Assembly (NCBI GenBank): GCA_003024175.1
Contig: MDYQ01000028.1
Span: 120,484 to 184,483 of the forward strand
Source: Planoprotostelium fungivorum
Lineage: Eukaryota > Evosea > Variosea > Cavosteliida > Cavosteliaceae
Length of the DNA stretch: 64,000 nt
Reading direction: 5' to 3'
The first letter of the stretch is position 1, and every line of letters begins with the position of its first letter. The position numbers were made by a program, and so were the translations under genes. Below, piece after piece: positions 1 through 64,000 of this stretch. The notes under the pieces were generated by a model, which had not been told where the DNA came from, made no database searches, and saw only the letters and a list, made by a program, of their open reading frames with translations.

Positions 1-1
1 C

Positions 2-856
2 TCACTTGGCCAGGGCACCGAACTTGGTGATGTCTATACCGACTGACTGTGATGCGTTGACCTCGCAGATCAAGAGGACGTCCGCGATGGTCAGATGATC
101 TCCGGTTAAGAATCTTGAAGACTTGAGTTCGGAGTCGAGACGAGTGACGATGCGTTGGACCTCTTTGAGCATGTTGCTGGAGCTGTAGCCCGACTTGGAG
201 GTGGTGTCGATGATTTTGGCGAACATGGGTTGTTGAGCTGTTGGTCTTCTTTAGAGGTCGGTCGTGCGATCATGGTGATGGTGATGTTGATGTGTGCGAT
301 GATGATGTGGATGTGATGATGATGAACATTTACCCTCCATGATGCTCCTTCCCAGACCGTAGCTCATCAACTCGTCCACCCTCTTCCTCTTCACTTTCTC
401 CTCGGGGTAAAGTGTTTCATCCAACTTGAAGCGTGACACCATGCCCTTCAGTATCTCCGCCCTGTACAAATCAGTTCCCGCCAAAATCTTCCCGCCAAAA
501 TCCTCACCCATCGAACTGATAATTCTCCGGATCTTGATCGGAGAAATAGGCCGGAACTTTACACTGCGGAGAAATTCGGATGAATAGAGGCTGGTTACCA
601 CTCTTCTTCTCCTGCGTCTGCGTACCCTGATCACGTGATCAATCTTTCATCTACACTATTGTAGATGAGGTACCTTCGCATACGTCTCAGCCAACCATGA
701 TATGTGAACTGAGTTCCTCTCTATCGGTAGATTGTGCTCCAAGGCGAACAGTGAGACAGCGAGGGAAGAGGGAACCATTGGGTTGTAGAACAGAGTCGAG
801 AATTTTGGCGGGTGAGCAAAGTGTTGGGAGGGCGGTCGATTGGTAGGTGGTGCCAT
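2..856 (-). CDS. Glutathione S-transferase-like protein, 3' end cut by window edge
   Basis: The product would conjugate glutathione to electrophiles or act in a related GST role in the cytosol. Three coding blocks are read on the minus strand. The first (856 to about 674, from an ATG) gives a thioredoxin-fold start with LFYNPMVPSS and ends at a GTACCT donor. The second (about 620 to 335) gives FGGKILAGTDLYRAEIL and a Tyr-Pro-Glu-rich helix typical of the GST linker. The third (226 to 2) contains FLTGDHLTIADVLL, the conserved N-capping/hydrophobic staple region of the GST C-terminal helical domain. The last exon has no stop inside the window, so the gene is truncated. Exact inner splice sites between 674 and about 600 are uncertain. 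Theta-like or insect-type GST is likely, but the class is not certain. Confidence 0.75.
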
Positions 857-999
857 CTGAATGCGTCAGAATATTCCCGGAAATGTTTCTGAATGTTCTC
901 TTTCTATCCACTGAATCTTCAGTGATCGTCATCGTGATCATCACGTGATGATCATCATGATGATCGTGGTGATGATCGTGATGTTTGATGATGATGATG

Positions 1000-1980
1000 T
1001 CACCCCACCTGTGCGACGCTCAACAGTGTGGTGGACGGCTGTATGGATTCAATCAGTCAATTACAACGAGGCAACTCACGTTCGCTCTACCCATCTTGGG
1101 TGTATCGCTGATCGTCGGTACAGATTCCTGCGAAATTTCGCTATCTTCTTCCGTGTGATAGGCCTCAGTCTGTCTGCGTCAGTACGATCCGTTCACTGAA
1201 CGGTCCATCTACAACGCTCACATGATTGATCAGTGGGCTGGAAAATTGGAGGAAATCTTCTCGATCTTCGAAACCGATGAAGTGGTTCAATTTTTTGAGC
1301 TCCTCCCTCTCGACATAGGTCGATGGTGCGGCGATCTGCGGTAGTTAACGCGAAGGCTGACGGTAACTACCGCTCACCTTGACAAAATATCTCTTTTTCG
1401 CCTTGTCGTCGAAGATCACCTGAGAGGGTGTCATTCGATGTGAGGAAGTGGATCGACATCGTCTTTCACGTGATGTAGACACGCACCTCTGAGATGACGT
1501 TTCCACCGAGACGTGGAATGACTGCTAGTGGATAATCGGTCGTCTTCGAGCGGTAGATGTAGATGAAATCATCGTTGAAGCACAACCTATTCGTTTCAAC
1601 GCGCGAACATGTGATGATTCGACATCACCATCGCTTCTCCCAATGTTTCTTTACGAGAGATGAAATGGTTTCAGTCAGAACTTCTGTGACTAGATGGTCG
1701 TATCTGCCTTGCCTCCAAGTGGGTCCCACAGTTGAGCGGCCGTCTGCATTGAACGCAGGTTTCGTGTAGTTCACCATCTCACTGAATCTTGCATTGGTCG
1801 AAGGCTCTTGGAATCCATCCAATTTACTCGATTCTGACCTGCAATCCTTCAATCTCATCGTTATCCATTTGTTGTTATCAAAGGATGGGTCAGCAAGACC
1901 CCAACGTCTATCTATCTCCTCGTCTCTCACCGATATACATATTTCTTAAACAGTCCCTCTTCACCCTTCGGTTTGCTCAT
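1000..1980 (-). CDS. Unrecognised multi-exon protein
   Basis: I do not recognise the family. The minus strand can be read as a chain of exons joined by good GT-AG pairs. It starts at an ATG (1980) with MSKPKGEEGLFKKYVYR and a GTGAGA donor. Then follow an exon with SESSKLDGFQEPS and VGPTWRQGRYDHL, an exon with DDFIYIYRSK and PLAVIPRLGG, a short exon with VIFDDKAKKRYFVK, and an exon with APSTYVEREELKKL and GFEDREDFLQF. The last exon is short and ends in LLSVAQVG at the stop (1000-1002). The product is a globular-looking, charged protein of roughly 220-250 residues without an obvious signal peptide or membrane segment. The frame is open upstream to another ATG at 2301, so the N-terminus could be longer. 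The intron near 1200 carries a copy of the ATCTACAACG motif. Confidence 0.5.
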
Positions 1981-2853
1981 TCCGTTCGTCTCTGAATTGC
2001 GGCCTCCTGGTGAGATATTCCGATCTCTGACAGCAGCCCGCGACCCCACACCAACCTGGCCCGGTCGGATGAAGAAGATGAGAGAGGTGAAGATCCTCTC
2101 AGCCTCAAAGATTCGAACAGCTTGCGTCGGATGTCTATCACATCCAGATTTGGAAATAGGTCTTGAATTCCGCTTATTCCAAAGATATCGATGTTGCTGT
2201 GTGTGCGAGATCGAGGCTGAGAGGTTCTCGCAGAGGTATGAGAGGAACGATGAGTCGACTACGGCGTCTGTCAACAACATGCATCTGATTTGAAAAGACA
2301 TCACCACCTGGCGGATATTTTTGATCGATTTTATCACATTCTACATTCTATATTACACCCTCTTGGACTCGTCTCTGTCGTCTCCTCCACCTGAAGGTGG
2401 AACCGCAATTGATCACGTGATCGTTCATTAAAAAGCTGGACTACAATGAGAAAGATTGACATGAAGAACGAAGGAAGAATGATTTTCTGAATTTTTACCA
2501 TTCAGTTTCTCAGCTGATCATCGAGAGAAGAAGTGCAACCACACGAGAGAGTGGTCTAACTAAACGAGGGGGAAGAGTGTATCTGTCATAACACAGTTGA
2601 CGGTCTCCTCTCTATAACATCACCCGCACAACTACAGAGCGGGTTTCATACTGCCCGCCACCGAGGTAAGAACATAGAGATAGACATGATATTCTATATC
2701 TCCTGGCAGCTTTTCGTGATCTCTGATGAATTGCAGGAGTGGGCGGTCAATATCATCACAGAGTTCACAACTCTATAGCGGCAGCGACAGTCTCTCTCAG
2801 AGATCCTCCCTGACCCCAAATACCCATTATCGTCATCTATCACGTCCATCAAC

Positions 2854-5800
2854 ATGCAATCTGGATTATGGAGTGACGAGGGACCCGTTCCCCTTCGATC
2901 CGTCTCAGTCAAGAGTCAAGTGAGGGACTTTCTCAGCGAGGTCCAAGTTTTCCAAAAGTATCATCACACCGGCGCCTCACCTCTGGAGGCGACTTTCAAG
3001 TTTCCCCTGGACTTGTTCGGAGCCCTCACCGGGTTCTCCGTCACTATCGATGGAAAGACCGTAGAAGCCAAGATCAGCACGAGATCGAAGGTGCAGGAGA
3101 CTTCACCATTGCCCAAGGACTACAGACACACAGAAGACGAAGATGAGCAGCCAGACCTCTTCAACTGTGCCATCTCCGTCCCCCCGATGAAAGAGGTGAC
3201 GCCACGATCTTCTCATTTCATTCTCAAACTCCCTGGCAGGTCGAGCTCGAGTTACGTTACGCCACCGAGCTCGTGGTCGAACACGAGGCAGCCCTCCGCT
3301 TCATCATTCCATCCGCAGTTCTATCACCCGACGGAATCGAAGGAACCACTCATACATTATCCATCGACATCGATGTCGAGCTGCCAACCGACTTCACTCT
3401 CAACTCGCCCTCCCATCAACTCACCACGACCCCCCTCGGAGATCGACACATGTCATTATCACTGTCCAAAGAGTCAAACAATCTCGAGCCCAATTTTGTC
3501 CTCCTCTTCAACATGAAGCCGTGGAGGGCTTCCACCCAACCATGGTCGGTCGTCTCCCATCATCCATCGGGCAACAACGCCGCCATCTTGGCCTTCATGC
3601 CTCAAGTCGAATCGAAAGAGGCCGAGCCCTGCGAGATCATCTTCATGGTGGACTGCTCCAACTCCATGGCATCATCTCTCAATGGTGTCCGTGATGCCCT
3701 TCAACTCTTTTTACGTTCACTCAAACCCGGAGTCCACTTCAACTTGTACACCTTCTCCCAAGACTTCACCAAGATGTCTCCCGAGTCTGTCGCCTACGAG
3801 CAGAAGACATTGGACATGGCCGTACAATTTGTAGAGAAGATGGAGATCGCCGCAGGCAAGACAGACCTCATCCGACCCCTCACCGACGTCTTCTCTGCAC
3901 CTTCCATCCGTGGCGTGCCCCGTCAGCTGTTTGTCATCACAGATGGTAACGTCCACGATACGAGAGGAGTTTGCTCCCTCATCCGCAAGAATGCATCGAA
4001 GGCCAGAGTTTTCTCTTTCGGCGTGGGCGACCGCGTCGGGCATCACCTCGTGAGTAACGGAAGAACGGAGAAACGGAAGATTGACCCCCCTCAGGTGATG
4101 GAAATGGCAAGAGCCGGTCACGGAGAGTACGAATTCGTCTCTGACAGAGAAGACTTTGAGAACAAATTGGTTCGTCAGGTAAAGAGGTCTCTCCACCCCG
4201 CTCTGAACGACCCCCACATCAAGTGGGAGGGCATAGAGGGAGTCGTGCAGACCCCCGAGGCCCTGTACGCCGTCTACAACGGTGACAGGTCGGTGAATTC
4301 CACGCGAAATTTCACTGAATTACGTCAGGCTGTTCGTGTACGCTCTCTTGCCCCGGGACATCCCTTCAGAAGCTACGGCCACATTCTCTGCCACCTCTCA
4401 CGATGGTCAGAAGATCAGCTACACGGCCAAGCTGAATCCAGCCTCGAACGGCTCCTCTGCTATTTCTGTCCTCGCCGCGAGAAACCGCATTCGAGACTTG
4501 GAAGAGGCAGACGAGCACGGCGAGTCGAAGAGAGAAGAGATCACGAGGTTGGGACTCACGTTCGGTCTCGCATCCAAATTCACTTCCTTCTCTGCCGTAG
4601 TGAGAGAGCAGCCCGTCACTCTAGAGTCTTCGATTCCTTTGGATGTCTTGAAGGCCAGCTTGGACAAGTTGGCTCAGCAGCAGCAGCAGAGCCACAACGA
4701 GATGACACCTACGAAGAAGAACCAATCGGAAGTTACGTCGGGGGCCACGACCCCTCTCAACGCCAACTCGGCCGCCTTCGTACCCAGGTGAGGGGGAGTG
4801 GCTCGTTGTAGTCTGACCCCGTGGTAGATCCGTCGTCACCATCTCTTCTCCGAAGAAGACGTACTCTGCAGAGTTTATTCTCAGTTTGAGAAACGACTAC
4901 ACGGGTATACCGACCCACATCCACACGGACATTCCCGCCGACATCATTGTCGCACCCGGGTCCAACCGAATCGATCCCAGCAAGGCTCCAAAGGTACGTA
5001 CCTTACGCACGTAACCCGACGTAACCTTGTCGTAGGTCGGACAGACCGTCTCCACGACGAAGGCTCGCGACAACAAGCCGACGCACAAGCGAGAAGGTTC
5101 TACCGGCCGTGCCGAATTGAAGAAGAGTGCGTCGGGCAGAAACTCTCTCAACGCATCGAGAGAGAACATCACTCTGCCACCTGTCGCCCCCCTCGTGCAG
5201 AGCGAGAACAGATGGATCAGACCCGAGGCCGTCGCCGTGGAGGATCTCACGTTGGATCAGATTCGCCGCAAGGTCCTCGGGTGAGTACCGTACGCACCCG
5301 ACTCTCATCTCACTCGACGTCAGTATCTTGAACAAGATGACCCTGGAGAAATTCATTCCCCTCACCGAACAATTATTAGACATTGGCTTCGACTCGATCG
5401 AGACCATTGACATGTTGATCTACGAGATGTTTGACAAGGCTGCGGTGGAGCCACACTTTTCCACCATGTACGCCACACTGTGTCTCACCTTATCGGAGAG
5501 GATCGCTCCTCTGAAGGATGACAACGGAGACGTCACGAAAGACTTCAGAAAATCTCTCATATCGAAGGCACAGGAGGAATTCACGCAGAGAAAGGAGAAG
5601 ATGGTGGTGAGTCGAGCGGATGTTCGTTGTAGACGCTCATCGTTGTAGATCGACGCGACCCTCCAGGGAGAAGAGAAGGAGGACGCAGAGAGGCTGGCCA
5701 AGTTACGTTCCCTGGGAACCGTCCGATTCATCGGAGAATTATTCAAGCAGGGAATATTAGCCGAGAGGACGATGCACGCCTGCATCGATCTACTCTTGAA

Positions 5801-7913
5801 AGAAGTCACGGCCAACAAGGAAACGAGCGAAGAGGATTACGCTTGGCTCGTCAACTTCATCACCACCACCGGTGAACTCTTGGAGCTACCTCAGCAGAAA
5901 CTGAGAGACAGGGTGACGACTCGTCCCCGTCTCCTCACCGTACTGACTCGTTGTAGATCAGAGAAATCTTCGAGCGATTGAGTACCATCACTACGGATCC
6001 GACCATTCCCCCTCGAGTCAAATTCATGCTGATGAATCTCATCGACTTGAGAGACAACGGTTGGACTCCCAGGAGGAAAGGAAACGAGGCGAAGACTCTC
6101 GCCGAGGCGCGTGCCGACGTCGAAGAAGCTTCTTCTTCCACTCCAGTGTGAGTCTCCGTCTCATCCAATGGAGACGCGTCCTAATTCCGTCAGACGTCCC
6201 AAATCTCAATCGACCGCCAACACTCCCGTGTCCCCCGCTCCATCGAAGACGAAGAAGGAGTCACGTGACAAGCTCATCAAGTCGACGTCGGCCATACCCA
6301 GGAATACGAAGGAGGTCGCTGCTGATGATGATTGGGAGACGGCACCTTCTTCGAGGAAGAAGAGCGGAAGAGGAGGAAGAGAATCTCTCCACGCTTCGTC
6401 GAACGGCTGGGAGACCGTGGGCGGGAGCCGTGGCCGCGGGGGTGAGAAATTTTCCGGAAATGTACGAGAATATTCACGGAAATTTCAGGACGTGGTGGAA
6501 GAGGAACGCCGAGAGGCGGTGGCAGCCGCTCGAATGTCAGAGAAGAACCTGCCGAGAAGAAGTCTGCCCCTGCCGTTCGCGTCAACCTCTTTGCAGCTCT
6601 TCAGGATGACGACGAGACAGCATCTTCACCTGCTCCAGTGTCCGCGATGAAGGGTAACCGAAAGGGCCTCGCTCGTTCCGACTTTGTCGTGTCGAAAGAG
6701 GGTGAGAAATTTCACGGAAAATTCGTGGAAAATTCTGATGGGAGGGTAGAGAGCGTACCCCTCAAGAAATCCGTCACGATCCGCGAGCCCGAGCCGGTTG
6801 CCAAAAAGTTGGACGATTCCCTGCGACTCATCTACGAGGAGTTTCTGTCATCAGAGGACAAGGAAGAGGCCCTTCAGTGCATTCAGGAGCTCAATCTCAA
6901 CGCAGAAGGTTCCTCCATGGCCGTGCAGCAGGCGTTCCGCGTCGCTTTAGAAGGTAGAGACAAGGACAGAGAGCAGCTCGTCAAGCTTCTATTGTCTTTC
7001 GTCGAGGAAGAGACGCTGACACAAGACGATCTCATCGACGGGTGAGTCACGTGACCGATGACGTCACGATCCGTCATCGAATAGACTGACTCGTTGTAGA
7101 TTCAGTTTATTGGCTCAGAATATCGAGGAAGATGACATGGATTATCCTCTCGCTTCGAACCACTTGGGACTCTTTATTGGAAGGATCGTCGCCGCGAACA
7201 AGTTGTCCCTCGCCTTCTTGAAGTCGGCTCTGTCCAGCATCGTGGAGTCTGGAAAGGCCATCAAGATTGCACTCGTTGTCTTGAAGAACGTCGTCAAAGA
7301 ACAGGTGCAGTGTCATCATCATCTCCATCATCACATCATCATCTTCATCATCATCATGACAACTTATCATTCAAATCAGGGAGAACAAGAGACGAACGAG
7401 CTCTACAAACGATCCGGCCTCGATCTCAGCCGCCTCGTCCGCAAGACCGACCGCGACGGTTCTCTCCTCTCCGACCTCTTAAAGAAGGACTCCCTCGACT
7501 TCCTCTTGTCCAACGAGCCCTCTGCATCTGCCAAAGACGAGGAGCTCCTGTCCTCGACTCGACCCCGTAGACAGTCCATCGTTGCACAGTCTGCCGTAGA
7601 CCAATTCGTCCTACAGCAGTCGGCCGAAGGTTTCTGGTCACTCGACCAGAAGTTCGCCGACCTCTTGAACGCCAGGCTGGGAGACCTACAGACGTCTATA
7701 CCCGAGGAGATCAAGGACAGCAGCAGCCTGTGGGCGACTCTGTTGGCCCTGGCCTTCTTAGAGGGCAACTATGGACATAAGACGGGTTGGGAGCTGCTGT
7801 CAAAGAAGGCTAGATCGTGGGTGGAAGGAGAAGTCACGAGAGCGGGAGCTTCGAGAGGGCAATTGCAAGAGGACGCACAGAATTGTCTTAAGGATTTGGA
7901 CTTGATGGCTTAG
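2854..7913 (+). CDS. VIT-VWA domain protein fused to eIF4G (PAM2, eIF4E-binding, MIF4G, MA3, W2)
   Basis: The C-terminal half is a translation initiation scaffold of the eIF4G family, which bridges the cap-binding protein eIF4E, poly(A)-binding protein and eIF4A/eIF3. The N-terminal half is a VIT plus von Willebrand A protein of the VWA5/inter-alpha-inhibitor heavy-chain type. My model has 14 exons: 2854-3195, 3240-4049, 4095-4288, 4329-4787, 4828-4993, 5036-5280, 5324-5606, 5649-5912, 5957-6147, 6194-6441, 6489-6701, 6750-7041, 7100-7304, 7380-7913. All introns are GT-AG and 40-75 bp. The summed length is 4446 nt, one unbroken frame of 1481 residues. Approximate residues: VIT 1-200; VWA 240-400 with MVDCSNSMA as the DxSxS metal site; VWA5-type C-region to 540; PAM2-like LNANSAAFVP near 592-601; YSAEFIL eIF4E motif near 612; MIF4G 735-960; RG-rich linker; MA3 1160-1300; W2 1390-1481. 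The join lies inside one exon (4329-4787). Introns 4050-4094, 6702-6749 and 7305-7379 are multiples of three without stops and could be retained. The exon starting at 5649 has a second in-frame acceptor at 5666. Confidence 0.88.
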
Positions 7914-8564
7914 AGGAGAGATGAGACGGCATCATGGACATCATCCATCGGAGAGAGAGTCAGAACCGAACGGGAATAAAAAAGTAGAATCGAACGTGGA
8001 TGATGATGGTGTGAGCGGATGCAAGATGAGAAAGAGGAGAGACCCATCTTACTTTTATGACTTTTCAGAACAAGTGGGTCAGCGATCGAGATGCATCATC
8101 GTTCGTCGTGTCAGAGAAGGATATTTGTGGAATTACTGGTTGGCACCATTGTGTAGTGGAATAAGTTTACATCTCTACAATCGAGTGGCTGTACAGTGTT
8201 ATTCATGAATACATGATGCTACACGGTAGGTGGTGTGGATGATGTAGATGTCAGTGGACAGATGAGAGGATAGAGTCAATGCATAACCATCTGGCGACGG
8301 CGTGTTCTGTACGATGACTTACCTACAGACATACCTCACTCTCAATGGAGCCTGTTGATAGGACAAAGCAAACGAAGAAAAACAAAATGAAATGAAAATG
8401 GATTGATTTTATTTCTATGTTTTTTATCGAGATTTCCATAAGAGTGGAAAAACCCCGAGGGAGAAGATCACAGAACAGCATCACACCTCCAGGTAAGAGT
8501 GTCGACTTTGCCGTCAATCGATAGAGGTCGTGACACCGGTGCTAGGTTTCTGAACCCCTCGATC
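7914..8564. other. Intergenic, 3' UTR and promoter
   Basis: No convincing gene is seen. An AATAAA-like signal lies near 7975, shortly after the eIF4G-fusion stop. The remainder is AT-richer DNA leading into the CSC1-like gene. Confidence 0.5.
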
Positions 8565-11500
8565 ATGTCTGTCCCAGACGAAAGAGATGAAGATCGTCCA
8601 GATCGAACCTCGCAATTCCTGTCCACCCTCTACATCACAACGGGTGCCTCAGTCGCCTTGTTTCTCTTCTTCATTGTAATGAGACGATTCAGACCTCACA
8701 TCTACCTCAGAAAGTGTTATATCCCCAGCGAGTGAGTGAATGTCTGAAGAGGATGACTCGCGCATCGAGAAGTGACATCTGATCGTTTCCATTCAGAGGG
8801 AGACGAACATTGGCGAGACCCGACTTCTATAAGAGTAATGGCTTCTTCAATTGGATCTACTATACCTTACGTTACGACACGGAACATCACCTGCTGCCAG
8901 CCCACGGAGGATTAGACATGGTCCTCTATCTCAACTTTCTCAAATACGCCTTCTTCCTCTTTGCCTTCTTCACTCTCTACTCTCTTCCAATCCTCATTCC
9001 AGTGTATTACAAACAGGACAAGTTCATCAATGACGAGCTGCAAAACAAGACGATCAACTCTCTTAACCTTGGGAACGTCCCCGATGGTAAGAAGAGAAGA
9101 GGCGGACGTTAAGATTGATGTCGCCACAGAATCATCCAGCATGTGGGCGACAATGGTGGCCAACATCTTGTTCTCCGTTGCAGGTGCGGACGATTCTACT
9201 CCTCTCACGTTCATCACCATCCATCCCATTCCATCATCTCATATGTGATTCCATCCAATCTGACGATGCCTCTCAGGTTTCGCCTTCCTCTATCATTATT
9301 ACGCCACTTCGGTCAAATTGAAGTTGAAAGCTGAGAAGTTGAACCGAGGCAGTCGATCAGCTCAACCTCGTACTGTCATGGTATCAGAGCTACCTATGAG
9401 CGTTGGTACCGACCGTTCTCTGAAACAGAAAATTCAAGAAATCTTCCCCGAAAATTCCATCACCGACGCCATATTGGTGAGCGATCACACGACATCATCA
9501 TCATCATCACCGTGAGACACACGAAGACATCGACTGAACCTCTCGATCAGATTCCCCACAGTGTAGAACTGAGACGCTACCAAGAGAAGAGGAAGAAGGT
9601 GTACCAAGAGCAATGCTTCGAAGAGTGCAGGAGAGCTGAAGGACAATATCCACTTCAACTGCAGAAGAAGATGAAGAGCATGGTTAACCGAAAGGGAAGC
9701 GTCGACGCTCTCGTCTACTACAAACGCAGACTCCACAAATTAGACTTGAAGATCGAGCAGATCCAGCAGGGGCTGGGGGGGTGGGCACGAAATATTGGTC
9801 CGTTGTAGATTGACGCGTCCGGTAGAGAGACGGGATTGGCCAAGCATCTGAGGAGTTGTGTCGGCTTCGTACAATTTTCTCATCCTGCCTCCGCCCAGAT
9901 GGCAGCACAGACAGTTGTCACGGGCGACTTCAGACGTCTAAAGATAACCATGGCGCCGGTGTGTCTCTCACTTGCGGAAAAATACCGGAAAAATGTGACC
10001 GTTACAGGAACCAGACGACATCATTTGGAAAAATCTTGGATTTCATTACTACGTACAACTACCAAAGATTGTCGTCACTGTCGCCCTCCTCTTACTCCTC
10101 TTCTTCTCTTGGTCTGCCCCCGTTGCCTTCTTCAACGCCATACCCAACGCCGGTAATTTTCCTCGAAATGTCCATCTACAATCCGCCTGATTCTCCCAGC
10201 GAGGTTGGGCTTCCTGCATGATTTTGCCGAGAAAAATCCGTTTCTGAACGGTATACTGACTGGTCTATTACCCACACTGGGCATCAAGATCTTCATGGCC
10301 TTACTCCCCACCATCCTGACATGTGGGCTCGTTGTAGATCGACTTTTCCTGACATGTTCCAGACATCAATTCGGTGTCATCGCACCACTCGTATTCGTCC
10401 TGGGATCGAGCCCTGCTCATTTCACTTTTTTCCTTCCTCTACATCTTTGTCTTCTTTGTAGCCATCATAGCGGGAAGTCTCAGCAGTGCCATCAAGAAGA
10501 TCAGCACGATGCCTGCGAATCAGATTCCAGACGTGAGGATGATGATGATGACGATGGATGATGACGTCATCAGTTGCTGTCGTCGACTTTGGGAGGACAG
10601 ACGACCATCTTTACGAATTACATCTTGGTCAGTATCGGTGAGCACACTCTTCATCACTTCGACGTGTCATCATCGTGACTCATCAGATCGTCACACGATC
10701 ATGTCCACATCACCTCACCATCATCACATGACGACTCTCATCATCTTCACATGACGACTCTCATCATCATCACCTTCATCATCATCATCACCTTCTTCAT
10801 CATCATCACCTTCTTCGTCATCAAGTGTTGATCTCACACAGTGGACCACCTCCTCTTCCAATCCCGTCTATTCGACATATTGACCATGACCGTGAAGAAG
10901 AGAATGTCACACTCTACCCTCGAACGAGCCGTTGCAGAAGAACCCAACCCATTCAAACTCGTCGTCAAACTCGCCAACGAGCTCCTCATCTTCTCCATCG
11001 GTGAATCCATCTACAACGTTGTAGATTGACCTCCTCAGCCTTCACCTACTCCTCTATCGGTCCCCTCGTCAACGTATTAGCCATGATTTATTTCGGCTTG
11101 GGCTTCTTTACTTCGAAGCACACTCTACTTTTCGCATACGAGCTCAAGTATGAAGGTATTTCGTTTGTTCCTATCGTTGTGTCAGCTCTCCTGTTCCCTC
11201 TCTGCACGAACCATTTGCTGATGGCTGGTGTCTTCTCTTTCAAGGTGAGCTGAATTTTCGCCGATATTTCTGTGAAATTTCGCAGAGATCTCCTGGAAGA
11301 GTCGAGAAAATTGATAGAAAATAGGATTTCCCCCCCGGCGCGAGTGTAGCCATCGCTTTATTTTGGATCGGTCTGTTGTTCTATTTTCTACTCAACAGGA
11401 GATTTCACGAGAGTTTCATGAACGTTCCCCTCACTGAATTCTGCGACACCCCGACGGGGCAGGTGCGAACGTCGTCTACAACGCATCTGAAGATGGTAAC

Positions 11501-11779
11501 AGGAAATACAAGATTTGAGGGAGAATTATCTGGACCCTTCTTTGAAGGGACCAGATGCCTACACTGGACACTTGAGAGTCGTTAGACCCTGTGACGAGCC
11601 GCACGCACCGGGTGAGACATCACCATCATCAACGACACGATGCACGTCCATCGGTCCCGAGCGATGAGAGTTGTAGACTGATGAGATCTATAGTGGAGAG
11701 ATTCAGCTCGAATGGAAAGCCGATACAGAGTGAGAACACACCACTGTTGAGGGAGAGAACGAGCTACGGTGTCGTTTAA
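8565..11779 (+). CDS. CSC1/TMEM63-family mechanosensitive (osmosensitive) cation channel
   Basis: The protein would be a multi-pass membrane channel of the OSCA/CSC1/TMEM63 family that conducts cations under membrane tension. It starts at ATG 8565 (MSVPDERDED), followed by a first membrane helix. Spliced exons then give RRTLARPDFYKSNG and a loop with a second helix, and then the cytosolic RRM-like region with the family-typical PRTVMVSELP. That region also carries a long basic coiled stretch (QEKRKKVYQEQCFEEC). The membrane core follows, with VVTVALLLLLFFSW, NAIPN, LLPTLGIKIFMALLPTILT, FVFFVAIIAGSL and FGLGFFTSKHTLLFAYELKYEG, a family signature late in the channel core. A short cytosolic tail ends in RERTSYGVV. 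At least a dozen short introns are present. The one at 11001-11040 contains a perfect 18-bp palindrome. Inner exon borders in the CATCAT-rich stretch 10540-10840 are the least certain. Confidence 0.85.
11009..11026. repeat. Perfect 18-bp palindrome inside an intron
   Basis: ATCTACAACGTTGTAGAT reads the same on both strands. It sits inside a 40-bp intron of the CSC1-like gene, just before a TTGACC branch-point-like stretch and the CAG acceptor. It belongs to the recurrent CGTTGTAGAT motif set described in the findings. Confidence 0.95.
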
Positions 11780-12175
11780 AGACACAAATATCACATAAAG
11801 AATCGACACGTTAAGACATTTTGGATGTTTGGTGGTGCAGATGATGAACCGTACCTTGATCTGGATGCGGGCGATGATGTTGCATCTGGTGATCTTTGCA
11901 CCGTGCGTGAAAAAAGATCACGCGACACAGTGTTGGAAAGTATGAAATAAGCAATATTCACAGAACCACGAAGTTGCTCGATCATCTCGATTTGCATTCC
12001 AGCACATCGCGATGATCATCATCCATCAACTTCTTATGTCCTATCACCGAGAACAAAGCACTGAAATCAACGCAGATATACAGCCGTATTCAATACGAAA
12101 GGGATGAAGGGGGTCTAGTCTCGGCTTCGCTTGGCGTTTTTTAGAAAATCTTCTCTCATCCGGCAAAAAGGTGAG

Positions 12176-12248
12176 TGGAGAACCAGGGTATCGATCCCTG
12201 TGCCCCTCGCATGCTAAGCGAGTGCTCTACCATTTGAGCTAGATCCCC
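12176..12248 (-). tRNA. tRNA-Ala (AGC)
   Basis: The 73-nt cloverleaf is read on the minus strand. The 5' acceptor strand is GGGGATC and the anticodon arm is CTCGC-TTAGCAT-GCGAG with anticodon AGC. The T arm is CAGGG-ATCGATA-CCCTG, and the 3' acceptor strand GTTCTCC is followed by discriminator A73. The G3-U70 wobble pair, the classical alanine identity element, is present. One T-T mismatch at pair 6-67 is seen. There is no intron. Downstream, CTCACCTTTTTGCC supplies an RNA polymerase III T5 terminator. An identical copy lies at 41883-41955. Confidence 0.97.
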
Positions 12249-12619
12249 AATGTGTTTGATGCAGGAAAATTTGATGTATGGTCGTTTATTGTTTCTTTCA
12301 CGTTGCTTAGACATGTTTACGATGAAAATGGAGTGAGATGACGTAATAATTGTTTCTGTAAGGTCGACTATCTCGATCATGCTCTGTGATCATAGAGCGC
12401 AGATGAGACTCAATTTTCTGCTCGAGAGCAGAATCCACATCAGGTCCCAACATGTGAGTTGATTAACACTTTCATGCCCCTGAAGAGACTCACAAGAGCT
12501 GAAATAAAGACATTACAGAAAGGACTGAATTCACTTTCGATATTGCGTGTATCGATCGGCTGACATGATGTCATAAAAAGTAAAGCTCGTGCGGATTCGA
12601 CCCACAAGCACATTGAGAG

Positions 12620-14174
12620 ATGGAATGCACTGATCTGAGATCTTATCTAAAACATCCGAACGCATGGAATAGACTCCAACAAGGTTCGCATGCTATTTCA
12701 AACAAATTACACCTCCTCTCCATTGTCTTAACACGTTCTAATCAACACAGTATACGGTGCGGGGGACACTGGTGCAACAAAAGTGAGACTTTCATTTCAT
12801 AATCTCGATTATTCAACATGATTCCAGATCGCCGAGACATTGAGCGATCCGACCAGTCAATTAGAATATCTCGACCTCTCCATCAATGAGATCACAGACG
12901 TAGGGGTTCAAGCAATCGCCGTCTCCCTCAAACACAATCGACGATTACACACTCTCCGACTGTGGAGTGCGACTATCATCCATCTCCTCTTCTGATCTCT
13001 TCAGGAAACAACATCGGCCCACTCGGTGCAAAAGCATTGGCGGATCACCTCCAATCGAATGACAAACTCTCCAGCTTAGACCTCTGGAGTGAGATCTCAT
13101 AGTTTATTCCATCTTAAATGTTCACCACCACATCAGGTAACAACATCGGAGATGAAGGCGCTGGCTATCTCAGTCGAGCGAGACTTCCACACATCACCAG
13201 CATCGACTTGTCCGGTGATACAGACATCCATTCGAGATGGCACATTGAAGCTGATGTCGATCAGCAAACAGCATCACGATGGCCGGTATATGGGAGATCG
13301 TCCAAGGGCTACGTCACAACCCAATCAAAGAATTAAGGATCTCATGTGAGAAGATGAAAGACGATGATGATGATGATGTCACCAGCCAACGGTATAGGAG
13401 ACGAGGGGACTCGAATTGTAGCGGAAGGATTGCATGGAAACGCGACCGTGACGCTGCTCACTCTGTCAGGTGATCTCCATCATGCATGCATCACGAGACC
13501 ATGCGATCTCATCGTGATGACAAAACCATCGTTTCTTTTTTTCACGTGCACACAACATAAGACATCACATCGTGAAACCAAATCATCGACGATGATGTCA
13601 TCACGATCGATCGTCTTCCATCGATCGTCATGATGATCTCGGTTCACGTCTGATTCCTTTCATAGTGAGCAACATTGGAGATGCAGGTGCCATCGCATTA
13701 GCCACCATGCTCGAGAGGAATTCTACCCTCACATCACTTTCCCTACACGGTAACGGAGACATTTCGCGGAATATTCTGAGACTTTTCAGTGAATCGTATC
13801 GGTGATGCAGGAGCGATCGCGTTAGGGAAAGCACTGGAGAAGAACAGGACCCTCACTTATCTCGATTTATCAGGTAATATGTCAGACTACAACGTTGTAG
13901 ATTGACCATCGATACAGTGAACAACATCGGTAACGAAGGTTATGCCTCACTCAGGAGGTTCCCCATCAACATCAATACGAACGGTGCGTATTTTATTTTG
14001 TTTTATTTCTCGTCCTCTCGAGTACTCCAACAAGTGAAAGATGATCTGAATGATGATAAAACAGCGAATCCACGCATAGAGAGGGGAGGGATCGTAGATG
14101 AATTGTACGGTATCTACAACGATGCATACAACACACTGGGAACCACTTACAACGAAAAGTGTAACGTCATGTAA
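12620..14174 (+). CDS. Leucine-rich repeat protein (ribonuclease-inhibitor/NLRC3-like repeats)
   Basis: This is a probable cytosolic scaffold built of RNI-type LRRs. The start at ATG 12620 gives MECTDLRSYLKHPNAWNRLQQ. After one intron the repeats begin: IAETL...LEYLDLS, NNIGPLGAKALADHL...LSSLDLW, NNIGDEGAGYL...ITSIDLSG, GIGDEGTRIVAEGL...LTLSG, NIGDAGAIALATML...LTSLSLHG, RIGDAGAIALGKAL...LTYLDLS and NNIGNEGYASL. Each repeat of about 28 residues sits in its own exon of about 84 bp, with introns cutting at nearly the same point just before N-IG. The tail has DELYGIYNDAYNTLG and a stop at 14172-14174, followed by AATAAA. No signal peptide or enzymatic domain is visible. Introns carry the CTACAACGTTGTAG palindrome (13887-13900) and another ATCTACAACG copy lies near 14110. 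Confidence 0.8.
13887..13900. repeat. 14-bp palindrome in an LRR-gene intron
   Basis: CTACAACGTTGTAG is perfectly self-complementary and is followed by ATTGACC, as at 11009. It lies in the intron preceding the last LRR exon. Confidence 0.95.
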
Positions 14175-14181
14175 ACATCCA

Positions 14182-14187
14182 AATAAA
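14182..14187 (+). terminator. Polyadenylation signal
   Basis: AATAAA lies 8 bp after the LRR-protein stop codon. Confidence 0.6.
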
Positions 14188-14529
14188 CCCAACTGCAAGA
14201 GAGTGCTTGATCGTTAATACTTTATATTCAGAGAGAAGCAACGTTAGTCGTTACGCTTGGATCGTAATGGGCTGGACAGTACTGAACATATTGAACCTTA
14301 TCAGCAGTGTCTCGAAGAAAGACCCAACCGAGGTCGCACGGCTACTCTTACGTCATCCTTGGATGACGTCGTCAGCAGACAACAAGACCCATCGGCACAA
14401 GATAATGGGGCCATCAGAGAAGCGGTAGAAGTCAGCCAGAGATCTACACATGAGAATAAACAATGTCAGCACATCTTTTCCTGAAACAGACATATTTATT
14501 TCTGAATGATGTGATCATCAGCGCCTTCT

Positions 14530-15871
14530 TTAAGCGTATTGGTGGAGGTTGTAGTAGTTGTTCTTCGACTGTCTCTTCTTGTAGATGTAATAGCCAAGAC
14601 CTCCCAAAACGGCAACTCCAGCGAGAGATCCGATGACGATGCCTGCGATCTTTCCCTTGCTCATCTTGTCTCCTTCTTCCTTCTTCTCTTCTTCGGTGTG
14701 GCTGGGCTCAGTGGTCGAGCTGGTGGCCGGTGTTCCATCATCGGCGCTCAAGACTTGGATGGAGGGAAGACCTTGGGCCTTGGCCACGGTTTCAAACTTG
14801 TTGGCACCGTTCTCTTGCTTCGACTCTTCGTAAGCAGATACGAGATTGTGAGCGGCGTCGTCGGCGGTGATCTTGCCGTCAAAGAAGGTAATGACGGCCT
14901 TGATGATGCTGGCGTCTCTCTTTCCACCGATGGTGACGGTCTTCCATTCCGTGATGTTGATGCTCTCGACATTGGTCTCTACTACTGCAGCGATGAGCTT
15001 GATGAAGTCGACTTCATTGATCTCGCCCGAGAAGGTCAATTTGACCTCCTGATGGATGATTCAGATTGACATTCGAAATGATGTGAGAGAGACGAACCTT
15101 GGAGGGCTTCTCGGTGGGTTGTGGAGCCTCACTCATTGTGTTGGTTGGTTCAACGGTGGATGATGTCGGCTCATTTCCGTGAGTAGAGGTAGTGGCGGTG
15201 GTCTCATTTCCGTGAGCAGAGGTAGTAGCGAGGGTCTCATTTCCGTGAGCAGAGGTAGTAGCGGTGGTCTCATTTCCGTGAGCAGAGGTAACGGTAGTGG
15301 TCTCGTTTACAGAGGTAACGGTAGTGGTCTCGTTTACAGAGGTAGGAATGGGGACATAGGTGGAGACAGTCTCGTTTCTGGAGGTAGGAATGGGGACATA
15401 GGTGGAGACAGTCTCATTCACTGGATAGGTGGTGGGAGTTTCCGTGCTCATGGTGGATGTCGTCGAAGAACTGGGTTCTGTGGTGGAAGAGCTGGTGGTA
15501 AATGTGCTGCTGGACTCAAAGGTAGAGGGAGTGGTAGACGTGCTGGGTGCAGAGGTCTCAGTAGGGGTAGTCACATCACTGGTGGTCGTCGATGTGGTAG
15601 ACGTGCTGATAGGCGCGTTGGTAATGGCAGTGTTAGACGTGCTGGGTGCAGAGGTCTCAGTGGGGGTACTCACATCACTGGTGGTCGTCGATGTGGTAGA
15701 CGTGCTGGGTGCAGAGGTTCCGGTAGGTGTGATCACATTACTAGTGGTCGTAGTAAAGGTACTAGGGACCTCAACAGTAGAGAGAACGGTAGATGTTAGG
15801 GTCTCGGTGTCTTGTCCAAAAGAAGCCGCGAGGACTAGGGCGAAGAGGAAGATGATCGATTTGACCTGCAT
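14530..15871 (-). CDS. Mucin-like type I membrane glycoprotein
   Basis: This is a predicted cell-surface protein of 430 residues in two exons: 15871-15098 and 15048-14530, with a 49-bp intron using GTTCGT and CATCAG. Residues 1-19 (MQVKSIIFLFALVLAASFG) form a signal peptide. A long Ser/Thr-rich segment follows, dominated by TSAPSTSTTSTTTSDV-type repeats. Next come 14-residue units with NETVSTYVPIPTS and 11-residue AHGNETTATTS units with N-x-T glycosylation sites. After the intron is a compact domain of about 100 residues (VKLTFSGEINEVDFIKL to about KFETVAKAQ) that resembles a SEA-type or small extracellular domain, though I cannot name it firmly. One transmembrane helix (IAGIVIGSLAGVAVLGGLGYYI) and a short basic tail ending in YYNLHQYA complete the protein. 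The layout suggests an adhesion or glycocalyx role. Confidence 0.8.
15171..15300. repeat. 33-bp coding minisatellite
   Basis: About four tandem 33-bp copies centred on catttccgtgagcagaggta encode the AHGNETTATTS units of the mucin-like protein. Copies differ by a few bases. Confidence 0.85.
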
Positions 15872-16272
15872 CTCTTCCGATGGTGTCGCTGGAAAGAATG
15901 AGAAGCCACACAGGGAGTTGACTGCAATGTGTCACTCAATGTGGAAAGATCGCAGAAGGTCGAGTTTTTTTTTCGCTTTTGGAGGCGAAATTCGCGAAGC
16001 AGGGAGAGCAGCAGCTCCTGACGCGAATCTCTATGACACGTACATGCTGAGGTGGCGTTAGACTCTATGTGAAATCATACCTGATCCGTTGTTCTGAATA
16101 AACAAACCGAAAAACATCGACTCGAGCTGATCGTGTCTAACTCATGCACTGTGCCTTTAACCCGACCTCTCTGTCGATCGATTTCGAAATCATGTGAAAC
16201 GACGTCTGATCTGCTGAGTGTCACCGCGACGGCTCAATCATTTGGTCAGCATCGGAGAGGATCAGATCCAAC

Positions 16273-18349
16273 ATGCCAACAACCACAACGAGAGCTGAAG
16301 GAGGTTGGTCGACCTTCGATCATCCACGTACGACGAAGGCCTTGGAGGCTGTCAGCCTTCTCGGGCCGCTTCTCCTCAGCTCACACCAGACGGGATTATG
16401 TTGGGGAACCATCGTCTTATGGCTCATCTTTTCCCTCGGTATCACTGCTGATATCCTTAATTTTCGAAACAAACCACCAACCGCAGTGAGATTCATTTGT
16501 CCATACATGTCAAGTGGAATGATTGATTTGTGATCAAAGGGAAAGCCATCAGGAATCACATTCGGTTGTTTTCTATTACCTATCATCTTCCATCTTCAAC
16601 GAGAGAAACTGGGATCCATCGATGCGACAGGTATAGATACTGTTCACTCATCTTGCATCTCATTCGCTCGTTGACCCTCGACCAGTCATGTTCAGCATCG
16701 CCGCATCGTCTTCTCTCTCCATCATCGCAGATCATCTGATTCCCGCCTCCGGGATGATCAAGACCATCTTACATCCTCTCATCTGTCTCGCCATCACCAT
16801 CATCAGAGGACACCGTGAGTTCTCGAGGATGGATGTCTTTCGTGGTTTGACACATCATGCAGGCTTCACGTCCATATTGGCCGTGATCGGTGCTCTCTTG
16901 TGCAGTGATGTCATCTTTCGTGTTTGCAGGTGCGACGAGATACATCACAAGATTTCACCTCTTCTCTCTGATCTTTCTATCATCTCATCTCTTCCTCACC
17001 CATCTGGCCTTTCATCATCTGATTACCCATCGACTGATCATCCATCATCTGATCGATCGGCGCAGGACAAAGTGGATCAATCTATCACTCGGAGAATCTG
17101 TCATCCTGTCCCAGGGAGCCTCCATCGCCGCCGTCGATCTGTGTCGCAGGACTCTCGAAGTCATCACGGTGACCCGTCGACGCAGAATTTTCACCGAATC
17201 TTCTGACCCTCCTCCAGGAAGGTTCCCGCCGCAGCGATCGCGTTGCCGTGGGAGAGTTGACAGTCTTAGGGTCTCTCGCCTTTGCGTTTTTATCTTCATC
17301 CATTCTCATCTCAAAGAGAGAAGAGAGAGGAGTGAAATACGGACAAAAGGACACGCAGCTGTACGTCGCGTTCTGTGTCTTCTTCTCTTTCGTCCTCGTC
17401 CCTTGGGCTTGGACGTTGATCAATCGAAACCCATTCGTGTGGTGAGTGATGTGCATGTGCATGTGATGATGATGGGTGATGATGATGATGTAGGTTGATC
17501 CAATTGATGGTGGATGCAAAGATGATCACTCTACTGATCTACTGGTCGGTAGTTATCTACCTGCTGCTCTACGTCGTGGACATACGTAAGTTACGCACGA
17601 GACGTACCATCGTACGCAAGTACTTCCACCTCATCGCCGTCCTACTCTTCGTTCCCACGGTGATGTACAACGTGCGAGTTGTCTTCGAAATTTCCGTGAC
17701 ATCTACCAGTACGAGTTGGTCGGCCTGGGATACAGCATCGCCCTGGGTCTCTTCATTCTGGCCGAAATTGCTCGATTTTCCAATCTACAACCGATCGGCC
17801 CTCTCTGCGGTACTTACATGGAGAGATTCTTTGACGAGAAAGATGGGGGGGACGTTGTAGTGAGCCACACGTATCTATTATTAGGCTGTGCCGCTCCACT
17901 GTGGATCCACCAGGCATCCGATCTGGCCTTCGTGGGTGAGAAGATTCTCGGAAATTTTGCGAGAATTTCGTCGAATGTTTCCAGGGGACCAGGGTATTTT
18001 GGCTTTTGCGGGCCTCATCTCCCTCGGTGTGGGAGACTCTTTAGCTTCCACTATCGGCACACTCTTCGGCTCACACAGGTAGTCCCAATTTTCTACCCCT
18101 CCTGACCATTGTAGATGGCCGGGTACCAAAAAGACGCTAGAGGGTACTGCGGGTGCCGTCATCGGCTGCGTGGCTTGCTGCATGATCGTCACGTCTATTC
18201 TGCACCTGCAGTGGCCGTGGGTGCAAGAGAAGAGTTTCGCTTTCATTCTGGCGACGATCGTGACCTGCTTGACAGAAGCGTGGTCTGACCAAGTGGACAA
18301 TCTGTTTCTACCTCTGTATTATTACGGTACGTTGGTCCTGTCTCTGTGA
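16273..18349 (+). CDS. DOLK: Dolichol kinase
   Basis: The enzyme phosphorylates dolichol with CTP to make dolichyl phosphate, the lipid carrier for N-glycosylation, C/O-mannosylation and GPI synthesis in the ER membrane. It starts at ATG 16273 (MPTTTTRAEGGW). Many hydrophobic segments follow across short exons, including GTIVLWLIFSLGI, the block RKYFHLIAVLLFVPTVMYNV, and the C-terminal catalytic region. The latter contains LISLGVGDSLASTIGTLFG, the CTP-binding-type motif GTKKTLEGTAGA, and TEAWSDQVDNLFLPL, all hallmarks of the dolichol kinase/SEC59 family. The frame ends YYYGTLVLSL. A GTACGT just before the stop could be a donor to a further exon. The first exons are less conserved, and their borders (16800-17500) are approximate. 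Confidence 0.88.
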
Positions 18350-18704
18350 GATGAAAGCTGGGATCGACAATAAAGAAGAAGGTATCGAAGAGATGATCAT
18401 GAGAACATTCCATCAACACCATTCGTGATCCACTCCTCTGCAATCTCATCAGCTGCCGCATACAGATGAGGCACAAGCGGGCAGTTCGAACATGCTGACG
18501 TTCTCTCTTGGTTGCATGAGGAAGCCAATTCAAATGCAATGACAATGACATTGTCTTCCAAATGTATCTTTCTATCTTCAGATGAATAAAATCAAGGGAC
18601 AAATTAAATCTCCGATTTATTGTTAGCCACGGGAGGAGCACGCCGTGACGGAAACAAGCACACGATGCAGAGGAGGGACATACTTTCGAAAACAAACGGC
18701 TCAC

Positions 18705-19493
18705 ATGACCTTCTTTATCGACTCTCTGGCAAAATCTCAAGTCAAGAATAGGCGGCTGCAACGTGCGACACCATTGGATGAGACCAATAAGACAGCCGGA
18801 CCTGCAGTCATCTTTTTAGACAACCAACTGAACGGTTGTCCTCTGAAGGTATACTCCATTCCCGACCTGGATGGGATCGATCAGTTGTGAGACCCGCACG
18901 CATTTGTTGGGTCCTTTTGACACATCTAAGATCATCGGACGACGTTCACGCCATCACCACTGATTTGGAGAGCTACAATGCCGAGCAGATAGACAATCTG
19001 ATCATCAGTCACACGATGATGTTTTTGAACTGCCGGCTTTCTCCTCCACGATTCATCAAGGGAGACAAGTTTCGACTCCTCCTGGTCGCACGCGATCCCC
19101 TCCGAGGGACATCATCTTTTTCCATCAGCTCGCCCTTCAGGCTTTACAGCAAGAAGTCACAGATCGAAGACAGTGAATCGTTACAACAGAGGGAACGTAG
19201 CCGAAAGAAGAGAAAGTCTCCCGTGGGTTCACTCGTTCACTCATTCATTGATGATCTCACAGGAAGAGAGATTAGACGACGCTCTGATGGTGGTCCGAAA
19301 TGTCGTCCTTTCTTCGCAGGATTCACAAGAGAAGCGAAGAAGGTTATCTCCGCTGCGGAGGTTAGTGAATGATCTGGATCCACAAGAAGATTGTGTCAAC
19401 ACCTCTCATGAGGCATCTGATCCCATCGAAGATTTCGAATGGTCCTTCGATTTCGAATGGTTCTTCGATCTCGATGGAGCAACGAAATTATAG
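18705..19493 (+). CDS. Probable nuclear protein, family not recognised
   Basis: Three exons can be joined cleanly. Exon 1, 18705-18886, runs from ATG with MTFFIDSLAKSQVK, AVIFLDNQLNGCPLKVYSI and a GTGAGA donor. Exon 2 starts with SSDDVHAITTDLESYN and includes FIKGDKFRLLLVARDPL and ISSPFRLYSKKSQ. Exon 3 starts with EERLDDALMVVRN and ends in ATKL, with TAG at 19491-19493. Basic clusters RKKRKSP and EKRRRLSPLRR look like nuclear localisation signals. The C-terminus is acidic and aromatic, with a near-repeat of FEWSFDFEWFFDLD, as in some activation domains. A transcription-factor role is an inference from composition only. Confidence 0.6.
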
Positions 19494-19689
19494 TCATAAC
19501 CGTGTATGACGTGAACCCTTAATAAATGGAACGTACGATCATGATGTCGATCGCAAAGATGACGAGGATGTCACAGCCATCACGCCAACATGAACTAATT
19601 CTTCCACAGAGTGTCCAAACACAGAACACGAGACGTTTTGCCGAATAAATGTATTTCCTCTTCCTTTCGTCACACTTGCCGGAGAGGTT

Positions 19690-21130
19690 CTAAACGATCA
19701 CGCCTGCTCTTCTCTCTGATCTTCTCTTCCTTCGTAGTGCATCTTGTTCTTCCTGCAGTCGTCCGCTGGTCATCAGTCTCCCGGCGTAATAATGCGTCCA
19801 CGTCAGCTGCGTGTGTCAACCGTCTACACCGTTGTAGATCGACTCACGTCCGGATAATTCTCCGCTAGTTCGTGGAGGAACCTCGGATACACTCGCGACA
19901 GGTTACGTAAATCCAAATTCTTCAGCTGGGCAAATCTTCCACTCATTAAAACTTTAAAATCAAATGAAACCTCTCTTCACCTCCTGCACAATCTGATGAT
20001 GCCCGATTGAGACACGTCCGTGCGGTTGAGCGACATCTTCTGCATCTGAGAGAAGAAGGGAAGCAGCAACTCTACCGAGTCATCGTTGATGAGATTTGAA
20101 TCTGCGAGGGAGAGGAAAGTCAGAGGAGGCCACGAGTGCAACTTCGCGCAGGCCAATGCTGTATTGTTGAGGATCCCTGGAATGGACGACACGTCTGTCG
20201 ATCGGTGAGATGATGAGATGAGATGGAGTGATGCACACCCAGACGTGTGATGGTGTTGGACTTGATCATGAGGCTGGCCAGACCATGTATGCTGAGGCCG
20301 TGACAGCCTCCGAGGTTCAGGCTGTACAGTCTCTTGAGCGTCCCGATGGGTCCGAACACTGGGTCCTCCGTGAGTACCGACGTAACTCCGACGTACGTGT
20401 TCCCACCCGCATCGGTGCATCTCTCGGAGCGTAAGGTGAGTTCTTCGACGTTCACGCAGAGGTGGCACAGTTGAGTGACGAGGGCGTCAGTGATGATGGT
20501 CTGATCGAACAGTGACAGATCGACTCGGATCAGGTTGTGACATCTAGAGAAGAGGTAAGACAGTCCCTCGTGGGTCACTGCTTTGCCTGGGGAGCGTGAG
20601 AAATGTGATGGAGAGAAGATGAAGATCGATAGAGAGGACATCGCACCGGCATCGTGTAGAGAGATGGAGAGTAAGGAAGGACCGCAGATGTTACCGACGT
20701 GCTTCAATGCATTGTCGGACAGTAATCTGCAATCGGACACGTTGATGTCTTGTATTCCTCTCGCTCTGTCGACGGTTCAGAATGCATGTGTTATGAATCA
20801 CATCAGAAAATCACCGGTTGATGATTGCGTATAGAGCCAGATTGGCAACTCTGGACTTGTGCATCGATCTCGCTTTGCTGAAATCCACCCTAGTTTGCCA
20901 CTGCCAGACGAGACTGAGGAACTGTGGTGTGTGAGACATTCATTATTTGGGTCACGTGTCACCTGTTTGTTCACCAGAGATAGACGAAGGATCTCTTGAA
21001 TCCTGTGCATGAAACCTGGAATAACTGTCAACTCAACTCATTTCCTTCAACAAGACGTACTGCCTGAATCATACGATTCAATTATATAGCGAATGACATC
21101 ACAAACCAGCTCTACTGGCAGGTCATCCCA
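19690..21130 (-). CDS. F-box/leucine-rich repeat protein
   Basis: This is a likely substrate receptor of an SCF ubiquitin ligase. On the minus strand, the exon around 21110-21050 encodes an F-box start (DLPVELVCDVIRYIIESY). It continues in MHRIQEILRLSLVNKQ and FLSLVWQWQTRVDF. LRRs of the FBXL/AMN1 type follow: DCRLLSDNALKHVG, HEGLSYLFSRCHNLIRVDLS, ALVTQLCHLCVNVEELTL, LKRLYSLNLGGCHGLSIHGL, PPLTFLSLADSNLINDDSVELL and LKNLDLRNLSRVYPRF. The end is a basic tail ERRAGVIV at the TAG 19692-19690. The initiating exon upstream of the F-box is not resolved. The last intron (about 19813-19856) contains the CTACAACGGTGTAG variant of the recurrent motif. Confidence 0.75.
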
Positions 21131-21817
21131 CGTAGACTGTCATGTGATCAGCTTTCTAAGATGGAAACGACACAACATCTGATGCTCACCATCTTGTGGT
21201 GTCTGCTTGCGTATGTGTTGCGTCGATGGAAATCGATATGTACAGAGGGTGCAGCAGAGAGGGCTGTTCCTGCTGAATGCGAGTATAACTGTAGGAAAAG
21301 TCGTTGCGTCTGTCGATATTGTGGCGATTTGAGAGAAACAAACGCATTCGCGGTGAAATTCGCATGTTTAAACAACAACGCGAACTGTGAGAACGAAACA
21401 GAGGGAACAGGGACGCTGAGCGCACACGTTAGCCCATTGACGTTCCTGAAGCTCTGCAGTGGTTTCAGATCTGGTGGTCTGGTGATGGAAAAGAGACCCC
21501 ATGATGGTGAGAGAGGGAGGGACGATGCAAGGCACAGACCTGCACTGATACACCAGTCTAGACTATAGATGCGGAGGAATTGTGTTGTTCTTCCGCTCGA
21601 GCGATGAAAAGCTGGCCCTCGTTCACTCTATGGCACTTCCGGAACCAAGTATTTTTCCTGGGCGGATTTGGGCTTCTTTGAATCTAAAGCGCAGCCACCA
21701 CACATCGCATCGTCTTACGTCTGTCTCTCAGTCTTCAATCTCTGATACCTTCAGGTGAGGCATGAAGAGAACATCACCAGGTCTAACACACGATCAGATC
21801 GCATCATCTTACGCACA

Positions 21818-23251
21818 ATGGACGACATCATTCGCGTAGCTCTCGTGGAGCTCGAACAGAAGGGAACTGAGATGGCATTAGGATTTAGTTGGGCATTGAG
21901 TGGCATCTTCTTAGCTTTTCGATCTGTATTGGCTCACAAGAAAGTCTTTCGATCGTTCATCATTCTATCAGGTCAGTCCATCCTTATCACCAACTTCCAT
22001 CATACGATATCTGATGTTAATCACACAGTGATCTCTGTCCTTTTGTATCTGCTGTCTTATTTACTGTTCATTCCATTCCTCATCTTTCGCATCTTCTTCT
22101 GGATACCCTCTCTCTACTTCCAGTATGATACATCATCCACCAACGCTACCATCACGACATTCTTGTACAACTTCCAAAAGATCTTCTTCTTCCTCCCTCT
22201 TCTCGGCCTTTTCTTCTTTCGATACATCCACGCTCGACCGTTCGATGAGCTCTTCCATTACGCCGTCACCGATCAGATGAAGAGAACTCAAAGAGGTGAG
22301 GGATCTTGTGTTCTGAGGAGAATGTATGCTGACGGATGGATCAGATGTTGCCGAAGATGATGTTCAAGATCACGGGAGAGGGCACATGATCGATCGCCAA
22401 TCACCGCAAGCTGTAGCTCTCTGTTCGGACAAGTGAATGTTCGATATCACGATCGTCACAACATCTGGGCTGACTCATCATCTTAGACAAGTGTACGATC
22501 TGTGGGACGATACCAGCAGACTATTCGGTCGTTTGTTATCGAAGCTCTTTCCAAACCAATTTCCACAATCTCAAGTCGTTTCAGAAAAGTGACTCTCTCA
22601 TCCATCATCCATCTTCATCATCAATTCATCACCAGCAACATCATCCGTCATCGACACCATTCCCCGTGCTCACCCATCACAGACGACATGTCATCGATGA
22701 GAACGTACAAGACTCCTTCTGGGACTCGGTGAACAATTTACGTAGACGTCTCCTCCTTGTTCTGTCGGTCTATTTCTTGTCCTGCCTCCCCATCATCGGC
22801 GGCTTCGTCTTTCCCGCTGTTTCTGTCATCGGTTTTTTTAGAAAGTTTGGAAGCATCTCCAGCATCATCGTCGGCCTTCTCCTCTTCATCGCCCCTTCGA
22901 GTGAGTTCCACTCGTCTCACATCTTGATGGTATCAGCTGATAATGTCATTTGCAGGTGTCTCCATCTTTGTGGGGTCCTTCTACTTGGGAGCTAGAACTC
23001 TCGTCGTCGAATTATTGGAGCCGGCTTTCTCTCGCATGAACATGGACAGAAGAGAGAGGAGGACATGGACCGATCGGAATCAGTACATCCTCTTAGGCTT
23101 CATCCTTCCCTTCTACTACGCTTGCAGCTGGCCGTTCGTCTCCATGCTGTCTTTCGCGTTGGCTCAGGCAGCCGTGTCCTTTTTAGCGGTCAGACTTCCC
23201 ATGCCAGCAGAAGAGACGAAAGAAGAGACAAAAGAGAAGAAGGAAGAATAA
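21818..23251 (+). CDS. EI24/CysZ-like multi-pass membrane protein (RRT8/LDS-type)
   Basis: This is a multi-pass membrane protein that starts at ATG 21818 with MDDIIRVALVELEQKGTEM. Exons encode repeated hydrophobic blocks: VISVLLYLLSYLLFIPFLIF, IFFFLPLLGLFFF, then LLLVLSVYFLSCLPIIGGFVFP, IIVGLLLFIAP and VSIFVGSFYLGARTLVVELL. The C-terminal block RNQYILLGFILPFYYACSWP followed by AQAAVSFL resembles the fungal EI24-domain family that includes spore-wall protein RRT8. The end is a charged EETKEETKEKKEE tail and stop. The role in fungi (spore-wall/lipid-droplet biology) is family knowledge; a sporulation role here is only a guess. The segment 22380-22660 has uncertain splicing. Confidence 0.6.
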
Positions 23252-23784
23252 AAGGAACATCTTTCGAATCGATTTCGTTTCACCACAATCTGAAGAAGCG
23301 CTGCTGCCATGGCATGGTCGCTGATGAGGCTTTATCCGTTTGGAGAATAAGGCGATGTCACAGCCGTCCAGGATGGGCAGTTTTCAAGTTGACCTGCCTA
23401 GCTCGATCACAGAACCACGATTGAAATCGCGCAGAATTTTACCTTTATCTGCCTCCTCGGTAATTGTTGCTCTGTTCATCGGTCGAAGGATTCCACGATT
23501 GGGTAGTCCGACATCGCGCTGCACACAGATGCGGGTGATGCCGATATTTTACTCGATGGACATGTCACTGATGACACATTCGTGAGTGGTCCCCTATGGT
23601 GGATAGGCATTGTCCTTCTCAACTATTTGCGACATGAAATTTCCAAACTGGAACGGATGTGAAACATCGATGAAAAACGCGCTCCGCCCGATGGTGTGGG
23701 CATATTTCGCTCCTCTATGCACAATTGGATAGGAGAGAGCCATTCGTGTACAGATATAGACAACTGTTAGCCCTACCATAGAAC
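23252..23784. other. Intergenic; no supported gene
   Basis: Short ORFs exist on both strands (for example 23340-23585 and 23779-23594) but show no domain, splice pattern or codon signal that I can support. This stretch probably holds the EI24 gene's 3' end and the promoter of the next gene. Confidence 0.4.
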
Positions 23785-26064
23785 ATGCATCTCATCCGCT
23801 CCAGTAAAGACGCGACATCGGTTATGAAGATGGCTCAACGACGATGCGAGAGCATCTTAGAGCTCCTGACGATCAAGTTGAACGAAGAGGGCCAGAGAAG
23901 TAGAAGAGGATGCCACAGCGACCACCTCTGGGAGTACATCAGATCCATCCAACACGTGCTACTGTCCATCGAGTGCTACCTGAAGTTGAAGAAGGACAAG
24001 AGGCCAAAAAACTTCCGCACGAACATCGGAGATGCTTCATACTTACTGCACGCGTATCTCGATGATCTTTGTCAGCCGCAGCATAGGAAGAGCTTCTCGC
24101 GGGTGACATCCTCACACCGTCTCTGCTCCGTGTTGGACAACCTGCATTCCGATCTCTACAGAGAGGCTAATCAGATCCGAAACGCTGTGAAAGAGGCCAC
24201 GGCTGGAGGCGCTTCCACAGTGAAGAGGAAGAAAGATAATGGAGGTGAGTCACCTGTCTTCATATTGCATCTGACGTAATGAAGGGAAACCATATACATT
24301 TGCGAACGATCACTCCAGCTTCTCTTCTCTCGTTCGTGATAGAGAGGGAGAGACCTTCTGGGAGAAGTCCTTTCAGGTAATGCAAACATCCTGAGAGGGT
24401 CATTGAATCATTTCAGGGACGGTTGATGGTGGACTACCCCAACTTCTTAGAAGCCCTCTCGAAAGAGTGTGGAGACATCAAGGATGAAGACGCCTCTCGA
24501 CTGTCATATGTTTTGGGTATGCATCTCATCATCTTCGCATGCAACCTCTAAACCGTCACAGACTCATCCGAGACGGGCTTCATCAGTGTCTTTCGCTTCT
24601 CCAACTTCCTTCAGATGTTCAAGCCTCTAAAAGACTGCGTCCAAAAGGTGATGACAATCAATTCCACATTCATTCTCTCATTCTGACTCATCTTCTCAGG
24701 CCAACCGAGAGATGCAAGCAAAGTGACCCAACTCTAAACGGAGATGATGCTGATTCTTACAGGTACTTCCAAGGCTTCATGTCCATGGAGGAGGTCAGCC
24801 GACTGTTGAGTGGTCGGCCCAGGGGAACCTTCATCACTCGCATCAGCAAGACCCAGCCCGAATCCGTCATCATCTCCCACATCGGTTCGTAATCGCATCG
24901 CATGCGATGCTCATCCTCCACAGATCACGATCACAACGTGCAGAACATACACTTGGAAGGAAATCCCCACGGCTATCACATGGCCAACGCCTCGTCCATC
25001 GGGAATTTCCCTGACATCCAAGAATTCATCGAAGTACACAAGATCTACAAGGAAGGTCTCTACACCGACCTGACCCGATCGAGGTGAGAATTTCCCCGAA
25101 TTTCCCCCGTCGACGCTGATCATTCGCAGATATTTCTTGGGACATCTGGCTGAGGAAGAAGCGAGAGAAATTTTGAAGAGAGAGAAGAAGGGCAGCTACA
25201 TCGTGTGGTACAATTCTGACGGCCTCACTGTCTCTTACAACAACGAATCGGAAGGTGACCCATCTTCACATCTACAACGATTGACCTCCACCAGGTATCA
25301 CGCATCACAAGGGACTAACTCTCAAGAACGACGGTTACATCTGGAAGCAGAAGAAAGTGGAAGGGCAGAAGGTGTATCAATCGTTAGAGGACGCTCTGTC
25401 TGGCCTCCAAGATCGATTGCTGTCTCCTCTCCGTTATTCAACGTTCGATGTACCGAAACAAGATGGAGCCGGAACTAGTCCGAAGGTAGATGGTCGTGGG
25501 GGTGAGGTGAGATGATGATGATGATGATGGTGATGTCGGGGTGACGATGACGATAGAAGCCATCTACGCGGCCGAAGGTATCTTCACTCTGTGTATCAAA
25601 TCTGAGGAGTTTAAACTGCACTGTACCTCAAACCATCAAAGATAACATTACGAGAGGAGAAGTCGCATATTTAAAACAGGTGACATATTTTATTTGAATT
25701 TTGTCTTTCATCTGATGATGGATGATCGACGATGACTTTGATGAAGAGACTGAAGATGAAATTTAGATGTTGGCAAAGATGAAGTCCAGAGCCGATCTTT
25801 CAGAGAAGAGGGTGAGATGACCATGACCGACACAAATTCTCATGCAACGACAGATGACATCGATCAATGAAACGCTCACGGAACGTCTGACGGACGCAGA
25901 AGAGAATCTGAACAAAGTCCAGTGAGTTGTCGTGAACCTCCATGATCACGTGTCTCTGACAGTGATGCAGAGCCCAAAACGATGCCCTGATGAAGAGAGT
26001 AGCCAAATTAGAATCGCACATACGGCGGCTGACGAAAGCCAAGCCAGAAAGGTCAACAATGTAG
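23785..26064 (+). CDS. Cbl-type TKB (4-helix, EF-hand, SH2) protein with a second SH2 domain and coiled-coil tail
   Basis: This is a predicted phosphotyrosine-binding adaptor. Exon 1 (ATG 23785) encodes a four-helix bundle like Cbl-N (SVMKMAQRRCESILELLTIK, SIQHVLLSIECYLKLKKD). Then FWEKSFQGRLMVDYPNFLEAL and ETGFISVFRFSNFLQMFKPL match the Cbl EF-hand-like block in order and wording. The first SH2 follows directly: FMSMEEVSRLLSGRPRGTF, then ITRIS. A second SH2 is encoded by later exons: YFLGHLAEEEAREILKREKK, GSYIVWYNSDGLTVSY, ITHHKGLTLKNDGYIWK and VYQSLEDALSGLQ. The end is a coiled coil spread over four small exons (LAKMKSRADLSEKR, LTERLTDAEENLNKVQ, ALMKRVAKLESHIRRL) with the stop at 26062-26064. 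In the second SH2, GSYIVWYN carries Trp where the FLVR arginine would be expected, so its phosphotyrosine binding may be lost. No RING finger is found, so ubiquitin-ligase activity is not predicted. Confidence 0.8.
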
Positions 26065-26346
26065 AACGTGTACAGCCTCATCTTCTCCATTCTTCTTCTG
26101 TACAGAAGCTTTGTCCCTGCTTCTCCCTGCGTATCGTCACCTCTTACGACTTGGTTGTGATCCTTTGCTGTACAGCTCCTTACGCTGAGGTGGCGCTGTT
26201 CACGTTTCGGAGAATTGCACGGATGTTTGATTGATCCAGTCGGAGCAAAATGTGGAAAAATCCCCGGAACATGAATTCCACGAAAATATCCGAGAAAGAA
26301 TGGGAAACCACACATTCATTTCGAACGAAGACGAGAGAGAAGCAAC

Positions 26347-27583
26347 ATGAGCGCAGACATAGAGGCACTTCGACTAACAGTGAGCCCTGAGACACCAAGA
26401 GTGGCAGCCGTAGTGATGCAGGTGACAAATGACATCACAACGATCACGTGACGCATCTGAAGGAGATCGATGAGAGGCTGCAAGAGCTGAAGATGCAAGA
26501 AGAAGATTGGAAGAAGAAATGCGAAGAGATGGAAGAGAATGCTAACAGAGCAAAGTCCATCGTCAGACTCAACGTGGGAGGACAGAGGTTTGAGACGTCC
26601 AAGATGACCCTCATGGGTAACCCATTCTTCAAAGCCATGCTTGAAAGTGGTATCTGGCAGGTACGAATCATTCCACACTCCTCATTTACACGAGCCATCT
26701 CATTCGTTCTGTAAGTGACATATTTACAGCCAGAGAACGATGGCTCGTATTTTCTGGATCGTAATCCTCAATACTTTGCCGTCATCTTAGAGTACCTCCG
26801 AACAGGAACTCTCCTTCTCACAGAAGGATTGAATGAAGAAGCTCTCGACAAAGAACTCGAGTTCTATCAAGTCAATGTCAAATCATCCCCTACATCACCC
26901 ACCCCAGTGCAGGTGATGCGTTTTCTCTGCCTCTCACCTTCTTAATTTCGAACAGAAGAGAGAAGGTCTGCTCAGCTCCGAACACGTCGACTTCATCAAC
27001 GGTTGGTTGGGAGACAACAAAGTCGGCAAGCTCATCTACAATTCGTCTCTTCACGGCACCGCCGCAAAGGACTTCCATATCCGCTGCGACGATCAGGTGA
27101 AGAATCATCACCACATCACCACATCATATCACATGATCACACCGTCTCATGATCACATCATCAAAAAAACTCACGTATTCACAGGGACCCACTGTCGTCG
27201 TACTTCGCAGTAAGGGTGGTTACCTCTTCGGGGGTCACGCCGCCGACTCCTGGGGGAGAGAAGAACTGGTCAGCTCGCCCGGCAGTTACGTCTTCACCTT
27301 ACACAATCCCAACCGAATTCCTCCCATGAGATATTTCCCCGCCGCCGGAAATACGTACGAGTTACGCTCCGTAGATTCCGTGGGCCCTCTATTCGGCAAC
27401 GGCGACCTGTCCGTGACGGAAGAAGCCTTCACTCGACCGGTGCCCGGTACGAGTTTCCCGCGCAATTTCGTCGATCGAACTGGATTTGGAGATAAGACGT
27501 TCACGGGGGACCACGAGTTTCAGATCGAAGAGATGGAGGTGTACGCGGTGGAGGTCAACGGAGACATACCCACCACGAAATAA
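26347..27583 (+). CDS. BTB (KCTD/T1-type) plus TLDc domain protein
   Basis: Starting at ATG 26347 (MSADIEALRLT), a coiled coil (LQELKMQEEDWKKKCEEMEE) precedes a potassium-channel-tetramerisation-type BTB domain. That domain contains VRLNVGGQRFETSKMTL, then DRNPQYFAVILEYLRTG. After introns a TLDc domain follows: WLGDNKVGKLIYNSSLHG, VVVLRSKGGYLFGGHA, YVFTLHNPNRIPP and DHEFQIEEMEVYAVE, ending TTK with the stop at 27581-27583. BTB domains self-assemble or recruit cullin 3, and TLDc domains are linked to oxidative-stress protection and V-ATPase binding in animals. The combination suggests a cytosolic adaptor. The first intron can be placed in two ways (after residue 11 or about 25). Confidence 0.8.
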
Positions 27584-27605
27584 TGTAAAGAGGGGCCAAT
27601 TTTGA

Positions 27606-27611
27606 AATAAA
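27606..27611 (+). terminator. Polyadenylation signal
   Basis: AATAAA lies 23 bp after the BTB-TLDc stop codon. Confidence 0.7.
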
Positions 27612-27948
27612 AACAAAGTATGAGATGGGATTGTGTGATGATGATCGATTGGATGCAGTGAAAGTGTGCTTGGTAACTTTTGATGGGGTCAAATTAGATA
27701 AAAATTCACTTTGCTGTAGAGGATGATCGTTAGTGGGAAATAGAGGAGTTCTCATGGTACCTCATGCGTACAACGGATCTACTTCCCCCTTTTTTGAAGT
27801 TTAGAAGGAGACGAAGAACCACTTATTGAGTGAATATTAAATCACATCCTTCCATTGTTCGCATGACTGCCCGTCCGTCTACATTTCAGAGGTCATTCCG
27901 GGTTGATGAGAAACACGAGATCACGCTGATGAGATCAGATCTCTATTA

Positions 27949-30216
27949 ATGTACGCATTCCTTCCATTGGTTCTCTCAGCTGTCTGTGGCGCCGTTGCTC
28001 TAAGCAATAGTCAGCCACAGAGGCGGCGAATCTTCTTGGGATTATCAGCCTTCTTCTTCCTGGTATTCGGTGTCACGTTCAATACGAGACTGCAGCTGAC
28101 GACACCGGAGAGCATTTTGTATGAGGAAGAGCAATTACCATCACCGACGAAATCTTCTCCGATTATAGTGGAAGAAACCCAGGAAGAAGAGGATGTGGAA
28201 GAGACTCTACCATCGCCAGACGATCCACCACCGATAGAACATTCTCCATCATCGACGACACAGGAATCACCCTCTTCGCAATCACCACCGTCAACGATAG
28301 ATGTCGTCATTTCAGAGGACGATGGTGAACTGATGTTGCCATCTTCTTTCCTGTCTTTAGCACCCACGGACAAATCAACAACATATTTTGCCAAGCAGGC
28401 AGATTTCGCACTTCAACTGTGGAATCGTTATCAGACGACAGACGAAAGAACAAAGGTAATGATGGAGAGATGAGTTACCGTGATGATTTCAACAGAAATG
28501 GCGCGGGATCAGCAAGCTCATGGAAACACTCGTCTTTCCGTTTGTTAACCAAAGCATGATATTAGATACAGCAGTCGAATAGTGAGAGTTCGTGACATCA
28601 TATCAATCACATCACACTTTTGCACAGAAATTGACGTCGATAGTTTCACCAAGCTCTCATATAGTGGTCCACAGCGTGGCTATGTCATCTTGATGGGAGG
28701 ACATCACTTCCGCATGGGCAATCATCTCGTGCAGATGATCCGAAAGATTTGGAAGAGTAATCTCCCCATAGAGGTGAGCCCCTCACAACTCTCCGCTCAT
28801 CCATCACACATCATTCATCCAACCATCAACCTGCACCATTCATTCCATGACATCACAAATACGATCATCCACCACCCATTCAGCATCATCATCCACTCGA
28901 TCTCCTCCATCATCTCATCTCACTCCCGCTAAACGACGACAGATCTTCTACCTCGGCGACAGCGACCTCCCCCTGCCTCAGAGACAATATCTCGAGTCCA
29001 TCGACGATCAGATCAAAGTCCGCGACCTCACCCAACTTCCAATCTGGGACGAAAATTTCACTTCTTTGAAAGACGCGGGCTGGTCTGCCAAACCATACGG
29101 AGTCCTCGCTTCCTCTTTTGCAGAGCCCATTCTAATGGACGCAGACACGGTACTACTACAGAACCCCGAGGTGGGCAGATGCTCCACGCCGTCGTGGAGA
29201 ATGATTCCCACAGGTCATCTACGAAGAGAAATCTTACTTGGACACCGGCATCATGCTGTGGCACGATCGCGTCACAGACACGGGGACGAAGACACAGAAT
29301 TACCTGAGAGAGCTACTGAAGGAGAGAAAGATATCAGAGACTTTGGGTGGGACGAAATATTGGACGGAGAAGCAGGGAGAGCATTTTGCAGAGTCAGGCC
29401 TGGTGGTTTATAACAAGAGGAGACCAGAGGTGAGTCCGTTGAGTTGTGACGAATCGTGACGTCATCAGACACTATTTGGACTCATGTTTGTCTTGTGGAT
29501 GAATGGAAAAGAACAGAGGGATCACACTCGCGACTTCCTCTACGGTGATTTTCCCGCCCTTTCCACCGTTTGAATTTTGAACAGGAGAGAAGGAGACGTT
29601 CTGGCTGGGGTTCGAGCTGCTTGGCTTCAAGTGGCACATTCAACCCGAAGTCGGTGGAGCTATGGGAAAATTACAGTCAGGAGGAACACACAGCGGAATG
29701 CAGCTGAAAGATGTTGGCATCCTGCACTTCAATTCGAGCGGTCAGCCTCTGTGGTTTAACGGCGGTATGTACGTGCTCAAGTCTTATCCTAGGGGAGGTT
29801 TGAAGGTGAGGAGGAAGAGGAGCTGTGAGAGAGTGAACGAGTGTAGGTGGATCAAGGATGGTCGGAGAAGGATGCTTGGGCGTACCATCATCAGGGTAAA
29901 TTTGATGGATGGATGATGGCTGATGGAGGTAGGAACCTGGGGAGCTCCGCGGTGGCTGATCGACTACGATATCTATCAGAACCATCGAGATGAAGTGAGT
30001 GATTCAATGCTTCCTCCCATCATCTCACAAAAAATCATCATCGGATCTTGATGATGATCATCATCAATAGACTGACCTCACCTGCAGGTGAAAAAAGACG
30101 AACGCCTGGCACAGCTCATCCAAGACAGCGTCAAAGTCATCATCCAATCAGAGCGAGACATGTACAAATCCTTCCCGAAAGCCGCAGAGAGTTGGAAGGG
30201 AGAATTCTCGAAATGA
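27949..30216 (+). CDS. MNN1-like alpha-mannosyltransferase (type II Golgi glycosyltransferase)
   Basis: This is a predicted Golgi enzyme adding alpha-linked mannose to glycans. The N-terminus from ATG 27949 (MYAFLPLVLSAVCGAVAL) and the next segment IFLGLSAFFFLVFGV give membrane anchoring. A Pro/Ser/Glu-rich stem follows (about residues 45-120). The catalytic region begins with FAKQADFALQLWNRY and KLMETLVFPFVNQSM, then YVILMGGHHFRMGNHLVQMI, the metal/sugar-nucleotide DxD in FAEPILMDADTVLLQNP, and YLDTGIMLWHDR. It continues with HFAESGLVVYNKRRPE and FWLGFELLGFKWHIQPEVGG, ending FSK at the TGA 30214-30216. This order of motifs fits the MNN1/Mannosyltransferase-3 family. The gene is convergent with the PI3K gene, with stops 52 bp apart. 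Confidence 0.8.
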
Positions 30217-30268
30217 TCTTCAAAGAGGATTCGTGCGAAAATGAGAAATAAAACGAGCGAACGATCTT

Positions 30269-33200
30269 TTAATCGGGGTGGGCCCAGATGTGTATGGCGT
30301 TGTTCACGCGAGTCCTCGTCGTCGATAGACTCTCGTGAATCAGATCGGCAAAGTATTCGGCGGCCTCTTCTTCCGTCTTGTCTAAGACGAAGGCACCACG
30401 GATGTAGTAGATGTCTTCGAACCGTTTGATCTGAGGTAAACCAGTCGATACCATCTGAAGAGAGTCAGGTGACATGGTCTCATGTGACATCAAGTGTTCG
30501 TGTTGATGATGATGAGATGATCACCATGCTGAAGAGAGTTAAGAAGATGTCGGCGTTCTTTCTCAGTAGATTGAAAGCTTGACCGCAAGATCGAACGTAA
30601 AAGTCGAAATAATTTTCAGATTTCTCGCTCTGCATGACGTAGATCATCTCTGGCGTGAGAACAAAGGGGGCGGTCTCTCGTTTGAATACGCCGAATTTCA
30701 TGATGTTACCCATGATGTACCTGCACGAATTACATCGATGTAGATGGATGTATCTCTTGATGATCTCACCCGAAATCGATGTGAAAGAGGTGACCATCAT
30801 CCGATATCATGACTACAGTGAATTTCAAAATTTGAATCATTTTAAAAACTTGATTTCGTCGTCTCGTTTTCGAAAGATCGCCCACCGTTATCGTTATGTC
30901 TGTCAGATATCCCGAGGACAAAAGTGAGAACAGAATAAGCGGCCAGACTTAACGTGAAGTTTCGAACGGCCAATTTGTACAACTCTGTCGAGCGATTGTT
31001 CTGCACCAAGTCAACTCCAAACCTCGATCGAAATTCACCTGAGTGATGTGATTGTACAGAGGTGTCTTCTTAAAGGCAGAGGTGACTCCACCGTGGGCTT
31101 TCTGGATGTCGGCTACGGTCTTGGAATTCGCAACGATCTGTAAAGCGATCAGAATGATTTTCATTGGATGAGAGATATATATGGCTCGACCATCATTTGA
31201 GTCAAAATAGATGTGTTTTCTACTCTTTATCTGTTGATTGTATATGGTAGAGGATAGTAGAATAAATATATGTCTCTTCTCATCGTTGGAATTTGATGAA
31301 CGAAACAGAAAGATAGACGAATCATCCGACGACAACACGCTCACCTCAATCAATCCACAATTCTCCCCCGTTGGCAACACTTCGTACACCGTCAAGTGTA
31401 AGTTCAATTCGTTATCTCTCCACAGTCTATCCATGACTGCGAGTTTTCAGCGAAATCTCTCCTGAATCTCTCACTCTTGATCATCTGTATGGTCAGAGCG
31501 TCCTGCCTGAGGTCGTCACCGTTCTTGAACATGATCTGGATGGGTGGTCCGTACGGGTCTTCGTTCTGCAGAACGAGTAGAATGGGAAAAGTGGAAGAAT
31601 CTAAGAATCTACACTTGTCGACGCACAACCCTGTCAGTCTGACCGTGGGCAGAATGGGTAGCGAGAAACTTCTCGGAAAATTGTGACGCAGGAGCTCCGA
31701 CGTGAGGACCTTAACGAAGTTCGAATTTTGAATTTTGAATCGGGCGGGAAAAATCACCTGCGATCGTTTTGAAGCGGGAGCACTCTTCACCATGGTGGAC
31801 ACCATCTGCAGGACGTTGATGACGTCAACTTGATTGATCAGCTCTTCCTGGAAATCGTTGCAGCCCAACAGGAGAGCCTCCAATATCAATCGAAATCTCA
31901 TCGAGATTTCTACGATGTGTAGCTCCGCCTTCAGCAGCCAGAACAATTGTTGGCCGACGACCCTTCTGTTTCTGAACGCCCTCTGCAGCAAGAAGAAAAC
32001 CAAGTGAGAGAAGTGGTGATTCTCGTATTTCAGAACCTTTCCCTCTCAGCTTCTCGTTCGGATGAAAAGCGTTCACCTGCACCAACTGCGGCATGTATTC
32101 TTTCAGACCCTCGTCGGACAATGTCTTGAGGCCTCTGACTGCGTAATTACGCACGATGACGGACGGAAAGTTCGAGTCGAGCAGCTCGAGACATTGGATG
32201 GGTGGAGGGTGGGGTGTCTCTTCCAACAGCTGTGCCAAGTGGTCCATCTGCTGGGCCAACCGCCAGGGTACACTGCGGACCACTTTCGACAGAGCGTAAG
32301 CGCTGCGGGTATTGATGATGTGCCTGAGAACATTCAGTGAAGATTCGGAGAAATTTCTTCACCTTCGGTAGTTCCACACGAGGTCACGCTCGGACTGTCT
32401 CACCGTCAGCTCTCGCATTCGCATTCGCAGATTCAAGATCTCCCACCTTGGACAGATCGCTGAGAGAGTCCCTGTCTAATATTTCGTCCAACTTGTCCTG
32501 TTGATTCTTCGTGGGCGTAATGATCGTGTTCTTCTCCCTGACGTTCCCAGACTCCAGTGGGAAGACGATGGGGTGGGGGGTATCTGGAAATTCCAAGATG
32601 ATGGAAAATCCGTCGAAAATTGGATTGTTGATGGGTGTTGCGATGGGATTCGCTTTTCCTCTCACCCACATGCTCAACGTCCTGAAATAGTCAGAATCCT
32701 CCACGAATTTTCCACGAATTTTCCACGAATTTTCCACGAATTTCCCACGAATTTTCTCTGTTGTAGATGGATGATATGTCTCACAGAATCCTGTGTACCA
32801 TAGAGCCTTGCACGTCCACGACCGGATAAGTGACCCAGGCTAGAGCTTCACACAAGTTATTCCCTCCGTACATCAGCTCGTAAGGCTCCATCTCTTTGTT
32901 CTTCGTCGCGTACAGTGTGATCGTGATACGAGCTTCCCGTGGTATCTGAAATTTCTGTGAACAATCGTTGAAATTTCCGTGAAATTTCACACCTGAGAGA
33001 TCTTCGTATCGAGCGTGAGCCATTCGGCCCAGAGTGCAGAGCTCTTCGGTTGTCCATCGATGTTCTGTACAGACAGCTGTGACGTGTCACGACGAGTGAT
33101 GACGTCATCACTCGATCACCTGAACCTTCTTCGTGTACCCGAAGGGACAGACCGGCTCCATACCGTAAGACAGCCCGATCTACAACGCGTCAACTTTTCG

Positions 33201-36200
33201 TCACCATATGACGAATGATGACGTCATCACTTCGAGGAAGAGAGAGACGTTGCCCGATTGAACTTCTTGTACGCCCCAGGTCTGGTAGAGGATATCCAAG
33301 GGTAAAAAGTGAAATCCCATGACACGAATCTCAAAGAAGCGAGATATGTCGACGGAGTGATAGACCTAGTTGATGTGTGAGGGAGTATTTTGGCGGGAAC
33401 GGCCTCACCTGGCGTTTGTCGGAGATCCGAACGGAAGATCGGGAAGTCCGACGGGTGAGGCCGATCTCGGCCAATCGGAATCGGTTGACTGTACGAGTCA
33501 GAATCTCCACGAGTTTTCATCTGATTTCCCCTCCGAACGCGTAGCCTACGCACACGACATCCACATCAATTACAAAATTTCCCCGATGATCAGTGGCAGG
33601 TTGTAGATGGTATAAAAATGGCAGGTTGTAGATGCGATTGATGTGACTCACACGTAACAGCACGGTCGATGGATTTTCCCATGTCCATCTTCCCAACGGG
33701 TTCCCATGGGAAACTGACACCAGCAGGGATGCTCTTCTTCTCCAAGACGTGGAAAGAGACTCTCTTGGCTCTCAGTACGGCCTCTCTGACGTACAAGATG
33801 TTGTACATGACTACGTTCGATATCTGGAGATATTCCTCGCATCCCACGATCTACAACGATGTAGATCAGTACGGTGAAGAGGATTTGTGATCTTTTTTAC
33901 CTTGAGGTATAAGTCTTGATTCGAGTTGACTTCATTGCAGAAGGAGCTGAACTGTACAGTGTCATACGTAATTCGAAATTTCGTTCGATTTCACCTGTAA
34001 TTTCGACATGACTTGTCCCACTACGTAATCGAGTGTCATGGCAGGTGAACACACTACCGACTTCTCTAACTCCGGAGAAAATCGGAAAAACACGAGAAAT
34101 CTCGTGGGGTAGTGGGGCGGTATGGTGATCACGTGACCATCCACCCTGGCCGCAGTGAGAACCTTCGAATCGTTGCGGATTGCGTTCGCAGAAACCAGAT
34201 CGCGGATTCGCAGGACGAAATCCCGCGTCTCCATGTCTACCTCCGCCGAGAAATTTTGGCGGGAAAATCTGAGGGTATCGAGAGCCTTCTGGGACAGCTG
34301 TGGGACGGCAATGTCCGTTCCCTCCGTGTGTAGATCCGACAAATCTTGATAGTACAACGGTACTTGGGCCCAATCGAACTGACGACAGATGAGTCCCAAT
34401 CCCTTCGAAATAAATCGAAATAAATCCCGTCTCACCCTCGACAGACCGAACGACATCTCCTTCTTCTCCAATTCTAACGGACTCGGCTCTAAATCAGACA
34501 GCATGATGAGGTCTTGGCTCTCTCTAGGCCTCTCGGTCATAACTAATTCGGTCTCTACATTTGTGAGAGGAAAAGCCTTGTGTTTTTCGATGAGAGGGGC
34601 CACCCTACGTAGTGAAATTTCGGTGGCAATCTGGGAAGGTGAGGTTGGGGAGATATGGGGGAAATCTCACCTTACGTATGGCGTTGACCCACGACTCCAT
34701 GTCGTCCCAGCTGTCAGCGACGATGGGATAATTCTTATTCCTGGAATCGATCAATCGTGATGGTCTATAACGATGATGGTGAACATCAAATCGTGAATTC
34801 AATCGAAATCACATCCATGAAAAGAATAAATGGAGAAGAAATCTCGACGTGAAGAGACGAGACATAGCAACCGTGAGACACATATGAAATAAAATGAAAT
34901 AAAATCGCCTCACTTGCAGTAGATGGTGAAACCGTATCGTTTACCCTCTATCGGTGCGACGAGACAATCAGACAAAGGTATGACACCCATGGGAACCCCA
35001 CACAGGTCCCCAGTCGTCAGTGTCTTTGCTATCGCCCGGAAATTCCGCGTACCCTTCAGCGTGGCATCTTCTGTCTTGAGATAATAAAGCCAGGGACCTT
35101 TCAGAACGAACCACCTGAGAGGATGAGGTTCGTTGTAGATTGAAGGGTGGCGGGTTGTAGATGGGGATGGATGACGTCGTTCACCTCCTCTTCCAGGAAC
35201 GAGCCACGTGACCTTGTTTGGAGAGGAATCCGGCTTTGTCTGGATGTGCGAATGCATCTTCTGCATTCGGAAATGTTGAATTCTGATTTTCTCATCAGAA
35301 GAGGGAGAAAAGTGAAAAAAATCGGTGACTACGGTATCGAAACCGATCGTCTACAACGTTGTAGATGACTCACACTGTGATCTTGACTCCTCGCCGTCCT
35401 CAAATTGATCCTCTGACAACTTTTCGGCGCGAACGCGACGCACCTCTTGTGTACAGTATAGTTACATGCTGTCGAAATTTCAGCGAAATCTCTCCATCTA
35501 CAACGACCCACATTCGCAAGCGAAGCACTGCGAAGTGATTCCAATGATGTAGGTGGCACACAGATCACAAGTGACTGGAGCTATAATCGATTGGGCTTGG
35601 AAAATGTGTGCAGTGGCATCCACTCTTCCCGCCTTTTTCTTCGTCGACTTTTTGATGTCTTCGACGTGATCCACCTGTACAGTTTTGGCGGGAAACGAAT
35701 TCTACGCGAGATCTCACCTTCTTACGTCGGACGATGTTGTCGGCGGACACGCTGATCTTGTTGATGGGAGGTGGTGCAGGTGGTTGATTGACCCATTCTG
35801 GTTTGATATCAGAAATGTCGACTTTACATTTCGCATGACGTTGTCGACATCCCACCTTTGTACGTGTCCGTGAAGTTGAGGTCTAAGAGGGTGTCATCTG
35901 ATGATACGGACGTACTCTTCTTCTTGTTCTGATAACCGGGAAGGAAATCCAACTGAGTTTTCTCGAACGTGGAGCCGTAACGGAGTTCCTGGAATTCTCT
36001 TCAATTTCTCCTCCCCTTTCTTTTCTCTTCCTTCAAATCCACTCTCTTCGTCTCAAAAGAAAAGAATAAAATAGAATAAAACGAGACGATTCCCACCTTC
36101 TTCGGTGATCCCATGACATTGGTACTGGACCCCACGTCACTGTTTTCAGAGTCTTCGTCTTCATCTTCCAATATCGTCTGCTGTATGCTGGGCCGCCTCG

Positions 36201-37251
36201 ATGGCAATCCGTTCGGTGAGTCATCTCCTAGATCGATGAGCAGTCTGTCGATGATGTCATCGGGCGAAGGTTCGTTGAAGACGAGAGGGAGGTCTCTGTC
36301 TGACGTCTGATCGACCGATCTCGAGCGGTTTCGAGTGGGTAAGGCGGGGGCCATCTGTGAAGAATTGGATGAAATTTCGTGGATTGGGACGTACCATGGT
36401 TCTTGTACGGCGCTCTGGGATGTCTGGTAGCGTGGGACGTTCGAAGGTGGTGCCGGTTCGTCTCTGCAAGAGAATAAATGAGATTAAATGAGCGGTTGGT
36501 CATCGAGCATTGCGATGATGATGGAGATGTGATGCGTTGGTGAGACGATGAGTGGGTTGGATGGCGGAGGGTGAAATGATATTCGTGATGTAGATGGTGA
36601 GAGAGATAAGATGGACGTTCTTCGGTGATGGATGACTCACCGCTGATGAATGATTGTCTAAACCGACTGGCATCCATGACACGATACCACCACTGGGAAA
36701 TCATCGTCAACAGATGATATTCGTGAGATGAACGACTTACTTTGCTCTCTTCTCAAACATCATTACGTGTATCGTGTGCCCATCTCTGATTTCTCTCTCA
36801 AACTGGGAGTCTGCGAGGACAAATTTGACGAAACTGACGTGAAAAAGCTTGCTCTGATGTGAAATCAATCCTGTCCGATGATCGGGTGGAGAAAGGAGGC
36901 CTAACTCACTTCTGAAACACCAAGACATATGGTCTCTGGAGGGTAAGAAGATAAATATGTACTGCTTTTGATCAATGTTGTCTGTAGAAACATCAGATCA
37001 TAGAGTTCAATCACAACAACAACTCCTCGATTTGAGATTCGATACAATGATTTCACCTTCACTTGGTCTACCGTGGCCAACATCGGGAATTGGCAAACGA
37101 TATCCCCCCCATCCGGCAATGTGAGCTGTGGCATGTTCACATTCCATCATCTTCTACATCCGAGCCAAAATGAGAGCTATCATCTCACCTTGACTTTGAA
37201 TTGGATCCTTGATAAACTCGAGGATCGATTAGTTCTTTGAAGGTAACTCAT
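30269..37251 (-). CDS. Class I phosphoinositide 3-kinase catalytic subunit with inserted C1 and PH domains
   Basis: The enzyme would phosphorylate the 3-position of inositol lipids at the plasma membrane. Read on the minus strand over about 7 kb and many exons: MSYLQRTNRSSSLSRIQFKVK (ATG 37251), spliced to LTLPDGGDIVCQFPMLATVD, resembles the p110 adaptor-binding domain (37251-36740). Then comes an acidic/Ser-Pro linker (36710-35880). A complete C1 zinc finger follows (about 35615-35415, H-x12-C-x2-C-x13-C-x2-C-x4-H-x2-C-x7-C), then a PH domain (35230-34680; RWFVLKGPWLYYL, W in DDMESWVNAIRK) and a probable Ras-binding region (34610-33960). A C2 domain (about 33850-32790; SSALWAEWLTLDTKI), helical domain (32740-31760; LELLDSNFPSVIVRNYAVRG) and kinase domain end the protein. 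The kinase has IMFKNGDDLRQD, catalytic loop ISDRHNDN, HLFHIDFG and FVLTPEM, and terminates IWAHPD. All catalytic residues that I can see are intact. Some intermediate exon borders (36300-35850, 33900-33100) are approximate. Confidence 0.88.
32701..32755. repeat. Five tandem 11-bp units inside a PI3K intron
   Basis: The unit ccacgaatttt is repeated five times (one copy with a C at the end), followed by ctctgttgtagat. The repeat fills an intron between the C2 and helical parts of the PI3K gene. Related words (cacggaaattt, ccgtgaaattt) recur in other introns of the window. Confidence 0.9.
35350..35365. repeat. 16-bp palindrome in a PI3K intron
   Basis: TCTACAACGTTGTAGA is perfectly self-complementary. 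It lies in the non-coding stretch between the C1 and PH coding blocks. Confidence 0.95.
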
Positions 37252-38304
37252 TGCTGGGGCATCGTATGGAATTTGTGACTGCCTGAACGTTTGCGGTGAG
37301 ACCTGCCTCTTTACCCTCCGATGCTGGCCGATTTGTGTAAATGACAGCGCTGACAGGCAATTTCTCTTGCAAGAGAAAAAGCTTTGTCTCCCGACCTTAC
37401 ACAAGCACAAGAAAGACAGTCTCCATCGAGTCAGACCTCGAAGAGGAGAGATGAGGAGAGATCCAGCATCTCAGTCTGAGCCAGCATGCTATTCTACTTC
37501 GTGCTTCTGAAACAGACCTCACACTGCGTCACGTGTTCAACAAAAGCAAGGTTCCAAGGTGACGAAGACAAACAAAGGTAACGGTGACGATCACTGTCCT
37601 GAAGACCCATCAACCCTATGCTTGACGGAGTTCAAAGCATCTGAATTACATTGGATATAATATTTGCGAGGAACGACAAGTTCGACTCTCATCAGCACCA
37701 GCAACGCGAGCTCTGATGTATATACAGTAAAATGGATCACCCTTTATTGCGGTTGATCAGTGTATAAGAGGTTATTGGAACCCACTCTATTTATGTCGTA
37801 GTTTTAACCCAAGTGTGAGGCAACCCTTCATCATCCCCACAAGTGTAGACAATCCTCTCAGACTCAGTCCTGTGGCCCGTCCTGTCTCTACTGCGAGCGT
37901 GATTTTCGCAAAAACTGAGTACACTACAACCGAGAGCAACAGAGGCAGAGGACAGCGTTTGGCATCGAGAATCAACAGCGCAACGAGACATCCAACGTTC
38001 CATCTTTAGAAGTCCACATCAACCGACTTAGTGACACATCGGATGTATGACGGTTTGGATGCTACTTCTGTGAGCTCAGACATGGAAGGGAGCTTTCGAT
38101 CTTATCAGGTGTCTTTTCGCAACCATTATCTTCTTTTTCAGCGGAAGAAGATTGTTACAAGATGATCTGATACTATCCGCTAACATCAGACCTCCGCATG
38201 TTCGACACTACTCGTATGAGCGACGAGGATGATAAAATCCAAATATACTCGTCGTGTGCATCGACAGATTCAGATCTGATAAAATGTAGGATGACGAAGA
38301 CGCC
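37252..38304. other. Divergent promoter region between PI3K and ankyrin genes
   Basis: About 1 kb separates the PI3K start (minus) from the ankyrin-protein start (plus). No coding exon is supported. An in-frame ATG at 38196 (MFDTTRMSDEDDK) lies in a different frame from the ankyrin start and may be an unrecognised upstream exon. The region probably carries both promoters. Confidence 0.45.
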
Positions 38305-40873
38305 ATGGACGACATCCTGTTGGATTATTTCGAAGGTATCAACCCGGTGAATGTCAATTTAGCCCAGCTCGCTCATTTGAAAGTCAACTCCAATTTCACG
38401 GACGAGTCCGGATTCACCAGTGAGCACCTCTTTACTTCCCTTCGAATCGTTTTGCATCAAAAAATGTTATTCATCTTACATCCTTGAACATGATGATGAT
38501 GATGGTCATGCAGTTTTACACTGGGCGGTCAACTCTAGATCTATGTTCTTCGTCACTCGAATCCTATCTGTTCCAGGTGATGCACACCATCATCACTCTG
38601 ATCTCTCTTAACATTTCCATTTCCTATGGCTGATTCCAACTTTCAGGTATAAAATTGGACGCTCAAGACATTAAAGGTTGGACACCTCTTCATTACGCCG
38701 CCTCATTAGGAGATGTTGATGTCGTTCGTCTACTCATCGACGCAGCTAAACGGTGAGAGTTTTTTATTGTGATCCTCTGACCCCAACAGACAGAACGTGG
38801 ACGTACTGAACGTACGCAACAAGGACGGAAAAACTCCGGAACAATACGCCGCCGCCGGTCTCTTCCCGCAGTTCAGAAAGTGAGCGTTGTAGACGGACGA
38901 TCACGTGACTCACACGGTCAGACCTTCTGTCTCTCATCGTCTGATGCACGAGTCGATGTCGATGGACAGTGATGATGATGGCAGCAGCTTCGGTCTCATC
39001 ACCTCGAAGCTTCCCGCCAACAAGGGAGGTATCCTCATGTCCGGAAGCTTCTTCGAAACTTCATCACCCAGTAGTACCCTCAGGATACCTCAGGGAGTTT
39101 TCTTTGAGAATTCTGGCCCGAATCCATCTGTGGAACCGGATAAATCGGATAAATCGGATAAACCGGAAGAACCGGTCAGTCCATCCACCCTCGTAGAGCC
39201 GGAAAAATCCACCGACAGATCACCCGGAAAATCGACAGAAATCTCCACTCCCTCCCCCACCCCCACCCCACTACAACCCGCCGCTTTTCTCCCGCCAAAA
39301 TCACCCATCGCCCTCCGTCTCCAAGCTTGGAACGCCAAGGTACAATCTACGGCCGAAAAGCCCATCGTACACAGTCCCCCTCCACAGAAGAAGACAAATT
39401 CCTTTCAGAAGGTGGACGTCAAAGCTCTGAAAGAAACGATGCTGGCCAAGCAGCAGGCGGCGAGCCCACCTCCGATGAAACCTCCGGTGAATTTCGTGGA
39501 GATTTAGAGGAATTTTCGACTTATGGGGTACAGAGGGCTTCTGTGGAGGATCAGGGACCCACGAAGGGTAGTCCGACGACGTTGAGTCGAACGACGCATT
39601 CGAATGCGACTGCTGGCTCTCCGAGGCCGCCGAGGCCACCCAGACATGACATAGAGATCGGATCCAGGCCCAGCTTGGAGTTCATAAGATCTTCAATGGA
39701 AGCGGCACAAAAGATCGAGACGGCACAAAAGATCGAGAGGGATGAGACGGCTCAAACGATTGAGACGGCACAGAAGGATGAGACGGCACAGAAGATCGAA
39801 ACGGCACAAAAGATTGAGACGGTACAGAAGGATGAGACGGTGCAACAGATCGAGACGGTACAGAAGGATGAGACGGCACAAACGATTGAGCCCATACAAC
39901 GACAATTGGAATCGTCCGCATCTCGTGAGAATCGACCGAATCGTCCCAATCGAGATATGGAGGGGGTGAGTCCGTTCCCGCCATTTTTCACGGAAACTCA
40001 CCCCACCAGGTCCGTGAGGCTGCCGCTCGCCTTCGGCAGATACGAAAAGAGCTCAGATCCCCGAAAGATAATTCTTCCGATTCTCCGGCCGATTCACTGA
40101 ACGGCTCCACCGTCACCCTGTCGACATCTACGTCGACATCCACTCCTCCCGCCTCCCCCTCCAGCTCCTTTTTTGAAGCCCGCCGGAGTCAACGAAAGTC
40201 CTTCAGGCAGTCCGTACAATTTTCCTTCTTGGAGTTTCTCATGATGGTTCCCGCCGAAACAAAATCCCCCGCAGAAACAAAATCTCACGCATCCAATCGA
40301 TCTTTCTTATCTCATTCATCGACGATATCGGTCATACCTCAATACACGACGAGCGTCATGATTAGGCAAGAGTCTCAGACGATCAGTGGAAAAAAGTCGC
40401 AGGATAAGAAGAAGAAGAAGGTGAGAATCGTTTTGTTTTTAAGAAATAATGAAGAGTGCAGGGAGAAGGTAAGAAAGATTCTGAATCGAAGACGGGTGAG
40501 AAAAGTAGATGAAATTTCGATCTGACATGTGTACACAGCCGTCAGTCTTCCCGCGCTGTCACCACAGACAAAGAGATCGGCCAGCAGTCCCGCACTCTCT
40601 TCGCCTCCGAACGATCCGTCCATCTATTACCGGAGGTGACGGACTACAACGTTGTAGAGGGACGTACCGATACGTAACAGGATGATCAACGTGAACCGAA
40701 ATTCGGTGAGCAAGCTGAGTCAGCACTTGGTCAAACCTTCGGCGGCTCCTTCACAAGTGAGCGTTGTAGACGGTGAAGGTACTGAACAGAGAAGGTGTCA
40801 AGTGAATCGAGGAGGAAATTTGATGAGAAGATGTTTCAATTGGATGAGGACAAGTTGTAGAATGTATTCATAG
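38305..40873 (+). CDS. Ankyrin-repeat protein with long disordered, repeat-bearing tail
   Basis: From ATG 38305 (good context, cgccATGG) the protein begins MDDILLDYFEGINPVNVN. Small exons then encode ankyrin repeats: VLHWAVNSRSMFFVTRIL, GWTPLHYAASLGDVDVVRLL and NKDGKTPEQYAAAGLFPQF. The rest is low-complexity: a Lys-Ser-Asp block (PDKSDKSDKPEEP), Pro-rich segments, and a tandem block of IETAQK-type units (39712-39895). Further on are Ser/Thr-rich stretches and a basic QDKKKKK segment. The last exons give NRNSVSKLSQHLVKPS and end CRMYS near 40873. Exon borders from 39300 on are ambiguous because two frames stay open, so the tail sequence is tentative. A scaffold role is likely; nothing points to a specific partner. 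Confidence 0.6.
39712..39895. repeat. 15/18-bp coding minisatellite
   Basis: Units such as gagacggcacaaaagatc and gagacggcacagaaggat alternate through about ten copies and encode IETAQK / DETAQK / DETVQQ units. All units keep the frame (15 or 18 bp). Confidence 0.85.
40644..40657. repeat. 14-bp palindrome near the end of the ankyrin gene
   Basis: CTACAACGTTGTAG, the same perfect palindrome as at 13887. It lies in an intron-like stretch between coding blocks. Confidence 0.95.
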
Positions 40874-41882
40874 AGTATCGTCATAAACGGTTTTGTCGTT
40901 GGAGTCATTCTATCCGTGTTGGGTTGCAAGCAGATACCAGTACAAATGTGTGTCGTTCATATTTTATAAAAACCGTGATTTTCATCATATTCCATAGAAG
41001 GGAACTGAAGCATTGTACGTGTCCCCTTTCGTGGTACATGGTATCGAGTGGGAGGAGAGTCCGTTACTCTTCCGTGGAGGGGGCATAGACGGCAACGGTG
41101 GTTGATGATCGAGCGGATGCTGTTGGAATCATTGATGCAGCAGCAGGTGGGATCATTCCACCTGCCATAAGATGTATATCTCTCCGAGGCGGTGGTGTGA
41201 ACGATATAGTCGGTGTTGCTGTTGAATTGGTCGAAATAGGATCTCCCACGGAGGGCGCCAAGGATGTGAGTCTCGCGACCGTGGGAATTAGCGTGCTCAT
41301 CACAGCAGTTTTGGTGGCGCTCGCATATGTATTCGGTCATGTCTGTGCGTTTGTGAGGTGATGGTGGACAAACCGTTTTGGGTCAGCATTTTGGTTTGGG
41401 CCGATTGAAATGTCACACCGTCTCAAATGAAATTCACAAGAGACTTTCTCCTCTAAACAAAGAACAATGCCAATCCAGAAGATCTGATTCGTTCTTCACC
41501 ACATCAGGAGCTGGTGGTGAGACCTGACAAGGTAGACGACGGCCTCTTCAAGAGTTGAGACCATCAGAAGATCATGTTTTTTTTCTGCATCAATATCCTC
41601 TTCGTTGGTAGTCTCATGGAAACATGAAGCAGAAGGCACAAGTAAGGTCAGTTCCCCACAGTATCAGTGCAAAGGCATTGCATGTCATTCTTCTATCATG
41701 TCCTCACTCCCCGTCTCTTTATCTTCTCTCATTTTGACCATTCAATCATATCGCCTTCCATCGTGGGTGGTTATCTATTCGCTTCAAACAACGATGAACT
41801 ATTCGTTGTGGCTTCTCTGATATCTGCTGCAGGTGACTGCACTTAAGAAAAAATTGACATTACAAATTGGCAAAAAGGTGAG
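40874..41882. other. Gene-poor stretch upstream of the second tRNA
   Basis: About 1 kb. Overlapping open frames occur on both strands at 40957-41361; the plus frame has a hydrophobic end (VGISVLITAVLVALAYVF). Neither shows recognisable domains or a clear start context, so I do not call a gene. Confidence 0.4.
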
Positions 41883-41955
41883 TGGAGAACCAGGGTATCG
41901 ATCCCTGTGCCCCTCGCATGCTAAGCGAGTGCTCTACCATTTGAGCTAGATCCCC
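41883..41955 (-). tRNA. tRNA-Ala (AGC), second identical copy
   Basis: The 73-nt sequence is identical to the copy at 12176-12248, including anticodon AGC, the G3-U70 pair and discriminator A. The identity covers 93 bp (41869-41961 versus 12162-12254), taking in the downstream CTCACCTTTTTGCC terminator and 6 bp upstream. Beyond that the flanks differ. Confidence 0.97.
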
Positions 41956-42367
41956 AATGTGATTGTTGCAACTGGGCCCTCAAATTATAGGTCAATAACA
42001 CAGAAACAGTATACAGAGGAAGATGCAGCACGGGTGAGAGCATCGATTTTCTTTTTTTCAGTCTATTACTCGATTTGGTACCAATCTTGCACGTGATATC
42101 GAGGTTATATGCTAATTTCTGCTCTCTGGAATGGGATGCGTTGTGAGACGATTAGATGGTGAGAGACTGTTTTTTGATGATTTTGTCAACTCAACTCCCA
42201 TTTGTGGAATTTTCACCTCTCATGATCAGAAAAGTAAACATGTTATCTTTTGGCTCATCAGTGAGATTATACAATCCCACGAAGAAATCAACACTCATTA
42301 CACTTTTGTTCACATTCAGACAATGAAAAGAAGAAATAAAACTCGATTTCTCAACCCTTTTCATTCT

Positions 42368-43555
42368 CTTACACTTTGACGATCCATTTTTCACTCGACT
42401 CTTCCTTCATTTGATCGATTCCTTCTTCTCTCTTCACTCCCTTCCATCTCAACGGTTGTAACCTTCCATCTGCCAACTTATCTCTCACATCAGAGAGGAC
42501 ATCTAAAAAAGAGATCAGTTGGCATGAGTGTGATGATGATGAGCTCACGTAGATATCTCCCTTGCTGTGAGTTTGATAACAACCAAGCTTGATCGAAGAA
42601 GAGAGAGAACGTGACGTTCTTCAATTTCAAGATCTGCGTATCAGCTGGATCCAATTGTAATTCTGTGGCGTTCAGGTTTCAAATTTCAAACGTGACTCAC
42701 CACCGTGATGGTAGAGGACGATGTGACCGTTGACAGCCACGGAGCGAAATAGATTGAATAAACCGCTCGATTTTCTCCTCGTATCGAGTACATGATCGAC
42801 ACCAACACCTCCTGTGGCGCTCAGAACTTCCTTCCAATAATCTTCTTTTCTGATGTCCACCACACGATCTGGATGAGAGATCAGATGACGTCATGTGAGA
42901 TCGATCGGTCTCACGATGATCGTCGGTGGGGGGAGGAGAGTCTGAACGTGAGCCGGCGATAACGATGACCTTCCAGAGGTGAGCGAGTTGACATGCCATT
43001 TGTCCCTCTGGTGAATGGATGTCGGTGATGAACAATGTCTCTCCAGCGGTCAATCTGAACGCGAATCAGATCGAAAATGATGAGTGACCGAGTGCGCTCT
43101 CACTTCAGCTTGTAATAGAGGGTGAGATAAGCGCGAATGGCTGGGCCGATGGTGGCGGCTGCCTCTTCGTGTGAGATGTTCTGTGGCTTTTCGATAACTG
43201 ATTTGCATTGATGAGGGAGTGACAACCGAATACGACTCACCATTGTAATACTTCTGCGTGGTGGAAGATTGAAAAGCAGTGCCATTATCCAGTGGACACA
43301 GACACATTACGTCCATACCCTCCTTGATCGTGCTGTTGAGAGCGACTTCCTCTCCGATGTCTTCTACCGTTCCACTCATCTGATCACCTCTTCACAACGG
43401 CTTCGTAGCCACTCAACGATTACCTCATAACCACCCCGTCTCTCCGCAGCACACAGTGATTCTATCCCGCTATTGTCCCAGTATTCAGGTGTGTCAGGTG
43501 TGGATAGACCCACTGCTTTCACTCGGATCGACAACAGATCTCTCTGCATGGTCAT
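42368..43555 (-). CDS. CRYZL1-like quinone oxidoreductase (zinc-less medium-chain dehydrogenase)
   Basis: This is a medium-chain dehydrogenase/reductase related to quinone oxidoreductase-like protein 1, presumably NADPH-dependent and cytosolic. Minus-strand exons give MTMQRDLLSIRVKAVGL, a GroES-like part with GEEVALNSTIKEGMDVMCLC, then NISHEEAAATIGPAIRAYL and LTAGETLFITDIHSPEGQMA. The latter takes the place of the usual AxxGxVG nucleotide loop. TGGVGVDHVLDTRRKSSGL follows. LQLDPADTQILKLKNVTFSL and WLLSNSQQGRYL agree very well with the animal CRYZL1 C-terminal region. The end is SSEKWIVKV with TAA at 42370-42368. An upstream N-terminal exon may be missing, because the family usually has about 20 more residues before this start. 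Confidence 0.75.
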
Positions 43556-43655
43556 CTTGCCCGATCTGTGTTCACGAAATGGTTTGAGGCACGTTGTAAA
43601 ACGAGCGCATCAATGATGCGGGCGCAGACATAATTACGAACACGACACGAACAAC

Positions 43656-43889
43656 ATGAGCAGCAACAGCAGCAACTACGACGAAACAGAGATGACGGAT
43701 TACACGTCCGGGAGATATCAACATCATGATATGGATACCGTTTCCATACCGATGCCAAAGATGTTCAAACCTCTCGGGGCTGAAGAAGAAGAAGAACCTT
43801 GGATGACAGAACTCTACGAGTTTGGCCACTGGTTACAAGAGGCAGGGAACTTCATTCTCAGACGCCCGAGCTACCTCGATAACAAGTAG
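43656..43889 (+). CDS. Small acidic protein, 77 residues, unrecognised
   Basis: A single open frame from ATG 43656 encodes MSSNSSNYDETEMTDYTSGR, a Met-rich middle (MDTVSIPMPKMFKPL), an acidic run (GAEEEEEP) and an amphipathic end (LYEFGHWLQEAGNFIL) before the stop. The start is divergent from the CRYZL1-like gene with about 100 bp between them. No family is recognised. It could be a real short gene or the first exon of a longer one. Confidence 0.45.
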   Translation: MSSNSSNYDETEMTDYTSGRYQHHDMDTVSIPMPKMFKPLGAEEEEEPWMTELYEFGHWLQEAGNFILRRPSYLDNK

Positions 43890-44390
43890 CGTTCGGGCAA
43901 TAAACGGATATTTAAGTCGACGAGACTTTGTCTGTCCACCTCCATCGCATCACTCTGTGATTTTAGTGGCTGAGAGATGTTCTTTGAGACATTTCCGTGA
44001 TAGGATTCATCCAAAACCAAGAATCTCTCAAACTCTTCCGATCTTTCGACCACTGACCGAGCAACCAGGTTCATGATCCGCAGCACGGCCGCCGACCCTC
44101 ACCTCTCCACTTCCATCCGTTCGAGAGTCGCACGTCTTCTTCATTGATCGTAGGGATGGGTCTCGTCGCGTCAATCGACAAGGTGTCTCGTCAGCCTTTG
44201 CAGAAATTGCGCCCCTGGAGCTGAAGAAAGAAGAAGCGAAAGAGAAAACCTTTAGACGTTTCCACTCCGTGAGATGACGCCAAAATCCACTTTTCTTCTG
44301 TTAAGGAGCTGTGTGGAGTAAACATATAGCCCGGATAATCCCCGCGTTGACAAAAAGGGTGAACCATTCTTCCGATACCCAGACACGAGC

Positions 44391-47300
44391 ATGAGGGTCG
44401 CACTGCTGTTCATCGCGGTCGTAATCGCAACGACATGTGGAGATTTCTCCTCTCAGATCCCCGCTCTCACAGAGTTCTACCGAGCGACCAACGGTGAGCA
44501 TGGACATGCGGACGATTCGGATGGACCAGATTCTCACGGATCGACAGGATCCAGCTGGTTGAATCGTCGTGGATGGTTCGAGAGTAACAATCCTTGTGAT
44601 GGAACATGGTTTGGCATCGAATGTCAACCGGCACCCTCTCCCTTTTCCTATCTGGGTATGGTATGTAATTGCAACACCTTCACCTCTTCACACCTACCAT
44701 CGTCCCCTCACATTCTTTCGACCCTCCATCACTCCATCTCATTTCCCGTAGGTCGCCAACTTAACTCTCCAATCGAACAACCTCATCGGCCAATTGCCTT
44801 TAGAAGGCATCCCCTTCGTCGTGGTGATGAACCTATCAGATAACGCCCTAACTGGAAGGATCTCACCTTCTTCCTTTTGGTTTGGAACGGTGGCCCTCGA
44901 TCTATCTCAGAATCGATTGATTGGTCAACTACCAGACATGTCTGGCTGGGCCCTCCTCCGTTACGTCAATCTGAGGGCGAACTACTTTGTCGGTGAGATC
45001 GTCATGTGCAGATGACATTACGATGGTGGATGATGATGAATAGGGACAATACCAGACACGTTCTCAAAGTTGACGTCCCTCGCGTATGTCGATCTATCTG
45101 TGAGTACATTCCGTGGAATAAATAAATAAATAAATCATCCGCCATATACGTTCGATTGAATGAACATAGGACAATGCTCTGTACGGTGGTATTCCTTCAT
45201 CTCTGGGTCTATCCAGCTTGGCCTACGTGAGATATATCACTATCGATAGACAGCTCGTCACATTGTATTGATCTGATTCAGTTATCGGCATTCAATAATC
45301 TGTTGAATTCTACCATCCCCACATCTCTGTGTCACACGTCCCTTCAATTGGTGAGATAGCAATGTGTCTCTTCTAAAAAGAATCAAATGCCTCCACGTCA
45401 TTTTTAATCTGATTTCGTTCAGTTGGATCTGAGCGACAACCTCATCACGGGGGAGGTGAGTGTTCGAATCAATTCAATCCCATTTCATTCATTTCAATCA
45501 GATCCCTCCTTGTGTGGGTCAACTGAGCAATCTACAAGCACTGACTTTAAACTCGAACGATCTGTACGGAACCATTCCTGACAGTATCTACGGCCTGACT
45601 CAGGTGACGCCACCACATTCAAATCGATCTGAAGAAAAATAACGTTCGATCAGTTGGAAGCTCTTCAATTGGGTAACAATCGATTAACGGGAGGTATAAC
45701 GGCCGAACTGCGTAACATGACTTCATTACTGGTGAGTTTTCTACGAAAATTCTACGAACTATCTCTCACGTCCGATAGACTCTGGAGCTCAACGATAACC
45801 AACTGACCGGAAATCTCCCGGAATTTTCATCACCCCACCCCACTCTCGTCAACATCAAACTAGAGAACAATCGATTCTACGGCACACTCCCCCCATCTTT
45901 CTTGAATCATCCAGAGTTGAGATCTTTTTCCGTCAGTCACAATCTTCTCGGCGGCCCCATACCCATCAATAACACATGTGAGAAGACATGAGAACGACGT
46001 GTGATGACGTCATCAGATCAGACAAAATTGACGACTCTGTTGTACGATCACAACCAATTCGAAGGTATGGTGGCCGCAGAGGCTGTGACTGAGTTTCCCA
46101 CCCTGCAGATTTTAGGTGAAATCTCATAATTCACTTGGAATTTCAACTGAGTGGATGACAGACTTAGTGTGTGCATTCTTTACGCGTGTCTTATTTCATC
46201 TTAAAATGACATCCTTTTAGTCTCACAATCGATTCGTCGGTAATCTTCCCTCAGTTCTAGGTGAGTTCTACATCATCAACTTGAGTATCGATCGACTACA
46301 GTACTCAATTATCTGTATCATGTTGACTTCAGTCACAACCAGTTCAACGGTTCCATCACTTCTTCTTATCCAGGTCCGTTTCACGTGTGTCGTCTTCCTC
46401 TGACTCTTTAGATTCTCCCGCCTTACAGTATGTCGATCTCAGTCATAACCTTCTATCTGGAAAACTGAGTGAGATCGAACTTCCGTATGTTTCTATATTT
46501 TAATGAAATCATTCGAATGTAACGTTGATTCTGAATCAGGTGATAACATTCGTTATCTCACTCAGTTGAGCACCGTGTTACTCAGTAACAATTTCATCAG
46601 CGGAAGATTACCCGCCGCTGTCGGTCAATTGACTCGGCTTCAGGTGATATCGATGTCATGTCTACAGATCTGACGTATCTGTAGATCTTAGACATCTCGG
46701 ACAATCTATTTATAGGCCCTCTACCCTCCTCCATCGGCTCACTCACCAGCCTCACCCTGCTGAACGCATCTGGAAACCTCCTCACCAGCTTGGATTCCTC
46801 CGTCTCCCGCCTTCAACAGCTGTCGACATTAGACGTAAGCGACAACCAGCTGACTCTCGATCTGTCCGCCATAGCCAAGTTGAGTCAGCTGCAAGTGTGT
46901 ATCTTGTCCAATAATCACATATCTGGATCGTTACCGGGTGGGCTATCTACACATGAATCGTAGATCATCGATGGACTGACGATGGAATAGTTGGTATGGT
47001 CAACATGGTCAATTTAAAGGTCTTCGAAGCGTCGAACAATCTATTGTACGGTGGTATTCCTGTGGCTTTCTTTTCTCTTCGATCGCTTCGCAGCATCGAT
47101 TTGAGCTTCAATTCATTATCAGGACCTTTCCTCTCTCTCCAATCTGATCCACAAGTGAGATCGATCTGAAATACGAATACAAATATTTTAAATTGTATGA
47201 TCTAACGGACGAAAGGTATTAGACATCAGTCACAACAATCTAACGGGAGATGTGAGATTTCTCAACTCTCTATCTTCCGCACAATACGTCGGTACGTAAC

Positions 47301-49498
47301 TCGAAATTCCATGAGAATCTAAATCTGTCAGATCTATCTGACAATCACTTCACCGGCTTCGTACCTCTCCTCACCCAGAAGAATCTCCTCTACCTCGACG
47401 TCAGCGTCAATGAACTTTCTGGGAATTTTCCAACCCCCTCCCTCCCCTCCCTGACCTACATCGATCTACACTCGAATCGATTCAATGGTTCGGCTCCATC
47501 CATGATCGAGTGTGATCGAATCGAATCCATCGATTACCACGACAACTCCATCGACGATGCGAGCGTCTTCATCGGTCCAAATTCGATCGTTCAGTGTGAC
47601 ATGAAGGACCTCCCTCTGCAGTGTCCGATGCTGTCCCGCCTGGCTGATCTGTGCGGGGCAAAGTGTAAAGTCACAAACGAGCCACAAATTCCAACTTCGA
47701 TTCGAATGAGAATCAACGGGAGTCTATCTCAATTTGACAGTTTAGAGTTTTTGAAAAGAGTGGCCAACGTGACGGAGGTGAGACAAGATCGAGAATAAAA
47801 TGAAATAAATGTCGGAGACTGAGAGGGGACAGAGCAGCGTGGATCGATTTAGCATCATCGGACTCTCCGAGGGATCAGTCATCGTAGACATGATGATCCA
47901 TCCCGCCTCACCCTCTCAACTACAACAAGGTGAGACTCTCTATCTCTCATCTCATCCTCTTTCTTCCTCATCGATAGAACGATGTCATCAGACTCATTCG
48001 AATGCAGGAACGCCCGATCGATTGGTCTATCGATTGGTTCACACCTCCGAAACATCGTGGAATTCTCACAACATCTTCCCGCTCGATTTCTCATCCGTTC
48101 CTCCCACACAGTCCTCCCTGAGTGGTGGTGCCATCGCAGGCATCGTCATCGGTGTGTCTGTCTCCACCACACTCGCCATCGGTCTCCTCGTCTTCTATCT
48201 CTGGAGGAAGAGGAGAATCTCTGCAAAAATGGCCGAAATCGAACTGCAGAACCACCTGGGCAGCATGATGTTGGACGAAGTCCATTTCTCTTCGATCATT
48301 GGTTCCGGTCAATTCGGTGAAGTGTGGAAGGGACAGTGGTGAGTGGAGAGAGGAGACGAATGTCTCACGAGGAGAAGGAACGGTACGGTGGTGGCATTGA
48401 AGGGATTGAAGACGGAGACGCAAGACAACAGTTGGATCGACGAGATCGTCTTGGTACAGAAGTTGAATCATCCGAATATCGTGAGGTTGTTGGGTGTCTG
48501 CAAGAGAAACGAAGTCATGTTCATGGTGTGTCAGATGATCGTCATCATGATCAGAATCTCACTCTCTCTCAGGTGTTAGGTAAAGGATCGACGTTCAAAG
48601 GAGAGAAGATTAACTTGATTTAGAATACGCTGAATCTGGATCGTTGGACTCTCTTTTGGTCCAACACAGTCGCGAGAATTTCTTAGACGAAGGACAGTTG
48701 CTGAATCTCGTGATGGATGTAGCGAGAGGCATGATGTATCTATCGAAGAGAGGTGTCATCCACAGAGACCTCGCGGCGAGGTACGTCTATACATCCATCG
48801 ACTTGTGTTGCACTTCCACATCTGACTTCCTTTCAGAAATATTCTCGTAGACGGTTCGTGTCATGCAAAGGTGATGATGATGATGATGATGATCGTGATG
48901 AGACGACCATCCCATGCTGACCCTTTTTTAGATCTCAGATTTCGGCATGAGTCGAGAGACGACATCGTATCACCTTCAATCGAAGATGATTCCATTCAGA
49001 TGGACTGCACCCGAAGTCCTCAGACAACAGGCGGCCACGGTCAAATCTGACGTGTGGAGCTTCGGTATCGTCTGCTGGGAGATCTTCTCAAAGGGTTTAC
49101 GTGAGTCAAAACGAACGCAGCGACATCATCTCATCGTGATCACGACTCACGCGTTCACAGTGCCTTACGCCGATCTATCCAACATGGAAGTGGTTGAACA
49201 CACCCTGCGTGGCTACACTCTATCTCAACCTGAAGGGTGTCCGGCGGGTCTGTTCGAGATCATGAGTGCATGTTGGCAGATGAACCCCGTCGAGAGGCCC
49301 ACCTTCTTAGAGATAAGGAACCAAATTTTGAAGAGGTTCCCCGATGTCTTCGAGGCAGAGGAGGAGGTTGAAGAGAATCGTGTCGTTGAGACGACGGAGG
49401 AACACCGTGTGAAGAGGGAAGAGGACCAGACGTACAGCCCGATGGTGGCAGAACAAACGGCCACTCAAGCTCATTACAGCTCTCTCACTTCAACGTGA
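44391..49498 (+). CDS. Leucine-rich repeat receptor tyrosine kinase
   Basis: This is a single-pass receptor with an extracellular LRR array and a cytosolic kinase. ATG 44391 gives signal peptide MRVALLFIAVVIATTC, then a cap region with Trp and Cys (WFGIEC) like plant-type LRR N-caps. Many LxxLxLxxNxLxGxIP repeats follow over more than 15 small exons (44760-47800; e.g. TLNSNDLYGTIPDSIYGL, DNLFIGPLPSSIGSL). A membrane helix (GAIAGIVIGVSVSTTLAIGL) and basic stop-transfer come next. The kinase has GSGQFGEVWKG, VVALKGLK, an αC glutamate in DEIVLVQKL, the catalytic loop HRDLAARN spliced across an intron, DFGMSRE, PFRWTAPEVL and SDVWSFGIVCWEIFSKG. HRDLAARN and the FRWTAPE stretch are typical of true tyrosine kinases rather than TKL kinases. 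The tail has DQTYSPM and ends SLTST. Spliced frames at 45950-46500 are only partly resolved. Confidence 0.87.
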
Positions 49499-49511
49499 TC
49501 ACCATCGCCAC

Positions 49512-49517
49512 AATAAA
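49512..49517 (+). terminator. Polyadenylation signal
   Basis: AATAAA lies 13 bp after the receptor kinase stop. Confidence 0.65.
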
Positions 49518-49624
49518 TCTGTTGTACTTTTACATCTTCTATCATGAATGACGCAAGATCTTCAAAGAAGCCCGTTCCACCATGATTGCAGAGAACAGAG
49601 ACACGTATTAAATAGGCTAGTTTA

Positions 49625-50557
49625 TCAAACGGGGGTGGGCTTGCTGGCCGGCACGGCACCGTTGGTGCTTCCGCTCTTCTTCTTGTTGCTGTATGCGTTG
49701 GCTGGAAGGGCGATGGCGGCAATCTCTCTGTCATTGTGGAAGATCTCGGGGTGGTTGGGTGCGTCTGGAATGGTGTCCGCGATGTAACCCTCTGTGTAAG
49801 GCAGGGCCGAGCGGAATGCAAAGACGGTCATGGCTCCAAAGACACACTTGGCCAGGACGTCCAAGATGCAGAACCACAAGTGCTCGTAATCGACTGAGAT
49901 GATGTAACCTCCGTCGGTGAGACCCCAGCAGATGGGGTAGACGAGCCAGAGGACGATGAGCCATGAACATTGGAAGGTGTAGGCCTTGCGGGTGTGCTCG
50001 TTGAGGTACTTTCTGTAGTGAATGGCGATGAGGTACAGGATGGGGAGGAAGGCCAGACATCCCATTCCGAACCAAATCCAAGTGGGACCTCTTCTAACAG
50101 ACAGACCTCCAAAGAGTCCGGTGATGATCATGACTTCATCCAGAGCGAGGGCGAGGAATATGAGGGTGTGACCTACACCGGCGAGACTGGAGAGTTCGAA
50201 GAGGAGGAGGGGGGTTGTGATGGCCCAGTCGATGTATCGGGCGTAGTAAAATTGTCTTCCATTCTCCTTTCTGACGAATCCCTGTTGGTATGCCATAGAC
50301 ATGTATGCTGTGGCCGCCACTGAGCATATGATGACGTTGACCACAGAGAACTTCCTGATCTTCTCGGTTCTGGCTCGAATGGCCGAGATAAAGAAGGCCG
50401 CGGCGGAAATGACCATGATTCCAAATGTGACCCATAAGAAGACGATACCGGGTGTGTTGGTATTGTTGTATTCAGCGTTAGGGGCATAGTTTGCCCCTGG
50501 AGTAATGACAGAGCCACCTGCTGGTACGACTCCTACAATGCCTTGATTATCTGCCAT
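49625..50557 (-). CDS. Microbial (type I) rhodopsin, fungal-type, probable light-driven proton pump
   Basis: This is a seven-helix retinal protein of 310 residues encoded in one uninterrupted exon (ATG 50557, MADNQGIVGVVPAGGS). Helix C has RYIDWAITTPLLLFEL: the Arg82, Asp85 and Thr89 equivalents of bacteriorhodopsin are present, and the Asp96 proton donor is replaced by Glu. Helix D has LALDEVMIITG, retaining the Asp115 equivalent. Helix G has YEHLWFCILDVLAKCVFG, with the Glu204, Asp212 and retinal-binding Lys216 equivalents. The motif set DTE predicts outward proton pumping. WGLTDGGYIISVD and the ITTPLLL wording fit the fungal/eukaryotic clade. The C-terminal tail is Ser/Lys/Pro-rich (NKKKSGSTNG). 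An in-frame extension to 50671 starts with TTG and is probably 5' UTR. Confidence 0.93.
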   Translation of the reverse strand: MADNQGIVGVVPAGGSVITPGANYAPNAEYNNTNTPGIVFLWVTFGIMVISAAAFFISAIRARTEKIRKFSVVNVIICSVAATAYMSMAYQQGFVRKENGRQFYYARYIDWAITTPLLLFELSSLAGVGHTLIFLALALDEVMIITGLFGGLSVRRGPTWIWFGMGCLAFLPILYLIAIHYRKYLNEHTRKAYTFQCSWLIVLWLVYPICWGLTDGGYIISVDYEHLWFCILDVLAKCVFGAMTVFAFRSALPYTEGYIADTIPDAPNHPEIFHNDREIAAIALPANAYSNKKKSGSTNGAVPASKPTPV

Positions 50558-50954
50558 ATCTGTTTCGTGTGTATAGCGTGAGTGTTCGTTGTTCGTGTGT
50601 TGAGGATGATGTCCCGAAGCGTGGGCGTATGATGATGAGCTGCAGCCTCTCTGTTGTTTGTATCTGTCCAATGGTATACCCGAGAAATTTCCTTACCGTG
50701 GATTCGGGTTGGGAGTCCGCCCGACAACTACCCGAACCGTTACCTCTTTCGATGTTTTAGATGATTGGCGATCAGACTCAGAGAAGAGAGGTCTAATCGA
50801 CTCCCTGACCCTCTCGAGTTGAGTGGAGAGGAGGTGGATCGTGAAGAAGAGATGAAGGATGAGGTGACGTGGGCGGAAAACCTGGAGAAAAATCGGTATC
50901 ATCTGCTAATCCCTGTCTCTTAGAATACCGTGAGTGTTGGTATTCGCAGAGAAG

Positions 50955-51149
50955 TCACGCACTAGTATCAAATGGAAATTTCATCTGTTCGGGGGTCACG
51001 CCAGGCCAAATGAAAACGGATTCCTTGTCCGAGTGAACCTCTTCATCTTCGAAGATGTAGTGATCACTGTCAGATGTGAGGCTTAGGTATCGCGATGCTT
51101 CAACTAACCCACTCGTGTCCGCATCATGGTCGTGCTGTGGCTCATCCAA
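50955..51149 (-). CDS. Possible small acidic protein or terminal exon
   Basis: The open frame encodes LDEPQHDHDADTSGL, SDHYIFEDEEVHSDKE and SVFIWPGVTPEQMKFP before a stop. The composition looks coding, but no ATG starts the frame, so it may be the last exon of a short gene whose upstream part (51150-51380) is unclear. No family is recognised. Confidence 0.3.
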   Translation of the reverse strand: MDEPQHDHDADTSGLVEASRYLSLTSDSDHYIFEDEEVHSDKESVFIWPGVTPEQMKFPFDTSA

Positions 51150-51572
51150 CGTTCCGTGTGATCGAGTCGATCAGCTCTGTATGTCGACAAACGGATCTGT
51201 CCTCCACTGACGTCAGATGATCTCTCCCGTGCAAGACCACGCTTTCTTCGGAAGTAGCCGCCGTCCTTGGCTGACATCTAACTAGACCGCAGAGTAGAAA
51301 GTCGATCGAAGTCAATAGGTGAGATTGAAGTGGGGCGAGAGCAGAGGGGTTGATGGTGGACGTCATTGTGATTATCAAAGTCGATAGAGAATGAAATCGC
51401 CTGGTGATGAAAAATGGTCAGCTGCACCTCTAAGTGTTTAGATGATTGGTTCATATGAATATGATGGCATCGTATTGGTACAAGTTCGTTTTTTGGTATT
51501 TTCTGCGAATTTACGGACGTCGGAAAACTGCCGTCGCGACGTGATCACGCCCAACAGACGGAACAAACAGAG

Positions 51573-51869
51573 ATGGAGGACAACATGCAGCTGGACTTCT
51601 TTCAACTACTGGATAATGTTCTGAACATCGAGTGTCAGACTTCTATGCACACAAAGAGCTCGACGGAAATGCAACCCATCATCATAAAGTCGAGAGCGAG
51701 GGCGGACAGAAGAGGTGAAGCAATACATCACATCAATGTCGAGATTGACAAAAATAGTTTCACAAGAGAGAAAGATTATTTTGCAATGATTACATCGTGT
51801 CACCGCACGACCGATACCATCCTTATTTGCCTCGAAATTGTACAGAAAGAAAGAGTACGAACACAATAA
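51573..51869 (+). CDS. Small protein of 98 residues, unrecognised
   Basis: A single open frame from ATG 51573 has MEDNMQLDFFQLLDNVLNIE, a basic stretch (KSRARADRRGEA) and an end KERVRTQ. The TAA stop is embedded in the polyadenylation signal AATAAA (51865-51870), which supports a real 3' end here. The 3' part overlaps the end of the minus-strand helical-repeat gene. No domain is recognised. Confidence 0.45.
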   Translation: MEDNMQLDFFQLLDNVLNIECQTSMHTKSSTEMQPIIIKSRARADRRGEAIHHINVEIDKNSFTREKDYFAMITSCHRTTDTILICLEIVQKERVRTQ

Positions 51870-53112
51870 ATCTGGTGATGTTCTATTCTCTTACGGATGA
51901 TATCACAAACGTTCCTCATCGATCTGACCTCTCCTCCCTCCAGCCTCTTCAGCAAGACTTCTTGATTTGTGTCACCCTTTGTGTCCTTACACGACCATCA
52001 ATCATCACCCCCCCACACATCTCGCGCATTCTCTCACCTTCAGAATTTCGCTCGCAGAATTGCGATCACCCGACTCGATCGATGACAATGCGAAGAGTGA
52101 TCTCGCCAGAGCGGTTGCCTCTGGCCTCAGTGCTCGATCTCTCAAGTTGGTCGAATTTGAAGAGAGGGAGGGGAGCTTGTGATTTGCCCAAGCCAATAGA
52201 TCCTGTGTCGTTTCAGGATGGTGAGACCATTGGTGGGTGTGTCGCGATGATGATGATGATCATAGACGATGATGAATAACGATGATGGGTCATCCATGGA
52301 CCACGATGTCGGTGATGGATGATGACAGAATGATGATGTGACAAATGTGCTGAGAGATGCACCTTTCTATGCTCTCCATCTCCTGCCTCCATGTCTACAG
52401 AGGATGACTCAACCGAATGCTCTGAGAAGAATCTTGCCATCGCTTCGTCTCCCACATCGGCGAGAAGAGCAGTGATGAGAGACAGATTCACCGCGGTGTC
52501 TGTGCGGCATGATCCATCTGACGTCGATGTGGATGATGTTCACCTTGTACACGCGATTGTAACTGAACAGACGCTCTCTTGAGCTGTTCCATAGAGGAAG
52601 CCAAGTAGTAGATTCGAAACAGAGAAACCAGTTCTTTTGTGCTGCTTTTAGTCATGTTCCACAGATTGGACTGAGCCCCGATCAGAATCAGTTCGATCGT
52701 CGCGACACTTTACTAATCATTGAGAAGTGATCACCTGCTCTAAATCGGAGTAGATCTGTATGATCTCTTCGTATGGGGGTGACGGGAGAGTCAACAGTGA
52801 GAGAGTGAGAATATCCCTCGCATCTGCATCAGAGGGAGCTATTCGTAGAGCCTTTCGAGCACTTTCGGCAGCAGCTTCCATGTTACCATCGAAGAAATGG
52901 TCTTGTGCCTCCGCAACAATCTCATCCAGTTCTTCTGTGATATACTTAAGAACATCTACGAAACGATAGGATTTACCTTCTCTCTCTTCCATCTGAACGA
53001 TAGCTGCCTCTAAACCTTCCTCGTCATCCTCAGCAATTCCTGATTCGATCGCCTGACGAACAATTCGATCTTCCTCTTCCTCCATTTGGTCTAAAAAGTT
53101 GTTGGCGTTCAT
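51800..53112 (-). CDS. Helical-repeat (TPR-like) protein, unrecognised family
   Basis: The start ATG 53112 gives MNANNFLDQMEEEEDRIVRQ, an acidic helix. A TPR-like pair follows in LDEIVAEAQDHFFDGNMEAA and ESARKALRIAPSDADA. Later exons, joined by GT-AG introns, give LILIGAQSNLWNMTKSS, NLSLITALLADVGDEAMARF, DLLAWANHKLPSLSS, ATALARSLFALSSIESGD and KRLEGGEVRSMRNV. The stop is at 51800-51802. One intron (about 52220-52370) is CATCAT-rich. The protein is all helical with about 300 residues. It is divergent from DNAAF6 with only 165 bp between starts, so the promoter is probably shared. Co-function with DNAAF6 is conceivable but unproven. Confidence 0.55.
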
Positions 53113-53277
53113 GATGATGATGATTTGTGGATGTGATTTGAGGTATCAGTTTCAGTGCGGTGTGTCTTTGGTCACGTGACGGACTTTTTGTGGTGCTGAG
53201 AATAAACAACTCAGATTAGATAGTGATGAACGTGCGGAAATTGCTCACTTAAAGGAGGACATCACAATACTATTCAC

Positions 53278-54018
53278 ATGTGGAATCCAGCAGATGTTGA
53301 AGCTCTCGGGAAGCTGTTAGAGGAATGTGATAAAGCCCAACAGTCCACAGATCAAGAGGCCGACGACGCAGCTGAGGTGATGGATAATGGAGGATGCATC
53401 TCTCATTTGTTAGGCTGCTCTTCAATCTGCAATCGATCCGTCATCTTTATTCCAGAGAAACAAGCCGAAACTTCCAGAAGCTCAAGGTGACTGCCCTGCT
53501 ATTTTGATGGAACTCACCCGCACGATCTCACACATTATATAGAGGGAGACATCTGGGCACCCGATGAGATACCAGATATCGACGAGGCTCGCTACGATTT
53601 AGAATTAGATAGTCGAACTCGTCCGAGGTACGTTTCACATCACCGTCAACGATTGACGAGTGCAGTCACACATTGTCCTTCAAACAACACGTTTCTGCCG
53701 AAGATGCCTTCTTTGGTATCGGAGGAAACACCCCAGGGATCCTCAGCTGCGAAGAGATGACGTTGAGAGTGAACCTCCCCGGAGTTCGCAACATCACAGA
53801 CATCGCATTAGAGGTGACAGACGATCTCGTCGACCTTCGTTCCAGTGCATAGTGAGCGTCGAACACGACACCTCTCCATCGCTGACGCTCTCAGTAAACT
53901 CATCTTCCCATTACCTCAGCCAGTCTTCGGCTCAAAAGCTAGAGCCAAGTGGATCAGAGACGCATCATGCCTCGAGATCGCCTTACCCCTCCAGAGACAA
54001 AAATTGGAGCTCTTATAA
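53278..54018 (+). CDS. DNAAF6: DNAAF6 (PIH1D3/Twister), axonemal dynein assembly factor
   Basis: A co-chaperone working with HSP90/R2TP-like complexes to pre-assemble axonemal dynein arms in the cytoplasm. ATG 53278 gives MWNPADVEALGKLLEE. Exons then encode LFQRNKPKLPEAQ, EGDIWAPDEIPDIDEARYD and the family-typical SHTLSFKQHVSAEDAFFGIG. ILSCEEMTLRVNLPGVRNI and VTDDLVDLRSS form the CS-like beta domain. The last exon gives LIFPLPQPVFGSKARAKWIR and LEIALPLQRQKLELL, with TAA at 54016-54018. Length (about 190 residues) and block order match animal PIH1D3. Its presence argues that the organism can make motile flagella. Confidence 0.82.
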
Positions 54019-54034
54019 ACATGTACACGATTTA

Positions 54035-55541
54035 TCAATAAGTGAACGGCGCTTTCGGTGGTAACCCTCCCGGATGATTGTGACCGTTCGATGTCCTAGC
54101 CCCCTGCCCAGCGAAACCGTACAATTTATAATACCTATCGCCAGAGTTAATCATCTCCCTTGACGCTTCTACATACCGATAATCTCGTGTATGCGTGTCG
54201 TCAGGCCATTCGGTCTGTTCCTTGTTCTTCGGTGATTTTGGGCTTCCCACTTTGGCGTTGGATGTCGTGGTCGATCGAAACCCGCCACCCATGATCGCTT
54301 TCTTACCGCCGGTCGATGTGATGCCCGGTGATGATGCGTGCGGTACGATGATGGTGCTGCCTCCCCACGCGGTCGTCGGTCTGTCTGGCGTGAGGAGGCT
54401 GATATTGTGTTATAAGGCATCACCTGGAATAGCTCGTGAACGTCGTGGAATCTTGTGTGTTCCTCAGGCTTTTTGATTTCGATGAAGTGGAGGGGAAGCT
54501 CGAAGTAGAAGGTTGGGATTCTATGCTCTCTAATTCCTGTCTGTAAAATTGTGCGACGTCTTCCGGTGGTTCTGAACCCTTGGGTGAGGATGGAATGAGA
54601 GTGTGAGCAAAGTGAGGAGGTAGCGTCCAATTTTGCGTCGACGCACGACTGAGGGGTATGTTGCTGTCCATCATGTTCTGCACGAGATCTTCCTCTGCCG
54701 GTTGACTCACTGGCTTGTGATCACCCAGGTGCACCCACTGGATTCGTCAGAGATAGGATATGGATCAGTCCTACCTCGATCTGTACAGCTTGCGGGTGAA
54801 CCTGAAAAATGGTTCCAGTGAGATAATTATTTTTTTCGAGAACCTGAAGTGCCTGTTCAGTTTGATGGAGGGTGGTGATGTATGTGATTAACCTGCATGA
54901 CTCTGGAGAGGAAGAGGCCGGGATCTTTCGAGCATTCTAAATATTTCTCGATGATGGCGGCATCGACATCAGCGGTTGATCTGCTTCCTGTTTGGTTCTC
55001 ACTGTTACTGACGCTCCGTGGTCGTGCGAGGTGATGCTTCTGCTTTGGAGGGTCTAAAGAATCTACACTGATTGAGGGATGCGTCTCTGCATTCGTTCTC
55101 TCCACCCTCGGGCTCCTAACATTGTTAACGTCCATGTGAAAATGAACAAAATTACTTTTGAGAATCAGCTCTACGGGATTCTGGCGTTCTTTCTTGCTTA
55201 TCATCTCCAGACTGCACCTGTTAATCACCAACACCTGTCGGACTGCTTTTCACCTCTTGGTGGGATGTTGATACAGTCGTTGTGGTCGCAGTAGAGTGCT
55301 CTCTAAAATGCCTCGTCTTATCGAAATCAAAATTGGTGAGGTGGGGGGGCAACATCGACATAGACATCGTCAGAGGTGAGCCTCCACCCTTTCCTCCAGC
55401 AAACGTGGCGCGTCTTGTCGCAGTCATCTCTTTTACCTGCGATGCAGGTTCTCTTGGTTTTACTGCATCAGCCTCCTGTAATAATCTCTGATGTTGCTCT
55501 AAGAGCTGTGAAGATAGAGGCCTGTGCTCTGTCATGATCAT
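54035..55541 (-). CDS. Long disordered protein, unrecognised
   Basis: The minus-strand start at 55541 (MIMTEHRPLSSQLLEQHQ) leads into Ser/Thr/Pro-rich exons: PLTMSMSMLPPHL, KQKHHLARPRSVSNSE, a helical stretch AAIIEKYLECSKDPGLFLSR and VHLGDHKPVSQPAEED. RQELESIESQPSTSSF follows. The final exon has GGGFRSTTTSNAKVGSPK and the more conserved-looking YVEASREMINSGDRYYKLYG, ending PPKAPFTY. The stop lies 17 bp from the DNAAF6 stop (convergent). No known domain is recognised. Confidence 0.5.
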
Positions 55542-55682
55542 CGTCTTGGCACACTAAAAATAAACCAGCGGGAGGTCGAAACAATCACAAAATTCACGAG
55601 ACCGTGAACTTGAACGTGTCAACCAAAGGCGACACAGCTTCTGATAGAATTATGTGGTAGATTCTATGGTCCAGAAGTTAAA

Positions 55683-55907
55683 ATGTATGGTAGTGATTAT
55701 GAATCAGTGGAAGGTGAGGGTGCTGAACCTCGTTTCGAGGGTTCAGAAACGGCGCATCGATCGGTGAGGAGAATCACTTCCTGGAGATGTGAGATTGATT
55801 CAGTTCGAATCGAAGAAGAATGTCGTCTGCGGTGCCCAGACCCAGTTGTCTCGTCATTGCCAGAGGGTTACCTGTCTTCTCCAGCGGACACGCTCTCTCT
55901 GAGGTGA
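55683..55907 (+). CDS. Possible small acidic protein or first exon
   Basis: The open frame from ATG 55683 encodes MYGSDYESVEGEGAEPRFEG and Arg-rich stretches, ending at a possible AG|GTGAAA donor. A coding-like piece downstream (LDKIKEVYNFCFGMTNVQVD, stop 56005) cannot be joined in frame by the simplest splice. Low support. Confidence 0.25.
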   Translation: MYGSDYESVEGEGAEPRFEGSETAHRSVRRITSWRCEIDSVRIEEECRLRCPDPVVSSLPEGYLSSPADTLSLR

Positions 55908-56063
55908 AATTTGAACCGAATAGGTACCTCTATTGACTCTAGATAAGATCAAAGAGGTGTACAACTTTTGTTTCGGAATGACGAACGTGCAGGTGGATGA
56001 GACGTAGAAAAGCCCCACGAGATCATAACATCACACGAGTTGAAGATGTGGACCATTTATTTC

Positions 56064-56675
56064 TCAGAAGAGGGTGATGCCGACGATGAAAGCCAAGAGA
56101 GCTACGGTAACCTCCACGCCATTACCTCCGCTAGTGCCGGGGAAGCGTATGTTATCTCCACATTGGTCCATGGAATACGACACAGGGGAGATGGACGTCG
56201 GGTCTCGCTGGCACTGTCCAAATTTCGCGGCTGCACGGTTGCACGGCTGAGTGAAGTTGATGGTAATGGCAGAGGGTGCGCTATTGCAGTCTCCACCTAG
56301 AAACCACTGATACTGCACGCTGACGTCCTTGGTGGGTGCCCTTGCGAAAGTGTTGCTTGTGGATAGGTGACCCACTGCCCCCTGTCCGTCACAAACATTC
56401 TTGGATACTTGTACGTCTTGAACTGTGCCAGAACAATTCGTAGTGTTGAATACCTTGGTGACCAATCCAGACGAGTTGAAGGTGTTCTGCGTGGAGGCAG
56501 AATATATCTGTCCCGTAATGTTGAAGGTGCCTCCTTGACAATTGACGACGACTCCCGCACTGATGCTGGTGATGTCACCGGTGCAGTTGTTGTTGGCGTA
56601 TTGGTTTATGACCCACACATCTGCAGCGTGAGCCAGAGTGAAGGAGAAGAGGAGGAAGACCGCTGACTTGAACAT
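56064..56675 (-). CDS. Secreted, probably GPI-anchored surface glycoprotein
   Basis: A single-exon protein of 203 residues. ATG 56675 gives signal peptide MFKSAVFLLFSFTLAHA. The mature part has Cys pairs (NNNCTGDI, VVNCQGG, NTTNCSG, KNVCDGQG, GGDCNSAP) and many N-x-S/T sites. The C-terminus GTSGGNGVEVTVALLAFIVG with a small-residue site and hydrophobic end fits a GPI-attachment signal. It resembles the Cys-rich surface proteins common in amoebae. The function is unknown. In-frame residues upstream (to 56777) are likely 5' UTR. Confidence 0.75.
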   Translation of the reverse strand: MFKSAVFLLFSFTLAHAADVWVINQYANNNCTGDITSISAGVVVNCQGGTFNITGQIYSASTQNTFNSSGLVTKVFNTTNCSGTVQDVQVSKNVCDGQGAVGHLSTSNTFARAPTKDVSVQYQWFLGGDCNSAPSAITINFTQPCNRAAAKFGQCQRDPTSISPVSYSMDQCGDNIRFPGTSGGNGVEVTVALLAFIVGITLF

Positions 56676-57884
56676 GGTTCGAATGAGAATGTGTGATACC
56701 TCCGACACAATGTGGTAGTCGGAAACGTCAGAGCCAGACATTCCGGAATTCTCAGCAGGAAGAGATAGCGATACCACGAGAATGATATTCAGTAGAACTC
56801 ACTCATCCGACAGTTCAACTGTCCTATATCACACAAAATCAAGTCTCCTAGAGTACATCGAATGTCGGGTAATTCATGGAACAAGCTGGATATGCCATTC
56901 CCACAGAGGTCGACATTCAATTTATCGCCGACATTGGAAGCCTACAGATTTCGGGCAACGTACCATGTGCCGTCGGCATGGAGAGTCGATAGACTGGTAG
57001 TCGGAAACGTCACAAGGAGCCATTCCGCATTTCGCTCCGAGAAGAGAATACGTAGCAGTGAAATTTGAATCACGTTCAAGGCAGCGCTCCTCTTCTTCTG
57101 ATTTTATCAACATTATTATCCGTGCAACTCGGTTCTTGACCTCCCATGTCTTGTTGTACGGAATCGCACGGAGTCTCTCCATCATGGTGAGTCCATTCAC
57201 TTTCTACACCGATCGACTGAGGCGCAACAGGTAGATGAACAGGCTTCCTAATTCAGTGTATACCGAACGCCGCTACGTTTGATGTCGCTCATCGCACGCT
57301 GATCCAGGGAGAGCCAATCGCTCACCAAACAGGTGCATCTGTTGCCGTTAACAGTTCACGTGGACAAGACACAAAAGGATACAATCGTGTTATCACATCA
57401 ACCCTCGACCACAGAGAGGCCCCAATTGTTTATAATACACAAGAATCATAAAACGTACCGTCATTTCACTGTATTGGCAGCGATTGATTTACTGTCGTAG
57501 TCGGGATACAAGCATCGTCATGTAGCTTGGTCATGAGGTGAGATTGATAGGGGATATACAATAACTGGTGTAATATCATTCATCCATCTCCCAGGCTGTG
57601 AAGTTTGGGACTACGACAGTAAACCGATCACCATTCAATGTGACCCATCCGATAGAAATAAGTGATAGACTCCATGCCCAGAAGATAGGACGTGTGGCTG
57701 GTATTCGTGAACAAACGGAAGTTGAGGGAGACCAGACTGCTGTTCACGATTCACTTTGTGAACCTTCAACTTTCACGTCACATTGGATTGACAAGGATGA
57801 GGCATCCGGATTCCTTCCACGTTTCAGAGAAGACACACAAACAAGACGATCGACACAAACAAAACGATAGACACAAACAAGACG
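56676..57884. other. Intergenic region with short repeats
   Basis: No gene is supported. It contains a duplicated word (tggtagtcggaaacgtca near 56714 and 56995) and a 15-bp inverted repeat (57488-57502 versus 57609-57623). Just before the next gene are three imperfect copies of acacaaacaagacgat (about 57835-57887). Confidence 0.5.
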
Positions 57885-58229
57885 ATGCCACTCATCATCC
57901 CTGACACCAACAACATCTTCCTCCTCAGAGCCGTGAAGAACCTCACACCTCACCCAGTCACAGTCGATCTCGGGACCTCTAAAGTCACAGTCGACCCCAA
58001 CACGGTGCAGCAGTTCGCCGCTGAGATTCCCAGCGTGAATCATCCCATCAAGATCCTGTTCGATGGACAAGAGAGGGGCGTCGGCATGCAAGGATCAGAC
58101 ATCCGTATCATCAAAGATGGAGCGTTTCCAGAGCCCAGCATGCTCAATCCTCCACACGAATACACTATCTTCGTAGAAGACAACAGAGTCTATTCGGCGA
58201 AATACCATGACGATCATCTCCGCGTGTAA
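57885..58229 (+). CDS. Unrecognised 114-residue protein
   Basis: A single-exon frame from ATG 57885 (MPLIIPDTNNIFLLRAVKNL) rich in beta-type alternation: PHPVTVDLGTSKVTVDPNT, PIKILFDGQERGVGM and EYTIFVEDNRVYSAKYHDD. TAA at 58227-58229, with AATAAA at 58248. It has no signal peptide and no introns. Codon use looks like that of neighbouring real genes. It is probably a small cytosolic beta protein. Confidence 0.65.
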   Translation: MPLIIPDTNNIFLLRAVKNLTPHPVTVDLGTSKVTVDPNTVQQFAAEIPSVNHPIKILFDGQERGVGMQGSDIRIIKDGAFPEPSMLNPPHEYTIFVEDNRVYSAKYHDDHLRV

Positions 58230-58247
58230 TCCGCCAACATCGTGTCG

Positions 58248-58253
58248 AATAAA
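58248..58253 (+). terminator. Polyadenylation signal
   Basis: AATAAA lies 18 bp after the stop of the 114-residue protein. Confidence 0.65.
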
Positions 58254-58318
58254 AAGACTCTTCGTAATGTCGTTATTTACATCTTTGCATCTCTTCTGAA
58301 GAGACTCCAATGATAATC

Positions 58319-59180
58319 TCAATTGACCTCTGGAAAGTGGATGATGATGGGACCCGTGCTGGTGACTTTCATTCCGTTTTTCGCCGCCGTAGAGCAAGTG
58401 GTCACGATTCCCGTCAACTAAACCGTCTCTTTAGACATCGTGCGAGTGCATGCGATTCATGTGAAGGAGGGTGAGACTCACCCAGTCGAGGTCCTTGGGA
58501 GGGGCTCCTGAGAGGGTTTCGGCGGTGTTAGAAGCAGATGAACGAGGTAGTCCGTTCAGTAAGCCTTGCTTCACGATGTATGTGTTAGCGTGCTCTCTGA
58601 ATTTCGTGTGAGATGATTCACATTTGAAACGATGGAAACACCTGTAATCGCGATTACTCGCGTTGGCTTCTTGATCGTAAGGAGAGAAAGTAGAAGATAC
58701 GTCGATTAAGTTTCTGTTCGAAAGTCAGTGGGACCTTAGCATCGTGACTCACGATGCAGTCTGATCTATGATCTTCTTGAGGTAGTCGAACTCTCCCTCC
58801 CTTGTGTCTGTATATGACATGGCCACCCCACTCGATTTTATGTCTTTCACTAACCTAGACGTGGTTAGGAGAAGAAAGATTCATTATCGATGGATCGAAA
58901 ACGCTGGAACTCACTCGTGACCGATTCCCACAGGTCTAGAAGTAGGTCCCTGACTCAGCGATCCTGATCTCGACCCACCATTCTGCCGTGTTCGAGTTCC
59001 ATCTTGTCTTGCTCGGCTAACATCTGACAAGAGTTCACCTCCACGCTATAGAACATTCGTATCAAGCTTACCCTGTGTCTTGCTCTGATTGCACCCCATT
59101 TCACATGATGATCTTCGTGAGTTCTACATCCTCGTTGTAGACGTACAATAAAGTGACCGAGATTAATCCCCAATATCAAG
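58319..59180 (-). CDS. Unrecognised multi-exon protein
   Basis: Minus-strand exons join by GT-AG pairs. A 5' part is unresolved (about 59180-58930; includes EVNSCQMLAEQDKMELEHGR). Then follow LVKDIKSSGVAMSYTDTREG with FDYLKKIIDQTAS, NLIDVSSTFSPYDQEANAS, and EHANTYIVKQGLLNGLPRSS with GAPPKDLDW. The last exon, LTGIVTTCSTAAKNGMKVTS, ends PIIIHFPEVN with the stop at 58319-58321. The well-formed C-terminal exons make a real gene likely. No family is recognised and the start is not identified. Confidence 0.45.
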
Positions 59181-59347
59181 CCACGCGTAAGAGTCTACCT
59201 TCTATCCTCCAACAAACAAAATACTTTTGAATGAGTCAGAGTAAATAGACATCCGTGTCTGGATCGATTGCGCAACAATATATTGAGCCCGATCTGTTCT
59301 TTTCACTTTTTTATAGATGACAAATGGTTGGATTGAGACAAACAAGC

Positions 59348-59728
59348 TTAGAATCCCTGCTCGATCAGGTAGTCGGCGAGCTTCTCGACGGTTGAGGCGG
59401 CGGCACCGGGCTGGGTGTTCTCTCCGTAAACTCCAATCAGAACGGCCTTGCCAGTCTTGACGGTGATGACTCCAGCGGCTCCCTTCTTTCCGTAGATGGA
59501 ACGATCGTCGGCCTTCAGGGTCATGTACTTGGTGCCTCCCAAGTGGATACCTGCGGCACGGAGTCCAGAGGGGTCCTTGAATCCACCGACGAGGGCCTTG
59601 GCCTCAGCGGCAGAGACGTTCAGAGTGGAGGAAGAAGCCCACTTGCTGCCGTCGTGGCCAAAGATGGCGGCCTGAGTCACGTTTCCGGTTCCGACCAGGT
59701 TGGTATCGACGTATGCTTGCCAAGACAT
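59348..59728 (-). CDS. Profilin
   Basis: This small actin-monomer-binding protein (126 residues) promotes nucleotide exchange on G-actin and binds poly-proline proteins and PIP2. It is a single exon from ATG 59728. The start MSWQAYVDTNLVGTGNVTQA and end VEKLADYLIEQGF match the Acanthamoeba profilin pattern almost residue by residue. YMTLKADDRSIYGKKGAAGV and ITVKTGKAVLIGVYGE form the actin-binding face. The strong resemblance to acanthamoebid profilin is the best single indicator of an amoebozoan source. Confidence 0.95.
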   Translation of the reverse strand: MSWQAYVDTNLVGTGNVTQAAIFGHDGSKWASSSTLNVSAAEAKALVGGFKDPSGLRAAGIHLGGTKYMTLKADDRSIYGKKGAAGVITVKTGKAVLIGVYGENTQPGAAASTVEKLADYLIEQGF

Positions 59729-60644
59729 CTTTTTGCTGCGGAGGGTCAGATTACAGAGACGCGTTAGAGAATGGGGTGTTGCGTGATTCGAATGGATGAG
59801 GTATCGAGATGGTCACAGAGACAGAGAGAAACGGAGAAGTATATGGAGGTAGGGGATGAAGAAGATCTCTGCGAAAGAGGTAGAACAAACCTGAAGGGTG
59901 ACTCTCTGTTGTGAAGCTGAGTTCTGAAATGCTCTTCGTGCCCCGCTGACTCGTCGATACGTAAGTATATCGGATGCGGCCTTATATTCCCGATTGTAAT
60001 GCAAATAAGGATGGCTCTTTTTTCGTTCCGGGCAGCAGAAGGTCGACATTGGTGAGGTGGCGAAAATCAAATGGGTGCGGCAGTGCCTGCGAGGCGCATA
60101 TTCGCATCATGTGCCGCTACCACAACGACTGACAGGGAATAGCCACAGATCCTGAGAGGGAGAGACGACAGAGACGGAGGCTCAACCACATGGGGTCGAT
60201 GGAAGTCCCAGTGACACTCGGATGTCGCCAGATGATCATTCGGGACCGACATCATAATCTTAGCGGTGAAGACGAGGCGTCGGGATGGACACAGGGCGAC
60301 TCTATGTGGTGGTCACAGGTGAATGACACGAATAGGTCTCTTCTGGAAGAATGTGACACCCGCACAATCAGCCGATTGGGCATCATCCACGCATGAAGAC
60401 AGCTGGAAACGACGGATACGAAGGGAAGGCACAGACGTGAACAAATAAAGAGCATGAATAAGAAGGGTCTCTATGCGCTAAGGAAGAGCCTCAAGTGTTT
60501 TCTCTGTAAACCGGGAAACCTTTGAGATACCCTTGAGTTTTCGAGCGTCGCATCTTCCAGCGCGCAGGGCCATTCGAAAGAGCCACAAGTAACAGAAGGG
60601 CGATCGATCGCAGTATTAATATCACACGAAGAAGGTCAGAAGGA
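59729..60644. other. Divergent promoter region of profilin and histidine phosphatase genes
   Basis: About 900 bp with only weak ORFs (such as 60190-60396 plus) that I cannot support. It probably holds the profilin 5' UTR, perhaps with an intron, and both promoters. Confidence 0.45.
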
Positions 60645-61581
60645 ATGACAGAGACCGCTGATACATATGGAGAGCAGCCGATGGCGACGAAGACGAGCCG
60701 GACGAAGAGATTCATCCTTGTAAGACACGGAGAGACCGATTTCAACGTTCAGAAGAAGGTACGTCTCCATATGAATCATTTCACATCCGACTCAATCTTT
60801 TCGTGTAGGTACAAGGGAGATGCATAGACATCTCACTGAACGACACTGGGAGAAAGCAGGCTGAACGCTTGGGCGAAAGATTGAAAGGAGAGAATGTCAA
60901 GTTCATCGCCTGCAGCACCCTGAAGAGGGCCATCGAGACGACAGACATCGTCATCAATCATTTTTCCACGACACAGCAGAGAAATTACCATCTGTATGAA
61001 GGTGGGTCACCCTGCCACATTTCAAATGTCCATCTGATAAGAGGTCAGGTCTAGTAGAGATGAGTTTCGGCCCCGAGTTCGAGGGAAAACATTTCGACAG
61101 AAAAGCGAGCGAAGTCGCTGGCAACATACACAACAAACTCGCTTCCATCGTGAAGAAATGGGTAGACGGAGAGCTGGATCACATCATGCCAGGTGGAGAG
61201 AGCCCTCTACAGGTGTTTATCTTCTTTTTTATTTCGTGTCCATCGAGAGAATTAATGTGCGACACGATGTCAACTCTTCTGTAGGTAGAAGATAGAGCCA
61301 GAAAGAGTTTCGCACAGATAAAATCTCTGTTAGATAGCGAAGGAAACAAGCTCACCCAATACGATCGAGAGGATGACATCGACACGTATCTCATCATCTG
61401 CCACGGACGACTCCTGAAGATCCTCATCTGCTCTCTGTTAGACATTGGACTGGAGAACATGGAGAAGTTCCAACAGAACAACACTGCCGTCAACATCTTA
61501 GAGTGGGACGAGGAGACGAAGAGTTTCACTCTGCAGCTGTTGAACTGCACCGCACATTTAGAGGAGCCACCAAACAACTGA
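60645..61581 (+). CDS. Histidine phosphatase (phosphoglycerate mutase-like)
   Basis: This is a cytosolic phosphatase or mutase of the RHG branch. Four exons (60645-60758, 60809-61001, 61049-61212, 61285-61581) total 768 nt and give 255 residues. The catalytic RHG motif is FILVRHGETDFN, followed by VQGRCIDISLNDTGRKQAER, CSTLKRAIETTDIV with the second Arg, and EMSFGPEFEGK with the catalytic Glu region. The second His is in LIICHGRLLKIL. The order matches phosphoglycerate mutase/TIGAR-like enzymes. The second conserved His is followed by Gly, as in the family. A substrate cannot be named from sequence alone. The first ATG is used; a second in-frame ATG lies 12 codons on. Confidence 0.9.
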
Positions 61582-62039
61582 GAATAGGAGAGCGGCTGGG
61601 CGAGAATCGGAGAGGCATTTGCCAACTTTTTGGCACGGAGTGGTGCGATAAACGGGGTCATCGAGAGCTCAACTCTTCATCTCATGTTCTCCATCGACAT
61701 CGTGCATACCGCAGCTCTATTATGTATGGCTCGTGCATGTTGGACGAAGGATGATGATGAAAGCGAGAGGAGATTGCTCCTCTTACCGCCCTCATCCTCC
61801 TGAACGTTCGAAAAGGTCGCTGATGATTCCTGATCGTCTCTGACACACTAAGAAGAATTAAGAAAAAGAAGATCATTAACTCATCATATCACCTCTGTGG
61901 CGAGGACGACAGCAGTGAGCTCGTGACAACTGTGTGATAGTACAATTCATGTCCAAAACCGTTTTAGAAACACTTCGTTGGTGGCCTTCTCAAATCTACG
62001 ACGAAACACCAAAAAAAAACGAACGCAATTTTCTTGGGC
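61582..62039. other. Intergenic, no gene seen
   Basis: 3' UTR of the phosphatase gene and promoter of the ankyrin-DHHC gene. A poly-A tract (about 62011-62019) precedes the next start. No coding signal. Confidence 0.5.
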
Positions 62040-64000
62040 ATGACTGAGGACAATGTGTCTCAGCCAGGTGAAGACTATCGATCGATCGATGTAACTGATC
62101 CGAACCATTCAGATATATTCACTGCCTCGAATGCAGGTGACCTACAGCTCTGTCGAAGATTACTCGAAACGAAGGCGGCCTCTGTGACGGCCAGGGACAC
62201 ATCAGGGAATACGCCACTCCATTGGGTGAGATGCGATGGAAGATGGTCTTTTTGATTGCCGTCTGATTCTGTGATACTGAGAGAAAGTCAGGCAGCATAC
62301 AGAAATCACTTGCCCTTGGTTCGATATTATCTGTCGAAGATACTGAAGCGGAATCTCAATCAGGAACAAGAGGAGAATGAGACATCCGAAGAGATCTCTA
62401 CTTTTAGTAGTGCACCTGCATCAGGTCTAGTCGATTGGCAGAATTATCACGACAATCAGACACCTCTACATTGGGCTGCGATAGGAGGTCCGTTTCATCA
62501 CTCATCTTCTCGTCGTATCCTCCGATTGACTCCACTGCAGGACACATCCGAGTCATCCATTATCTCGTCAAATTCGGTGGCGCTTCCGTCAATCTAACCG
62601 ACCGCAGTGGTTACAACGCCCTCCATTTCGGTTCGTATCATCTGTTCCAACCCCATCTGATCTCATTCAGCCGTCCAAAACAATCACATCATCGTGGCTC
62701 AATACGCACTCTGGCGAGGTTGCAACATCAATTCGAAAGACAGAGAAGGTGAATGGTCACTTTCCTTCGTTTCACCACCGACTATGATGCAGGACACAAT
62801 GCACTGCACTGGTCGGCCTATCAAGGCCACGAGAGAATGACACAACTCTTATTGAACAATTCGGTGGCTGTAGACGAATTAGATGACTCCAGATATTCAC
62901 CGCTACACTGGTACGTTCTTTATTCATGATGATGTGATGGTGACGAGAAATTGAAGGGCATGTATGAAGAGCCATTTTTCGCTCGTCAAATTGATCGTTC
63001 ATCACCAACCTAGATTAACACCCACATTGCTGTCACAGAGAGATAAAGACAATCACACGCCAGAAGAGTGAGTGCTCGTGGACGTTCATGACTGAGACGG
63101 GACAGCATCGCCAGAGGGAAGGAAGCGTACGATATTGCCAATTATCTCAGAGACATTGCGGGATCACCCCTTCTAGCCATGGACTCTAAGGTGAGTGGTT
63201 GTAAATACAATGTCTAAATGGATTCACTGTTTACGATGATGTGAATCGTTTGAATATTCCATGTATCACTTGCGTATTTATATTCATTTTAATATAATAA
63301 ATATCATGTTGATTCGAATGACAGACGAGAAAGAAGATCTGGTTTTATTTCATCCTCGTCGGGGGTGAGTTTTCCCGCCACAACACGATTTCAAAATTCA
63401 AACGGAGCAGGTCTCGTCGCCTTCTACAGCTTCGCCTATATCTCCGTGCCGTTGACACTGGTCGGCATATTCTGCGCTTATCGAGCCATTCCTAGGTTCT
63501 TTCCCGTGGTGATGTCACAGCATGACGTCGTACCCATCGTACCCTCCTGGTTCGCTCTCATACACTTCTTATCGGCCTGCGTCTATCTCTACAAGATCTT
63601 GAGTTATATCCTCTTTGTTCATCAGTCATCTGATCTCATCATCTGAACTGATCCCATCATCTGATCTGATCTGATGATCGTGATGCATCTCCACCTTAAC
63701 TCGACACACATACGATGAACTATATGATGGAGACCACCCTCTTCCTCGCCCTTCACCTCGCCTTCGCTTACTGCTTTCACATGCTCATCCGATCTGACCC
63801 AGGGAAAATCAGAGGTGACGGGATGAACTTCAAGGTGGGAGAAATGTCACTGAGATCTCGCGCATTGATGGCTCGTTGTAGATGCTCATCTCTACCTTGG
63901 AGGGAGACAGGGCCGTTCCAGACATCTGCGTAACTTGTAACGTGAGTGGATGGAGAGTACAAGTGTATTGAATCAACTTACAGCCTCAGGTGAGGAAGCC
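62040..64000 (+). CDS. Ankyrin-repeat DHHC palmitoyltransferase, 3' end cut by window edge
   Basis: This is a protein S-acyltransferase of the ZDHHC17/13 and AKR1 type, located in Golgi or endosomal membranes. ATG 62040 gives MTEDNVSQPGEDYRSIDVTD. Ankyrin repeats follow in small exons: DIFTASNAGDLQLCRRLLET, SGNTPLHW, LPLVRYYLSKILKR, QTPLHWAAIGG, HYLVKFGGASVNLTD, NALHWSAYQGHERMTQLLL and YSPLHW. Membrane segments follow in VAFYSFAYISVPLTLVGIF, WFALIHFLSACVYLYKIL and TTLFLALHLAFAYCFHML. The window ends just as the zinc-finger DHHC domain starts (ICVTCN spliced to PQVRKP), so the active-site Cys is outside. One intron near 63870 ends in CTCGTTGTAG. Confidence 0.85.

Follow-up and report, generated by a model that had tools for sequence, protein, structure and literature searches.

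Does the single reading frame of PROFUN_05142 in Planoprotostelium fungivorum, which joins a VIT-VWA protein to an eIF4G, encode one polypeptide, and how would its parts be arranged? Cap-dependent translation is organised around eIF4G as its central scaffold; for VWA5A-type VIT-VWA proteins we know of no settled function. The gene lies in the window analysed here, a stretch of 64,000 nucleotides, and is annotated in the database as "hypothetical protein". The first-pass annotation of this DNA had proposed a continuous VIT-VWA/eIF4G frame in 14 exons, and this model holds: the coding length is 4446 nt in one frame, with 13 introns of 40–75 nt each, all GT-AG. It had counted 1482 codons and no stop; there is indeed no internal stop, but codon 1482 is a TAG stop, leaving 1481 residues with a computed mass of 163.8 kDa. 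Database model P0001 represents the same gene but is 6 residues shorter, the difference lying at intron 5607–5648, where we favour the splice site of the first-pass annotation because P0002–P0005 have residues there. A TGA at 4789–4791, directly past the donor site of the junction intron, had been overlooked.

Table 1. Features of the PROFUN_05142 locus, in positions of the window
Feature	Position	Strand	Basis or remark
Whole coding region, 14 exons	2854..7913	+	1481 aa; PROFUN_05142
Exons 1–5	2854-3195, 3240-4049, 4095-4288, 4329-4787, 4828-4993	+	
Exons 6–10	5036-5280, 5324-5606, 5649-5912, 5957-6147, 6194-6441	+	
Exons 11–14	6489-6701, 6750-7041, 7100-7304, 7380-7913	+	
VIT, aa 14–121	2893..3260	+	Pfam PF08487, E 2e-16
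VWA (VWA_3), aa 246–398	3633..4136	+	Pfam PF13768, E 1e-26
Metal-site motif D-C-S-N-S, aa 252–256, intact DxSxS	3651..3665	+	sequence, compared in relatives
Remainder of VWA5A-type core, to aa 544; intron 4289–4328 inside, linker after	4137..4614	+	profile match
In-frame ATG (Met574), between VWA part and PAM2-like motif	4702..4704	+	column not conserved in relatives
PAM2-like motif LNANSAAFVP, aa 592–601	4756..4785	+	possible PABP MLLE binding
40-nt intron within junction	4788..4827	+	retention would close the VIT-VWA part at TGA 4789-4791
eIF4E-binding-type motif YSAEFIL, aa 614–620	4862..4882	+	sequence
MIF4G, aa 735–955	5267..6058	+	Pfam PF02854, E 1.8e-43
MA3, aa 1165–1269	6827..7199	+	Pfam PF02847, E 2e-14
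VWA5A-type C-terminal domain, aa 1376–1459 of 1481	7593..7844	+	profile match; not W2
AATAAA	7975..7980	+	sole AATAAA/ATTAAA/TATAAA on the strand in 2801–8300

The same layout was found in six further database proteins (P0002–P0005, P0198 and P0199), using precomputed Pfam assignments for P0002 and P0003 and our own Pfam scan for the other four. Identity to the PROFUN_05142 protein is 58% for P0002, 57% for P0003, 47% for P0004 and 33% for P0005, while the comparison of P0198 and P0199 with P0005 gives 47 and 46%, across roughly a third of P0005. P0004 and P0005 bear Trinity transcript names with the ORF type given as complete. In a set of 329 proteins, assembled non-randomly from 314 search results and 15 models from the P. 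fungivorum genome, the VIT-VWA profile matched 175 and the MIF4G profile 159, both matching in exactly seven; these are also the only MIF4G proteins of the set with a VWA5A C-terminal domain. The trees were built from hand-picked rows (38, 52 and 20), and in the VIT-VWA tree of 52 rows the seven fused proteins form one clade with an SH-aLRT value of 99 by a quick method. P0001 was left out of profile searches and trees because it represents the same gene as PROFUN_05142. The protein search was word-based and missed known members, and its counts say nothing on absence elsewhere: P0198 and P0199 were outside the best 120 of 130 matches listed in the search that found P0001–P0005, P0001, P0003 and P0004 were outside the best 120 of 302 listed in the search that found P0198 and P0199, and a search with P0005 gave no other fused protein among 79 matches.

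The PAM2-like motif, the eIF4E-type motif, MIF4G and MA3, all of which the first-pass annotation had named, are present and follow the usual order of eIF4G; among solved chains, the best matches of the MIF4G domain are eIF4G1, eIF4G2 and eIF4GII. The PAM2-like motif occurs in five of the seven fused proteins, a pattern scan of the seven not finding it in P0198 and P0199, and in five named fungal eIF4Gs it likewise stands ahead of the eIF4E motif, for which reason we assign it to the eIF4G side; the spacing between the two motifs is 22 residues here, compared with 285–579 in those fungal proteins. An eIF4E-type motif with its Tyr is found in all fused proteins except P0005. Measured against the pattern Y-x4-L-hydrophobic, YSAEFIL has Ile at the Leu position, the motif of P0002 and P0003 ends in Q, and the strict form is seen in P0198 and P0199. 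In the P. fungivorum genome, eIF4E is matched on 7 contigs and MLLE twice.

At the C-terminus, the claim of a W2 domain had to be abandoned. Pfam gave no W2 match at E ≤ 0.1 for the full-length protein, nor at E ≤ 10 when its C-terminal piece was scanned separately, and hhalign of this domain against the C-terminal 260 residues of seven eIF4Gs returned a probability of 0.2. To our knowledge, W2 is a feature of animal-type eIF4G, absent in plants and fungi, and hence not universal. The domain is instead of the VWA5A type, so that PROFUN_05142 matches VWA5A-type proteins in the succession of its VIT, VWA, core part and C-terminal domain. In 60 unfused proteins, none of them with MIF4G, the C-terminal domain follows after a gap with a median of 146 aa (32–799), whereas in the seven fused proteins the gap spans 760–1154 aa and holds the eIF4G core. 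Because the C-terminal domain also derives from the VWA5A side, the eIF4G is nested within a VWA5A-type protein, and the earlier picture of an N-terminal VIT-VWA module followed by an eIF4G ending in W2 does not stand. A comparison with the C-termini of two PARP4 proteins (hhalign probability 89.6, E 1.9e-6, 57 columns) indicates a distant relationship between the domain and the vault PARP4 C-terminus; searching solved structures with the last exon brought up a single match, weak and irrelevant (E 0.059).

We consider it about 80% probable that one gene gives rise to one protein of ~164 kDa, with the eIF4G core in a VWA5A-type linker and acting as an eIF4F scaffold. That the fusion is a real single gene is very probable. 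An assembly or gene-prediction artefact would fit the circumstance that the evidence from P. fungivorum itself is genomic, and nothing else was found in its favour; six further proteins share the layout at identities down to 33% for P0002–P0005, two of them with complete-ORF Trinity names, and all fused proteins form one VIT-VWA clade, which makes an assembly error very unlikely and effectively refutes an artefact. The same relatives strongly support the first-pass proposal that VIT-VWA and eIF4G belong to a single polypeptide.

In addition to the fusion, or in its place, the locus might yield two products, a VIT-VWA protein made when the intron at 4788–4827 is retained and translation ends at the TGA directly past the donor site, and an eIF4G starting at Met574. 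The first-pass annotation had denied any ATG from the VWA part up to the eIF4E motif and put the first one at 5338; there is an in-frame ATG at 4702, upstream of the PAM2-like motif and with a purine at −3, and the next starts at 5337. A possible start codon for a separate eIF4G thus exists, but before the end of exon 4 and not after 4787, where the annotation had envisaged one. P0005 has a Met three columns from the Met574 position and several fused proteins have one elsewhere in the stretch from the VWA part to MIF4G, which speaks for two products, but the Met574 column itself has Met in none of the other six. A separate VIT-VWA product would moreover be without its own C-terminal domain, as this is encoded after the eIF4G, there is no AATAAA, ATTAAA or TATAAA between 2801 and 7974, and two relatives have complete-ORF transcript names. 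Since the C-terminal domain nests the eIF4G and the relatives share the layout, the ATG at 4702 is outweighed, and we regard two products as unlikely.

For the single protein, known motif roles suggest how it would act: it would contact the cap via eIF4E and poly(A) via PABP, and eIF4A and eIF3 via MIF4G and MA3, all from a core placed between the VIT-VWA core and the C-terminal domain. Most likely it is an eIF4F scaffold carrying a predicted protein-docking shell. With about even odds, a weaker proposition, the VWA5A shell may dock the scaffold to a partner, as a localisation or complex-assembly signal. Docking would be by contact of the VWA domain, which VIT precedes as in VWA5A-type proteins. 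The first-pass annotation had pointed to an intact metal site, by which the module might bind a ligand and so tether the scaffold; DxSxS is intact here (DCSNS) and in P0005, P0198 and P0199, but it is altered in P0002 and P0003 (DRSST) and lost in P0004, so that metal-dependent binding is not universal among the fused proteins, and the site would perhaps serve in certain species only.

One conceivable docking target is the vault particle, reached through a domain akin to the part of PARP4 that interacts with MVP. The likeness of the C-terminal domain to PARP4 fits this idea, and ribosomes are described as enclosed by vaults in Dictyostelium (PMC13100048); against it, the main text of that paper never mentions eIF4G, initiation factor or von Willebrand. 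The VIT-VWA region also resembles PARP4 (PDB chain 11jf_P, E 2.2e-32). Unlike PARP4, PROFUN_05142 has no BRCT and no PARP catalytic domain in Pfam. Further points against vault docking are that the Arg conserved in the PARP4 patch is missing from VWA5A (PMC10450202) and that environmental, bacterial-looking VIT-VWA proteins also have the C-terminal domain. As major vault protein was not found in the P. fungivorum genome (none of the three families PF11978, PF01505 and PF17795, in a search without positive control), we treat vault docking as only a minor rival, and a very improbable one.

PROFUN_05142 is not the only eIF4G-like gene of this genome, a possibility that we had considered and rejected: at least two others, more divergent and both with eIF4E-type motifs, lie on C116 and C449, and therefore PROFUN_05142 need not be the general factor. 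This count is a lower bound, as C161 bears a further MIF4G match and MA3 was located at three loci, on C452, C149 and C96, that could add to it; a gene on C410 looks like UPF2 in our own reading of the gene model, made without Pfam. Among database proteins, P0006 (827 aa) has MIF4G and MA3, VIT-VWA being absent in the profile search, and forms one MIF4G group with the seven fused proteins (94/89). A clade of the fused proteins without P0006 is not rejected (AU p 0.298 and 0.271) and appears in 10% and 2% of bootstrap trees; P0006 could be a sister that was never fused, a protein that lost the fused part secondarily, or an incomplete sequence.

It is a tentative and, in our view, rather doubtful extension that in this amoeba group the eIF4G that has diverged least, and that may be the principal scaffold for cap-dependent initiation, sits permanently between the two halves of a receptor resembling VWA5A and vault PARP, coupling initiation to the structure at which the receptor docks. 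If true, eIF4F would have a built-in localisation, of a kind that we know of nowhere else, and the amoeba would let translation anchored to a site or complex be tested in a natural setting. The nested protein would offer a handle on both partners, as the binding of the VWA5A shell could be read from what the shell brings to eIF4F. It also indicates that a protein can take up a whole multi-domain core in its linker and retain it over long divergence.

Rebuilt from the sequence, the fused gene (PROFUN_05142, 2854-7913, +) comprises 14 exons and 13 short introns, and its 4446 nt, TAG included, encode 1481 aa with a predicted mass of 163.8 kDa; the first-pass annotation had the same exon count and length, and mistook the total for 1482 codons without a stop. 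The gene, annotated as a hypothetical protein, lies on contig C216 (184,483 bases) of the genome (36.9 Mb, 471 contigs) of Planoprotostelium fungivorum, an amoebozoan of the class Variosea. The deposited model (P0001) lacks 6 residues of the rebuilt protein at 5607-5648; as the fused relatives P0002-P0005 have residues there, a 42-nt intron is favoured over the P0001 model. A simple codon-and-splice predictor called a single gene across the VIT-VWA/eIF4G junction, a call that is not independent because the fused gene itself was the training set; the predicted gene misses one intron and is too long at either end, reaching into the next gene. Junction codons 545-640 scored 0.337 per codon, equal to the gene mean (0.333), computed with the fused gene's own codons.

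Pfam matches in the protein are VIT, VWA, MIF4G and MA3. The C-terminal domain, previously taken for W2, proved to be something else: Pfam finds no W2 in the protein or its C-terminal piece, and when the fused proteins' domain was used as a profile, the matches were to VWA5 and further VIT-VWA proteins, for the most part close to the C-terminus. Apart from the fused proteins, none with MIF4G matched the profile at E 0.001. The order VIT-VWA core, then C-terminal domain occurs in 67 of 329 proteins compared, 7 fused and 60 unfused; in the unfused proteins the two parts are separated by 32-799 aa (median 146 aa), and MIF4G is absent from all 60. In hhalign, 44 such domains aligned with the C-terminal 170 residues from two PARP4 proteins (probability 89.6, E 1.9e-6, 57 columns), whereas the C-terminal 260 residues from seven eIF4Gs gave a probability of 0.2; PMC10450202 had earlier described the MVP-interacting domain of human PARP4 as moderately resembling, among human proteins, only a VWA5A region. 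With a C-terminal domain of VWA5A type, the eIF4G thus sits inside a protein of that type and both halves of the surrounding shell are retained.

The VWA-MIF4G interval holds a PAM2-like and an eIF4E-type motif. The PAM2 pattern L[NS]..[AS]..F.P, composed after the motifs had been seen, also turned up in 6 of 2000 shuffled versions of the fused protein and occurs in 11 of the 329 proteins, namely 5 of the 7 fused and 6 others. One of these, P0044 (PDLSPASGNFEPF), looks like a chance match; the other five are named fungal proteins (P0073, P0081, P0100, P0101, P0197) carrying the pattern 285-579 residues ahead of a YDR.FLL/M motif, in contrast to 22 residues between the two motifs in the fused protein, and in P0081 it reads LNANSTAFVP. 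This arrangement implies that the PAM2-like motif travels with eIF4G, so the eIF4G part probably starts at residue 592 or earlier. The eIF4E-type motif has its Tyr in 6/7 fused proteins.

That VIT-VWA and eIF4G form one protein is borne out by the same layout in seven database proteins among the matches listed: P0001, P0002-P0005, P0198 and P0199, the last stopping inside the C-terminal domain. P0004 and P0005 bear names of Trinity, an RNA assembler, with 'ORF type complete'; the contigs of P0002 and P0003 (4620 and 4606 bases, with 1454 codons) are too short for 13 introns, which suggests cDNA. Fused proteins form one clade in the VIT-VWA tree (52 rows; SH-aLRT 99, quick method) and group with P0006, which has MIF4G and MA3 without VIT-VWA, in the MIF4G (38 rows, 94/89) and MIF4G+MA3 (20 rows, 91/89) trees. 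A fused-only clade was not rejected by the AU test (p 0.298 and 0.271) but appeared in just 10% and 2% of bootstrap trees, so in P0006 the fusion may have been lost later or the sequence may be incomplete, or P0006 may be a sister without the fusion. No description of such a fusion was found in the open-licence literature, covered partly by titles and abstract openings.

The locus could instead yield separate products, with eIF4G starting at an in-frame ATG at 4702, where none had been thought to lie between the VWA part and the eIF4E motif, and with retention of intron 4788-4827 ending the VIT-VWA part immediately. P0005 has a Met three columns from that position and several fused proteins have one elsewhere in the stretch, but the Met column itself is conserved in none of the six others. 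Because the VWA5A-type C-terminal domain lies beyond eIF4G and nests it, a clean split is implausible; a minor second product may accompany the fusion.

The VIT family is expanded in this genome, with 14 matches, one being the fused gene, and 12 other loci. In approximate models, 10 of the 12 carry the C-terminal domain among the matches listed and none of those listed carries MIF4G or MA3; of the 9 included in the VIT-VWA tree, 8 make up one group separate from the fused protein and the other is a very long branch. Other MIF4G matches include contigs C116, C449, C161 and C410, the last of which looks like UPF2. The C116 and C449 models have eIF4E-type motifs; their MIF4G passes the Pfam cut-off and their MA3 falls short of it. 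The fused gene's MIF4G appears the least divergent of the three because the others' branches are long (2.81 and 1.59, possibly inflated by flaws of approximate models, versus 0.44). Three MA3 loci lie elsewhere; MLLE has two matches in the genome, and eIF4E is matched on 7 contigs.

Within the window, the rhodopsin frame contains DWAITTPLLLFE, has a Lys in the region of its last helix and presumably resembles fungal proton-pump type opsins; we take the RSN1_TM gene to be of CSC1/TMEM63 type. A Pfam scan of two frames that overlap repeats (39162-40097, +; 15017-15931, -) gave nothing at E 0.01.

Features of the window and VIT loci elsewhere in the genome
Feature	Location	Strand	Remarks
Microbial (type I) rhodopsin frame, 355 codons, uninterrupted	49628-50692	-	Pfam PF01036, E 5.6e-40
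RSN1_TM match in gene directly downstream of fused gene	8783-9112	+	PF13967, E 1.7e-16
Two tRNA genes, ~30 kb apart	12176-12248, 41883-41955	-	Rfam, 51.7 bits each
Tandem repeats, 18/54 bp	39703-39890		overlap long open frame
Tandem repeats, 33, 27, 42, 99, 63 bp	15170-15751		overlap long open frame
Other VIT loci	contigs C32, C90, C111, C460, C141, C388, C330, C211, C461, C331		

A link of the fused protein to vaults is attractive, given the relation of its C-terminal domain to PARP4 and the ribosomes that, according to PMC13100048, are enclosed by Dictyostelium vaults; against it, none of three vault families was found in the P. fungivorum genome (a search without positive control), and eIF4G, initiation factor and von Willebrand do not occur in the main text of that paper. 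The metal-site motif DxSxS is, as first described, intact in the P. fungivorum protein, and also in P0005, P0198 and P0199 (4/7), whereas it reads DRSST in P0002/P0003 and is lost in P0004, so a metal-dependent tether cannot be general. The best-supported reading is that a docking shell surrounds an eIF4F scaffold: the eIF4G core would act as the scaffold, given the established roles of its PAM2-like, eIF4E-type, MIF4G and MA3 parts, and the VWA5A-type shell, by analogy with VIT-VWA proteins, may serve as the docking part.
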